Assembly: GCA_016927275.1 (NCBI GenBank)
Contig: JAFGMW010000072.1
Span: 1 to 47,507, forward strand
DNA from: Pseudomonadota bacterium
Lineage (GTDB): Bacteria > UBA10199 > 2-02-FULL-44-16 > JAAZCA01
Length of the DNA: 47,507 nt
Reading direction: 5' to 3'
Below are positions 1 through 47,507 of the stretch, in pieces (positions within the stretch are counted from its first letter, which is position 1; each line of letters begins with the position of its first letter). The notes under the pieces are model-generated. The model had not been told where the DNA came from and did no database searches. It saw only the letters and a list, made by a program, of their open reading frames with translations. Position numbers and translations under genes: made by a program.

Positions 1-3
1 GAG

Positions 4-23
4 CCTGCCTGCCGGCAGGCAGG
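4..23. repeat. Perfect 20-bp GC-rich palindrome
   Basis: The sequence reads identically on both strands (CCTGCCTGCC followed by its complement). It lies at the left edge with no gene around it. Palindromes of this composition occur as dispersed intergenic repeats in environmental genomes; that is recollection, not tested here. Nothing else recognisable lies between it and the promoter near 196, except a CACCCCGA/TCGGGGTG inverted repeat (111-118 with 155-162). Confidence 0.6.
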
Positions 24-195
24 GAGGCCGGATTCAGCAGCCTATATGACCCGGCCGACGAAAGCCCCCGACGAGACGGCGTCTGAGTCGAGGAGGGATA
101 GCGAGAAGAGCACCCCGAGCCGCTCCGTCTACATCTGGTAGATGAAGCGCAACTTCGGGGTGATCGATTCCCGATAATCATCATAGGGATTGGTG

Positions 196-224
196 TTGCC
201 CTAGTGCGCGTTTGGGCCTATAAT
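196..224 (+). promoter_or_regulatory. Sigma-70-type promoter for the 407-residue protein gene
   Basis: A -35 element TTGCCC (196-201) and a perfect -10 element TATAAT (219-224) are separated by 17 bp. Transcription would begin near 231, about 43 nt before the GTG start at 274. Confidence 0.6.
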
Positions 225-273
225 GCGCCGGAAAGATTAGAGAAATCATAGCGTTTCAGGAGGTTCCCCGAAC

Positions 274-1497
274 GTGTCGAACGTCTCGATAGAGCAGAGA
301 TACCAGCAGCTCATGGACCTGGTGCAGAAAAACGCGCCCATGGAGGAGATCCAGAAGGCGGAGGTGGAGCTGGCCGATGCAGTCCAGCGCGCGCCGTTCG
401 AGATCAAGGAGGGCACGCCGTTCTTCCAGCAGCTCGCGCAGAAGCTCGACGCCACGCAGGCGTTCCAGCACTTCAGGCTATTGAACGGCAGGATGGTGGA
501 CGACCGGCGCGAGCAGTTCATGGGCCGCCCCGAGAAGCAGGCCGATGAGGCCGGCAGGGCGGCGCAGCAGGAGCAGGCCAAGGAGGTCGCAAAGGAGGTC
601 GCCAAGGACGCCGCAAAGGAGGGCGCCAAGGCGGCGACAGAGGAGGCGGGCAAGAAGGCCGATGCCAAGGAGGCGAAGGAGGGCGCCCGCGCGGCCGCAA
701 GCATGAAGCTCTCCGAGGGGCTGGACCAGAGGGCGGCAGGAAAGCGCCTGGACGAGATGCTCTCGAAGTTCGAGAGGCTGGTGATCGACCGCTTCGAGGG
801 GGGCAAACAGGTCGCGCAGGAGAGCGCGGACGGAAAGCCCCACTTCAATCCCAAGACAGAGGCGGAGTGGAAGCAGTTCTTCCAGAACTTCCTGGACCGC
901 ACGGTCGCGAAGAAGGCCCTCATCGACGACATCAAGCAGCTCTTCATGCGCGGCGTGGTGCAGAAGGGCGGAAAAGGGATCTTCATCGGCGACATGCATC
1001 TGTCAAATGGGAGGGTGGAGAAGTTCGTGCGCTTCTCGATCATCGCCGAGGCGCTCGCGAGGCTCCGCGCCATGATGCCCGGCAGCCAGATCACAAAGGA
1101 GATGCTCGGCAAGATGACGAGCGAGGAGCTGCTCTACCTCGCGCTCGCCGCCACGCGCGGCCGCGAGTTCGCGTTTCAGCAGAAGGATGCGGAGGGCCGA
1201 TTCGGGCTCGCGAAGGCGGAGGCCCAGGCCGCTGAAAAGCTCGGCATCCCGCTCGAGCAGCAGCTCGCTAAGAAGGCGCGGATGCTGAAAGACCGCCGCG
1301 GCCGCGGCATGGCCTGGTACGACAAAGACGGCGAGCCGGAGGAGCTGCCATACCAGTTCGTACCCTGGTGGCAGTGGGGCAACCTCACCGGCCCCTCCAA
1401 CACCAAGTGGGTCACCCGCGTATTCTACGGCGCGCTGTTCATAGTCTCCCTCATAGGCATCGTGGTGCTCACCCTGCGGCTTTTGGCGGGTGGGTAA
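274..1497 (+). CDS. Ala/Lys-rich protein with C-terminal membrane anchor, unknown function
   Basis: 407 residues from a GTG start preceded by AGGAGG (258-263), 10 nt upstream. I do not recognise the family. Residues about 95-150 are a charged, helix-forming stretch of repeated AKE/AKEGA units. The middle part (about 150-340) is mixed helical and lacks a known motif. The C-terminus has a Trp-rich patch (PWWQWGN) followed by one hydrophobic helix (about 380-403) and a three-residue tail. This is the layout of a tail-anchored protein with most of its mass in the cytoplasm. There is no N-terminal signal peptide. It has its own promoter and is followed by an AT-rich spacer, so it is probably monocistronic. 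Coding is strongly supported by start context and codon use; function is unknown. Confidence 0.8.
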   Translation: MSNVSIEQRYQQLMDLVQKNAPMEEIQKAEVELADAVQRAPFEIKEGTPFFQQLAQKLDATQAFQHFRLLNGRMVDDRREQFMGRPEKQADEAGRAAQQEQAKEVAKEVAKDAAKEGAKAATEEAGKKADAKEAKEGARAAASMKLSEGLDQRAAGKRLDEMLSKFERLVIDRFEGGKQVAQESADGKPHFNPKTEAEWKQFFQNFLDRTVAKKALIDDIKQLFMRGVVQKGGKGIFIGDMHLSNGRVEKFVRFSIIAEALARLRAMMPGSQITKEMLGKMTSEELLYLALAATRGREFAFQQKDAEGRFGLAKAEAQAAEKLGIPLEQQLAKKARMLKDRRGRGMAWYDKDGEPEELPYQFVPWWQWGNLTGPSNTKWVTRVFYGALFIVSLIGIVVLTLRLLAGG

Positions 1498-1600
1498 AGC
1501 TTCACTTTTGTAGTATCAACCTAATATATTAATTTATATGGTTTAATTTACTTTTACTTCAAGGCAACTCCAGGGCCCGCGCTGCCGATAATATTGATGT

Positions 1601-3856
1601 ATGGGTATCATAATCAAACCTGGCAAAATTCCTGAAGAAACCGCTTTGAGGATAAAAACCCTCTACCGCGAAGAGGCCTCTGTTCTGCTCGCACAGGGCC
1701 CGCGTGAAACAGACAGGGCCCACTTCGAGCTCACGATACAGGAGGGCGAGATCGAGGGCGGGGAGGCGCTCGAGACAGGGGAGGAGGGCTCGGGTGTCCT
1801 GGCAGACTATCTCACACTGAACGAGGGCGGCAAAGGCGTCACTTCGAGCGGAATAGGCTTTGTGATCGAAGAGGGCGTGCCGGCGCCTCGCATAGATAAT
1901 TTCAACCGCCTCTTCGTCACATATCACAACGGTTCGGGCGAGCTGCGCGCAAGGTCCTTTGACAACAGGTCGTGCATCCCGATGGATGTTGAGCAGGCAG
2001 ACGGGCTCCCCGCGCAGAGGCTCGAATGCTTTGAGACCTCGTTCCTCGGCGCCGCGGAGTTCGTCTCGCTCAAGGTAGGGGACTGGAACGGCGACGGCCG
2101 GATCGACATGGCATATGTTGTGGATGACCCGATCCTGGGCAGGCAGACCTATCTCTTCCAGAACAAGCCGATCCATGAGATCGCGCCCGAGGGCGCCTCG
2201 CAGCTGTGGAAGGTCTACGACGGGCTGCTCGCGGACGGCGTGGAGCTGGACGCGCACTTCATAGGCAGGATGAGGGCGCTCGGCGCGAAGATGGTCGAGC
2301 TCATGAAAGAGGGTGAGGACGCCATTGTCGACGACATCATGCGGAAGATCGACTATGCAATGGGTCTGGGTCACAGCGTGGAATACAGTTTCAAGCTCGA
2401 TTTCCTGACCGCGCTCCTCGACGTGTTCGAGCTCTCGGGCGGAGATCTTCGCATCGTGGCCGATGTCGGCATCAAACGAGACGAATTGCTCTTCCACAAT
2501 CTTCGGCTCATGAGGCTCGCAGGCATGTTCGCGAAGGCGCGCGACAAGGACAGCACAGGCAGCCTCAAAGAGGCGTATCTGGTCAACATGATGAGCGGCC
2601 TCTACTGGTACTCAATTGCTGGAATGACGCCCTATGCGGATGCCGAGTACGAAGCCCTGGTCCGCTCCATAGCCTCGATGGGGAACGGCATGACCGAGGA
2701 GCAGCTGGCCGGCATACACGCGGCGATGTGGTTCGGCTTCATTCGCCCCCATGACGGTCAGGGGACCACTCCCGTCGGGCTCGCCTCGCAGATCGACCAG
2801 GCCATGTCAGCGCCGGATGCAAAGGGGCGCTATGCTGCGCTGTACGATCTCTTCAGGGGAGATCTCGATCTGGACGCGGATTTTCTGGTAAAGTACTCCC
2901 CCTTCATCACCGCCTCAAATCTCCCGACCTTAGAGGACTTGAGGATCGCCGATGCGGCCATCGGGTCCGAGGATGCGCTCCGCCTCTACCAGAAGTTCAA
3001 CATCACCCGCTTCGCGCGCTATCATCCCTCGGTGCTCAGGCACCTGGTCGATATGGCGAAGGACCCGGATCACATGAGGGACAGACCGCTGGTCATGATC
3101 GTCACGGCACAGTTCGACGGCACGGGGATGTTCCACTGGGGCCGGAGGTTCGAGTACGACCCGCGCGTGCGGGTGGTGGCCGTGGAGGTGGGTTCGGTCC
3201 CGGAATTGGACTTTGCGATCAGGGACCTTGCGAAAAAATACGGCGCTCCGGACAGCGTGATGATAACCGCGCACGGCGACCCCTCGTACATGATGATGGG
3301 ATATTTGAGCCCCGACGAAGCCCGCTCGTCTAGCACCGGTTTTCTCATGGCCGAAGAAAGATCTGTCGGTCACAAGGTGTCGTTGCTCTCGGTGGATCAC
3401 CATTATGATTTTCTTTCCAAGAATCTCGGCGGCGTGTTCGGGAGCGCGAGGCCCCAGATCGTGCTCAACTCGTGCAGCACGGGCAAGGAGAGGCCCGACG
3501 GCAGGCTCAATGTTGCGCAGATGTTCGCCAACGTCTTCCAGACCGAGGTCTATGCGCCCGAGGCGGTGGAGGGGCTCTTGAAGCTCGACGTGGATGTGGA
3601 CGCCAACGGCCGCGCGAGGCTGAATCCCCTCTTCGCAGAGGTGCGCGACGGTCCGATCGGTCTCAACGACGGCGGCCGGAGGTTCGTGCCGCAGCCCTAC
3701 GGCATGGTCACGCGGCGGGGGCTCAGCCGGCGGCAGAGGGACGCGGTGGCCTCGTCCGGCGAGGCGCTCCCGGGCTCGGACCGCATCCCGGACCTCGGCA
3801 AAAAAGAGGGCCGCAGTCGCGCGCGAGAGTTCTTCCGCGGGATCTTCGGGTGGTGA
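1601..3856 (+). CDS. Large protein with caspase-like (clan CD) His/Cys dyad, putative cysteine peptidase
   Basis: 751 residues, no signal peptide. An FG-GAP/EF-loop-like Ca-binding segment DWNGDGRID lies at 161-169. Residues about 495-660 resemble the clan CD fold seen in CHAT, C80 and gingipain-type peptidases: a hydrophobic strand (MIVTAQF), then TAHGDP with His558, then a strand ending in LNSCSTG with Cys625. The order His-Gly ... Ser-Cys, each after a hydrophobic strand, is the hallmark of the clan. The middle (about 220-490) is helical and unrecognised. The start lacks a clear Shine-Dalgarno, so ATG 1601 is provisional. It follows an AT-rich spacer (1498-1600) and stands alone. The peptidase assignment is inferred from motif order only; an inactive relative is possible. 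Confidence 0.6.
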   Translation: MGIIIKPGKIPEETALRIKTLYREEASVLLAQGPRETDRAHFELTIQEGEIEGGEALETGEEGSGVLADYLTLNEGGKGVTSSGIGFVIEEGVPAPRIDNFNRLFVTYHNGSGELRARSFDNRSCIPMDVEQADGLPAQRLECFETSFLGAAEFVSLKVGDWNGDGRIDMAYVVDDPILGRQTYLFQNKPIHEIAPEGASQLWKVYDGLLADGVELDAHFIGRMRALGAKMVELMKEGEDAIVDDIMRKIDYAMGLGHSVEYSFKLDFLTALLDVFELSGGDLRIVADVGIKRDELLFHNLRLMRLAGMFAKARDKDSTGSLKEAYLVNMMSGLYWYSIAGMTPYADAEYEALVRSIASMGNGMTEEQLAGIHAAMWFGFIRPHDGQGTTPVGLASQIDQAMSAPDAKGRYAALYDLFRGDLDLDADFLVKYSPFITASNLPTLEDLRIADAAIGSEDALRLYQKFNITRFARYHPSVLRHLVDMAKDPDHMRDRPLVMIVTAQFDGTGMFHWGRRFEYDPRVRVVAVEVGSVPELDFAIRDLAKKYGAPDSVMITAHGDPSYMMMGYLSPDEARSSSTGFLMAEERSVGHKVSLLSVDHHYDFLSKNLGGVFGSARPQIVLNSCSTGKERPDGRLNVAQMFANVFQTEVYAPEAVEGLLKLDVDVDANGRARLNPLFAEVRDGPIGLNDGGRRFVPQPYGMVTRRGLSRRQRDAVASSGEALPGSDRIPDLGKKEGRSRAREFFRGIFGW

Positions 3857-4002
3857 GTCCCCCATCCGGAGACTTGAAACGACGAATCGTTCGATCCGAC
3901 GTCCTTTCAGGGACGCAGCGATATCTAAATAGTTAAAATTTAAGAATAAATTATCGATCTGAAACGGTCAAAAAGGCCCGCATCTTGCATGTACATATCT
4001 CC

Positions 4003-5769
4003 ATGACAAAACTTGACAGCTCATGCGTGGCGGTTCTGGCAGCGGTCCTGGCCTTGGCGTTCATCGCCGGTTGTTCTGCCGGCGGCAGCGACGCTGAGGA
4101 ATGGTTCGATTCACCCGGTCCCGCCGTGCAGCAGGACGGGCAGCCGGACGATATGGCTGGCGATCTCTCCGATGGCTCCGGGGAGGAGCGCTCAGATGAG
4201 TCGATCGTGCCTGAGGACGAAGCGCCTCCGGACATCGTAGTCGAGGAGCCCGAGTTCGAGGGGTTCGGCACGAACGATACCGATACAGGCAGCCCTGCTG
4301 TCGAGCCGGAGCCCATGGAGATAGTAATCTTAGGCGATGTGCAGACGAGCGCGGTCGAGCTGGAGCCTTACACGCAGGAGTTCGCCGCAGCAGGCGGCAC
4401 AGGGTTCTACACGTGGAGCATCAGCGGTGCGCTCCCCGACGGCCTCTCGTTCGTAAAGCAGGGGAGCGTCGTGAGTATCAGCGGAGCTCCTTCGGAGGGA
4501 TCCGAGGGCAGCTATCCGATCACGATAACGCTCAGCGACACCCTGGGCTGGTGGCCGAACGATTCAGTATCCTTTACTCTCTCTGTCACGCTGCCTGCGG
4601 CTGAGGAGCCTGCGGCAGAACCTGAGCCTGAATCTGAACCTGAGCCTGAACCTGAGCCTGAAGAGGAAGCATCTCCGCCCGCTGTCCCGGACGGCCCCTA
4701 TACGCTCCGCTGCTTCTGGGATGCGGACGACGTCGACGGCGACGGGTATGCAGCCGCAGGCTCCAAGTCCTATCTCGTCGGCAGGGAACTGAACAACCGG
4801 CTCACTTGCCCGGCCGGTTACGTGCCGGCGACCGGCGACTGCGACGATTCGAGCGCCTCGATCCATCCGAGGAGGGGCGAGATCGCGTTCAACGGCGTTG
4901 ACGACAACTGCAACGGCCTCACGGACGAGCCGGCGCCTGTATACCCGTCGAGCTCATCCCGCAGCTTCGAGACCTCGTTCGAGATGATCTTCAAGCTCAA
5001 CGACCAGGCCGCCGCAGCGGTCGAGGGCGATCTCTACGCTGACGTCGAGTACGCGAGGCTCAGGGATTCGGCGAACGCGCAGACCCGGTCGAAGGTGTTC
5101 GTGAGCGCCTACACCTCCGGCGGGAGCAGATACGCCAAATACACCCTCGACGGGCTGAGCACGACCACGGTCTACAGGGCGAGGGTCCGCTTCTTCAGCA
5201 GGGCCGGCACCTCGTACAGCGCTCTGGGGCCTCTCTCGCCCTGGTATTACACGACAACAAACGGCACGACCGAAAAGAGCATCGTCAGGACCAAAATCGT
5301 CGTCAAGGCTCTGAAGCAGCACTCGGACGCGCTCGAGGGCAAGGTCGGCACGCTAGGCACCGTGGACGTGAACGGCACGCGCTACGGCGCAGACCATGAC
5401 GAGTGGTGGTGCAGTGAATTCTATGCGTGGAACGCGAGCAGCTGGCTCAAGGGCGTGGGCTCGAAGACCTCGGTGGACGCGCTGAAGAGCTACTTCTCAT
5501 ACTATGACGGATATTACACGGAGGCGGATATAGGCGTGGGCGATCGCGGCGACTGGGTGAGCATTGACGGCCATCACAGCACCATGCTTCTTGCCATAGA
5601 GAAGAACGGCTCTACGAACAAGGACGACTGGTCGATCTGGACCGTGGAGGGAAACACCGGCGATTCGGGCGGCGTGCCTGTGCCTGCGAACAACGTGGGC
5701 GTGAAGAAGCGGAAGGTCTCTTCCTATGTGATGGGGCTGGGCCACATCATGAGCTCCCAGCTGCTCTGA
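4003..5769 (+). CDS. Mosaic surface lipoprotein: Ig-like, MopE-like Ca/metal-binding and CHAP-like domains
   Basis: 588 residues from ATG 4003 (an in-frame ATG at 3985 would add six residues; neither has a clear Shine-Dalgarno). A lipoprotein signal ends in IAG-Cys24. After an acidic linker come a He_PIG/cadherin-like Ig domain (about 120-197), a Glu-Pro repeat linker, and a MopE-type module (about 237-310: DVDGDGY, GDCDDS, GVDDNCNG). A fibronectin-like segment (about 320-425) follows. The C-terminal 150 residues look like a CHAP/NlpC-P60 papain-fold amidase: WWCSEF with Cys470, GDWVSIDGHH with His524/525, and VEGN (549-551). A cell-wall amidase or peptidase tethered to a membrane is the natural reading; substrate unknown. 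Domain calls rest on motifs read by eye. Confidence 0.72.
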   Translation: MTKLDSSCVAVLAAVLALAFIAGCSAGGSDAEEWFDSPGPAVQQDGQPDDMAGDLSDGSGEERSDESIVPEDEAPPDIVVEEPEFEGFGTNDTDTGSPAVEPEPMEIVILGDVQTSAVELEPYTQEFAAAGGTGFYTWSISGALPDGLSFVKQGSVVSISGAPSEGSEGSYPITITLSDTLGWWPNDSVSFTLSVTLPAAEEPAAEPEPESEPEPEPEPEEEASPPAVPDGPYTLRCFWDADDVDGDGYAAAGSKSYLVGRELNNRLTCPAGYVPATGDCDDSSASIHPRRGEIAFNGVDDNCNGLTDEPAPVYPSSSSRSFETSFEMIFKLNDQAAAAVEGDLYADVEYARLRDSANAQTRSKVFVSAYTSGGSRYAKYTLDGLSTTTVYRARVRFFSRAGTSYSALGPLSPWYYTTTNGTTEKSIVRTKIVVKALKQHSDALEGKVGTLGTVDVNGTRYGADHDEWWCSEFYAWNASSWLKGVGSKTSVDALKSYFSYYDGYYTEADIGVGDRGDWVSIDGHHSTMLLAIEKNGSTNKDDWSIWTVEGNTGDSGGVPVPANNVGVKKRKVSSYVMGLGHIMSSQLL

Positions 5770-5778
5770 ATCCCTTCA

Positions 5779-6282
5779 TCATCTGATGAACCTGGCCAGC
5801 AGCTCTGCTCCCCTGAGGGACGGCGGCCGGGGGCAAGGCTTCCTGCCCAGCGTCCTGGCAAGGTTTCTTCCGTAATTGTTCGGGTGCGGGAAACGCACGA
5901 TTCTCCGGGCTGCGATCTCGAGTTCCTCCATATCCTCTTCATCGCCCCCGCTCTCGCTGACTGAGACCGCTTCCTCCTCGTAGTCGTCGATATAGTATGG
6001 ATAAGGGAATTCGGTCTGGGGCTCGCCTTTGAGCTCCGTTGTCTTCTCCTTTGTGCCGGGATCGTTCCGCCACGGTATTTCGGCAAAGAGCGGATGGGAG
6101 GCAAATCGGCCCGCAGGCAGCCTGAAGCCCTCAACGAAGGGCGTCCTGTGCAGATTGACTTCGATGGAGAGGGGAGTGCGCGCAAGGGCGCCTGCCGTCT
6201 TGATGCTGTTCTGCAACGGCTGCCTGTCCGGCAGCTGTATCGGGGCGAAGAGGCGAAAAAGGACGACCGGACTCGAGTTCAT
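5779..6282 (-). CDS. Hypothetical protein with acidic central segment
   Basis: 167 residues; no family recognised. The start is well supported: AGAGGAG (6291-6297) lies 8 nt before ATG, and a near-consensus promoter sits just upstream. The N-terminus is Pro/Arg-rich with no signal peptide. A Tyr/Asp/Glu-rich acidic stretch (PYPYYIDDYEEE) occupies about residues 93-117, followed by a basic C-terminal third. It is convergent with the CHAP-like lipoprotein gene (9 nt between stops) and divergent from the his operon. Confidence 0.6.
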   Translation of the reverse strand: MNSSPVVLFRLFAPIQLPDRQPLQNSIKTAGALARTPLSIEVNLHRTPFVEGFRLPAGRFASHPLFAEIPWRNDPGTKEKTTELKGEPQTEFPYPYYIDDYEEEAVSVSESGGDEEDMEELEIAARRIVRFPHPNNYGRNLARTLGRKPCPRPPSLRGAELLARFIR

Positions 6283-6302
6283 GCTGCGATCTCCTCTAAT
6301 GC

Positions 6303-6331
6303 TTTATAATAAAGCGCCTGCGCCTAGTCAA
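6303..6331 (-). promoter_or_regulatory. Sigma-70 promoter, minus strand, for the 167-residue protein
   Basis: Read on the minus strand: -35 TTGACT (6331-6326), 17-bp spacer, -10 TATAAA (6308-6303). The predicted transcript begins near 6296, so the leader before ATG 6282 is very short and begins at or near the Shine-Dalgarno. Confidence 0.6.
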
Positions 6332-6368
6332 TGCGGAGGCGATTTGCAAGACAAAAAAAGGTTTTCAG

Positions 6369-6398
6369 TTGACACGGGAACCTTCTGTGGGGCAATCT
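6369..6398 (+). promoter_or_regulatory. Candidate his operon promoter
   Basis: A perfect -35 element TTGACA (6369-6374) is followed 18 bp later by a weak -10-like CAATCT (6393-6398). The -10 is poor, so activity is uncertain. It is the only good -35 between the divergent gene and hisG. Confidence 0.35.
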
Positions 6399-6407
6399 CG
6401 ATTCCCG

Positions 6408-6519
6408 ATGAAGAAGGCGCGCGACAACCACTATCACATGACCAGTTCCTGAAGGAGCCGGTTTGTGATTTCGTGCGCAGAGCGATAGCACGCAAGACGC
6501 CGGCCCTGGGGCCGGCGTC
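6408..6519 (+). promoter_or_regulatory. Possible his leader/attenuator: short ORF plus two hairpins
   Basis: A 14-codon ORF (6408-6452) contains His-Tyr-His (codons 8-10). It is followed by a weak hairpin (6472-6476 with 6488-6492) and a very stable one (GACGCCGGCC, CTGG loop, perfect complement; 6496-6519), then GTCGTTT and hisG. Leader peptide, pause hairpin and terminator-like hairpin are the parts of a transcription attenuator. However, only two His codons are present, the ORF lacks a good ribosome-binding site and the U-run is poor. Confidence 0.35.
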
Positions 6520-6557
6520 GTCGTTTGCGGTCCCTCATGGGTCGCAAGGAGGATGCG

Positions 6558-7430
6558 ATGATGATGAAGGACAGATCGAAGATCAGGATGGCGCTCCCCA
6601 AGGGACGCATGCAGGAGGGGGTAGTATCGCTCCTGGCCGACGCGGGGATCGACGTGCGTTTTCCGAAGCGCGGGTACAGGCCGCGGCTCTCTCTCGCCAA
6701 CTACGAAGCTAAGATACTCAAGCCCCAGAATATCATAGAGATGCTCGGCGCAGGGTCGCGCGACGTGGGGTTCGCAGGCGCGGACTGGGTGGCGGAGCTG
6801 GGCTTTGAGCTCACGGAGCTCATCGACACCGGGCTCGATCCGGTGCGCATGGTGGCCGCGGCGCCGGCCGAGCTGCTCGAGGGCGGGAGGCTGCCCGGGG
6901 GAAGGCTCGTGGTGGCATCGGAGTACGAGAGGCTGGCGGGGAACTGGATCGGACGCGAGCGGCTGGACGCGACCCTGGTTCGCACCTACGGAGCCACCGA
7001 GGTATTCCCCCCCGAGGACGCGGACCTGATCGTCGACCTCGTGGCGTCGGGCGAGACCCTTCGCGCCAACAAGCTCGTGGAGGTGGCGGAGATCATGCGC
7101 TCCTCCACGAGGCTCTACGCGAACCCCCGCGCCATGGATGATCCGAACAGTCGCGCGGAGATCGAGGAGCTTGTCATGCTGCTCCGATCGGTCATCGAGG
7201 CGCGCGGCAGGGTGATGGTGGAGCTGAACGTCCCTGCCGACAGGCTGGAGTCGGTGATCGAGATACTGCCGTGCATGCGCGAGCCCACGATGGCGGAGCT
7301 GCACGGAGGGGCAGGCTACGCGGTAAAGGCGGCGGTGCCGCGCGCCGAGCTGCCGAGGCTGATACCGGAGATAAAGCGCAGGGGGGGCTCGGACATAGTG
7401 GTCATGAGCCTGGCGCAGATAATGTCATAG
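6558..7430 (+). CDS. hisG: ATP phosphoribosyltransferase, long form (HisG)
   Basis: First step of histidine synthesis: ATP + PRPP to phosphoribosyl-ATP. About 290 residues, the long type that carries a C-terminal ACT-like regulatory domain (about 215-290, ending IVVMSLAQIMS) and therefore needs no HisZ partner. The catalytic part begins IRMALPKGRM and contains GADWVAELG and the phosphate-loop region LIVDLVASGETLRAN. AAGGAGG (6546-6552) lies 5-11 nt before three consecutive ATG codons (6558, 6561, 6564), so the exact start is one of these. It is first in the his operon. Feedback inhibition by histidine through the C-terminal domain is expected from the family. Confidence 0.95.
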   Translation: MMMKDRSKIRMALPKGRMQEGVVSLLADAGIDVRFPKRGYRPRLSLANYEAKILKPQNIIEMLGAGSRDVGFAGADWVAELGFELTELIDTGLDPVRMVAAAPAELLEGGRLPGGRLVVASEYERLAGNWIGRERLDATLVRTYGATEVFPPEDADLIVDLVASGETLRANKLVEVAEIMRSSTRLYANPRAMDDPNSRAEIEELVMLLRSVIEARGRVMVELNVPADRLESVIEILPCMREPTMAELHGGAGYAVKAAVPRAELPRLIPEIKRRGGSDIVVMSLAQIMS

Positions 7431-7438
7431 GGGCCAAG

Positions 7439-9160
7439 ATGGGCGAGCGAAGATCCATAATGCCTTCGCCTGCGGTGAGCGGGATGACGGCCTACAGCGT
7501 CCCGAGGCACGGGGCGCCGATCGACCTGTGGCTCGACGGCAACGAGGGCGCGGCCCCTCCCGCGGAGCTGATCGAGCGGATAGCTGCCGCGGGCACAGAG
7601 GCGATGAGGCGCTATCCCGACGCGCGCCCTCTCGAGGAGAGGATAGCCTCTATGATCGGCATCGATCCGGGCCGCTTGATCGTCACCGCAGGAGGCGACG
7701 ACGCGATATACCGCGCGCTGAAATCGGTGCTGGCCCCAGGCAGGGAGCTGATTCTGCCTGAGCCGACCTTCGAGATGTTCGAGCGCTACGCGAGGCTCGC
7801 CGGAGGCGAGGTGGCGAGGCTCTCGTGGGCGGAGGGGCCCTATCCGGTGGAGGATGTGATAGCCGGCATCAGCGAGCGCACCGCGGCGATCGCGGTGGTC
7901 TCCCCGAACAACCCGACGGGGCTCGTGGTCTCGGAGGACGATCTGAGGAGGCTTTCCGCCGCAGCCCCGCACGCCCTCATAGTCGTGGACCTTGCCTACG
8001 CGGAGTTCGCAGATCGCGACCTCACAGGGGCGGCGCTTGAGCTGCCCAACGCGGTCGTCATACGCACCCTGTCCAAGGCGTGGGGCCTGGCGGGCCTCAG
8101 GGTCGGCTGGGCTGCCGGCCCCGCCGAGGTGATCGGCTGGATGCGCGCCGCCGGAAACCCCTACGCGGTCTCCTCCGCTTCGCTGGCCATAGCGGAGGAG
8201 AGGCTCTCCCACCGGAGGAGCGTCGGCGAGTTCGTCTCGACCGTTCGATCGGAGGTGAAACGCATAAGCAGGGCGATCGAGGATCTCGGAGGCCGGGTCC
8301 TCCCCTCGCAGGCCAACTTCGTGCTGGCGAAATTCCCGGATGCAGCATGGGTGCGCGACGGGCTCGCAGGACTGGGCATAGCGGTGCGGGCGTTTCCCGG
8401 CAGGGAACGGCTCGAGGACAGCCTCAGGATCACGATGCCGGGGAACGGGAGGGATTTCGACAGGCTGCTCTCTGCGATAGAGACCGTGCTCGCCCCCGAG
8501 GCGATCATATTCGACATAGACGACACCCTCGCGGACGTTACCGAATCGTACAGGCGCTCGATCGTGGAGACAGCCCGCTCGTTTGGTGCTGCCGCCTCGC
8601 CGGCCGACGTCGCGAGGCTAAAGGCGGCAGGCAACTCGACAAACGACTGGGAGCTGACCTGGCGGCTGCTCGGGGAGTCGGGGATCGAGGCGTCGTTCGA
8701 GGAGGTACGGCGCCGGTTCGAGGCGATATACCAGGGCACGGGCGAAAGGCGCGGGCTCAAGGAGAACGAATCGCTCATGGTCGACTCGAGGATGCTCGAG
8801 CGACTCTCCCGCAGGTTGAGGCTCGGCATAGTCACCGGCAGGCCGCGCTCCGATGCGGCCGCCTTCCTCGCCAGGGAGGGGATCGACCGCCTCTTCTCCG
8901 CCGTGGTCGCCATGGAGGATGGACCGCAGAAGCCCGATCCCGTGCCCGTGAAGGCGGCGCTCTCTGCTCTCGGGGCCTCGCGCGCCTGGATGGCAGGGGA
9001 CACGCCGGACGACATGCGCGCGGCCAGGGCGGCCGGCGTGCTTCCGATAGGGGTGGTCGCTCCGTCGGATGACCCTGAAGCAGCTCGGGCCGCGCTCACG
9101 GGAGCCGGGGCCGCCCGCGTGTTCTTGAAACTCTCCCAGATAGAGGAGGTGGTCCCATGA
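7439..9160 (+). CDS. hisC: Fusion: histidinol-phosphate aminotransferase (HisC) + HAD-family phosphatase
   Basis: 573 residues from ATG 7439, eight nt after hisG. Residues 1-350 are a fold-type I aminotransferase of the HisC family, with SPNNPTG and the PLP-binding Lys213 in TLSKAWGLAGLRVGW. Residues about 353-573 are a complete HAD hydrolase: motif I DIDDT (Asp359 nucleophile, Asp361), motif II Thr466 in TGRPRS, motif III Lys498, motif IV GDTPDD (Asp521, 524, 525). HisB in this operon has only the dehydratase domain and no other histidinol-phosphatase is visible, so the HAD half is the best candidate for that step, consecutive with the HisC reaction. Its substrate is inferred, not shown. The stop overlaps the hisB start (ATGA). 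Confidence 0.9.
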   Translation: MGERRSIMPSPAVSGMTAYSVPRHGAPIDLWLDGNEGAAPPAELIERIAAAGTEAMRRYPDARPLEERIASMIGIDPGRLIVTAGGDDAIYRALKSVLAPGRELILPEPTFEMFERYARLAGGEVARLSWAEGPYPVEDVIAGISERTAAIAVVSPNNPTGLVVSEDDLRRLSAAAPHALIVVDLAYAEFADRDLTGAALELPNAVVIRTLSKAWGLAGLRVGWAAGPAEVIGWMRAAGNPYAVSSASLAIAEERLSHRRSVGEFVSTVRSEVKRISRAIEDLGGRVLPSQANFVLAKFPDAAWVRDGLAGLGIAVRAFPGRERLEDSLRITMPGNGRDFDRLLSAIETVLAPEAIIFDIDDTLADVTESYRRSIVETARSFGAAASPADVARLKAAGNSTNDWELTWRLLGESGIEASFEEVRRRFEAIYQGTGERRGLKENESLMVDSRMLERLSRRLRLGIVTGRPRSDAAAFLAREGIDRLFSAVVAMEDGPQKPDPVPVKAALSALGASRAWMAGDTPDDMRAARAAGVLPIGVVAPSDDPEAARAALTGAGAARVFLKLSQIEEVVP

Positions 9161-9741
9161 CAAGGAAGGCCGAGATAAAGAGGAAGACCGGCGAGACCGA
9201 GATCGAGCTGATGCTCGACCTCGACGGCAGCGGCAGGGCAGAACTCTCCACAGGCGTCGGGTTCCTCGACCATATGCTCGCGGCGCTCGCGCGCCACGCC
9301 CGCTTTGACCTCGCGCTCTCGTGCAAGGGGGACCTCCGGGTCGACGACCACCACACGGCCGAGGACTGCGCGCTGGCGCTGGGCCAGGCGATCGACCGCG
9401 CCCTCGGCGAGAGGCGCGGGATCGCGCGCTTCGGCTGGGCGTACGCGCCCATGGACGATGCCCTCGCTCGCGCGTCGGTTGACCTGTCGGGCAGGCCCTT
9501 CTCCGTCGTGCGCCTCGGGCTCTCATCGGATCGAGTGGGGGACCTGGCGTCGGAGAACGCGGAGCACGCGATCGCCTCGCTCGCCCAGTCGGCACGCGCC
9601 GCGATCCACGTGGACGTGCTGCGCGGAATGAACGACCATCACAGGGCCGAGGCCGCCTTCAAGGCGCTGGCGCTCGCCCTCAGGCAGGCGGCGGCCCTGG
9701 ACGGCTCACAGGAGGTGCCGAGCACCAAGGGGGTCCTCTGA
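9157..9741 (+). CDS. hisB: Imidazoleglycerol-phosphate dehydratase (HisB, monofunctional)
   Basis: 194 residues, the usual length of the monofunctional enzyme. It converts imidazole glycerol phosphate to imidazole acetol phosphate with Mn. The metal-binding motifs are present: GFLDHM, DDHHTAED and NDHHRAEA, with the C-terminal STKGVL. No histidinol-phosphatase domain is attached, unlike enterobacterial HisB. Its ATG overlaps the stop of the hisC-HAD gene and its own stop overlaps hisH (TGATG), so translation is probably coupled. Confidence 0.96.
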   Translation: MTRKAEIKRKTGETEIELMLDLDGSGRAELSTGVGFLDHMLAALARHARFDLALSCKGDLRVDDHHTAEDCALALGQAIDRALGERRGIARFGWAYAPMDDALARASVDLSGRPFSVVRLGLSSDRVGDLASENAEHAIASLAQSARAAIHVDVLRGMNDHHRAEAAFKALALALRQAAALDGSQEVPSTKGVL

Positions 9742-10340
9742 TGGGGCGCTCCGATGTGACCGTTGTCAGGACCGGCAGCGCCAACCTCGCCTCGGTCCTC
9801 GCGGCCCTGAGAAGGCTCGGCGCGGTGGCGAGCCTCACCGAGGAGCCGTCTGAAGTGCAGCGCGCGACACATCTGGTGCTGCCGGGAGTGGGGACGCTCG
9901 CGGCCGCGATGCGAAAGCTCACGGAGGACAGGCTCGTGGAGCCGCTCAGGGAGAGGGTCGCGGCCGGAAGGCCCACGCTGGCGATCTGCCTCGGGATGCA
10001 GATGCTGCTCGAGGGGAGCGAGGAGAGCGACGGCGTTGAGGGGCTCTGCATCGTTCCGGGCATTGCCGAACGCTTTCCAAAAGGGGTTAGGGTGCCGCAG
10101 CTGGGATGGAACCGGATAGAGGTAGAGGCTGAGGCTGAGATTTTGAGGGATGGATATGTTTATTTCGCGAACTCGTATCGGCTGGTCGCTGCGCCGGAGG
10201 GCTGGTGCGTGGCCTCCTCCGACTACGGCGGCCGCTTCGTCGCGGCCGTAGAGCGCGGCAGCGTCATCGGCTGCCAGTTTCATCCGGAGCTCTCGGGGGA
10301 GTTCGGGCTGGGAATAATCGAAAGATGGTTCAAAGGTTAA
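9741..10340 (+). CDS. hisH: Imidazole glycerol phosphate synthase, glutaminase subunit (HisH)
   Basis: 199 residues, class I glutamine amidotransferase. The catalytic triad is visible: Cys83 in AICLGMQ, His181 and Glu183 in CQFHPEL. It supplies ammonia to HisF. The start overlaps the hisB stop. The stop codon lies in a short heptamer repeat that also provides the hisF ribosome-binding site. A small run of GAG/GCT codons (VEAEAE, about residues 128-135) gives local hexamer repetition. Confidence 0.95.
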
Positions 10341-10347
10341 AGGTGAA
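10327..10347 (+). repeat. Heptamer repeat (GGTTCAA, AGGTTAA, AGGTGAA) spanning the hisH stop
   Basis: Three degenerate 7-nt units, with the hisH TAA stop inside the second. The sequence directly after (AAAGGAAG) serves as the hisF Shine-Dalgarno. It resembles the AGCTCAA array at the cinA stop. Confidence 0.45.
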
Positions 10348-10356
10348 AGGAAGTCG

Positions 10357-11112
10357 ATGCTGACAGTGAGGATAATCCCCTGCCTCGACGTGCGCGACGG
10401 GCGCGTGGTGAAGGGGATCAGGTTCCAGGGGCTCAGGGACGCGGGCGACCCGGCTGAGCAGGCGGCGCTCTACGAGCGCCAGGGCGCGGACGAGATAACC
10501 ATGCTCGACGTCTCCGCCACGCCGGAGGGCAGGAATACCGCCCTCGGGACAGTGGCCGCGGTCCGGGAGAGGATCTCGCTCCCGCTCACGGTCGGCGGCG
10601 GCGTGCGGGGCGTCGGGGATGCGCTCGCATTGCTCGCAGCCGGCGCGGACAAGGTGGGCGTGAACACCGCGGCTGTGGAAAACCCTGAGCTCATCGCCGA
10701 GATGGCCGATCGTTTCGGCAGCCAGTGCGCTGTCCTCGCGATCGACGCCTCGGCCCGGGGAGGCGGCGGCTTCGAGGTGATGACTCACTCGGGGAAGAGG
10801 CGGACCGGGATCGACGCGGTGGAGTGGGCGGCGAGGGCGGCGGAGCTCGGTGCTGGAGAGATACTCCTCACCTCCTGGGACCGCGACGGCACGAGGTCCG
10901 GATACGACCTTGACCTCATTTCCGCGGTGGCGGGCGCGGTCGGCGTGCCGATCGTAGCGTCGGGCGGAGCATCCGACGCATCGCACATGGCGGAGGCGTT
11001 GCGCGCCGGCGCCTCCGCGGTGCTGGCCGCGTCTATCTTCCACTACGCGGAGCACACCGTCGGATCGCTCAAGGCGGAGCTGGCCGCGATGGGAATCGAG
11101 GTGCGCAGATGA
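10357..11112 (+). CDS. hisF: Imidazole glycerol phosphate synthase, cyclase subunit (HisF)
   Basis: 251 residues, TIM barrel. It uses ammonia from HisH to form imidazole glycerol phosphate and AICAR. The two catalytic aspartates are in place: Asp11 in [13 protein letters not shown] and Asp130 in AIDA. Phosphate loops GGGVRG and SGGAS are present. Its last codons overlap the start of the next gene by 4 nt (ATGA). Confidence 0.96.
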
Positions 11113-12374
11113 TCATACCTTCGATAGACCTGCAGGCAGGCCGGACTGTACAGCTGGTGGGAGGGGAGAGGCTCGAGATCGACGCGGGCGACCCCATACC
11201 CATAGCCGAGCGCTTCAGCGTGGCCGGCGAGATAGCGGTCATCGATCTGGACGCGGCGATGGGCAGCGGCGGGAACAGGGCGCTCGTCGAGGAACTCGTG
11301 CGACGATTCACGTGCAGGGTCGGGGGAGGGATACGGGACTATGGGGCCGCCGCCGGATGGCTCGACGCCGGCGCGAGCAGCGTGATCATCGGCACCGCAG
11401 CGACACCGGAGCTTTTGCGCCGACTCCCGAGGGAGCGCGTGATAGCGGCGCTGGACGCACGATCCGGAGAGGTGGTGGTCGAGGGATGGAAGAGGGGGAC
11501 CGGCCGGGGCATCATCGAGAGGGTCGCGGAGCTGAAGGATCACGTCGGGGGGTTCCTCGTCACCTTCGTCGAGCGCGAGGGGAGGATGGGCGGAACGGAC
11601 ATGGAACTCGCCCGCAGGGTCGTGGAGGCGGCGGGGAAAGCGAAGGTGACGATCGCAGGCGGCGTTGCGGCCCTCGCCGAGATAGCGAAGCTCGACCGGA
11701 TGGGCGCGGACGCGCAGATCGGAATGGCTCTCTACAGCGGCAGGATGGATCTCGCGGACGCTATCAGCTCGCCGCTTAGATCGGACAGGCCCGACGGGCT
11801 GTGGCCAACGGTCGTGGCCGACGATTCGGGGGTCGCGCTCGGGCTGGCCTGGTCGGACGCGGAAAGCCTGCGAGAGGCGGTCCGCCTGCGCCGCGGGGTG
11901 TATTGCTCACGAACGCGCGGCCTGTGGATCAAGGGCGAGGGCTCGGGCGACGTGCAGGATCTCATCCGCATAGACCTCGACTGCGACCGCGACGCGCTCC
12001 GTTTCACGGTGCGACAGTCCGGGCAGGGCTTCTGCCACCTGGGCACCAGGACCTGCTGGGGCGACGATGGCGGGCTTCGGAGTCTATCGCGCAGGCTGTT
12101 CGAGAGGAGAACCAAGGCCCCCGACGGCTCCTACACGAGGAGGCTCTTCGACGACCCGGCGCTGCTCGCTTCCAAGCTCAAGGAGGAGGCCGGAGAGCTC
12201 GCCGAGGCAAGGGGGGATGGCGTCGCAGAGGAGGCGGCGGACCTCATCTACTTCGCGCTGGTCGCCATGGCGCGGTCGGGGGTGGAGATCGCGGAGGTCG
12301 AACGCGTGCTGGACAGACGCTCGCGGAAGCTCACGCGCAGGCCGGGCGACGCGAAGCCGGCCATGAAAAAATGA
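11109..12374 (+). CDS. hisA: Trifunctional fusion HisA-HisI-HisE
   Basis: 421 residues without a break. Residues 1-228 are the HisA barrel (ProFAR isomerase): [10 protein letters not shown] with Asp8, [16 protein letters not shown]. Residues about 229-325 are HisI, phosphoribosyl-AMP cyclohydrolase: [16 protein letters not shown] with metal ligands Asp291, 293, 295 and Cys292, then Cys309, His310 and Cys316. Residues about 330-415 are HisE, phosphoribosyl-ATP pyrophosphohydrolase: [26 protein letters not shown]. One polypeptide thus carries steps 2, 3 and 4 in the order 4-3-2. HisIE fusions are common; HisA at the front is unusual in my knowledge. All three active sites look intact. Confidence 0.93.
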
Positions 12375-12390
12375 CGCGGATGGAGATCAT

Positions 12391-13653
12391 ATGGTTCTGA
12401 TGAAGATCATGGATGCGGGCGATCTCAATCTCTCGCGCAGGGAACCGGTGGACTCAGAGGCGCAGAGGGTCGCGCAGGCCGTGGTCGATGAAGTGCGCGC
12501 GGGCGGCGAGGAGGCGCTGCGCCGCTGCGCGGAGCGCTTCGGCGAGGTGAGGCAGGGGGACAAGCTGTTCTACTCGCGCGAGGAGCTTGCGCGCTCGCTC
12601 GATTGCGTGGAGAGGGCCGACAGGGAGCTCATCGCCCGAGTCGCGGATCGGATACGCAGATTCGCTGCAGCGCAGCGCGAGAGCTTGAAGCCGTTCGAGT
12701 TCCCCATCCCGGGCGGCACGGCGGGCCAGATGATCGCGCCGGTGGCGCGCGCCGGATGCTACGCGCCGGGCGGCCGCTTCCCGCTTCCATCCTCGGTGCT
12801 GATGACGGCGGTGACCGCCAGGGCGGCCGGCGTCGCCGAGGTGTGGGTGGCCTCTCCGAAGCCCACCGCCATGGTGCTGGCGGCCGCGGCCGCCTCGGGC
12901 GCGGACGGGCTCCTCGCGGCGGGCGGGGCGCAGGCGATCGCGGCCATGGCCTACGGCGCGGGCCCCATGCCCGCGTGCGACGTCATCGCTGGGCCGGGGA
13001 ACAGGTACGTGACAGCCGCCAAGAAGATCGTATCAGGCACTGTCGCCATAGACATGCTGGCCGGCCCGTCCGAGCTCGTGGTGCTGGCCGACTCGTCGGC
13101 AGACCCAGCGGTCGTGGCCGCGGACCTCATCGCTCAGGCGGAGCACGACCCCGACGCGATTCCTGTCCTCGTGACCACCGACCGATCCTTGGCGGAGGAT
13201 GTGCTGCGCAGGATGGACAGGCAGCTCGAGAGACTCCCCACCGCCAAGACCGCGCGCGGCGCCCTCGCCAACGGCTTCGTCCTCGTCGCCTCCGACATGA
13301 AGGGGGCGATCGAGGCGTGCGACCGAATCGCGCCCGAGCATATCGAGCTGCAGGTCAAGGATGCCGAAAGATTGGCGGAGAAGCTCTCCAATTATGGCGC
13401 CCTGTTCATCGGCGCCGCTGCCGCGGAGGTCCTCGGAGACTACGGTGCGGGCCCGAACCACACGCTGCCCACCGGCGGCACCTCGCGCCACACCGGGGGG
13501 CTGTCGGTGCTCAATTTCCTCAGGGTCCGCACGTGGATGCGGATCGACGACGCGGCCGCGGCCCGGGGGATGATCGAGGATGCGGCGCGGCTGGGCGAGA
13601 TCGAGGGATTGGCAGCCCACGCGATTTCGGCTAATCTGCGCATCTCACGATAA
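12391..13653 (+). CDS. hisD: Histidinol dehydrogenase (HisD)
   Basis: 420 residues; it oxidises histidinol to histidine with two NAD, the last two steps of the pathway. The signature PACDVIAGPGNRYVTAAKK is present. The Zn ligands Gln249, His252 (AQAEHD), Asp350 (GDYGAGPNHTLPTGG) and His410, and the catalytic Glu316-His317 (APEHIEL), are all found. It follows the HisA-IE gene by 16 nt. HisD is last among the his genes here, whereas it is often near the front. Confidence 0.96.
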   Translation: MVLMKIMDAGDLNLSRREPVDSEAQRVAQAVVDEVRAGGEEALRRCAERFGEVRQGDKLFYSREELARSLDCVERADRELIARVADRIRRFAAAQRESLKPFEFPIPGGTAGQMIAPVARAGCYAPGGRFPLPSSVLMTAVTARAAGVAEVWVASPKPTAMVLAAAAASGADGLLAAGGAQAIAAMAYGAGPMPACDVIAGPGNRYVTAAKKIVSGTVAIDMLAGPSELVVLADSSADPAVVAADLIAQAEHDPDAIPVLVTTDRSLAEDVLRRMDRQLERLPTAKTARGALANGFVLVASDMKGAIEACDRIAPEHIELQVKDAERLAEKLSNYGALFIGAAAAEVLGDYGAGPNHTLPTGGTSRHTGGLSVLNFLRVRTWMRIDDAAAARGMIEDAARLGEIEGLAAHAISANLRISR

Positions 13654-13663
13654 GGGGGGGACG

Positions 13664-14716
13664 ATGGCAAGGGCGGCGCAAGCGAGAAGGCACAGGCTGA
13701 TAATCCCCGAGGGCTACAGGCCGAAGCTCCACCTGCGCGAGACAGAGGTGGCCATAAAATTCGTCAAGGACCTCTTTCAGAACCGCCTTGCGCGCGTCCT
13801 CTCGCTGCAGCGCGTCTCCGCGCCGATCGCGGTCACGCAAAAGAGCGGGGTCAACGACTACCTGAACGGCATCGAGCGTCCGGCATCGTTCTACATAAAG
13901 GACGTCGGGCTCGAGGCGGAGATCGTGCAGTCCCTGGCCAAGTGGAAGCGCGCGGCGCTGGCCGACTACGGCATGAGGCCGGGCGAGGGGCTCTACACGG
14001 ACATGAACGCGATCAGGCCGGACGAGCGCCTGGACAGCCTCCACTCCGTCTACGTGGACCAGTGGGACTGGGAGAAGATAGTGAGAAGGGATGAGCGCAG
14101 CCTCGAATATCTGAAGGGGGTCGTGCGCTCGATATACGCGGTGATCGCCGGGACCGAGCGCATGGTCTGCCGCCGCTGGCCCAAACTCGGCAAGCCGGTG
14201 CTCCCGCCGCGGATCCACTTCGTGCACTCGGAGGATCTGGAGGCGGCCTATCCCTCGCTTTCCCCCGAGGATCGCGAGGAGAGGGTCGCCAGGCAGAGGG
14301 GCGCGGTCTTCGTGATAGGCATAGGACACCCGCTCGCCGACGGCAGGCCGCACGACGGCCGCGCGCCCGACTACGACGACTGGTGGACCGAGACCGGCCG
14401 CGGCCGCAGGGGCTTAAACGGCGACATAATCGTCTGGAACCCGACGCTCGGCTGCTCGTTCGAGCTCTCATCCATGGGCATCAGGGTGGACAAGGTCTCT
14501 CTCAAGGCCCAGCTGGCCCTCCGGGGCGTCGAGACATCCCCCTACCACCGCAGGATCCTGAGCGGAGATCTGCCGCTCTCCATAGGCGGGGGCATCGGCC
14601 AGTCCAGGCTCTGCATGTTCTTCCTCCGAAAGGCCCACATAGGCGAGGTGCAGGCCGCGGTCTGGCCCGACCAGATGCGCCGCACCTGCGCGGATGCAGG
14701 CATAGAGCTCCTCTGA
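13664..14716 (+). CDS. asnA: Aspartate-ammonia ligase (asparagine synthetase A)
   Basis: 350 residues from ATG 13664, ten nt after hisD, with a G-rich ribosome-binding site. It makes asparagine from aspartate, ATP and ammonia. The AsnA family match is strong along the whole length: SLAKWKR, GEGLYTDMNAIRPDE, LHSVYVDQWDWE, IHFVHSEDL, APDYDDW, LNGDIIVWNP, FELSSMGIRVD and GGGIGQSRLCM. It is related in fold to class II aminoacyl-tRNA synthetases. The position makes it the eighth gene of the his transcription unit. A link between ammonia-dependent Asn synthesis and His synthesis is suggested by position only. Confidence 0.95.
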   Translation: MARAAQARRHRLIIPEGYRPKLHLRETEVAIKFVKDLFQNRLARVLSLQRVSAPIAVTQKSGVNDYLNGIERPASFYIKDVGLEAEIVQSLAKWKRAALADYGMRPGEGLYTDMNAIRPDERLDSLHSVYVDQWDWEKIVRRDERSLEYLKGVVRSIYAVIAGTERMVCRRWPKLGKPVLPPRIHFVHSEDLEAAYPSLSPEDREERVARQRGAVFVIGIGHPLADGRPHDGRAPDYDDWWTETGRGRRGLNGDIIVWNPTLGCSFELSSMGIRVDKVSLKAQLALRGVETSPYHRRILSGDLPLSIGGGIGQSRLCMFFLRKAHIGEVQAAVWPDQMRRTCADAGIELL

Positions 14717-14786
14717 CGAGTTTTGCCTTGCCTTGCCCCGATTTGCGTTATAAGACGCATGATCCTGACACCGCGAGGAGGCCGAA

Positions 14787-15056
14787 ATGATCGGAAAGCC
14801 GGCATCGCTTCTGCCAACTCTTGCACTGAGACCGCCGGGGGGCAACTCTTCGATAGTGATGTGGAGCGGGCAGCTCAGCGGGGAGATCGTCCTGGGGAAC
14901 GCATTTCCAGATCTGGCGAGGGGATTTATTCGGAACGATCGGCCGAATGCGGCGCGCTTCGCGTCAGGGCCCCCTCCCTCAGAAGGGGGAGCGCTTCGCG
15001 GAGCGGGCGGAGTTCCCCCGCAGGGGGGCGGAGGCGACAACGGATCGGAGGGGAAG
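14787..15056 (+). promoter_or_regulatory. In-frame 5' extension and alternating C/G-run element upstream of the phosphohexomutase
   Basis: The 340 nt between asnA and the conserved mutase start hold a weak promoter (TTGCCT 14723-14728, TTATAA 14748-14753, 19-bp spacer) and a good Shine-Dalgarno AGGAGG (14776-14781). This precedes ATG 14787, which is in frame with the mutase and open for 90 codons. The end of the extension has runs CCCCC (14970-14974), GGGGG (14985-14989), CCCCC (15015-15019) and GGGGGG (15023-15028). Each run can pair with the next, so several exclusive hairpins are possible just before the internal start at 15057. Confidence 0.4.
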
Positions 15057-16550
15057 ATGAGCAGGGTGAAGATCGGCGATCTCATGCAGCAGAGCGGGGT
15101 GAAGTTCGGGACCAGCGGGGCCAGGGGCCTTGTCAGCCGGATGACCGACCGAGTCTGCTTCGCGTACACCATGGGTTTTCTGCAGTACCTCATGAAGCGC
15201 TGGGATCTCAAGGAGGGCGATCAGGTCGCCGTCGCCGGCGATCTCCGGCCCAGCACCGACCGCATCATGGCAGCCTGCGCTGCGGCGGCGGATTACCTAG
15301 GCTGCAGGGTGGCCAACCTCGGCAAGGTTCCGTCGCCGGCATCGGCCAATTACGGGATACGGATGGGCGTGCCGGTCGTGATGGTCACCGGCTCGCACAT
15401 CCCGGACGACCGCAACGGCATCAAGTTCAACAAGCAGGAGGGCGAGATACTCAAGGACGACGAGGCCGCCATCAGGGAGGAGGTCGTCGACATCCCCGAT
15501 CGCCTCTTCGACGGGGGCGGATCGTTCGTCGAGGGCGCGGTGAAGCCTCTGCCCGAGGCGACGCGCGAGGCGGAGGAGATGTTCTATCGCCGCTACGTCG
15601 ATTTCTTCGGCCCCGGGGCGCTCCGGGGCTCGCGGATAGCGCTCTACCAGCACTCCGCCGTGGGCCGCGACCTGCTGGCGCGCGTGCTGGAGGGGCTGGG
15701 GGCCGAGGTGACCCCCCTGGGCCGCTCCGAGAGGTTCGTGCCGGTCGACACCGAGGCCATTCGCCCGGAGGACGCAGAGTTCGCGAGAAGGGTCGGAAGC
15801 GAGGGCCGCTTCGACGCCATCGTCTCCACGGACGGCGATTCCGACAGGCCGCTGGTCGCAGGGAGCGACGGAAAGTGGCTCCGAGGCGACGTGCTCGGCA
15901 TACTGGTCGCGAAGTTCCTGGGCGCCGACGCGGTCGCAGCGCCGGTCTCCTGCAACACGGCGCTGGAGAGGTCGTCACTCTTCGCAAACGTCTTCCGCAC
16001 GAAGATCGGCTCGCCCTATGTCATCTCCTCGATGATGGACGCGGTGCGCGGCGGCGCGGCGAGGGCGGTGAGCTACGAGGCAAACGGCGGATTCCTCACC
16101 GCCACCGGGATCGATATGGGCGGCAGGGCCCTGGCCGCGCTTCCCACCCGCGACGCGTTCCTGCCTATAATCGCCGCGGTCATGCTGGCCAGGAGGGAGG
16201 GCAAGGGGGTCGAGGCGCTGGTGGCCGATCTCCCGCAGCGCTTCACCGCCAGCGACGTGATCAAGAACTTCCCTGTCGAGAACAGCTCCAGGGTACTCAA
16301 GGAGCTCGCGAGCGGGGATTCATGGGCCGATCTCCCGAAGATCGACGATCGATTCGGCCCCCCGTTCGGCCCGGTCAAGACCATCGACTACACCGACGGG
16401 CTCAGGATGACCTTCGAGAGCGGCGACGTCGTCCACCTGCGCCCCTCCGGCAACGCGCCCGAGTTCCGCGTCTACACCGAGGCCGCGAGCGAGGCGCGCG
16501 CTCTCGAGATCAACGGGACCGCCATGGGCGTGATCAGGGGGATGATCTAG
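15057..16550 (+). CDS. Phosphomannomutase/phosphoglucomutase
   Basis: 497 residues from ATG 15057, chosen because GGAGGGG lies 3-5 nt upstream and family similarity begins here (KFGTSGARGLV). It interconverts hexose 6-phosphate and 1-phosphate for surface polysaccharide precursors. The alpha-D-phosphohexomutase features are complete: active-site Ser113 in TGSHIPDDRNGIKF, Mg loop DGDSDR (259-264), sugar-binding YEANGG (Glu341), and phosphate-binding RPSGNAPEFRVYTEA near the C-terminus. An upstream in-frame ATG at 14787 could add 90 low-complexity residues. The 3' end overlaps the convergent aldehyde dehydrogenase gene by 17 nt. Which hexose it uses cannot be read from the sequence. Confidence 0.9.
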   Translation: MSRVKIGDLMQQSGVKFGTSGARGLVSRMTDRVCFAYTMGFLQYLMKRWDLKEGDQVAVAGDLRPSTDRIMAACAAAADYLGCRVANLGKVPSPASANYGIRMGVPVVMVTGSHIPDDRNGIKFNKQEGEILKDDEAAIREEVVDIPDRLFDGGGSFVEGAVKPLPEATREAEEMFYRRYVDFFGPGALRGSRIALYQHSAVGRDLLARVLEGLGAEVTPLGRSERFVPVDTEAIRPEDAEFARRVGSEGRFDAIVSTDGDSDRPLVAGSDGKWLRGDVLGILVAKFLGADAVAAPVSCNTALERSSLFANVFRTKIGSPYVISSMMDAVRGGAARAVSYEANGGFLTATGIDMGGRALAALPTRDAFLPIIAAVMLARREGKGVEALVADLPQRFTASDVIKNFPVENSSRVLKELASGDSWADLPKIDDRFGPPFGPVKTIDYTDGLRMTFESGDVVHLRPSGNAPEFRVYTEAASEARALEINGTAMGVIRGMI

Positions 16551-18081
16551 TACGGCGCAGGAGCCTGGCCAGTATCGGGATCGCCCCCAGCCTTGAGATA
16601 GTCCCGCACGGGATGCGCCGGGCCAGCGAGGACAGTCCTTCGACGAGTCCCATATCGTATGGATACCACCAGAACGGTTTGCGCGAAGATCGGCACTCGT
16701 GCAGGTGCACGGGGGCGGTGAACTCCTCGATGCCGGCCGTGCCGTGGCTTCGGCCGAACCCCGAGAGCTTCACCCCACCCCAGGGCGCCCCTGCGATCGC
16801 GTGCGCAGACAGGCAGTCGTTTATCATCACGGTGCCGGCGCCGATGACGGCCGCCATCCTGCGCGCGGCCTTTTTGTCCCTGGTCCATATCGAGGCGGAG
16901 AGGCCGTAGGCGGAGTCGTTCGCCAGGCCCGCCGCCTGCATGTCGTCCGAGAACGGCATGAGCGCGAGCACCGGGCCGAACGTCTCGTCGCGCATGATGG
17001 GGAAGGAGTGGTCCACGCCGGCGATCACCGTGGGGGGCATGAAGAACCCCACGCGCGAGCGGTCCCTCTCCCCCCCGCAGAGTACGTTGGCGCCGCGGGC
17101 CCTGGCGTCGATCAGCTGCTCCTCCACGTGCTCGAGCTGCGCGAGCGTGGTCATCGGCCCCACGTCCACGTCCGGGTCCATGCCGTTGCCGAGCTTGAGG
17201 GCGAGCGCCTTGCGCACGCACAGCTCGACGAACACCTCGAAGATCGACTCGTGGACGTAGCACCGCTCGACCGAGGCGCAGGCCTGGCCCGCATTCGTGA
17301 ATGCGCCCCAGACCGCGCCGTCCGACGCGAGGTCGATGTCCGCGTCTGCTCGCACTATCATCGGGTCCTTGCCCCCCAGCTCCAGGAGGAGAGGCGTGGC
17401 GGACTCTGCTGCCTGCCTCATCGCCTCCCTGCCGACGGCGGCGCTGCCGGTGAACGCTATCTTGTCGACCCGCGCGGAGATGACGGCGCGGCCGGTCTCC
17501 GCGTCGCCGGAGAGGGTGGTGAAGAGCCCCTCCGGCAGCCCCGCTCCGGCGAACATGGCTCCCACCATCCCTCCGGCTATCGGCGCGTGCGAAGAGGGCT
17601 TGTGCACCACCGCATTGCCGGCGGCGAGCGCGGCCGCGGCCTGACCGGCCGCTATGGAGAACGGATAGTTCCACGGGGCGATGATGCCGACCACCCCGCA
17701 GGGCCTCCTTTCCACCGTTGAGCTGCGGCCCATGAGCCCCATGATGCCGATGGGGACCCGCAGATCCCGCACCGCCTTCGGAGCGGTCCTCGCGGTCTGA
17801 CGCAGGAGCTCGATGACAGGGAGCACCTCCTGGGCCATGGCCTCTGCGAGCGGCTTTCCGTTGTCGATCGTGATCGTGCGGGCGAGCTCGTCGGCGTTCT
17901 CGCCCAGCCAGCTTGCGGCCGCGACGAGAATATCGCAGCGCTCGCGCACCGGGAGACGGGCCCAGTCCTTTTGCGCGGCCCTGGCTTTCGCCACGAGGTC
18001 CTTGACCTTTGCGGGGGGCGTGATCGGCACCTTGCCGACCGTCTCGAGTGTTGCCGGATTGATGGAGACGATATCAGTCAT
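16534..18081 (-). CDS. NAD(P)-dependent aldehyde dehydrogenase
   Basis: 515 residues of the ALDH superfamily. The catalytic Cys268 is in GQACASVERC and the general base Glu234 in LELGGKDP. Other family motifs are PWNYPF, KPSSHAP, FTGSAAVG, DETFGPVLALM and PWGGVKLSGFGRSHG. It oxidises an aldehyde to the acid; the substrate is not evident. The C-terminus runs about 50 residues beyond the core, with FWWYPYD and a hydrophobic/basic tail that might touch the membrane. It is the last gene of the long minus-strand run and overlaps the 3' end of the mutase gene. Confidence 0.92.
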   Translation of the reverse strand: MTDIVSINPATLETVGKVPITPPAKVKDLVAKARAAQKDWARLPVRERCDILVAAASWLGENADELARTITIDNGKPLAEAMAQEVLPVIELLRQTARTAPKAVRDLRVPIGIMGLMGRSSTVERRPCGVVGIIAPWNYPFSIAAGQAAAALAAGNAVVHKPSSHAPIAGGMVGAMFAGAGLPEGLFTTLSGDAETGRAVISARVDKIAFTGSAAVGREAMRQAAESATPLLLELGGKDPMIVRADADIDLASDGAVWGAFTNAGQACASVERCYVHESIFEVFVELCVRKALALKLGNGMDPDVDVGPMTTLAQLEHVEEQLIDARARGANVLCGGERDRSRVGFFMPPTVIAGVDHSFPIMRDETFGPVLALMPFSDDMQAAGLANDSAYGLSASIWTRDKKAARRMAAVIGAGTVMINDCLSAHAIAGAPWGGVKLSGFGRSHGTAGIEEFTAPVHLHECRSSRKPFWWYPYDMGLVEGLSSLARRIPCGTISRLGAIPILARLLRRTRSSP

Positions 18082-18100
18082 CTACTTCGAGTTTTTACAG

Positions 18101-18128
18101 GTTACGTGTCACTGGTCACGTGTCACGG
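18101..18128 (+). repeat. Heptamer array, 4 units (GTCACGT type)
   Basis: GTTACGT, GTCACTG, GTCACGT, GTCACGG in register, between the ALDH start (18081) and the stop of the HIT gene (18132). Confidence 0.65.
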
Positions 18129-18131
18129 TTA

Positions 18132-18476
18132 TTACCCCATCTTCTCAAGGGGCCTGCCGCCGATCACATGCATGTGCAGGTGGAATATCTCCTGGCCTGC
18201 CTGGCGGTTGGTGTTGATGATGGTTCGGTAGCCGGTCTCCGCGACCCCGGTCTTTTGGGCCACTTCCTTGGCCGCCATGAGCATCTCCCCCGCGATGCCC
18301 GACTTTTCGCTCTTCACGTGGTTGAGCGTGGAGATGTGCTCGCGCGGTATGATCAGCACGTGCGTGGGGGCCACCGGGTTTACGTCCTTGAAGGCCAGCA
18401 GCGTTTCGGTCTCGAGGATCTTATCGGCCGGTATGTCTCCCTTGGCGATCTTGCAGAAGATGCATTCCTCTGACAT
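18132..18476 (-). CDS. hinT: HIT-family nucleotide hydrolase (HinT type)
   Basis: 114 residues, the normal length. The N-terminal CIFCKI motif and the histidine triad HLHMHVIGG (His99, His101, His103) identify the HinT branch, which hydrolyses purine nucleoside phosphoramidates and adenylated lysine. It is preceded by the HisA-like gene, 9 nt upstream, so the two are co-transcribed. A functional link between a nucleotide phosphoramidase and a HisA-like barrel is not established. Confidence 0.93.
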   Translation of the reverse strand: MSEECIFCKIAKGDIPADKILETETLLAFKDVNPVAPTHVLIIPREHISTLNHVKSEKSGIAGEMLMAAKEVAQKTGVAETGYRTIINTNRQAGQEIFHLHMHVIGGRPLEKMG

Positions 18477-18485
18477 GGCTGCCTC

Positions 18486-19244
18486 CTAGATGTCTGCGAG
18501 GGTCTCCTCGTTGCCGCTGCCTATGATGAGGTCGTTCACCATCACGACCGCGCTGCGGAGATCGATGCGGTCCTCGGCCAGCGCGCGGCCGAGGACTATC
18601 CCGTCCAGGCGCGGCGCGGAGAGGGCGACTATGCGCTGAACGTCGGAGAGGCTCGATATCTCCGAGGTGCAGATGATCCTCGCGGTGACGTTTTTGCAGA
18701 ACTCGAGCATGTTCCTGAAGTTCTCGTCGCCCATGGTGCCGTCCGCCCGCGTGTCCGAGTAGAGTATGTAGCGGACCCCGGCATCCAGGAACTGCCCTGC
18801 GTAGTCCATGGGCGTCTTATTGGTGACCACCGCATAGCCGGGTATCGTGACGTGGCCGCCCTTGCAGTCGATGTGCGCGCCGATCTTGTTCGGGAACTTC
18901 TCGCAGAGCTCCCTGAGGAACGCCGGCTGCTGGTACGCGATCGAGCCCTGGGCCACGAACTCCACGCCGGCGTTCACGTAGGCCTCCACCGCCTGCGGGG
19001 TCTTGAACGTGCTGTCGACGTAGGCGGCGATCTTGAGCTCGCGTATGACCTTGTTGACCAGCGCCGCGTGGGGGGCGGCCCCCACCGTGGTGGGCGCGAG
19101 GTCCACGAAATGGAGGGTTTCCGCTCCCGCGGCCTTCATCGCCGCCGCGGTGGCCATGACGTCCTCGGAGAAGAGGGCGGAGCGACCCCCCCCGGCGACC
19201 GCCACCCTGCCGTCCTTGAGATATATCTGCGGAATCAGCTGCAT
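18486..19244 (-). CDS. HisA/HisF-family TIM-barrel paralogue, first catalytic Asp replaced
   Basis: 252 residues with overall HisA architecture: IPQIYLKDGRVAVAGGG at the start, HFVDL, DGIVLGRAL near the end. The canonical HisA N-terminus is PxIDL; here residue 8 is Tyr instead of the general-base/acid Asp. The second barrel Asp (Asp126 in HIDCKGG) is kept. The usual phosphate loop GGG.R and the strand 7 SGG are also altered (CTSEIS). A complete HisA domain exists in the his operon, so this is probably not a ProFAR isomerase but a paralogue with another or no catalytic role. It is co-transcribed with hinT. Confidence 0.75.
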   Translation of the reverse strand: MQLIPQIYLKDGRVAVAGGGRSALFSEDVMATAAAMKAAGAETLHFVDLAPTTVGAAPHAALVNKVIRELKIAAYVDSTFKTPQAVEAYVNAGVEFVAQGSIAYQQPAFLRELCEKFPNKIGAHIDCKGGHVTIPGYAVVTNKTPMDYAGQFLDAGVRYILYSDTRADGTMGDENFRNMLEFCKNVTARIICTSEISSLSDVQRIVALSAPRLDGIVLGRALAEDRIDLRSAVVMVNDLIIGSGNEETLADI

Positions 19245-19309
19245 AGCCCCCCCGGGATTCGGGTCAGGATACTAGCACATGCCGCACTGTTGTGAAATGG
19301 CAATTCTGC

Positions 19310-20605
<1,296 letters not shown>

Positions 20606-20611
20606 AAGGAC

Positions 20612-20672
20612 CGTGACTCGTGACTCGTGACTCGTGACTCGTGACTCGAATCACAACTCACAACTCACAACT
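20612..20672 (-). repeat. Two adjoining heptamer arrays upstream of murA
   Basis: On the plus strand: five perfect CGTGACT units (20612-20646), then three perfect CACAACT units (20652-20672). In murA orientation the first array reads (AGTCACG)5 and ends 6 nt before the start codon, occupying the place of a ribosome-binding site. Confidence 0.85.
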
Positions 20673-20695
20673 TGTAGCGTCATGCGTAACTCATT

Positions 20696-21556
20696 TCAGA
20701 AAAGAGTCTTCCTTGCAATCACGACTCTGTCGATTCCGGCCAGGTCCTTCGCGGTCCTCACCGTGTCGTAGCGGTCGAGCCCGGTCGCCATGAAAAAGAT
20801 CGCCTCCGCCTGGCCCGCGCCGATCTCCATGAGGAGCCATCCGCCCGGGACGAGATGCCGGGGGGCATCCTCCAATATGCGGGCCACAAAATCAAGCCCG
20901 CCGGGGCCGGCCGCGAGTGCGGCCCTGGGTTCGTAGTCGCGCACGTCGCGGGGGAGCGACGGCATCTCCCCGTCCGGCACGTAGGGCGGGTTTGCTGCAA
21001 TGATGTCAAAGGGTCCCAGCCCCGCCTCCTCGATCGGCGCGAAGAGATCGCCCTGCAGGAGGCGCACCCTTTCGCCGGCAAAGCGGAGGTTCTCCCCGGC
21101 GATCGCCAGAGCGGCCGCCGATGAGTCGGAGGCCACGATCGCGGCGCCCGGGAGCTCATCCGCAAGGGCCGCCGCGATGCATCCGCTGCCTGTGCAGAGA
21201 TCCAGAACGGACGGCGGCCCCTTGAGCCCTGAGGAGATCCTGACAGCCTCATCCACCACAGTCTCGGTCTCGGGCCTGGGGATGAGCACGTCGGGCGTGA
21301 CCGCGATCTCGCGCGACCAGAACCCCTTCGATCCGGTGAGATAGGCGACCGGGCAGCAGCTCGCCCGCCTCTCGACCATGGAGTCGAACCCTGCGCGGGC
21401 GTCCGAAGGGAGCTCATCGCGCATGCGCGCGCAGAGGTCCGTGCGCCTCATGCCCATCGCGTGGGCGAGCAGCACCTCCGCATCCAGCCTCGGCGTCTCG
21501 ATACCCGCAGCTGAAAGCTTCGCTTCAGCCGATCTCAATGCCTCGTTGATATCCAT
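20696..21556 (-). CDS. prmC: Release factor glutamine methyltransferase (PrmC/HemK)
   Basis: 286 residues from ATG 21556. It methylates the GGQ glutamine of release factors with SAM, and the gene follows prfA, its substrate. Motifs: LIPRPETE, SAM-binding DLCTGSGCIAAAL, and the active-site NPPYVPD. The start codon sits at the edge of a heptamer array and has no Shine-Dalgarno. A GTG at 21616, immediately after the prfA stop, opens an in-frame 20-residue extension encoded largely by the array ([13 protein letters not shown]). Translation coupled to prfA could begin there. Confidence 0.93.
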   Translation of the reverse strand: MDINEALRSAEAKLSAAGIETPRLDAEVLLAHAMGMRRTDLCARMRDELPSDARAGFDSMVERRASCCPVAYLTGSKGFWSREIAVTPDVLIPRPETETVVDEAVRISSGLKGPPSVLDLCTGSGCIAAALADELPGAAIVASDSSAAALAIAGENLRFAGERVRLLQGDLFAPIEEAGLGPFDIIAANPPYVPDGEMPSLPRDVRDYEPRAALAAGPGGLDFVARILEDAPRHLVPGGWLLMEIGAGQAEAIFFMATGLDRYDTVRTAKDLAGIDRVVIARKTLF

Positions 21557-21602
21557 GACTCGTGACTCGTAACTCGTAACTCGTGACTCGTGACTCGTGG
21601 TC
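21554..21602 (-). repeat. Heptamer array at the prmC start
   Basis: On the plus strand: CATGACT, CGTGACT, CGTAACT, CGTAACT, CGTGACT, CGTGACT, CGTGGTC. The first unit contains the prmC ATG. In prmC orientation the array (GAGTCAC/GAGTTAC) is free of stop codons and in frame with prmC. Confidence 0.85.
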
Positions 21603-21616
21603 TGTTCACTGACCAC

Positions 21617-22693
<1,077 letters not shown>

Positions 22694-22704
22694 AGTTTTT
22701 ACCT

Positions 22705-22725
22705 GTCACGAGTCACGAGTCACGG
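22705..22725 (+). repeat. Heptamer array, 3 units (GTCACGA), between rpmE and prfA
   Basis: GTCACGA, GTCACGA, GTCACGG on the plus strand, 12 nt upstream of the prfA start. Relative to transcription the unit is in the opposite orientation to the murA and prmC arrays. Confidence 0.75.
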
Positions 22726-22733
22726 ATAAGACA

Positions 22734-22763
22734 ATGCCCACGGGCCATTGGGCCCATGGGCAT
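22734..22763 (-). promoter_or_regulatory. Strong hairpin between rpmE and prfA
   Basis: A 13-bp stem (22734-22746 with 22751-22763) with a 4-nt loop. The single C-A mismatch on the plus strand becomes a G-U pair on the minus strand, the strand transcribed here. No U-run follows, so a processing or attenuating structure is more likely than a full terminator. Confidence 0.5.
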
Positions 22764-22784
22764 ATCGGGTTTGGGTGAGCACAG

Positions 22785-23033
22785 CTACTGGTTGCCCGCC
22801 GCCTTGCTCTTCTTGGCGTCCTGGTGGGCCTGGAACTTCTCCATTCGCTTCTGGAAGCGCTCCACGCGGCCGGTGGAGTCCACCAGGCGCTGCTTGCCCG
22901 TGAAGAACGGGTGGCATTTGGAGCAGAGCTCCACGGTGAAGTCCTTGCCGAGGGTCGAGGTGGTCTTGACCACAGCCCCGCAGGTGCAGGTGATGCTGAC
23001 CTCTTCTGATTTCGGATGGATTCCTTCCTTCAT
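22785..23033 (-). CDS. rpmE: 50S ribosomal protein L31, zinc-binding type
   Basis: 82 residues from ATG 23033, preceded by AAAAGGAGAGG. Sequence begins [12 protein letters not shown]. The Zn ligands CTCG and [13 protein letters not shown] mark the C+ (zinc-containing) form. A Lys-rich C-terminal extension follows the usual end (about residue 65). It heads the prfA-prmC-murA group. The chosen start removes 12 upstream residues that do not belong to the family. Confidence 0.95.
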
Positions 23034-23105
23034 CTGCCTCTCCTTTTGAAAGAGTGGGCGACCTAACATATAAAATCGCCAGAGGCAAGGGGGAAAAACG
23101 CGATA

Positions 23106-23609
23106 TTACGCCTTGTTGGAGTGTGTCTTGGCCATCGAGGGAATGGGCCTCGAGCTCCTGGGCAGCGCCGGCCTGACCGGCAGGGACGCCCGGTGGGCCT
23201 TGGGGGTCACTTTGTTGAGGGGCTTCGAGTTGAGCGAGACGTTGCTCTGGGCCTTGGGCCTTTGGGGCTCAGCGGCTATGACCTTGTCCAGGAAGTTGAG
23301 GATCGCGCGGTCGGACGGGGCCTTGGCGTCTGCGCTGACCGGCGCGGTGCCCCGCTCCACGTGCTCGTGCAGGCTCTTCTTGTAGGGGATGCCCGGGACC
23401 TTTGCCGGCGCTGTCTTCCTGAAGTCGGCGTTGGGCGCGAACGAATCCATGTTGCGCCTGTCGACCCTGTTGAAGTCGTCGAGGGGCTTGGATGCCGCAG
23501 GTTTCTGCACCTGCGCTGCCGGGCCCTGCGAGAGCGCCCTGCGCTCGCCGTAGGAGCCGCCAACCCTGTTCTGCATCTGCGACTGGTCTCTGGTCTTTAC
23601 AAATGCCAT
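23106..23609 (-). CDS. Small basic, probably disordered protein, unknown
   Basis: 167 residues from ATG 23609, with an AGGGGGA ribosome-binding site 6 nt upstream on the minus strand. Rich in Ala, Pro, Lys, Arg and Ser with no hydrophobic core, signal peptide or membrane helix; a likely unstructured protein. One helix-like segment (SDRAILNFLDKVIAAEP, about residues 100-120) stands out. No family recognised. It lies between radA and rpmE, with 203 nt upstream containing an AT-rich patch that may be its promoter. Confidence 0.6.
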   Translation of the reverse strand: MAFVKTRDQSQMQNRVGGSYGERRALSQGPAAQVQKPAASKPLDDFNRVDRRNMDSFAPNADFRKTAPAKVPGIPYKKSLHEHVERGTAPVSADAKAPSDRAILNFLDKVIAAEPQRPKAQSNVSLNSKPLNKVTPKAHRASLPVRPALPRSSRPIPSMAKTHSNKA

Positions 23610-23812
23610 TTTAGAGTCCCCCTGATTCGGAGTCACCAACCCCTCGGCAATAGATAGTTGCAAGATCGCTGCCAAGATTCGGGAGTTTCTTATAAATGTA
23701 ACTATTTGATTTAAAAGGTTTATTGTACGGGATCCAGCTTGGGAACGGCGATCCTGGGCCGATTTCAGCCCTCATCTGGGGCCTTGAGACCCCGTTGTCC
23801 TCGGTCACATGT

Positions 23813-25162
23813 TTAAAGGAGCCTCAAACACTCGGCGACGGAGGAGGCGCCGAAGACCTCCATCTTGGACGGGAGCTTCGACTTGAGGTTGGATTTCGGC
23901 ACGATGGCGCGCCGGAATCCCAGTTTCTCCGCCTCCTTGACGCGCGCCTCAACACCCATGACCGCGCGGATCTCGCCTGCGAGCCCCACCTCGCCCACGA
24001 TCACAGTGCCGTGGTCTGCGGGTCTGTTCAAGAAGCTCGAGTTGATGGCGGAGATCACCGCCAGATCGGAGGAGGGCTCGGTGATGCGCATGCCGCCGGT
24101 GACGTTGAGGAACACATCCTGGTCGCGGAGCGTGAGCCCCTCGATCTTCTCGAGCACCGCGATCAGGAGCGCCAGCCGGCTAGTGTCTATTCCTATCGCC
24201 GTGCGGCGCGGGGTGCCGAAGCCCGAGGATGAGCAGAGCGCCTGGATCTCGAGCAAGAGCGGCCTCGAGCCCTCCAGCGACGCCGAGACCACCGAGCCCG
24301 CAGCTGCCGATGGCCTCTCGGAGAGGAATATGCCGGACGGGTCGCGCACCTCCTTGAGCCCCTGGCCGGTCATCTCGAAGACGCCGATCTCGTTTGTGCT
24401 CCCAAAGCGGTTCTTGATGGCGCGCAGTATCCGGAACGAATGGCCGCGCTCGCCCTCGAAGTAGAGCACCGTGTCCACCATGTGCTCGAGGACCTTGGGG
24501 CCGGCGATCGCGCCGTCCTTCGTCACGTGGCCGACGAGGAACGCGGCGATCCCCATCTGCTTCGCGCAGCCGAGTATCTTGGCCGCCGACTCGCGCACCT
24601 GGCCGATCGTGCCGGGCGCTGAGGCGAGGTCGGAGGTGAACATCGTCTGTATGGAGTCGATGGCCACCACCGCGGGCTTCATCTCCCTCATGTGGTCGAC
24701 TATCCGCTCCACGCAGTTCTCGGTCAGCACGGAGAGACCGCGGCCCGAGAGCTTCATCCGGTCGGCGCGCAGCTTTATCTGGGAGGCGCTCTCCTCGCCG
24801 GAGATGTAGAGGGCAGGGGCCCCTGCGGCTGCCACGCGGTCGAGGGCCTGCATGACGATCGTGGACTTGCCGATGCCCGGGTCTCCGCCGATCAGCGCCA
24901 CGCCGCCCGGTATGTACCCCGAGCCCAGCGCGCGGTCGAATTCGGCGATGCCAGTGGGCACGTGCCCGCCCTCGCCTGCGGTGATGTCGCAGAGGTCGAC
25001 CGGCCGCGCCGAATCGGGCGCATAGGCGTCCGCCTTGTGCGGCGTCTCCTCGCGCTCCTCGGCGTATGTGTTCCACTCGCCGCACTCGGGGCAGCGGCCG
25101 ATCCAGCGCGGCGACTGCGCGCCGCAGCCCTGGCATGAGAATATCGTGCGCACCCTGGCCAT
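23813..25162 (-). CDS. radA: DNA repair protein RadA
   Basis: 449 residues from ATG 25162. RadA/Sms is a RecA-like ATPase with helicase activity in recombination intermediates. An N-terminal zinc finger (Cys10, 13, 24, 27), Walker A GDPGIGKST (93-101), the diagnostic KNRFG motif and a C-terminal Lon-protease-like domain (about 280-449) are all visible. An in-frame upstream start (25198) adds 12 residues before the conserved MAR.R..F.C start, so it was not used. No good Shine-Dalgarno. Confidence 0.95.
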   Translation of the reverse strand: MARVRTIFSCQGCGAQSPRWIGRCPECGEWNTYAEEREETPHKADAYAPDSARPVDLCDITAGEGGHVPTGIAEFDRALGSGYIPGGVALIGGDPGIGKSTIVMQALDRVAAAGAPALYISGEESASQIKLRADRMKLSGRGLSVLTENCVERIVDHMREMKPAVVAIDSIQTMFTSDLASAPGTIGQVRESAAKILGCAKQMGIAAFLVGHVTKDGAIAGPKVLEHMVDTVLYFEGERGHSFRILRAIKNRFGSTNEIGVFEMTGQGLKEVRDPSGIFLSERPSAAAGSVVSASLEGSRPLLLEIQALCSSSGFGTPRRTAIGIDTSRLALLIAVLEKIEGLTLRDQDVFLNVTGGMRITEPSSDLAVISAINSSFLNRPADHGTVIVGEVGLAGEIRAVMGVEARVKEAEKLGFRRAIVPKSNLKSKLPSKMEVFGASSVAECLRLL

Positions 25163-25222
25163 GGCACATGGCCTATCAGGCGCGCGTTCACATATCAATA
25201 GCGCAGTGAATATTGAAGCGGG

Positions 25223-26581
25223 TCACATGTGCTTTGGCTTTGCGTTCCACATGAGCGTAGTGAGCAGAGCTCCTGCGGCCGCGGCCCCCGCCCAGAAGAG
25301 GATACCGCCTATCCAGCTGTATTTGTCTATCATCACGCCCGAACCCAGGCTCGACAGCGCGGCCCCCGCGTAACCGAACGTGCCTATGAAGCCGGTCGCG
25401 GTCGCCGCCGCCTTGCGGGATCCGAAGTCCAGCGCCGCCGCGCCGCTGATGAGGAACTGCGGCCCGTAGGTGAAAAAGCCGATCAACCCCAGGACTACGC
25501 TCTGCAAGATGTTCCAGCCCGGGGGCACGAAGTACATCGCCAGTATCGACAGGGCGGTGCCGATGAAGAAGATCACGGTGGCCGGGGCCCGCCGCGCCTT
25601 GAAGAGCCTGTCCGACATCCACCCGGCGAGGATCATCCCCACTATTCCGAACAGCGGGATCATGCTCGCCTCCATTGAGGCGAATTCTATCGTGCACCCC
25701 TTTTCCTCGACCAGGAATTTCGTCGCCCAGTCCAGCGTGCCGAAGCGCACTATGTAGACCGATATGTTGATGAACGAGCAGAGCCATATGTACTTGTTGA
25801 GCAGGACCTGGTGCAGAAAGATCTTTCCGAACCCCTCGTGCTCGGTCTCCTGGTCGAATTCGCGCGCGGACTCCTTGTCGACCAGCTTGTCGCGCTTGTA
25901 TTTCTCGACGTGGGGCAGCCCCATGGCCTCGGGCGTGTCGCGCAGCGCTACCACCAGCGAGACAGCGGTGACGATCCCTATCGCCGCCGGGATGTAGAAT
26001 ATCGCCCTCCATCCGAAAGAGGCTATTATGAAACCGCCGGTGAGCATTATGATCCAGGTGCCCACCTGATGGCACGTGGACCAGATGCCGAACTTGGTCC
26101 CGCGTTCGGAGATGGTGAACCAGTGGCACATCGCGCGCGCGAACGGGGGGTTGCCCATGGACTGGAACCAGCCGTTCAAGCCCCAGAAGAAGGCCAGGGC
26201 CACCAGGCTCCCGGTCACGCCCATCATGATGCAGCACAGGGATGAGAGGAAGAGGCCGACCGCTGAGAAGTACCTGAGGTTGGCCTGGTCGCCGAACACG
26301 CCGTTCACGAATTTGCCGATCGCGTAGGTGACGTAGAGGGCGCCCCCCAGGAGCCCGAGATCGGTGTTGGAATAGCCGAGCTCGGCGCTCATGGCGGGCA
26401 GGGCAGCGGAGATGTTTTTTCTGCAGAGGTAAAATACGACGTAGCCGACGAACGTCGCGATGGCCACGCGCTTTCGCCAGTGGCGGTAGAGCCGGTCGAC
26501 TTCCCCGGGATCGGAGATCGCTGGCGCTGCGGGCTGGGCCTTCAGCGCCCTCCAGATCGTTCCCGCAGCGTTTCTCTTCAT
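25223..26581 (-). CDS. MFS transporter, organophosphate:phosphate antiporter family (GlpT/UhpT/UhpC-like)
   Basis: 452 residues with about 12 membrane helices. The N-terminal region GYVVFYLCRKNISAALP is the family signature containing the substrate-binding Arg; a charged cytoplasmic loop (about 215-245) divides the two halves. The family exchanges glycerol 3-phosphate or hexose phosphates for inorganic phosphate across the inner membrane, or acts as the UhpC sensor. The substrate cannot be decided. No uhpA/uhpB or glpQ neighbours are seen. It lies between radA and the 1065-residue gene. Confidence 0.88.
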   Translation of the reverse strand: MKRNAAGTIWRALKAQPAAPAISDPGEVDRLYRHWRKRVAIATFVGYVVFYLCRKNISAALPAMSAELGYSNTDLGLLGGALYVTYAIGKFVNGVFGDQANLRYFSAVGLFLSSLCCIMMGVTGSLVALAFFWGLNGWFQSMGNPPFARAMCHWFTISERGTKFGIWSTCHQVGTWIIMLTGGFIIASFGWRAIFYIPAAIGIVTAVSLVVALRDTPEAMGLPHVEKYKRDKLVDKESAREFDQETEHEGFGKIFLHQVLLNKYIWLCSFINISVYIVRFGTLDWATKFLVEEKGCTIEFASMEASMIPLFGIVGMILAGWMSDRLFKARRAPATVIFFIGTALSILAMYFVPPGWNILQSVVLGLIGFFTYGPQFLISGAAALDFGSRKAAATATGFIGTFGYAGAALSSLGSGVMIDKYSWIGGILFWAGAAAAGALLTTLMWNAKPKHM

Positions 26582-26661
26582 AGGTGCGTCTCCACGACAA
26601 GCGGTTGAAATTTCAGGGAAAGTAAGGGGTCAGGGAGGGGATGTCAAACAAAATGAGGTGG

Positions 26662-29600
26662 CTATTTCTCTTCCGCTTCAGCCGGCAGGGCCGTGGTCCC
26701 GCCTCTCTCATCCGGCTGTGAGGCAGAATCCTTCGGCCGTGCGATTCCGACGAAGAGGCGGTCCGCGTGACGGGTGCCCGCCTCTGCGCGCCTGTGCGCC
26801 ATCATGCGCTGCTCCGTGACTTTGAACGGCTCCTTTAATCTCTCGCGCACGTATGCGCGCCGGTCGAGCCCGTAGGGCGCCTTCGGGGACTTGTGGAGGT
26901 CGAGATCGACCCCGAGCGCCATGGGTATGTCCGGGCGCTCCGTGAAGAACTCCCTTATCGCCGCGCCGGAGCGGCTGCTGCCCCTTGCGAAGGCGAGGGT
27001 CTGCACCAGAGGCCTCAGGGAGCCGTATCTCTGCACATCTGGCGCGTAGAACTTCAGATACTCGAAGAGGATCGACAGCTGCTCATCGGAGACCTTTCCC
27101 TCCTCGAGGAGCCTGTATATGGAGGTGTACTGCATCTCGTTGGGGATGTGCGGGAACGAGGGCGGTTTTACGGCCCGGCTTATGGAGACGACCTGCCAGA
27201 GGCGGTCCTTCAACGACTTATGGCCGAAGAAGGGGTGCAGGCCGTGCATGCGCTGACCGGCCAGCCTGAAGAACTGATCGAGCTTCGTCTCCTCGAACAT
27301 CCTCGCCATCTCCGGGCGCGAGAGTTTGCCCGCGGCCTTGAGCTCCTGGAAGGCTGCGAATGCCTTGCTCGTCCTCGCCTCGAACTGCTCCATGTCCCAG
27401 CGCGTCCCGCTCGGCTCGGGCCAGGTGGCGGTCGTGGCCCCGTTGATGGTGAGCAGGTTCATGCCGATGAACGCCCCGTAACCGGCGAGGCTGTTCCATC
27501 CCAGCATCGACCTTATCCCCGCGGAGGGGAGGTCCCATGTGCCCGAGCGGATGCCCCTGTTGTAGGTGTAGAACGCCCTGAACGACCTGAGGAGCGCGTA
27601 CGCGGACCCCGCCGCGCGGACCGGGAAGGCCCTGCCGGCCCGTTCGCGCCACGCCTCGGAAACATTGGCGATGATGCTGTACTTGCCCTTTGCGACTCCG
27701 CTCATGAGGAGCGCGATGGGCAGCTGGATGAAGGTGAGCGCCGAGCCCTGGATCATGCCCCGCACGAACGTCGACGGCCTCTCCCCGACCATCTGCTGTA
27801 TCGCGTGGCCTATCGGGGCTGTGATTCCGATCATGATGGAGGCGGTCATCGGGAGCATCCAGTTGCTGTCCTCGTTGCGCGGGTCCAGCCCCTTCAATGC
27901 CGGAACGGTGGAGGATGCGAACCTCGAGAGCACGTTTCTCTTCTTCCCGGAATCCTGCTTCGCGGCCATGGGGGTCGCGCCCGCGTTGGTGAGCATCAAG
28001 AGGCTCTCGGTGACGCCCAGTGCGCTCAGCCCGGCGGCGACCCACCACGCCTTGTCGACGAACGGTGCGGCGTCGATCCCGACGATGGATGCGCTGATGT
28101 CGGCCGAGAGCATCATGGCGCCGGGCAGAAAGAGGAACGGCAGGCGGCAGTTTCTGATGAAGGGCAGGTGCTTGAGTATCGGCACCGACTTGAGAGTCGT
28201 CGTCTTGAGCCACTCTCTCCCTTTTTTCGGGAAGTCGGCGAAGAAGATCGCCAGGGAGCTCTTCGTGTAGAGGTGGTAGGCCGCGCCCAGGGCCAGCTTG
28301 ACCCCGGGCGTGGAGGCTATGGCGTCCCTGGCCCTGGCGGTCGCATCGCCGCTGACGAGCGAGTTGAAAAATGCCGCGCCCTTGTCGGGAAGATCGAGGA
28401 TCCCGGAGAACGCCTTGGCGAACGCCTTGGCGAACGGTGTGTAGAACTCGGTCGCCCCGCCTGCGCCCGACGCGAGGAGCGCCGACGGGAGCAGCCACGC
28501 GGCCATGGTCATGGCGCCGTGAGTCACCACGCGGGCCGCGTCCCTGAGCGTATCCAGGAAGCCGCGCTCGTATGTCCCCGTGCCGCCGGCCGCCTGGGCC
28601 TCGTTCGTGTTCCAGCCCCTTATGAGGCGGTATAATGTGTCGAGGATGCCGGCGCCCGCCACGCCGCCCGCCAGCGTCCAGCCGCCAGTGAGCAGGTATT
28701 CCCCTGCCATGCCTGCGGCCATGCCGATGGCGCCCGCGAGAGCGGAGTGTTTGAGCCCCTCCGATTGCGAGTGCTGTATTGCGGCCTGCAGCCTCTTGCG
28801 CCAGCGGCCCTTTCGTGAGAGCGCCTTGATCTCCTCGCCCCCGAGTACCCGGTCGCCGTCCACGAACGGCTCGAATATCCTGTCCTCTGCGAGGCGATGC
28901 GCCGCAGGGGTCCCCCTGAAAGACTCGGCGAGCGTTCGGGCCATCCTCAGCGCCGGGTTCCACAGCTTGTGGAGGGCCATGAGCTTCGCGGAGTCGTAGA
29001 GGTGATCTGCGGCAAGGCGCTTCATCTCATCCGTGAGATGGGCCGGCTTCAGCTTCTTGAACTCGTTGTGCAGCTCCTCGATCAGCGCATCCCGCTCGCT
29101 CTGGTGTGTGCGGTTGTGGGCGAGCTCGATCAGGCGCGAGATGATCTCGATGTTGAGCAGGCGGGTGGAGAACTGAAGGTCGCGCCCCTCTCCGTCGGCC
29201 GAACCGTCGATCGTCTGCAGGGCGCGCCGAAGCGACTCCTGCGCGTCCGACAGCAGCTTGAGCGGCGGCGACGATGCCGAAGCGGCGTGGCGCATCAGCT
29301 GAAAGGCGGTGACTACGTCGGCCTTTGCCCGGTCGGTCCCGCTGAATTGGGCCGGGTCCTTTATCAGCTCCCTCACCATCGCCAGTCGCTTGAGATGGGC
29401 TGCCGGGGCCTCGGCGAGGTGAAACAGCGCCGCCCCGATGGAGGACTCCCTGAAACGGTTCACGCCCTGCGCGATTTCAAGATAGAAAGCCCTGCCGCTC
29501 GCCGCATCGGTCTGTTCGAGAGCGCCGGCTGCAGCGGCGTATTCTTTGCCGCTCTCTTCATAGCGGCCCTCGCTCAGATGCCTGCGCGCGTGCTCGATCC

Positions 29601-29859
29601 CCTGACTGGCCTCAATGCCGATCCGGGCGCGTTCGTGGTCCACGACCCCCCCGTCCCCCATGGAGCGCGCCTGCGCGGCGAATCTCGAGGCGTGGGTGCG
29701 GGCCGGATTCACGTCAGCGATCAGCTGCCCGGCCCCGGGGGGCCCGCTGAGGAAAGGATCGTTGGCGGTGATCTTGATCGGGCCTTGCGCCGGGATGCCC
29801 GAGGGCGATGCCGGCGGTCCGGCGCAGGGGAACGTCAATGTGAATCTGTGCTGGATCAT
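26662..29859 (-). CDS. Large multi-spanning membrane protein, unknown family
   Basis: 1065 residues; not recognised. Residues 1-360 are soluble and helical, with TPR-like spacing in places (HLSEGRYEESGKEYAAAAGAL). About 370-830 contains seven or eight hydrophobic segments (for example LAGAIGMAAGMAGEYLL, LPFLFLPGAMMLSA, WWVAAGLSALGV, MLPMTASIMIGI, LTFIQLPIALLM). The last 230 residues are soluble and charged. No signal peptide. The start ATG 29859 has GGAG about 12 nt upstream. The reading frame is long, stop-free and follows the codon bias of its neighbours, and the hydrophobic pattern is coherent, so it is real. Confidence 0.75.
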   Translation of the reverse strand: MIQHRFTLTFPCAGPPASPSGIPAQGPIKITANDPFLSGPPGAGQLIADVNPARTHASRFAAQARSMGDGGVVDHERARIGIEASQGIEHARRHLSEGRYEESGKEYAAAAGALEQTDAASGRAFYLEIAQGVNRFRESSIGAALFHLAEAPAAHLKRLAMVRELIKDPAQFSGTDRAKADVVTAFQLMRHAASASSPPLKLLSDAQESLRRALQTIDGSADGEGRDLQFSTRLLNIEIISRLIELAHNRTHQSERDALIEELHNEFKKLKPAHLTDEMKRLAADHLYDSAKLMALHKLWNPALRMARTLAESFRGTPAAHRLAEDRIFEPFVDGDRVLGGEEIKALSRKGRWRKRLQAAIQHSQSEGLKHSALAGAIGMAAGMAGEYLLTGGWTLAGGVAGAGILDTLYRLIRGWNTNEAQAAGGTGTYERGFLDTLRDAARVVTHGAMTMAAWLLPSALLASGAGGATEFYTPFAKAFAKAFSGILDLPDKGAAFFNSLVSGDATARARDAIASTPGVKLALGAAYHLYTKSSLAIFFADFPKKGREWLKTTTLKSVPILKHLPFIRNCRLPFLFLPGAMMLSADISASIVGIDAAPFVDKAWWVAAGLSALGVTESLLMLTNAGATPMAAKQDSGKKRNVLSRFASSTVPALKGLDPRNEDSNWMLPMTASIMIGITAPIGHAIQQMVGERPSTFVRGMIQGSALTFIQLPIALLMSGVAKGKYSIIANVSEAWRERAGRAFPVRAAGSAYALLRSFRAFYTYNRGIRSGTWDLPSAGIRSMLGWNSLAGYGAFIGMNLLTINGATTATWPEPSGTRWDMEQFEARTSKAFAAFQELKAAGKLSRPEMARMFEETKLDQFFRLAGQRMHGLHPFFGHKSLKDRLWQVVSISRAVKPPSFPHIPNEMQYTSIYRLLEEGKVSDEQLSILFEYLKFYAPDVQRYGSLRPLVQTLAFARGSSRSGAAIREFFTERPDIPMALGVDLDLHKSPKAPYGLDRRAYVRERLKEPFKVTEQRMMAHRRAEAGTRHADRLFVGIARPKDSASQPDERGGTTALPAEAEEK

Positions 29860-30287
29860 CGCGTCCGTTCTCCATCCCCGTTATCGGCTAACCGCGCGCC
29901 GAGTTGCTCAGAAAATGGGGTAAAACGGCCGATTTTATTACCGCTTTCTATTGTCTTAAAAACCCTGAAAGGGCCGAAATAAGGGCATTTGCCCGTGCCT
30001 CGCCCTAGCGCCATCCTGTGATCTTGTCAACATAATCAAGCCGGATGCGCCTCTCGATCAGAAAGATGCCGTTCCCGGGCCTTCTGTTTTCCCTTGAAAT
30101 GTGAACGGCGGAGGGCGGAAGGTGAGGGGGTGCCCAAAACTGTGCAGTGCTGCAGCGTTTCGCAGCACCTGTTTTTTTCGGCTCTTTGATAAATAAAGGA
30201 TTTTTTCCGGCACAGCTCGTGCATTGTTCTGCGTTGTCATTTTATCCGTCAGGTGATAGCGTCGCCCGCCATTGAGGCAGGGGGACC
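29860..30287. other. 428-bp intergenic region between divergent genes
   Basis: No ORF with support. It separates the 1065-residue gene (minus) from pgpA (plus). A weak minus-strand promoter (TTAAGA, 16 bp, TAAAAT) can be placed about 29928-29956. A plus-strand terminator-like hairpin with seven T residues lies at 30147-30178, although no plus-strand gene is upstream of it. This leaves room for a small RNA or a terminated pgpA leader. Confidence 0.5.
30147..30178 (+). terminator. Rho-independent terminator-like hairpin without an upstream gene
   Basis: GTGCTGC (30147-30153), an 8-nt loop, GCAGCAC (30162-30168), then CTG and T7. A related sequence with TGCAGCGTTTCG at its core forms the inverted repeat at 46574-46596. 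Confidence 0.55.
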
Positions 30288-30773
30288 GTGCTGAGACACA
30301 TGACCGCATTCTTCGCGACAGGCTGCTTTGCAGGGCGCATACCGCTCGCCCCGGGCACGTGGGGCACGGTGGTGGGGTTGGGCCTTTACTGGCTGGTCCG
30401 CTATCTTCCGCCCCTCTCCTACGCGATCTTCACCGTGACATTCGTCGTGTTCGCCATATGGATAGCAACCCGCGCGCAGTCGATCTTCGAGGAGACCGAC
30501 CCTCCGCAGGTGGTGATCGACGAGATAGCGGGATATCTCGTCACCATGGCGTTTCACAGGCCCTCTTTCGCGCTCGCGGTCGTGGGGTTCGTACTCTTCC
30601 GCATATTCGACATCGTCAAACCGCCTCCCATACGCTGGATCGAGAGGCGCTTCTCCGACGGCAGGGGCGTGGTGCTCGACGACGTCATGGCCGGCCTCTA
30701 CGCCAGCGTGTCGCTGCTCGCGCTGGAGTTCGTCCTCCCGGCCCTGGGCATCCAAGGCATCACCTGGTGGTGA
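30288..30773 (+). CDS. pgpA: Phosphatidylglycerophosphatase A
   Basis: 161 residues; it removes phosphate from phosphatidylglycerophosphate in the inner membrane. Family motifs: GCFAGRIPLAPGTWGT at the N-terminus, VIDEIAGY, LFRIFDIVKPPPI, and DGRGVVLDDVMAG, the acidic catalytic segments. Four hydrophobic helices. GTG 30288 follows GAGG and AGGGGG; an ATG at 30300 is an alternative. The order pgpA-cinA-thpR-recA is a conserved group in many bacteria. Confidence 0.93.
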   Translation: MLRHMTAFFATGCFAGRIPLAPGTWGTVVGLGLYWLVRYLPPLSYAIFTVTFVVFAIWIATRAQSIFEETDPPQVVIDEIAGYLVTMAFHRPSFALAVVGFVLFRIFDIVKPPPIRWIERRFSDGRGVVLDDVMAGLYASVSLLALEFVLPALGIQGITWW

Positions 30774-30782
30774 GGTTTTTTC

Positions 30783-30805
30783 GAGTCACGAGTCACGAGT
30801 CACGA
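30783..30805 (+). repeat. Heptamer array (GAGTCAC)3 upstream of cinA
   Basis: Three perfect GTCACGA units (30785-30805) between the pgpA stop and the cinA ATG at 30810. The array ends 4 nt before the start codon and replaces the Shine-Dalgarno. Confidence 0.8.
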
Positions 30806-30809
30806 AACA

Positions 30810-32045
30810 ATGAAGATAGCCGTTATAACAACCGGCGACGAAGTCATCCAGGGCGTGATAGTCGACTCCAACGCCGCCTGGATATCGGAGCGCTGCACCG
30901 CCCTCGGGCACGAGGTAGCGATGCACGCCTGCGTGCCCGATGACATGCGCGCGATAGGCGACATCCTCAGGCTCGCCTCAGAGAGGGCCGAGTGCGTGAT
31001 GGTCACGGGCGGCCTGGGCCCCACGGCGGACGACATCACGGTGGAGGCCGCGGCGAGGGCGTTCGACGCGAATCTTGTTCGCAATGAGGGCATCATTGAA
31101 GAGATGCGGGCATTCTTCGTCCGGGTCGGCAGGCCCTACTCGCCCTCGAACGACAAGCAGGCCATGGTCTTTGCCGGCTCCGAGATACTCCCGAACCGGG
31201 TCGGCACCGCCCCCGGCCTCAGGGCCCCGCTCGGCGGCCGCGATTTCATCTTCCTCCCCGGCGTCCCTTCCGAGCTCCACCAGATATTCGGCGACTCGGT
31301 GGAGCCGTGGCTCAGGGAGCGCTCGAGCGGCGCGCGCGTGGAGAAGGTTTTCCGCTGCTTCGGCCTTCCGGAGGCCACGATCGACGAGAGGCTCAAGGGA
31401 GTCGATCTCTGTGGCGCGAGACTCTCGTTTCGGGTGAAGTTTCCCGAGATACTCCTCAAGACAGTCGCCAGGTCCGGCTCCGAGGCGGAGGCGAGGCGCA
31501 TGATCGACTCCGCTGCCGGGAACATCCGCGAGCGGCTCGGCGAGGTGATCTACGGCGAGGGGGATGCGACGCTCGCCGAGGTCGTGGGCCGGATGTGCGT
31601 GGAGAGGGGCGCGACGCTCTCTGTCGCCGAGTCGTGCACCGGCGGGCTCATATCGTCCATGATCACCGACGTCCCGGGCGCGAGCCGCTGGTTCGAGCGC
31701 GGCGCAGTCGCGTACAGCAACCGCTCCAAGGAGGAGTTCCTCGGCGTGCCGCGCCAGACCATCGAGAGGCACGGCGCGGTCTCCAGGGAGGTCGCGGAGG
31801 CCATGGCTCGGGGCATAAGAAGCGTGAGCGGATCTTCCGTCGGCCTCGCCGTAACGGGCATAGCAGGGCCGTCGGGCGGCACCGCTGAGAAGCCGGTGGG
31901 CACCGTCCATATAGCGATGGCGATCGAGGGCGGCATCGAGCATTCGCACCACGTCTTTGAGCGGGCGAGGATCGAGTTCAGGCAGATGGTCGCTGCGACC
32001 GCGCTGGACATGGCGCGCAGACATATGATCAGAGCTCAAAGCTGA
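30810..32045 (+). CDS. cinA: CinA-like protein: COG1058 pyrophosphatase + NMN deamidase domains
   Basis: 411 residues. The N-terminal MoCF-like domain (about 1-170; GDEVIQG, TGGLGPTADD, PGVPSE) is an ADP-ribose pyrophosphatase in characterised relatives. The C-terminal domain (about 255-411; SVAESCTGGLISS, AVTGIAGPSGGT, KPVGTVHIA) is a nicotinamide mononucleotide deamidase of NAD recycling. Preceded directly by a heptamer array rather than a ribosome-binding site. Its stop codon is inside a second heptamer array of different sequence. Confidence 0.93.
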   Translation: MKIAVITTGDEVIQGVIVDSNAAWISERCTALGHEVAMHACVPDDMRAIGDILRLASERAECVMVTGGLGPTADDITVEAAARAFDANLVRNEGIIEEMRAFFVRVGRPYSPSNDKQAMVFAGSEILPNRVGTAPGLRAPLGGRDFIFLPGVPSELHQIFGDSVEPWLRERSSGARVEKVFRCFGLPEATIDERLKGVDLCGARLSFRVKFPEILLKTVARSGSEAEARRMIDSAAGNIRERLGEVIYGEGDATLAEVVGRMCVERGATLSVAESCTGGLISSMITDVPGASRWFERGAVAYSNRSKEEFLGVPRQTIERHGAVSREVAEAMARGIRSVSGSSVGLAVTGIAGPSGGTAEKPVGTVHIAMAIEGGIEHSHHVFERARIEFRQMVAATALDMARRHMIRAQS

Positions 32046-32067
32046 AAGCTCAAAGCTGAAAGCTCAA
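32033..32067 (+). repeat. Heptamer array AGCTCAA/AGCTGAA, 5 units, over the cinA stop
   Basis: AGCTCAA, AGCTGAA, AGCTCAA, AGCTGAA, AGCTCAA in exact 7-nt register. The cinA TGA stop (32043-32045) lies in the second unit. Confidence 0.85.
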
Positions 32068-32083
32068 AGGGAGAGGCCTTAAG

Positions 32084-32668
32084 GTGAAGATGAGATCGTT
32101 TCTGGCGTTCGATATACCGGAGGAGCTCAAGGTCGAGCTGGGAAAGCTCATCGAGCTCTTCTCCCCGAAGGTGCGCGGCGTGAAGTGGGTGAACCCAGAG
32201 CTCGTGCACTGCACGATCCGCTTCTTCGGCGACGTGGAGGAGGAACTTCTCACCGGGAAACTGTCCAGGCTCATCGAGCAGGAGGTCCGGCACCAGTCGC
32301 CGTTCAAGCTGTCGGGCCACGGCGTAGGCGTGTTCCCGAACTGGCGCTACCCAAGGGTCCTGTGGGTGGGGCTGCAGGGCGAGACCGAAACGGTCATCTC
32401 GCTGCACGCCAGGCTCGAGGAGGCGTTCGCGGATATCGGCATCAGGAAGGACCCGAGGATATTGCGCCTCCACCTCACGCTCGGCAGGGCCAGGGCGCCT
32501 TTCAAGGACAGCGAGGCGCTGGTGAGCATGGTGGAGAAGATGACTGACACCGACCTCGGCGAATTCACGGTGGATTCGCTGGCGCTCTACAGGAGCGAGC
32601 TCACCCCCAAAGGGCCGATCTACACCGTGCTCGAGCGCTTCCCGCTCGGCAGCGGAGGCAGGAAATGA
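32084..32668 (+). CDS. thpR: RNA 2',3'-cyclic phosphodiesterase (ThpR, 2'-5' RNA ligase family)
   Basis: 194 residues from GTG 32084 (ATG 32090 is equally possible and gives the usual MRSFLAFDIPEE start). The two HxT motifs of the 2H phosphoesterase fold are HCTIRFFG and HLTLGRAR. It hydrolyses terminal 2',3'-cyclic phosphates on RNA. It sits between cinA and recA, a position conserved in several lineages. Confidence 0.92.
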   Translation: MKMRSFLAFDIPEELKVELGKLIELFSPKVRGVKWVNPELVHCTIRFFGDVEEELLTGKLSRLIEQEVRHQSPFKLSGHGVGVFPNWRYPRVLWVGLQGETETVISLHARLEEAFADIGIRKDPRILRLHLTLGRARAPFKDSEALVSMVEKMTDTDLGEFTVDSLALYRSELTPKGPIYTVLERFPLGSGGRK

Positions 32669-32710
32669 TGCTGGAGATTGCGTAAGTCGTGAATCGTTTG
32701 GATTTTGCGA

Positions 32711-32738
32711 GTCACGAGTTACGAGTCACGAGTCACGC
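32711..32738 (+). repeat. Heptamer array, 4 units, in the recA leader
   Basis: GTCACGA, GTTACGA, GTCACGA, GTCACGC. It lies 20 nt before the recA ATG, upstream of a normal Shine-Dalgarno, and its reading frame into recA is free of stops. Confidence 0.85.
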
Positions 32739-32758
32739 AACCAGAAAAAGGAGACCAT

Positions 32759-33865
<1,107 letters not shown>

Positions 33866-33872
33866 GGGGGCG

Positions 33873-35213
33873 CTACAGCTTTTTCGTTGAGATATATTTC
33901 TCCGGTATCTCCCTGACAACGTCGTCGGGCAGCGGGTCGTAGTGTTTGAACTCGGAGCAGAACATGCCTCTGTGGAAAGCCCAGTCGTTCTTGCCGTCGC
34001 AGTAAATCTCTGCGGAGCGCAGGTTCGCCATGTGGCCGAGCACTTCTCTGGCCGGAGCGGTCAGCATCTCGCTGTACCTTGCTGGCAGATCCGACAGAGA
34101 TTTGCCAATTTCTCCGTTCAGCATGCCCATTATAGTGTCGTGCTGGTGAGAGCTTATGTAGCCGTATTTTTTCAACAGGTCGATCTTCTTCGTAAAGGTC
34201 GGAATACTGTTTTCCATCCTCCTGAGAGTGTAGTCGTTTTTGTAAATCTTGCCCACGAGCTCGGATATGTCTTCGTCATAGCTCGTAGTTGCGTATAACG
34301 ATATCAATCCCTTCTTCGTCAAGGCCCATTCGAGATCGCTGTATGTTCTCCACTCGTCAACATCTATGTGCGGCAGGTCGTCATTTGAGAGAAGCCCCTT
34401 GTCGAGATAGGGTTCAACTTTAGCCCGAAGGCTTTTCTCGCGCGGGTCCCCACCGCTGAGTCCGACATAGACATCTCCCGCAGCTTCTATCCACTCCGCC
34501 TTCAGCTTTTCACCGTGCAGATCTGTCAGGAGGTGTGCTGCTTCGTGGTACGTCAGCTCGCCGGAGCCCTTGGCATCGTACCCCCTGAGATGGATATGGC
34601 TGATATCTGAATAGGAGTTGCCTTGAACATTCAGGAGACCGTATTTTGAAAAATCGAGCTCCCGTTCCCTCAAGTCGATCGAATGCAGGGCTGATCTGAG
34701 CTGGGGCGTGAGGGTTTCGTAAAGGCGGCGGAAGGCTTCAAGCCTCATGGTCTTCGTTACAGTGCTGTCTCTTTCATCCAGCACGATTTCAACATAGTCC
34801 ATCTCTTTCGAGTCGTATTTCTCAAAGAGCTTCAAGAGGGGCTCGTCGGCGATGAGCGATCGCTCGTCTTCACGCGATTTCAGCTTTGCCGAGTGAAGGG
34901 AGAACCAGTCGGCTGCCTCCGAGTTAAGCAGGGCCCTGATGCCCCGGCAGATGAAATCCGGTATGGGCAACTCAGAGACAGCCCTGACGATTACCTCCCT
35001 CGAGAGTCTGACCGCAGCGAGTCGATAGAGGTTTTTCTCGGCGCCGTCCGGCAGGGAGAGTATTTCGACCTCCGGTGTCCCGATCAGTCCGATGGTGCCG
35101 TCAAGCGCGTCGCCCGAGACGATTGCCTCGTAGTCGTTGCCGGTAAGCTCCTTCAGGAATGCCCTCTCCTGAGGGGTCAGTCTGGCAGCCTCTTTTACGA
35201 TGGTTGGTGCCAT
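33873..35213 (-). CDS. Putative zinc metallopeptidase (HEAAH, gluzincin-like), otherwise unknown
   Basis: 446 residues, no signal peptide or membrane helix. Residues 223-227 are HEAAH; Glu243 and Asp247 follow in AEWIEAAGD, a spacing resembling gluzincins in which ExxxD supplies the third ligand. I recognise no family for the rest. The start ATG 35213 has no clear Shine-Dalgarno. Base composition looks visibly less G+C-rich than the flanking recA and alaS, and the gene is inverted between two genes commonly adjacent (recA-recX-alaS), which suggests insertion by transfer. Catalytic function is inferred from the motif only. Confidence 0.65.
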   Translation of the reverse strand: MAPTIVKEAARLTPQERAFLKELTGNDYEAIVSGDALDGTIGLIGTPEVEILSLPDGAEKNLYRLAAVRLSREVIVRAVSELPIPDFICRGIRALLNSEAADWFSLHSAKLKSREDERSLIADEPLLKLFEKYDSKEMDYVEIVLDERDSTVTKTMRLEAFRRLYETLTPQLRSALHSIDLRERELDFSKYGLLNVQGNSYSDISHIHLRGYDAKGSGELTYHEAAHLLTDLHGEKLKAEWIEAAGDVYVGLSGGDPREKSLRAKVEPYLDKGLLSNDDLPHIDVDEWRTYSDLEWALTKKGLISLYATTSYDEDISELVGKIYKNDYTLRRMENSIPTFTKKIDLLKKYGYISSHQHDTIMGMLNGEIGKSLSDLPARYSEMLTAPAREVLGHMANLRSAEIYCDGKNDWAFHRGMFCSEFKHYDPLPDDVVREIPEKYISTKKL

Positions 35214-35274
35214 CCATTGACAGTTATCGGCAGGCAGAACCCCCGAAGTTGCCTTGTCATTTCCTGCCGGTGAT

Positions 35275-35323
35275 GTTAGGTATGCCCGAACTTGCCCCGG
35301 CCGGTTCAGGTTGGGCGCCTAAC
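35275..35323 (+). promoter_or_regulatory. Inverted repeat in the alaS leader
   Basis: GTTAGG (35275-35280) pairs with CCTAAC (35318-35323) and GCCC (35284-35287) with GGGC (35313-35316), enclosing a C/G-rich loop. It lies 36 nt before the alaS ATG. A leader hairpin or operator is possible; no U-run follows. Confidence 0.35.
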
Positions 35324-35358
35324 ATATTGATTTATCTGCATAAAGGAGCGTTCAGCTC

Positions 35359-37959
35359 ATGAAGGCTCAAGAGATCCGCGAGGCGTTTCTCGCGTACTTC
35401 GAAAAGAACGGGCACACCAGGGTGAAGAGCTCGTCCCTCGTCCCCCAGAACGACCCCACGATCTTCTTCACCAACGCGGGCATGGTCCAGTTCAAGGAGA
35501 CCTTCGTGGGCGATGAGAAGAGGCCCTACACCCGCGCCTGCTCCTCGCAGAAGTGCATGCGCGTCTCCGGCAAGCACAACGACCTGGAGAACGTGGGCCA
35601 CACGCCGCGGCACCACACGTTCTTCGAGATGCTGGGCAACTTCAGCTTCGGCGACTACTTCAAGCAGGAGGCGATCGCCTACGCGTGGGAGTTTTTGACC
35701 GAGAAGCTCGGCCTCGACCCTGAGCGCATGTACGCCACGGTCTTCAAGGATGACGACGAGGCGGAGAGGCTCTGGGAGGCGCACCTGCCCAAGGGGCGCA
35801 TCTTCCGCCTGGGCGAGAAGGACAACTTCTGGGCGATGGGAGACACCGGCCCCTGCGGCCCGTGCTCCGAGATCATCTGGGACTTCGGCGAGGGCCCGGT
35901 GAAGGCGGAGGACCTCGACTCCGACCGCTTCATGGAGATCTGGAACCTGGTCTTCATGCAGTTCAACCGCAGCGAGGGCGGCGAGCTCGTGAAGCTCGAG
36001 GCCCCGTCGATCGACACCGGCATGGGGCTGGAGCGCCTGGCAGCGGTGGTCGAGGGGGTGAAGTCCAACTGGGAGACCGACCTCTTCAGGCCGCTCATCG
36101 CCGAGGCGGCGAGGGCGACCGCCGTCAAGGCCGGCTCGAAAAAGGACGTCGATGTCGCGCTGCGCGTCATCGCCGACCACCTCCGCTGCTCGGCGTTCCT
36201 CATAGGCGACGGGGTGATCCCCTCGAACGAGGGCCGCGGATATGTCCTGCGCCGCATCCTCCGCCGCGCGATCCGCTACGGGAAGCGCATAGGGAGGGAC
36301 GAGCCGTTCCTCTCCGGGATGGTGGGGGTCGTGGTGGAGGAGATGGGCGCGGCGTATCCGGACCTGGCCACGCACGAGCACTTCATCACCAAGGTCATCG
36401 GCGCGGAGGAGGAGCGCTTCTTCGCGACCCTGGACAAGGGGCTCGATCTGCTCATGGCCGCGGCAAAGACGGCGAAGGACAGGACCATATCGGGCGAGAC
36501 CGCGTTTCGGCTCTACGACACCTTCGGCTTCCCGCTGGACGTCACCGGGCTCATCGCGGCGGAGCAGGGGCTCTCGGTGGACACGCAGGGATTCGAGAAG
36601 CTGATGGAGGAGCAGCGAATGAGGGCGCGCGCGAGCTGGCGCGGCTCCGGCGAGGAGTCGGTCGGCCCGGCATACAAGGAGATGGTCTCGCAGGGGATCA
36701 GGTGCGGCTTCGAGGGCTACGGCAAGGACACGACCGAGTCACAGGTCATCGCCATCCTCCGCGGCGGCGCGCGCGTGGAGGCGGCGAAAGAGGGCGACGA
36801 GATAGAGTTCGTCGCCGCCTCTACCCCGTTCTACGGCGAGTCGGGAGGCCAGGTCGGCGACACCGGCGTCGCGGTGGCCGAGGGCATCGAGATCCAGGTC
36901 GAGGACACGAAGAGGCCCCTGCCCGACCTCATCGTCCACCGCGGCAAGGTGATGCGAGGCGAGCTCTCCGTGGGCGCGCGGCTCACCCTCGCCATCGACG
37001 CCGAGCGCCGCGACAGGATACGCGCCAACCACACCTCCACGCACCTGCTCCACCGCTCGCTGCGCGAGGTGCTCGGCGAGCACGTGAAGCAGGCCGGTTC
37101 TCTCGTGGGCCCCGACCGCTTCCGCTTCGACTTCTCCCATTTCCAGGCCATGACCGCGGAGGAGCAGAGGGAGGTCGAGCGCAGGGTCAACGCGGCCATA
37201 CGCAAGAACTACCCGGTGCTGACGTACGAGCTAACCTACGACGAGGCGGTCTCGCGCGGCGCGCTGGCATTCTTCGGCGAGAAGTACGGGGAGCGCGTGC
37301 GAATGATAGACGTCTCGGGGTTCTCGCAGGAGCTCTGCGGCGGCACGCACGTGCACGCCACGGGCGACATCGGCATGTTCAGGATCCTCTCCGAGTCGTC
37401 GGTAGCGGCCGGCATCCGCAGGATCGAGGGGATCACCGGCGCTGGCGTGGAGGAGTACATCGACGACCTCGTCGCGCAGAGGCTCTCCCTCGCAAAGGCG
37501 CTCAGGACGCAGCCTGGCGAGCTTCTCGATCGCGCGGAGAAGATGGCGAAGGAGATCTCCGCCCTCGAGAAGGAGTTGAAGATCGCGCGGGCCGGCGGCG
37601 CGAAGGGCGGGATCGACGCCCTGCTGGGACAGGCGAGGGATGTGGGCGGCATGAAGCTTCTGGCCGCGCAGGTGGATGCGCCGGACCGCGACACCCTCTC
37701 CCGGTGGGCGGAGAAGTGCCGCGACAGGCTCGGGAAATCGGTGGTCGTGCTGGCCTCGGTCTCAGACGGCAAGGTCTCGATGATCGCCGCGGTGTCGAAG
37801 GACCTGACCCCGGGGGTACACGCCGGCAAGATCGTCGGAAAGGTCTCGGAGATGGTGGGAGGAAAGGGCGGAGGCAGGCCCGATTTCGCGCAGGGCGGCG
37901 GCGCCGACGCGGCGAACCTGGACAAGGCCCTCGCTGCGGTCGAGGGTCTCTTGAAATAG
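35359..37959 (+). CDS. alaS: Alanyl-tRNA synthetase
   Basis: 866 residues. The class II catalytic core occupies about 1-440 (FFTNAGMVQFK, HHTFFEMLGNFSFGDYFK, GPCGPCSEI, TGMGLERLA). The editing domain with Zn ligands HTSTH (His558, His562) and CGGTH (Cys660, His664) follows, then a C-terminal coiled coil and C-Ala domain rich in Gly (GGKGGGRPDFAQGGG). A TAAAGGAG ribosome-binding site lies upstream. It is followed by efp after a long hairpin. Confidence 0.97.
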   Translation: MKAQEIREAFLAYFEKNGHTRVKSSSLVPQNDPTIFFTNAGMVQFKETFVGDEKRPYTRACSSQKCMRVSGKHNDLENVGHTPRHHTFFEMLGNFSFGDYFKQEAIAYAWEFLTEKLGLDPERMYATVFKDDDEAERLWEAHLPKGRIFRLGEKDNFWAMGDTGPCGPCSEIIWDFGEGPVKAEDLDSDRFMEIWNLVFMQFNRSEGGELVKLEAPSIDTGMGLERLAAVVEGVKSNWETDLFRPLIAEAARATAVKAGSKKDVDVALRVIADHLRCSAFLIGDGVIPSNEGRGYVLRRILRRAIRYGKRIGRDEPFLSGMVGVVVEEMGAAYPDLATHEHFITKVIGAEEERFFATLDKGLDLLMAAAKTAKDRTISGETAFRLYDTFGFPLDVTGLIAAEQGLSVDTQGFEKLMEEQRMRARASWRGSGEESVGPAYKEMVSQGIRCGFEGYGKDTTESQVIAILRGGARVEAAKEGDEIEFVAASTPFYGESGGQVGDTGVAVAEGIEIQVEDTKRPLPDLIVHRGKVMRGELSVGARLTLAIDAERRDRIRANHTSTHLLHRSLREVLGEHVKQAGSLVGPDRFRFDFSHFQAMTAEEQREVERRVNAAIRKNYPVLTYELTYDEAVSRGALAFFGEKYGERVRMIDVSGFSQELCGGTHVHATGDIGMFRILSESSVAAGIRRIEGITGAGVEEYIDDLVAQRLSLAKALRTQPGELLDRAEKMAKEISALEKELKIARAGGAKGGIDALLGQARDVGGMKLLAAQVDAPDRDTLSRWAEKCRDRLGKSVVVLASVSDGKVSMIAAVSKDLTPGVHAGKIVGKVSEMVGGKGGGRPDFAQGGGADAANLDKALAAVEGLLK

Positions 37960-37994
37960 GTATTGGCCGTCAGTATGACGGCGACGCGAGCCAG

Positions 37995-38043
37995 AATTTG
38001 AGGCCCCTTTTTACAGCGTCATCGGAAAAAGGGTCCTCAAATT
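37995..38043 (+). promoter_or_regulatory. Very long hairpin between alaS and efp
   Basis: An 18-nt arm (37995-38012) pairs with 38026-38043 at 17 of 18 positions around a 13-nt loop. The arms carry T5 and A5 next to the loop, so it is not a classical terminator in either direction. It could stabilise or attenuate the alaS transcript, or be a short mobile inverted repeat. The efp Shine-Dalgarno lies about 25-35 nt further on. Confidence 0.6.
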
Positions 38044-38083
38044 GTGGCGGGAGGAGCCGCCGCTCTACAGGAGGAGAGGGAAA

Positions 38084-38641
38084 ATGGTCCAGGCGAACAG
38101 GATGAGGGCGGGGAACGTGATAATCTACAACGGCGACCTGTGCAGGGTGCTCTCTGTCACGCACCTCACGCCCGGCAACCTCAGGGCCATGGTCCAGGCG
38201 AAGATGCGCAGGATCAAGGACAGCGTGCAGCTCGAGAACCGCTTCCGCGCGACCGAGGAGGTGGAGATGGCCTACCTCGAGGAGCACGAGATGGAGTACC
38301 TCTACGACGACGGCGGCCGCTACCACCTCATGAACACCTCAACTTACGAGCAGATCGAGATGGACCACGAGATGTTCGGGGACGCGATCCAGTATATCCT
38401 GCCGAACACGAAGGTGAAGATCACGTTCTACGAGGGCACCCCGATCGGCGTGGACCTGCCCACGACGGTGGACCTCAAGGTCATGGATGCGGAGCCCTCG
38501 GTGAAGAGGCAGACCGCGTCCGCCTCGTACAAGAAGTGCACGGTGGAGACCGGGCTCACGGTCATGGTGCCCCCGTTCGTGGAGGCCGGCGACAGGATAA
38601 GGATCAAGACGGAGGACGGCGAGTACGTGGAGAGGGTCTAG
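38084..38641 (+). CDS. efp: Translation elongation factor P with PGNLR loop
   Basis: 185 residues from ATG 38084, behind GGAGGAGAGGG. EF-P rescues ribosomes stalled at polyproline. Three beta-barrel domains and the C-terminal VPPFVEAGDRIRIKTEDGEYVERV identify it. The loop that reaches the peptidyl-transferase centre reads LTPGNLRAM (28-36): Asn32 stands where most EF-Ps have the modified Lys, or Arg in the EarP type. I recall the same PGNLR loop from Acidobacteria-type EF-Ps. No epm or earP gene is in this window. Upstream in-frame codons from 38042 were rejected because they lack family similarity. Its stop abuts the convergent fumC stop. Confidence 0.93.
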   Translation: MVQANRMRAGNVIIYNGDLCRVLSVTHLTPGNLRAMVQAKMRRIKDSVQLENRFRATEEVEMAYLEEHEMEYLYDDGGRYHLMNTSTYEQIEMDHEMFGDAIQYILPNTKVKITFYEGTPIGVDLPTTVDLKVMDAEPSVKRQTASASYKKCTVETGLTVMVPPFVEAGDRIRIKTEDGEYVERV

Positions 38642-40033
38642 CTATTCGTTGGTCGTAAGCCTCATCGCATCCAGCATCTCGTCCAGCTCGGCCTCGTCGG
38701 CCACGCCCTGCTCCAGGGCCACCTCGCGGATCGTGCGGTCCGAGAGCGAGGCCTCCTTCGCGATCTCCGCGGCAGCGGAGTAGCCGAGCTTGGGCGCAAG
38801 CGCCGTGGCCAGCGCCAGGCTCTGCTCGATGTCGCGCGAGCATATCTCGTCGCAGGCCTCTATGCCTGCCACGCATCGCCTCGCGAATGCGCGGGCGGCG
38901 CCGGCGAGGATCGAGATCGATTCCGTCAGGTTCGCGGCGATCAGCGGGAGCATCGTGGACAGCTCGAGGTGCCCGGCCTGCGCGGCTATGGAGACCGCGG
39001 TGCCGTTTGCGATCACCTGCGCCCCGACCTGCGTCACCATCTCCGGGATCACCGGGTTCACCTTGCCGGGCATGATGGACGAGCCGGGCTGGACCGGGGG
39101 GAGGGTTATCTCGCCGATCCCGAGCCTCGGCCCCGAGGCCATGAGCCGAAGGTCGTCCGCTATCCTCGTCATGCTCGTTGCGGTGGCAGCGAGCGAACCC
39201 GCCGCCTCGGCGCAGGTGGAGCGGGAAGAGAGCGCCTCGAAGCGGTCCTTGGCCGGCCTGAAGTCGAGCCCGAGATCTTCGGACAGGAGCGCGCACACCT
39301 CGGGGGCGAAGTCCGGGTGAGCCCCGAAGCCGGTGCCCACGGCGGTCCCCCCGAGCGCCAGCTCGCACAGCGCGGGCATGAGCCTGCGCAGCCTCTCTAT
39401 GGCCTTCTCGATCTGGCGGGCGTATCCCCCGAACTCCTGGCCGAGCCTGACCGGCATCGCGTCCATGAGATGTGTGCGGCCGGTCTTGACGATCCCGTCG
39501 AAGGCCCTGGCCTTCGAGGCGAGCGAGGCCCTCAGCTCCTCGAGCGCGGGAACGAGCTCCCTGTCGATCTCGCCGGCTGCGGCGAGGTGTATCGCGGAGG
39601 GGATCACGTCGTTGGAGGACTGGCAGCGGTTGACGTGGTCGTTGGGGTGGACCGGCCTGTACTCGCCGGCCGCGCCGCCCAGCGCGATGTTCGCGAGGTT
39701 GGCGATCACCTCGTTGGCGTTCATGTTCGTGGAGGTGCCCGAGCCGGTCTGGAAAACGTCGAGCGGGAACTGGGCGTCGTGTGCTCCCTCCGCCACCTCG
39801 TTCGCCGCGTCCGCGATCTGCCTCGCGTGCGCTTCGTCCACGAGCCCGAGCCGCCCGTTCACAAGGGCGGCCTTCGCTTTGATCAGCCCGAGCGCCCAGA
39901 TGATCTGGCGGGGCATCCGCCTGCCGCTGACGGGGAAGTTCTCGAGCGCCCGCTGTGTCGATGAGCCCCACAGGGCGTCGGAGGGGATATTCACCTCGCC
40001 CAGCGCGTCCCTCTCTGTCCTCGTTTCGCTCAT
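38642..40033 (-). CDS. fumC: Fumarate hydratase, class II
   Basis: 463 residues. It interconverts fumarate and malate in the TCA cycle. The family runs TGSGTSTNMNANEVIAN, HPNDHVNRCQSSNDV, GRTHLMDAMPVRLGQEFGGY, GGTAVGTG and the signature GSSIMPGKVNP are present. After the signature, VIPEMVTQV and AAQAGHLELS resemble aspartate ammonia-lyase slightly more than FumC of enterobacteria; the first half is clearly fumarase-like, so fumarase is preferred. An AGGA lies 7 nt before ATG. It is the third gene of bamD-TPR-fumC. Confidence 0.9.
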   Translation of the reverse strand: MSETRTERDALGEVNIPSDALWGSSTQRALENFPVSGRRMPRQIIWALGLIKAKAALVNGRLGLVDEAHARQIADAANEVAEGAHDAQFPLDVFQTGSGTSTNMNANEVIANLANIALGGAAGEYRPVHPNDHVNRCQSSNDVIPSAIHLAAAGEIDRELVPALEELRASLASKARAFDGIVKTGRTHLMDAMPVRLGQEFGGYARQIEKAIERLRRLMPALCELALGGTAVGTGFGAHPDFAPEVCALLSEDLGLDFRPAKDRFEALSSRSTCAEAAGSLAATATSMTRIADDLRLMASGPRLGIGEITLPPVQPGSSIMPGKVNPVIPEMVTQVGAQVIANGTAVSIAAQAGHLELSTMLPLIAANLTESISILAGAARAFARRCVAGIEACDEICSRDIEQSLALATALAPKLGYSAAAEIAKEASLSDRTIREVALEQGVADEAELDEMLDAMRLTTNE

Positions 40034-40048
40034 GGGAGAATCCTGCCG

Positions 40049-40825
40049 CTATCTCTTTCTTGATCGCCTGCCCTTGACCTCAACCTTATCCTTAACCTTA
40101 GCCTTGACCTTAACCTTTCCCGAACTTCGCTCCGTAGCGGCGCAGAGCCTGAGATACATCTCGGCATAGGGGTTCTTCGATCCGTCCATCGCCTTCTTCC
40201 ACGACCGCTTCGCGTCCGGAATGTTTCCCATCGCGTAGTGGGTGACTCCGAGCTGGACGAGCGCGGGAGCGTATCTGCCGTTTGCCTTGAGCACCGCTTT
40301 GAGCTCCGAGACCGCCTCCTTGGGCCTGCCCCCCTCGCGCAAGGACTGCCCGAGCTTGGTGCGGATGTCGAAGTAGGTGGGATTGAGCGTGAGCGCCTTG
40401 CGGTACTCGTCGGAGGCCATGTCGAAGAGGCCGATGGAGCGGTAGATGTCTCCGATGTCCGCGTGCAGGTTGGAGAGCTTGCCCCTGAGGACCGGCTCTA
40501 TCTTGGAAGTGCCCCTGGCCGTGCGCCCCTTGAGCTTCTCGTAGAGCCTGCGCGCGTCGTCGTACTGCCCCAGGTCGTTGTAGAGCACCGCGAGGTTGAG
40601 CATCGCCTCGGTGTAGCCGGGGTTGATCTCCAGCGCCCTCTGGAAGCAGTCGATCGACGAGGCGAACCTGCCCTCCGAGTGGGCGATCACGCCCAGCATG
40701 TTGAGGACGTCGGCGAAGTTGGGGTTCATCTCGATCGCCCGGCGCAGATACTCCTCCGCCTTGCGGTACTGCCTCCCCTCGAAGCACTGCTTTCCCGCAG
40801 CAATCAGCTCCTTGATGTTTTCCAT
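40049..40825 (-). CDS. Tetratricopeptide-repeat protein with Lys/Val tail
   Basis: 258 residues made of about five or six TPR units from residue 3 to 225 (for example REYRKAEEYLRRAIEMNP-type helices, FASSIDCFQRALEINPGYTEAMLNLAVLYNDLGQYD). It has no signal peptide, so it is probably a cytoplasmic scaffold. The last 25 residues are a strongly basic KVKVKAKVKDK tail, encoded by eight degenerate CTTNNC hexamers (40073-40120 on the plus strand). It lies 15 nt after bamD and 15 nt before fumC. Confidence 0.85.
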   Translation of the reverse strand: MENIKELIAAGKQCFEGRQYRKAEEYLRRAIEMNPNFADVLNMLGVIAHSEGRFASSIDCFQRALEINPGYTEAMLNLAVLYNDLGQYDDARRLYEKLKGRTARGTSKIEPVLRGKLSNLHADIGDIYRSIGLFDMASDEYRKALTLNPTYFDIRTKLGQSLREGGRPKEAVSELKAVLKANGRYAPALVQLGVTHYAMGNIPDAKRSWKKAMDGSKNPYAEMYLRLCAATERSSGKVKVKAKVKDKVEVKGRRSRKR

Positions 40826-40840
40826 TCGATGCCCCCGCTG

Positions 40841-41611
40841 TCAGGATTTTTTGCTCACGGCGCTGAGCATCTTGCGCTCCGCGCGCTTTGTGTAGGAGCT
40901 GTCCGGGTAGCGCGAGACGAGCTTGCCGTAAGAGTCCCTCGCGGCCGCGATGTTGCCGAGCCCGAGGTTGGCCTCGACCATGTGGTAGAGGGCGCGGTCG
41001 GCCAGGCCGGACTCGGGATAGATCTCGGCCACCTCGTCGAAGCGGCCGAGGCACGCCTTGTACTCGCCGGTCCTGTAATAGAAACGGCCGACGTAGAACT
41101 GGCGCCTGGCCAGGCGGTTGCGCGCCGCCTTGAGCGTCGCGATGGCCGCCTCGCGGTAGTCGCTGCCCGGGTACCCCCTGGCCGCGGCCTTGAGATGTAT
41201 GATCGCGTCCTCCAGGTATTTCTGGTCGCGGTCGATCGCCTTGGGCGCTTCCTTGTAGTAGCAGACGCCGATGCGGTAGTGCGCGTAGTCGGCTTTCGGG
41301 TGCAGCGGGTAGAGCTTGATGAATGCGGCGTATGACTCGGCCGCCAGCAGGTAATCCTTGCGTGCGAAGTATGAGTCGCCTATGAGGAGCTCCGCCTCCT
41401 GGGCCTCGCGGGTGTTGGGGTAGCGGGCCTTGAACATCTCGAGGCACTGAATCGCGTCCTCGTGCTTTCCCCTGGAGGAGAGGGAAAGGCACTTGGATAT
41501 CGCGGCGCCCGGCTCGCCCTCGCCCACCATCACCTTTTCCTTTCCGCACCCGCAGGCGAGCGCCGATATGGCGCAGAGCGCGAAAATGGCCGTGATAAAT
41601 CGCGATTTCAT
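40841..41611 (-). CDS. bamD: BamD-like outer-membrane assembly lipoprotein (YfiO)
   Basis: 256 residues from ATG 41611. A signal sequence ends near SALACGC; the lipobox is imperfect but has two adjacent cysteines. The body is five TPR-like repeats typical of BamD: CLEMFKARYPNTREAQEAELLIGDSYFARKDYLLAA-type units, YPLHPKADYAHYRIGVCYY, YPGSDYREAA, RYPDSSYTKRAE. BamD is the essential lipoprotein of the BAM complex that folds outer-membrane barrels, which implies a Gram-negative envelope. An upstream in-frame start (41710) gives a non-signal leader and was rejected. It is divergent from the DUF1844-htrA pair. Confidence 0.87.
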   Translation of the reverse strand: MKSRFITAIFALCAISALACGCGKEKVMVGEGEPGAAISKCLSLSSRGKHEDAIQCLEMFKARYPNTREAQEAELLIGDSYFARKDYLLAAESYAAFIKLYPLHPKADYAHYRIGVCYYKEAPKAIDRDQKYLEDAIIHLKAAARGYPGSDYREAAIATLKAARNRLARRQFYVGRFYYRTGEYKACLGRFDEVAEIYPESGLADRALYHMVEANLGLGNIAAARDSYGKLVSRYPDSSYTKRAERKMLSAVSKKS

Positions 41612-41673
41612 CGCGGAGGATAGTAGGAGATGGGTTTTAAAAGCGCAAAGGAAAAAAGCATGGTCGGGCAGCC

Positions 41674-41702
41674 TTGACACGCGCCGGGCCCGGATGTAAC
41701 AG
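41674..41702 (+). promoter_or_regulatory. Promoter for the DUF1844-htrA pair
   Basis: A perfect -35 TTGACA (41674-41679), a 17-bp spacer and a weak -10 TAACAG (41697-41702). A transcript would start near 41709, with CAGGGGG before the ATG at 41725. Confidence 0.45.
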
Positions 41703-41724
41703 CTCAGCAATTCAGGGGGTTATC

Positions 41725-42165
41725 ATGTCTGAGAAGCGGGAGAACGAGGGCGAGGGCGACATCAAGGTGAAGGACCGGCGGCGGTTCGACTCGGAGGGCA
41801 GGCCCAGGGACGACGCTGACGAGGGGGAGGAGGGGGCCCGGGAGCCCGAGGCCTCGCCCGTGGGCGAAGGGCGGCAGGGGTCTTCGGCAGCTGCCGGCGC
41901 GGAAGCCGAATCACCGCCGCCCATGGATTTCTCCACGTTCACGCTAAGCCTTGCCACCTCCGCGCAGTTTCACATGGGGCTGGTGCCGCATCCCTCCACG
42001 GGCAAGCCGGAGAAGAACCTCCCGCTCGCCAAGGAGACGATCGACCTAATCGCGATGCTGCAGGAGAAGACGAGGGGCAACCTGAGCGAGCAGGAGTCGA
42101 GACTCATGGAGCACGTGCTCTACGACCTGCGGATGATGTACGTCGAGGTGAAAAAGCAAGGATGA
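41725..42165 (+). CDS. DUF1844-domain protein
   Basis: 146 residues from ATG 41725. The first 70 are acidic, low in complexity and probably disordered. Residues about 72-142 are the DUF1844 domain: MDFSTFTLSLATSAQFHMG, NLPLAKETIDLIAMLQEKT, NLSEQE and VLYDLRMMYVE. The family is small, common in Deltaproteobacteria and Acidobacteria, and has no assigned function. Its stop is 14 nt from the htrA start, so the two are likely co-transcribed. Confidence 0.88.
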   Translation: MSEKRENEGEGDIKVKDRRRFDSEGRPRDDADEGEEGAREPEASPVGEGRQGSSAAAGAEAESPPPMDFSTFTLSLATSAQFHMGLVPHPSTGKPEKNLPLAKETIDLIAMLQEKTRGNLSEQESRLMEHVLYDLRMMYVEVKKQG

Positions 42166-42179
42166 AAGGAGAGTGTGCG

Positions 42180-43643
42180 ATGAAGAAGATGACACTGGTG
42201 ATGATGGCCGCCCTGGCGCTCCTCGTTTCGGCGGTCGCCGGCGATGCGTGCGCATTGGCGATCTCCCGGGCCGAGGTCGAGGCCGGGGCCCTCGTGCCCG
42301 CCTCCTGGTTCAAGGCCGAGCCGATGTCGTTCGCCGACCTGGCGGAGAGGGTGGAGCCGGCTGTGGTCAACATCTCCACCAGCAAGAAGATGAGGGGCGG
42401 CGGCATGGCCATCCCGCGCTTCGGCCCCCGCGATCCGTTCGATGACTTCTTCGAGCGCTTCTTCGACCAGGGCATGGTCCCGCGCGAGCAGGTCCAGCAC
42501 AGCCTCGGCTCCGGCTTCATCATCGACAGGGACGGCACCATCCTCACGAACAACCACGTCGTGAGCCAGGCCGATCAGATAGAGGTCGTGCTCTCCGACG
42601 GACGCAAGTTCAAGGCCGAGGTCGTGGGTCGCGACGAGAAGACCGACATAGCGGTCATAAGGATCAAGGCGGACGGCGACCTGCCGGTGGTTGCGCTCGG
42701 CAACTCCAAGACCCTGAGGCCTGGCGACTGGGTCATGGCCATAGGCAACCCCTTCGGGCTCGAGCACACTGTGACCGTGGGCGTCGTCAGCGCCAAGGGC
42801 AGGGTGATCGGCGGGGGCCCCTATGCCCGCTTCATCCAGACCGACGCCTCCATCAACCCGGGCAACTCCGGCGGGCCGCTCTTCAACCTCAAGGGCGAGG
42901 TGATAGGCATCAACACGATGATATATGCTGCAGGACAGGGCATCGGCTTCGCGATACCGATAGATATGGCGACCTCCATGCTGCCCGAGCTCATCTCCAA
43001 GGGGAGCTTCTCGCACGGCTGGCTGGGCGTTGCCATCCAGACGATCACGCCGGAGCTGGCCAGGTCTTTCAACCTCAAGGACGAGAAAGGGGCGTTGATC
43101 ACCGAGGTTTTCGGGGGCTCCCCCGCCGCGGAGGCGGGGCTCAGGCGCGGGGACGTCATAGTGAAATTCGACGGCGAGAAGGTCGACGACCCCATGGACC
43201 TCTCCGTCGCGGTCGGCCAGACCAAGCCCGGCGCAGAGGCAAAGGTCAAGTTCCTCAGGTCCGGTGAGGAGAAGGAGCTGACCGTGAAGATCGGCACTCA
43301 GGACAAGGCGACCGCCGAGAGGGGGAAGGTCGAGCCCTCGCCATGGAGCCGCGGCAAGGCGGACATGCTGGGGCTCGTGGTCAGGGAGATAACGCCCGAG
43401 GAGGCGCGCGGGCTCGATGTGCCCGAGAACTTCAGGGGCGTGGTCGTGTCGCGCGTGGAGCCGGGGAGCTCGGTCGAGAGCGCGGACGTGAGGAGCGGCG
43501 ACGTGATCCTCGAGATAAACGGCGACAGGATTCAGACCATGGAGGATTACGCAAAAGCGACCGAGAAGCTCAAGGAGGGCCAGATGGTACGCCTCTTCAT
43601 CAAGCGCGGCCGCTCCAGCATCTACCTGGCGTTCAAGCTGTGA
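42180..43643 (+). CDS. Periplasmic serine endoprotease HtrA/DegP family
   Basis: 487 residues from ATG 42180, 9 nt after AAGGAG. A Sec signal peptide ends near ACALA (residue about 24). The trypsin-like domain has the full triad: His126 (TNNHVV), Asp156 (KTDIAVI), Ser230 (GNSGGPLF). Two PDZ domains follow (about 265-355 and 385-485; SPAAEAGLRRGDVI and VESADVRSGDVI). It degrades misfolded envelope proteins. The region after the signal peptide includes a charged loop DPFDDFFERFF, typical of DegQ/DegP. A strong terminator follows. Confidence 0.95.
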   Translation: MKKMTLVMMAALALLVSAVAGDACALAISRAEVEAGALVPASWFKAEPMSFADLAERVEPAVVNISTSKKMRGGGMAIPRFGPRDPFDDFFERFFDQGMVPREQVQHSLGSGFIIDRDGTILTNNHVVSQADQIEVVLSDGRKFKAEVVGRDEKTDIAVIRIKADGDLPVVALGNSKTLRPGDWVMAIGNPFGLEHTVTVGVVSAKGRVIGGGPYARFIQTDASINPGNSGGPLFNLKGEVIGINTMIYAAGQGIGFAIPIDMATSMLPELISKGSFSHGWLGVAIQTITPELARSFNLKDEKGALITEVFGGSPAAEAGLRRGDVIVKFDGEKVDDPMDLSVAVGQTKPGAEAKVKFLRSGEEKELTVKIGTQDKATAERGKVEPSPWSRGKADMLGLVVREITPEEARGLDVPENFRGVVVSRVEPGSSVESADVRSGDVILEINGDRIQTMEDYAKATEKLKEGQMVRLFIKRGRSSIYLAFKL

Positions 43644-43694
43644 AGAGGCTTAAGAAGAAGCTAAGACGCTGAGAAGCCGAGATAAAGAAAAAAA

Positions 43695-43722
43695 GCCCCG
43701 CCTTTCGGCGGGGCCTTTTTTT
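43695..43722. terminator. Bidirectional rho-independent terminator
   Basis: GCCCCGCC, TTTC loop, GGCGGGGC, with T7 on the plus side and A8 before it (T-run on the minus side). It serves htrA (stop 43643) and the convergent repeat-lipoprotein gene (stop 43740). Confidence 0.92.
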
Positions 43723-43739
43723 GCCTTGTGCGCTCGCCG

Positions 43740-45275
43740 CTACCAGCAGTTGCGGCTGAAGGGGCACATGTCCTGGAAGTCGAGGATCGAATCCGCATCG
43801 TCGTCGCCGTCGCAGACATCGCCGTAGAGGTCGCCGACTACTACCGCGCCGGACGGGTGCGTGAAGGATTCGTCGATGTAGCGGTGGTCGAAATTGAGCT
43901 GGTCCGGGTTCTGCATGTAGGGGCAGTTGTCGTAGCAGTCGACCGTTTCGGCGTCAATGCAGGTCTCCCACAATTCATCGCTGCCGTCGTCGAGCCGGTT
44001 CGGGATCCCATCGCCGTCCATGTCCGGATCGCAGGCGCTGCCTGTCGTGTCGTAATCGATGTCCTCCTGCAGCGGGTTGGGGACGAACTGACAGTTGTCA
44101 TCGCATGCCTTCCACATGCTATCCTCGGTGCACTTGCTCGGGTCGGCGTTGAGCGAGCAGTATTTCGAGCCGAAGCCGCGGCACGGGTTGTCCCCGATGA
44201 TGCCCGACGCGTCGCCGTCGTCGAGTATGCCGTCGCCGTCGATGTCGGGGTCGCATGCGTCGCCTATCCCGTCGCCGTCTAAGTCCTCCTGGAGCGGGTT
44301 GGCGTTCATCGGACAGTTGTCGTCCTCGTTGAGGACTCCGTCGCCGTCGATGTCAGGGTCGCAGTCGTCGCCGAGTCCGTCGCCGTCCAGGTCCTCCTGT
44401 CCGGGGTTGGGGATGAACTGGCAGTTGTCGAAGACGTCGAGCACGCTGTCGTTGTCGTCGTCGTCGTCGCAGACGTCTCCCATCCCGTCGCCGTCGTTGT
44501 CCTCCTGGAGCGGGTTGGGGTCGAGCACGCAGTTGTCCACGCCGTCGAGGATGCCGTCGCCGTCGGTGTCGTCGTCGCACGCGTCGCCGATCCCGTCACC
44601 GTCCAGGTCCTCCTGGAGCGGGTTCGGGACCCTTGCGCAGTTGTCGTCCACGTTCAGCACTCCGTCGCCGTCGATGTCGTCGTCGCAGACGTCGCCGATC
44701 CCGTCGAGGTCCAGATCCTCCTGGCCTGGGTTGGGGACGATCTCGCAGTTGTCGTCCACGTTGAGGACTCCGTCGCCGTCGATGTCGTCGTCGCAGACAT
44801 CGCCGATCCCGTCGCCGTCGAGATCCTCCTGGAGCGGGTTGGGGTCGAGCACGCAGTTGTCTATGGCGTCGCCCACTCCGTCCCCGTCCGCGTCGTTGAA
44901 CTCAGGGTCGCAGGCGTCGCCGATGCCGTCGCCGTCCGAATCGAGTTGAGAGGGGTTGAACACGACGACGCAGTTGTCGCGCACGTTCGGTATGCCGTCG
45001 CCGTCGATGTCCTCGTCGCAGGCGTCGCCTATCCCGTCGCCGTCAATATCGCGCTGGTCTGGATTCGGGATCGTGGGGCAGTTGTCCACTCCGTCGAGTA
45101 TCCCGTCGCCGTCTGTGTCGATGGCCTGGCTGACATCCGGAGCGGGTGGAGCGATGATCTCCGGGTCGGGTATCTGGCCCGAGCTGGAGTGGCCGCAGCC
45201 CGAGGCTGCAAACAGGGCGATGAATACGATCGCCAGCAGGTAGAGGAAACCGCGTGCATTGATCGGCTTGCTCAT
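43740..45275 (-). CDS. Lipoprotein with about twelve thrombospondin type 3 Ca-binding repeats
   Basis: 511 residues from ATG 45275 with AAGGAG 7 nt upstream. A lipoprotein signal ends FAASGC. From about residue 50 on, the protein is a chain of TSP3 repeats, each with two DxDxDG loops and a Cys pair ([35 protein letters not shown]). These bind many Ca ions and form a stiff rod. One interruption (about 370-400, [18 protein letters not shown]) and an irregular final unit break the pattern. The family is common on the surface of Myxococcota and related bacteria. The DNA repeats at about 117 bp, so copy number may vary between strains. Confidence 0.9.
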
Positions 45276-45308
45276 ATGCAACTCCTTGTTGTTATTGGTT
45301 TTTTCGTG

Positions 45309-45407
45309 CTATCCCCCATAGGATGCCAGCAGAATAACATAAAAGCTTATGCGCCGCAAACACTTATATGATCTTTATGAAGTGATCTGGAGGGATATGG
45401 GGGATAG
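45309..45407. repeat. Spaced 12-bp inverted repeat upstream of the TSP3 lipoprotein
   Basis: CTATCCCCCATA (45309-45320) and its exact complement TATGGGGGATAG (45396-45407) are separated by 75 bp that include the candidate minus-strand promoter. It could be paired operator half-sites or a long-range hairpin. Confidence 0.5.
45331..45359 (-). promoter_or_regulatory. Candidate promoter for the TSP3 lipoprotein
   Basis: Minus strand: -35 TTGCGG (45359-45354), 17-bp spacer, -10 TATTCT (45336-45331). It lies between the two arms of the 12-bp inverted repeat. Confidence 0.4.
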
Positions 45408-45445
45408 GGCTGAAAGATATGATAGATAAATTAATATAAATTATA

Positions 45446-45865
45446 CTAAATACCCATCACTTTTACGATCACGCGCTTTTTGCGCCGGCCGTCAAACTCC
45501 GCGTAATAGACCTGTTCCCAGGGGCCCAGATCCAGTTTGCCCTTGGTGATGGGCAGCATCACCTGATGGCCGAGGGTGAGGTTCCACAGGTGCGCGTAGC
45601 CGTTGGTCTCGCCTGTGCGATGGTGGCGGTAGTCCTTGTCCTGCGGCGCAATTGAGTCCAGCCACTCCTCGATGTCGGCGATGAGCCCGCTCTCCGCGTC
45701 GTTCACGTACACCGCGGCCGTGATGTGCATGGCCGACACCAGCGCCATGCCGTCCTTGATACCGCTCTTGCCGACGATATCCGCGACCTTGTCAGTGATA
45801 TTCACGAACTCGTGCAGCTTCTCGGTCTGGAACCAGAGGTAGTCGGTGTGGCATTTGCAGGTCAT
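45446..45865 (-). CDS. YjbQ family protein (UPF0047)
   Basis: 139 residues from ATG 45865. The family pattern is clear: [55 protein letters not shown] and [30 protein letters not shown]. YjbQ proteins have been reported to have weak thiamine-phosphate synthase activity; the physiological role is unsettled. No Shine-Dalgarno is visible. Its start lies just past the terminator of the ORF6N gene. Confidence 0.9.
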
Positions 45866-45886
45866 ATTGAAATTATTACAACATTT

Positions 45887-45921
45887 CGCCCGAAAAAACA
45901 AAGGCCCCGCATCGCGGGGCC
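45887..45921 (-). terminator. Rho-independent terminator for the ORF6N gene (copy 1 of a repeated sequence)
   Basis: Minus strand: GGCCCCGC, GAT loop, GCGGGGCC, then TTTGTTTTTTCGGGCG. It lies 13 nt after the ORF6N stop. The 35-bp sequence recurs at 46637-46671 with one difference. Confidence 0.88.
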
Positions 45922-45934
45922 GTGGAGTATCTTT

Positions 45935-46507
45935 TCAGTGAATGAACCCGATCTTTTTCTTTTTCGGCGGTGGCAGGGCTATCATTTTCTTGATCGCATT
46001 GAAGAGAGAGGTGATCGCCTTGTCGTGGATGTCCATTCGTTGTTCAATTTCATCTATCTTTTTTGCCAGCTCTTTATTCCAGGCCATTGCCTCACGGAGC
46101 CTGATGAAGGCCCTGACGACATAGACGCTCATATCCACGGCCCTCTTGGACCTCAGGATATTTGCAAGCATCACAGCTCCGTGCTCTGTGAACACGGTGG
46201 GTAACGATGTGGAATGTTTAAGGTTTTTGAACCGGTCGCAATTTGCGACCAGTTCAGCCCATTCTTCGTTCGTCAGCTTGAACATGAAATCAGGCGGGAA
46301 ACGCCCATGATTCCGCTTAACCTGCTCATTGAGTCGTTTGGTCGATACACCGTACAAATATGCCAGATCAGCATCGATCATTACCCTCTGGCCCCGGATG
46401 ATTAGAATGTGATTCTCGATCTCCGGCGCCTGCTCCGATGAAGCAGGCTGCAATTCTGTGGAGCGAGCCGGTGAGTTGCGATCATTGTCAGAGGTTTTGC
46501 GGTCCAT
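45935..46507 (-). CDS. ORF6N-domain DNA-binding protein
   Basis: 190 residues from ATG 46507 (46531 is an alternative; neither has a good ribosome-binding site). Residues about 29-115 match the ORF6N domain: ILIIRGQRVMIDADLAYLYGVSTKRLNEQVKRN, RFPPDFMFKLT, and TEHGAVMLANILRSKRA. A helical segment (about 135-170) and a basic PPPKKKKIGF tail follow. ORF6N domains come from phages and are scattered as single chromosomal genes in bacteria, with a presumed regulatory role. Composition is less G+C-rich than the housekeeping genes. Confidence 0.88.
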   Translation of the reverse strand: MDRKTSDNDRNSPARSTELQPASSEQAPEIENHILIIRGQRVMIDADLAYLYGVSTKRLNEQVKRNHGRFPPDFMFKLTNEEWAELVANCDRFKNLKHSTSLPTVFTEHGAVMLANILRSKRAVDMSVYVVRAFIRLREAMAWNKELAKKIDEIEQRMDIHDKAITSLFNAIKKMIALPPPKKKKIGFIH

Positions 46508-46573
46508 GAGAAATTGAATAGCAAGGAGCATGCCAGGAAAAACAGATTGAAAATCAAGGGGGCCTTATCAGGC

Positions 46574-46596
46574 AGGTGCAGCGTTTCGCTGCACCT
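46574..46596. repeat. Perfect 10-bp inverted repeat related to the hairpin at 30147
   Basis: AGGTGCAGCG, TTT, CGCTGCACCT. It lies between the ORF6N gene and the next terminator and has no U-run. The core TGCAGCGTTTCG is shared with the element at 30147-30178. Confidence 0.55.
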
Positions 46597-46636
46597 CTGC
46601 AGTGTTTTCGTGCAAGGCCCTGATTGCGCTGCCACC

Positions 46637-46671
46637 CGCCCGAAAAAACAAAGGCCCCGCATTGCGGGGCC
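46637..46671 (-). terminator. Rho-independent terminator (copy 2)
   Basis: Minus strand: GGCCCCGC, AAT loop, GCGGGGCC, then TTTGTTTTTTCGGGCG. It lies 24 nt after the stop of the 151-residue gene and is nearly identical to 45887-45921. Confidence 0.88.
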
Positions 46672-46695
46672 TCATTGTCCTGAGTCAGACCTCGT

Positions 46696-47151
46696 TCAAT
46701 CACCCCGCAAGATGCCCGCCGCCCTCAACGCAGACTCATAGGCCATAACTGCGGGGGCAACAAACTTGATGAATATCTCCGTTGTGTTTCGATACATAAA
46801 ATGGCGAAGAAGTTGCAGGCTCGCTTCGCCCGCGCGACCAATTAGAATATTGTCTGTATCTTCGTACGGATTGCCAATGTCATTGCCATCCACTATCAGT
46901 ACATTCCACCACTGATTGTCTATCCGCAGGCGAGACTGGAACCAGATCTCTTTCGTAGGCAGCTGTATTTTTATAAACTCCGGGTGGTCCTTTCTTGCCT
47001 TATTGAGGGCCTGGTCACTTCCATCAGGAGTGTCTGCAGTGCAAATGCCTGTTGAGCAATCGCAGTTGAGCTTAGGAAAGTTGTCTTTCAACCACTGACA
47101 GTCGCCGGACTGGATGCGGCGCGTAACATCGGGAATACGTGGGTCACTCAT
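46696..47151 (-). CDS. Hypothetical protein, unknown
   Basis: 151 residues; ATG 47151 is preceded by AGGAG (ACAGGAGACATCT), which supports the start. The N-terminus has a Cys cluster (CDCSTGIC, about residues 30-37) that could bind a metal. The middle resembles a small beta/alpha protein with Trp-rich strands (KEIWFQSRLRIDNQWWNVLIVDGNDIGNP); the end is helical. No family recognised. Composition is closer to the ORF6N gene than to the housekeeping genes, so both may be acquired. Confidence 0.65.
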   Translation of the reverse strand: MSDPRIPDVTRRIQSGDCQWLKDNFPKLNCDCSTGICTADTPDGSDQALNKARKDHPEFIKIQLPTKEIWFQSRLRIDNQWWNVLIVDGNDIGNPYEDTDNILIGRAGEASLQLLRHFMYRNTTEIFIKFVAPAVMAYESALRAAGILRGD

Positions 47152-47507
47152 AGATGTCTCCTGTTTGTTTGTCTTAACCTCTTACTACCCATTATCGGTT
47201 TTTTTTTTTTTTAATGTTGCTAGGTTTTTTTTGAGAAAATTCGGGCTCGAAATAATCATAATTATATCAAGAAGATAGGGGCAACTTGCATACATGCACG
47301 CGTCGGGCGCGAAGGACCCCCGCTTGATATGTGACAGCGTTTTCGTGTCCTCCCGGAGGAGACCTAAAGGCGCTCCTCCCGAGCACTCAACCTATAACGA
47401 CCTGGCAAGCCATAAGAGTGGTTGTTATGGGTTGAGTGCTCGGGATGCGAGAACGAGCGTACGCGGAAGCGAAAAGATCGAATGGTTTCACGAGTTCGGG
47501 GCCGACA
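47152..47507. other. 356-bp right-end region without a gene
   Basis: It contains a run of 14 T (47199-47212), AT-rich DNA to about 47280, then G+C-rich DNA with TCCTCCCGGAGGA (47349-47361) and a 25-bp stem hairpin (47378-47444). No ORF or known RNA family was recognised. The window ends before the element does, so a structured RNA or mobile-element end is possible. Confidence 0.5.
47378..47444 (+). repeat. 25-bp hairpin that pairs fully only as plus-strand RNA
   Basis: Arms 47378-47402 and 47420-47444 with a 17-nt loop. Of 25 pairs, 23 are Watson-Crick and two are G-U when the plus strand is RNA. On the minus strand the same two would be A-C mismatches. This asymmetry suggests a plus-strand transcript. 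Confidence 0.65.

What the first reader, a model, noticed from the sequence alone, without database searches (positions are those of the whole stretch)
1601..3856. Uncharacterised protein with caspase-like His558/Cys625 dyad
TAHGDP and LNSCSTG, each following a hydrophobic strand and 67 residues apart, match the clan CD arrangement. The protein is large, without a signal peptide, and carries an N-terminal Ca-loop motif. Bacterial caspase-like proteins include toxins and defence effectors, so a role in regulated proteolysis or cell death is possible.
Basis: inference. Interest (0 to 1): 0.62.

Follow-up and report, generated by a model that had tools for sequence, protein, structure and literature searches.

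The report
Caspase-like protease family, DUF4347-related
This gene encodes a large uncharacterised protein that ends in a caspase-like (cysteine protease) domain; the domain belongs to a diverse family found in half of the sampled species of an uncultured bacterial phylum, where it is joined to repeat and calcium-loop-like front ends and often follows a flagellar-type promoter, but what it cuts is unknown.

Summary
ORF 1601-3856 (+) encodes 751 aa with His558 (MITAHGDP) and Cys625 (VLNSCSTG), 67 residues apart. The window protein alone matches no family above threshold. Relatives found genome by genome show that its C-terminal ~250 residues are a family present in 23 of 46 genomes of its phylum and 3 of 339 outside. 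In an 18-sequence alignment only four columns are invariant: D506, E529, H558 and C625. The nearest full-length relative (same order, 37% identity in this domain) and two others pass Pfam's cut-off for DUF4347. The closest solved relative, by sequence and by fold, is Tce1, a putative cysteine protease effector. A family model (pLDDT 71) has the caspase order: His directly after beta-3, Cys directly after beta-4. So the caspase-like reading is supported at fold and active-site level; proteolysis is untested. New here: variable N-terminal modules (DUF4116, HEAT-like, Ca-loop-like), and a sigma28-type promoter (GCAAC-N13..17-GCCGATAA) before about half of the members tested. That promoter class occurs 38 times in this genome (0 in the control), mostly before orphan proteins. 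Likely role: a regulated or deployed protease of a sigma28-type programme. No evidence for a defence system.

The parts
1564..1591 (+). sigma28 (FliA/WhiG)-type promoter GCAAC-N15-GCCGATAA, ending 9 nt before the start codon
   Evidence: exact match; class occurs 38x in own genome with 0 in reversed control; enriched near starts of family genes, 10/19 vs 14/216 neighbouring ORFs, p about 9e-7
1601..3856 (+). CDS, 751 aa, orphan protein with C-terminal DUF4347-like caspase-fold domain
   Evidence: relatives
2081..2107 (+). Ca-binding-type loop DWNGDGRID (aa 161-169), FG-GAP/EF-like
   Evidence: sequence; weak FG-GAP_3 match; the only N-terminal block with detectable similarity to the G006 relative (blastp E 0.001)
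2168..2911 (+). middle region (aa about 190-437), no family found; corresponds in position to HEAT-like or DUF4116 repeats of other members
   Evidence: no Pfam match; repeats in relatives
2912..3670 (+). C-terminal protease-like domain (aa 438-690)
   Evidence: profile match 4.1e-59 (the window sequence is itself one row of that profile), aligned with relatives
3116..3118 (+). Asp506, invariant Asp after predicted beta-1 (family motif D-x-N-x-A)
3185..3187 (+). Glu529, invariant Glu at end of predicted beta-2
3272..3274 (+). His558, predicted catalytic His
3473..3475 (+). Cys625, predicted catalytic nucleophile

Best explanation
The gene encodes a soluble cysteine endopeptidase of the caspase-fold (clan CD) type. 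The C-terminal domain (aa 438-690) carries a His558/Cys625 dyad; Asp506 and Glu529 probably shape the active site or substrate pocket. The variable N-terminal arm (Ca-loop and helical region here; DUF4116 or HEAT-like repeats in relatives) most likely recognises a partner or target and controls the protease. The gene is most likely transcribed from a sigma28-type promoter as part of a programme of large orphan proteins, so the protease is probably deployed in a particular life phase, more likely as an effector-like enzyme than as housekeeping. Shown here: family, invariant residues, strand-His/strand-Cys order in a relative's model, promoter-like element. Inferred: proteolysis, regulation by the arm or by calcium, the sigma factor that reads the promoter, substrate, and where it acts.
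For: Only four invariant columns in 18 divergent sequences, including both dyad residues (32 sequences). DUF4347 above cut-off in the G006 relative and others. Profile search of PDB: best hit Tce1 (DUF4347), E 0.003; caspase-4 and CHAT follow at insignificant E. Model of family member L026, pLDDT 70.7, pTM 0.75, with His125 directly after a strand and Cys176 directly after a strand; Foldseek top hit Tce1, prob 0.97, with MALT1 in the list. Tce1's own His/Cys align with the TcdB protease dyad (PMC13323088). Modular N-termini. Promoter enrichment; a FliA/WhiG-like sigma factor match in 45 of 46 genomes, though mostly below the curated cut-off; Bdellovibrio FliA motif TTAAG-N16-CCGATA for comparison (PMC3627812).
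Against: The window protein itself does not reach any DUF4347 threshold. Its own domain model is poor (pLDDT 43.6) and the family model gives only TM 0.34/0.43 to Tce1, with no hit at E 1e-3 or below and unrelated folds close behind. The Tce1 paper's passages read here call it a putative protease and show no cleavage by it. EF-hand and FG-GAP matches are below cut-offs. Most members of family f12 lack the promoter.
Confidence: 0.62

Rival explanations
1. Delivered effector: the protease is exported or injected into other cells and cuts their proteins, as proposed for Tce1.
For: Closest solved relative is a T6SS cargo effector; no hydrophobic N-terminus; diversified N-termini, patchy occurrence and up to five copies per genome; shared promoter class with many large orphan proteins.
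Against: No conserved neighbour such as an immunity or secretion gene; the presence of a delivery system in this genome was not tested.
Confidence: 0.35
2. Intracellular abortive-infection or regulated-death protease, activated when the repeat arm senses an invader.
For: Caspase-like fold plus repeat sensor arm resembles known bacterial defence proteases in outline (established knowledge of CHAT and caspase-like effectors).
Against: No PADLOC match for the window protein; gene sits beside a his operon and has no conserved neighbour; no match to the family query L026 in phage and plasmid collections.
Confidence: 0.13
3. Self-processing domain, as in toxin CPDs: it cleaves its own N-terminal part to release or mature it.
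For: Tce1 authors align the dyad with the TcdB self-cleaving domain; the domain sits at the C-terminus of long multi-part proteins.
Against: Some members are short (377-440 aa) with little to release; a conserved cleavage site in the linker was not looked for.
Confidence: 0.2
4. Catalytically inactive caspase fold used for binding only.
For: One weak relative (L055) has lost both residues; clan CD contains known pseudo-enzymes (e.g. pseudo-orthocaspases, PMC6426788, listed).
Against: His and Cys are kept in 31 of 32 aligned sequences while nearly everything else varies.
Confidence: 0.08

Closest known systems
DUF4347 (Pfam PF14252)
   Same: Relatives, including the nearest full-length one (G006), score above Pfam's cut-off; the matches cover the His and Cys region.
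   Different: The window protein itself is below threshold; the family here adds the D-x-N and Glu invariants, which the two giant proteins L060/L061 lack, and sits on DUF4116, HEAT-like or Ca-loop arms.
Tce1 (PA0256), Hcp3-bound T6SS putative cysteine protease effector, PDB 9qpe
   Same: Best sequence-profile and best fold hit; His and Cys in matching places.
   Different: 310 aa with a different N-terminus, Hcp-bound; no T6SS link shown here.
C80 self-cleaving toxin protease domains (TcdB, MARTX CPD)
   Same: Same dyad order, linked through Tce1.
   Different: No C80 profile match listed for any member scanned.
CHAT and C14 (caspase, paracaspase MALT1)
   Same: Same strand-His/strand-Cys order; weak single-member hits CHAT 0.019 and C14 0.008; MALT1 among fold hits.
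   Different: All below cut-offs; no CHAT-type TPR or CRISPR context seen.

Membership tests
Clan CD cysteine peptidases | His after one strand and Cys after the next core strand, both conserved | tested here: met
   31/32 for each residue; family model: strand 117-124 then His125, strand 165-175 then Cys176
Clan CD cysteine peptidases | caspase-type alpha/beta fold in the window protein itself | tested here: inconclusive
   own model pLDDT 43.6; relative's model pLDDT 70.7 supports it
Clan CD cysteine peptidases | cysteine-dependent endopeptidase activity | not testable with these tools
   needs bench work
DUF4347 (PF14252) | score above the curated cut-off, window protein | tested here: not met
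   no match at E <= 0.1 in own genome, none in hmmscan
DUF4347 (PF14252) | score above the curated cut-off, nearest relative and family | tested here: met
   G006 relative 31.4 bits, L026 32.4, L003 26.6 vs 24.6; 4 of 46 genomes over cut-off
CHAT (PF12770) | profile match above cut-off | tested here: not met
   one member at E 0.019 only
Peptidase C14 (PF00656) | profile match above cut-off | tested here: not met
   E 0.0081 and 0.025 at 14.7 bits vs 21.4
C11 and C80 peptidases | profile match | tested here: not met
   not among the 17 families hit by any of 18 members
Known anti-phage defence proteases | PADLOC match or defence neighbourhood | tested here: not met
   no PADLOC hit for the window protein; his operon downstream; no shared neighbours; neighbours were not scanned with PADLOC

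The most novel reading that the evidence does not exclude
A phylum-wide family of caspase-fold proteases with interchangeable sensor arms (Ca-loop, DUF4116, HEAT-like) that is deployed with dozens of other large signal-less orphan proteins by a sigma28-type factor: an effector-like arsenal under flagellar-type transcription control, comparable to the FliA-driven attack phase of Bdellovibrio.
Probability: 0.3. Interest if true: 0.75.

Novelty: new variant of a known kind. Interest (0 to 1): 0.55.

Why it matters
It places a caspase-type active site in a poorly known bacterial phylum, joins the uncharacterised DUF4347 domain to sensor-like arms, and offers a testable link between a sigma28-type promoter and a protease. 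If active, the family would be a new source of regulated bacterial caspase-like enzymes and would help to explain DUF4347, a name that only four papers of the searched library mention.

Tried and rejected
Direct family scans of the window protein (Pfam, NCBIfam, PADLOC, PDB sequences): nothing above threshold. Close-relative scan of genome contigs with the full protein: none. Viral, phage and plasmid collections with family queries: no relative. First fold, of the window domain with four relatives: too poor to use. Idea that the conserved 27-nt element at the start codon is a coding peptide or RNA hairpin: dropped, because by my reading its frame differs between the window and G006, and its conserved part belongs to a promoter-like class present in all 46 genomes. 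Conserved-neighbour search: none. Phylum name was not established; named relatives are only labelled Deltaproteobacteria or bacterium.

Full report
Observation. ORF 1601-3856 on the + strand encodes 751 residues. The loop DWNGDGRID lies at aa 161-169; Pfam gives only a weak FG-GAP_3 match. No hydrophobic N-terminus was seen in a simple hydropathy scan; no dedicated signal-peptide program was available. Alone, the protein matches nothing above threshold in Pfam, NCBIfam, PADLOC or PDB sequences.

Relatives. The own genome holds one copy. A single-sequence search of relatives found two: G006, same order, 37% identity over aa 406-704, and G045, same class. A profile of the three reached 16 of 46 genomes of the class; all newly found matches lie in the C-terminal part. 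A domain profile (A2) reached 23 of 46 genomes of the phylum, with up to five copies in one genome. Outside the phylum 3 of 339 genomes matched: one 379-aa protein and two very large ORFs. So, among the genomes sampled, the family is concentrated in this phylum.

Conservation. In 18 sequences, 18-29% identical to the first, four columns are invariant: D506, E529, H558 and C625 in window numbering; R473 is nearly so. In 32 sequences His and Cys are each kept in 31, the exception being a weak relative that lacks both. The chance that two residues named beforehand fall among four invariants of 255 positions is about 2e-4.

Fold. The window domain folded with four relatives was too poor to use (pLDDT 43.6). 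A family member (L026, 24% identical to the window domain) gave pLDDT 70.7 and pTM 0.75: strand 62-68, Asp71, helix, strand 91-97 with Glu96, helix, strand 117-124 then His125, helix, strand 165-175 then Cys176. That is the clan CD order (established knowledge of caspases and relatives). Foldseek's best PDB match is 9qpe_G (Tce1), prob 0.97 but TM 0.34/0.43 and E 1.1e-3; MALT1 also appears; many unrelated alpha/beta folds score close behind. The fold search supports the reading but would not carry it alone; the agreement of sequence profile (Tce1 E 0.003), Pfam (DUF4347 above cut-off in the G006 relative, L026 and L003) and conservation does.

What is known of the nearest kind. Tce1 (PA0256) carries DUF4347 (PMC8262886). 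Its 2026 structure paper calls it a putative cysteine protease whose His186/Cys240 align with the TcdB dyad; in the passages read no cleavage by Tce1 is shown, and it did not markedly inhibit yeast growth (PMC13323088). Sequence-profile tests for CHAT, C14, C11 and C80 were not met.

Architecture. N-terminal parts differ: DUF4116 repeats in four members tested (E down to 1e-117), HEAT-like repeats in G045, EF-hand-like stretches below cut-off in others, and an FG-GAP-type loop in the window protein and G006. In the last pair that loop is the only N-terminal block with detectable similarity (E 0.001). A regulatory or targeting arm is an inference from this layout; calcium control is a weaker inference.

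Context. No gene is shared between the neighbourhoods of the 19 members compared apart from the family itself, beyond scattered pairs and one trio. Downstream of the window gene come a MopE/He_PIG protein and then hisG and other his genes. Nothing suggests a defence island or an immunity partner.

Promoter. A GCAAC-N13..17-GCCGATAA element ends 9 nt before the start codon (1564-1591). With at most two mismatches it lies near the start of 10 of 19 family genes against 14 of 216 neighbouring ORFs (p about 9e-7). The spacing and boxes were chosen after looking at some of these genes, and the members are related, so that p-value is optimistic. The exact pattern occurs 38 times in this genome and at least twice in each of the 46 genomes of the phylum, with 0 in the reversed control here and 0-3 per genome elsewhere. 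It resembles the sigma28 (FliA) box; in Bdellovibrio TTAAG-N16-CCGATA marks attack-phase promoters (PMC3627812). A FliA/WhiG model match is found in 45 of 46 genomes, but over the curated cut-off in only 4, so other sigma factors may be among them. Most downstream proteins scanned in this genome have no Pfam family; exceptions include HEAT repeats, a DnaJ-PilZ protein and transglutaminase. That the element is a sigma28 promoter is an inference from its sequence and position.

Verdict. The protein is best filed as a divergent relative of DUF4347 with a clan-CD-type dyad: it works like a clan CD protease in anatomy, while membership of DUF4347 proper is met by its relatives and not by its own score. 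Its role is open; an effector-like protease of a sigma28-type programme is the leading reading, intracellular defence is less likely.

Noticed in passing
G000 genome-wide; window 1564-1591 (+), 29881-29907 (-), 35224-35252 (-): A sigma28-type promoter-like class GCAAC-N13..17-GCCGATAA occurs 38 times in this genome and in all 46 genomes of the phylum, almost absent in controls; most genes scanned behind it in this genome are proteins without a known family.
   Followed up: partly
window 26662-29859 (-) and 33873-35213 (-): Two further ORFs (1065 and 446 aa) directly behind the same promoter class; neither has a Pfam or NCBIfam match.
   Followed up: partly
window 3985-5769 (+): 594-aa protein with a lipoprotein-like start, Putative Ig domain and MopE metal-binding motif, between the protease gene and the his genes.
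   Followed up: no
window 274-1497 (+): 407-aa alanine- and lysine-rich orphan with a C-terminal hydrophobic segment, no family found.
   Followed up: no
window 7271-9160 (+): ORF that joins an aminotransferase domain and a HAD hydrolase domain, between hisG and an IGPD gene: a possible HisC-phosphatase fusion.
   Followed up: no
L055 (G028:C9): Weak family relative that lacks both His and Cys: a possible degenerate or pseudo-protease.
   Followed up: no
window 1584-1601: The promoter -10 box ends only 9-10 nt before the start codon here and in L071, L075 and L083, which would give a nearly leaderless transcript.
   Followed up: no
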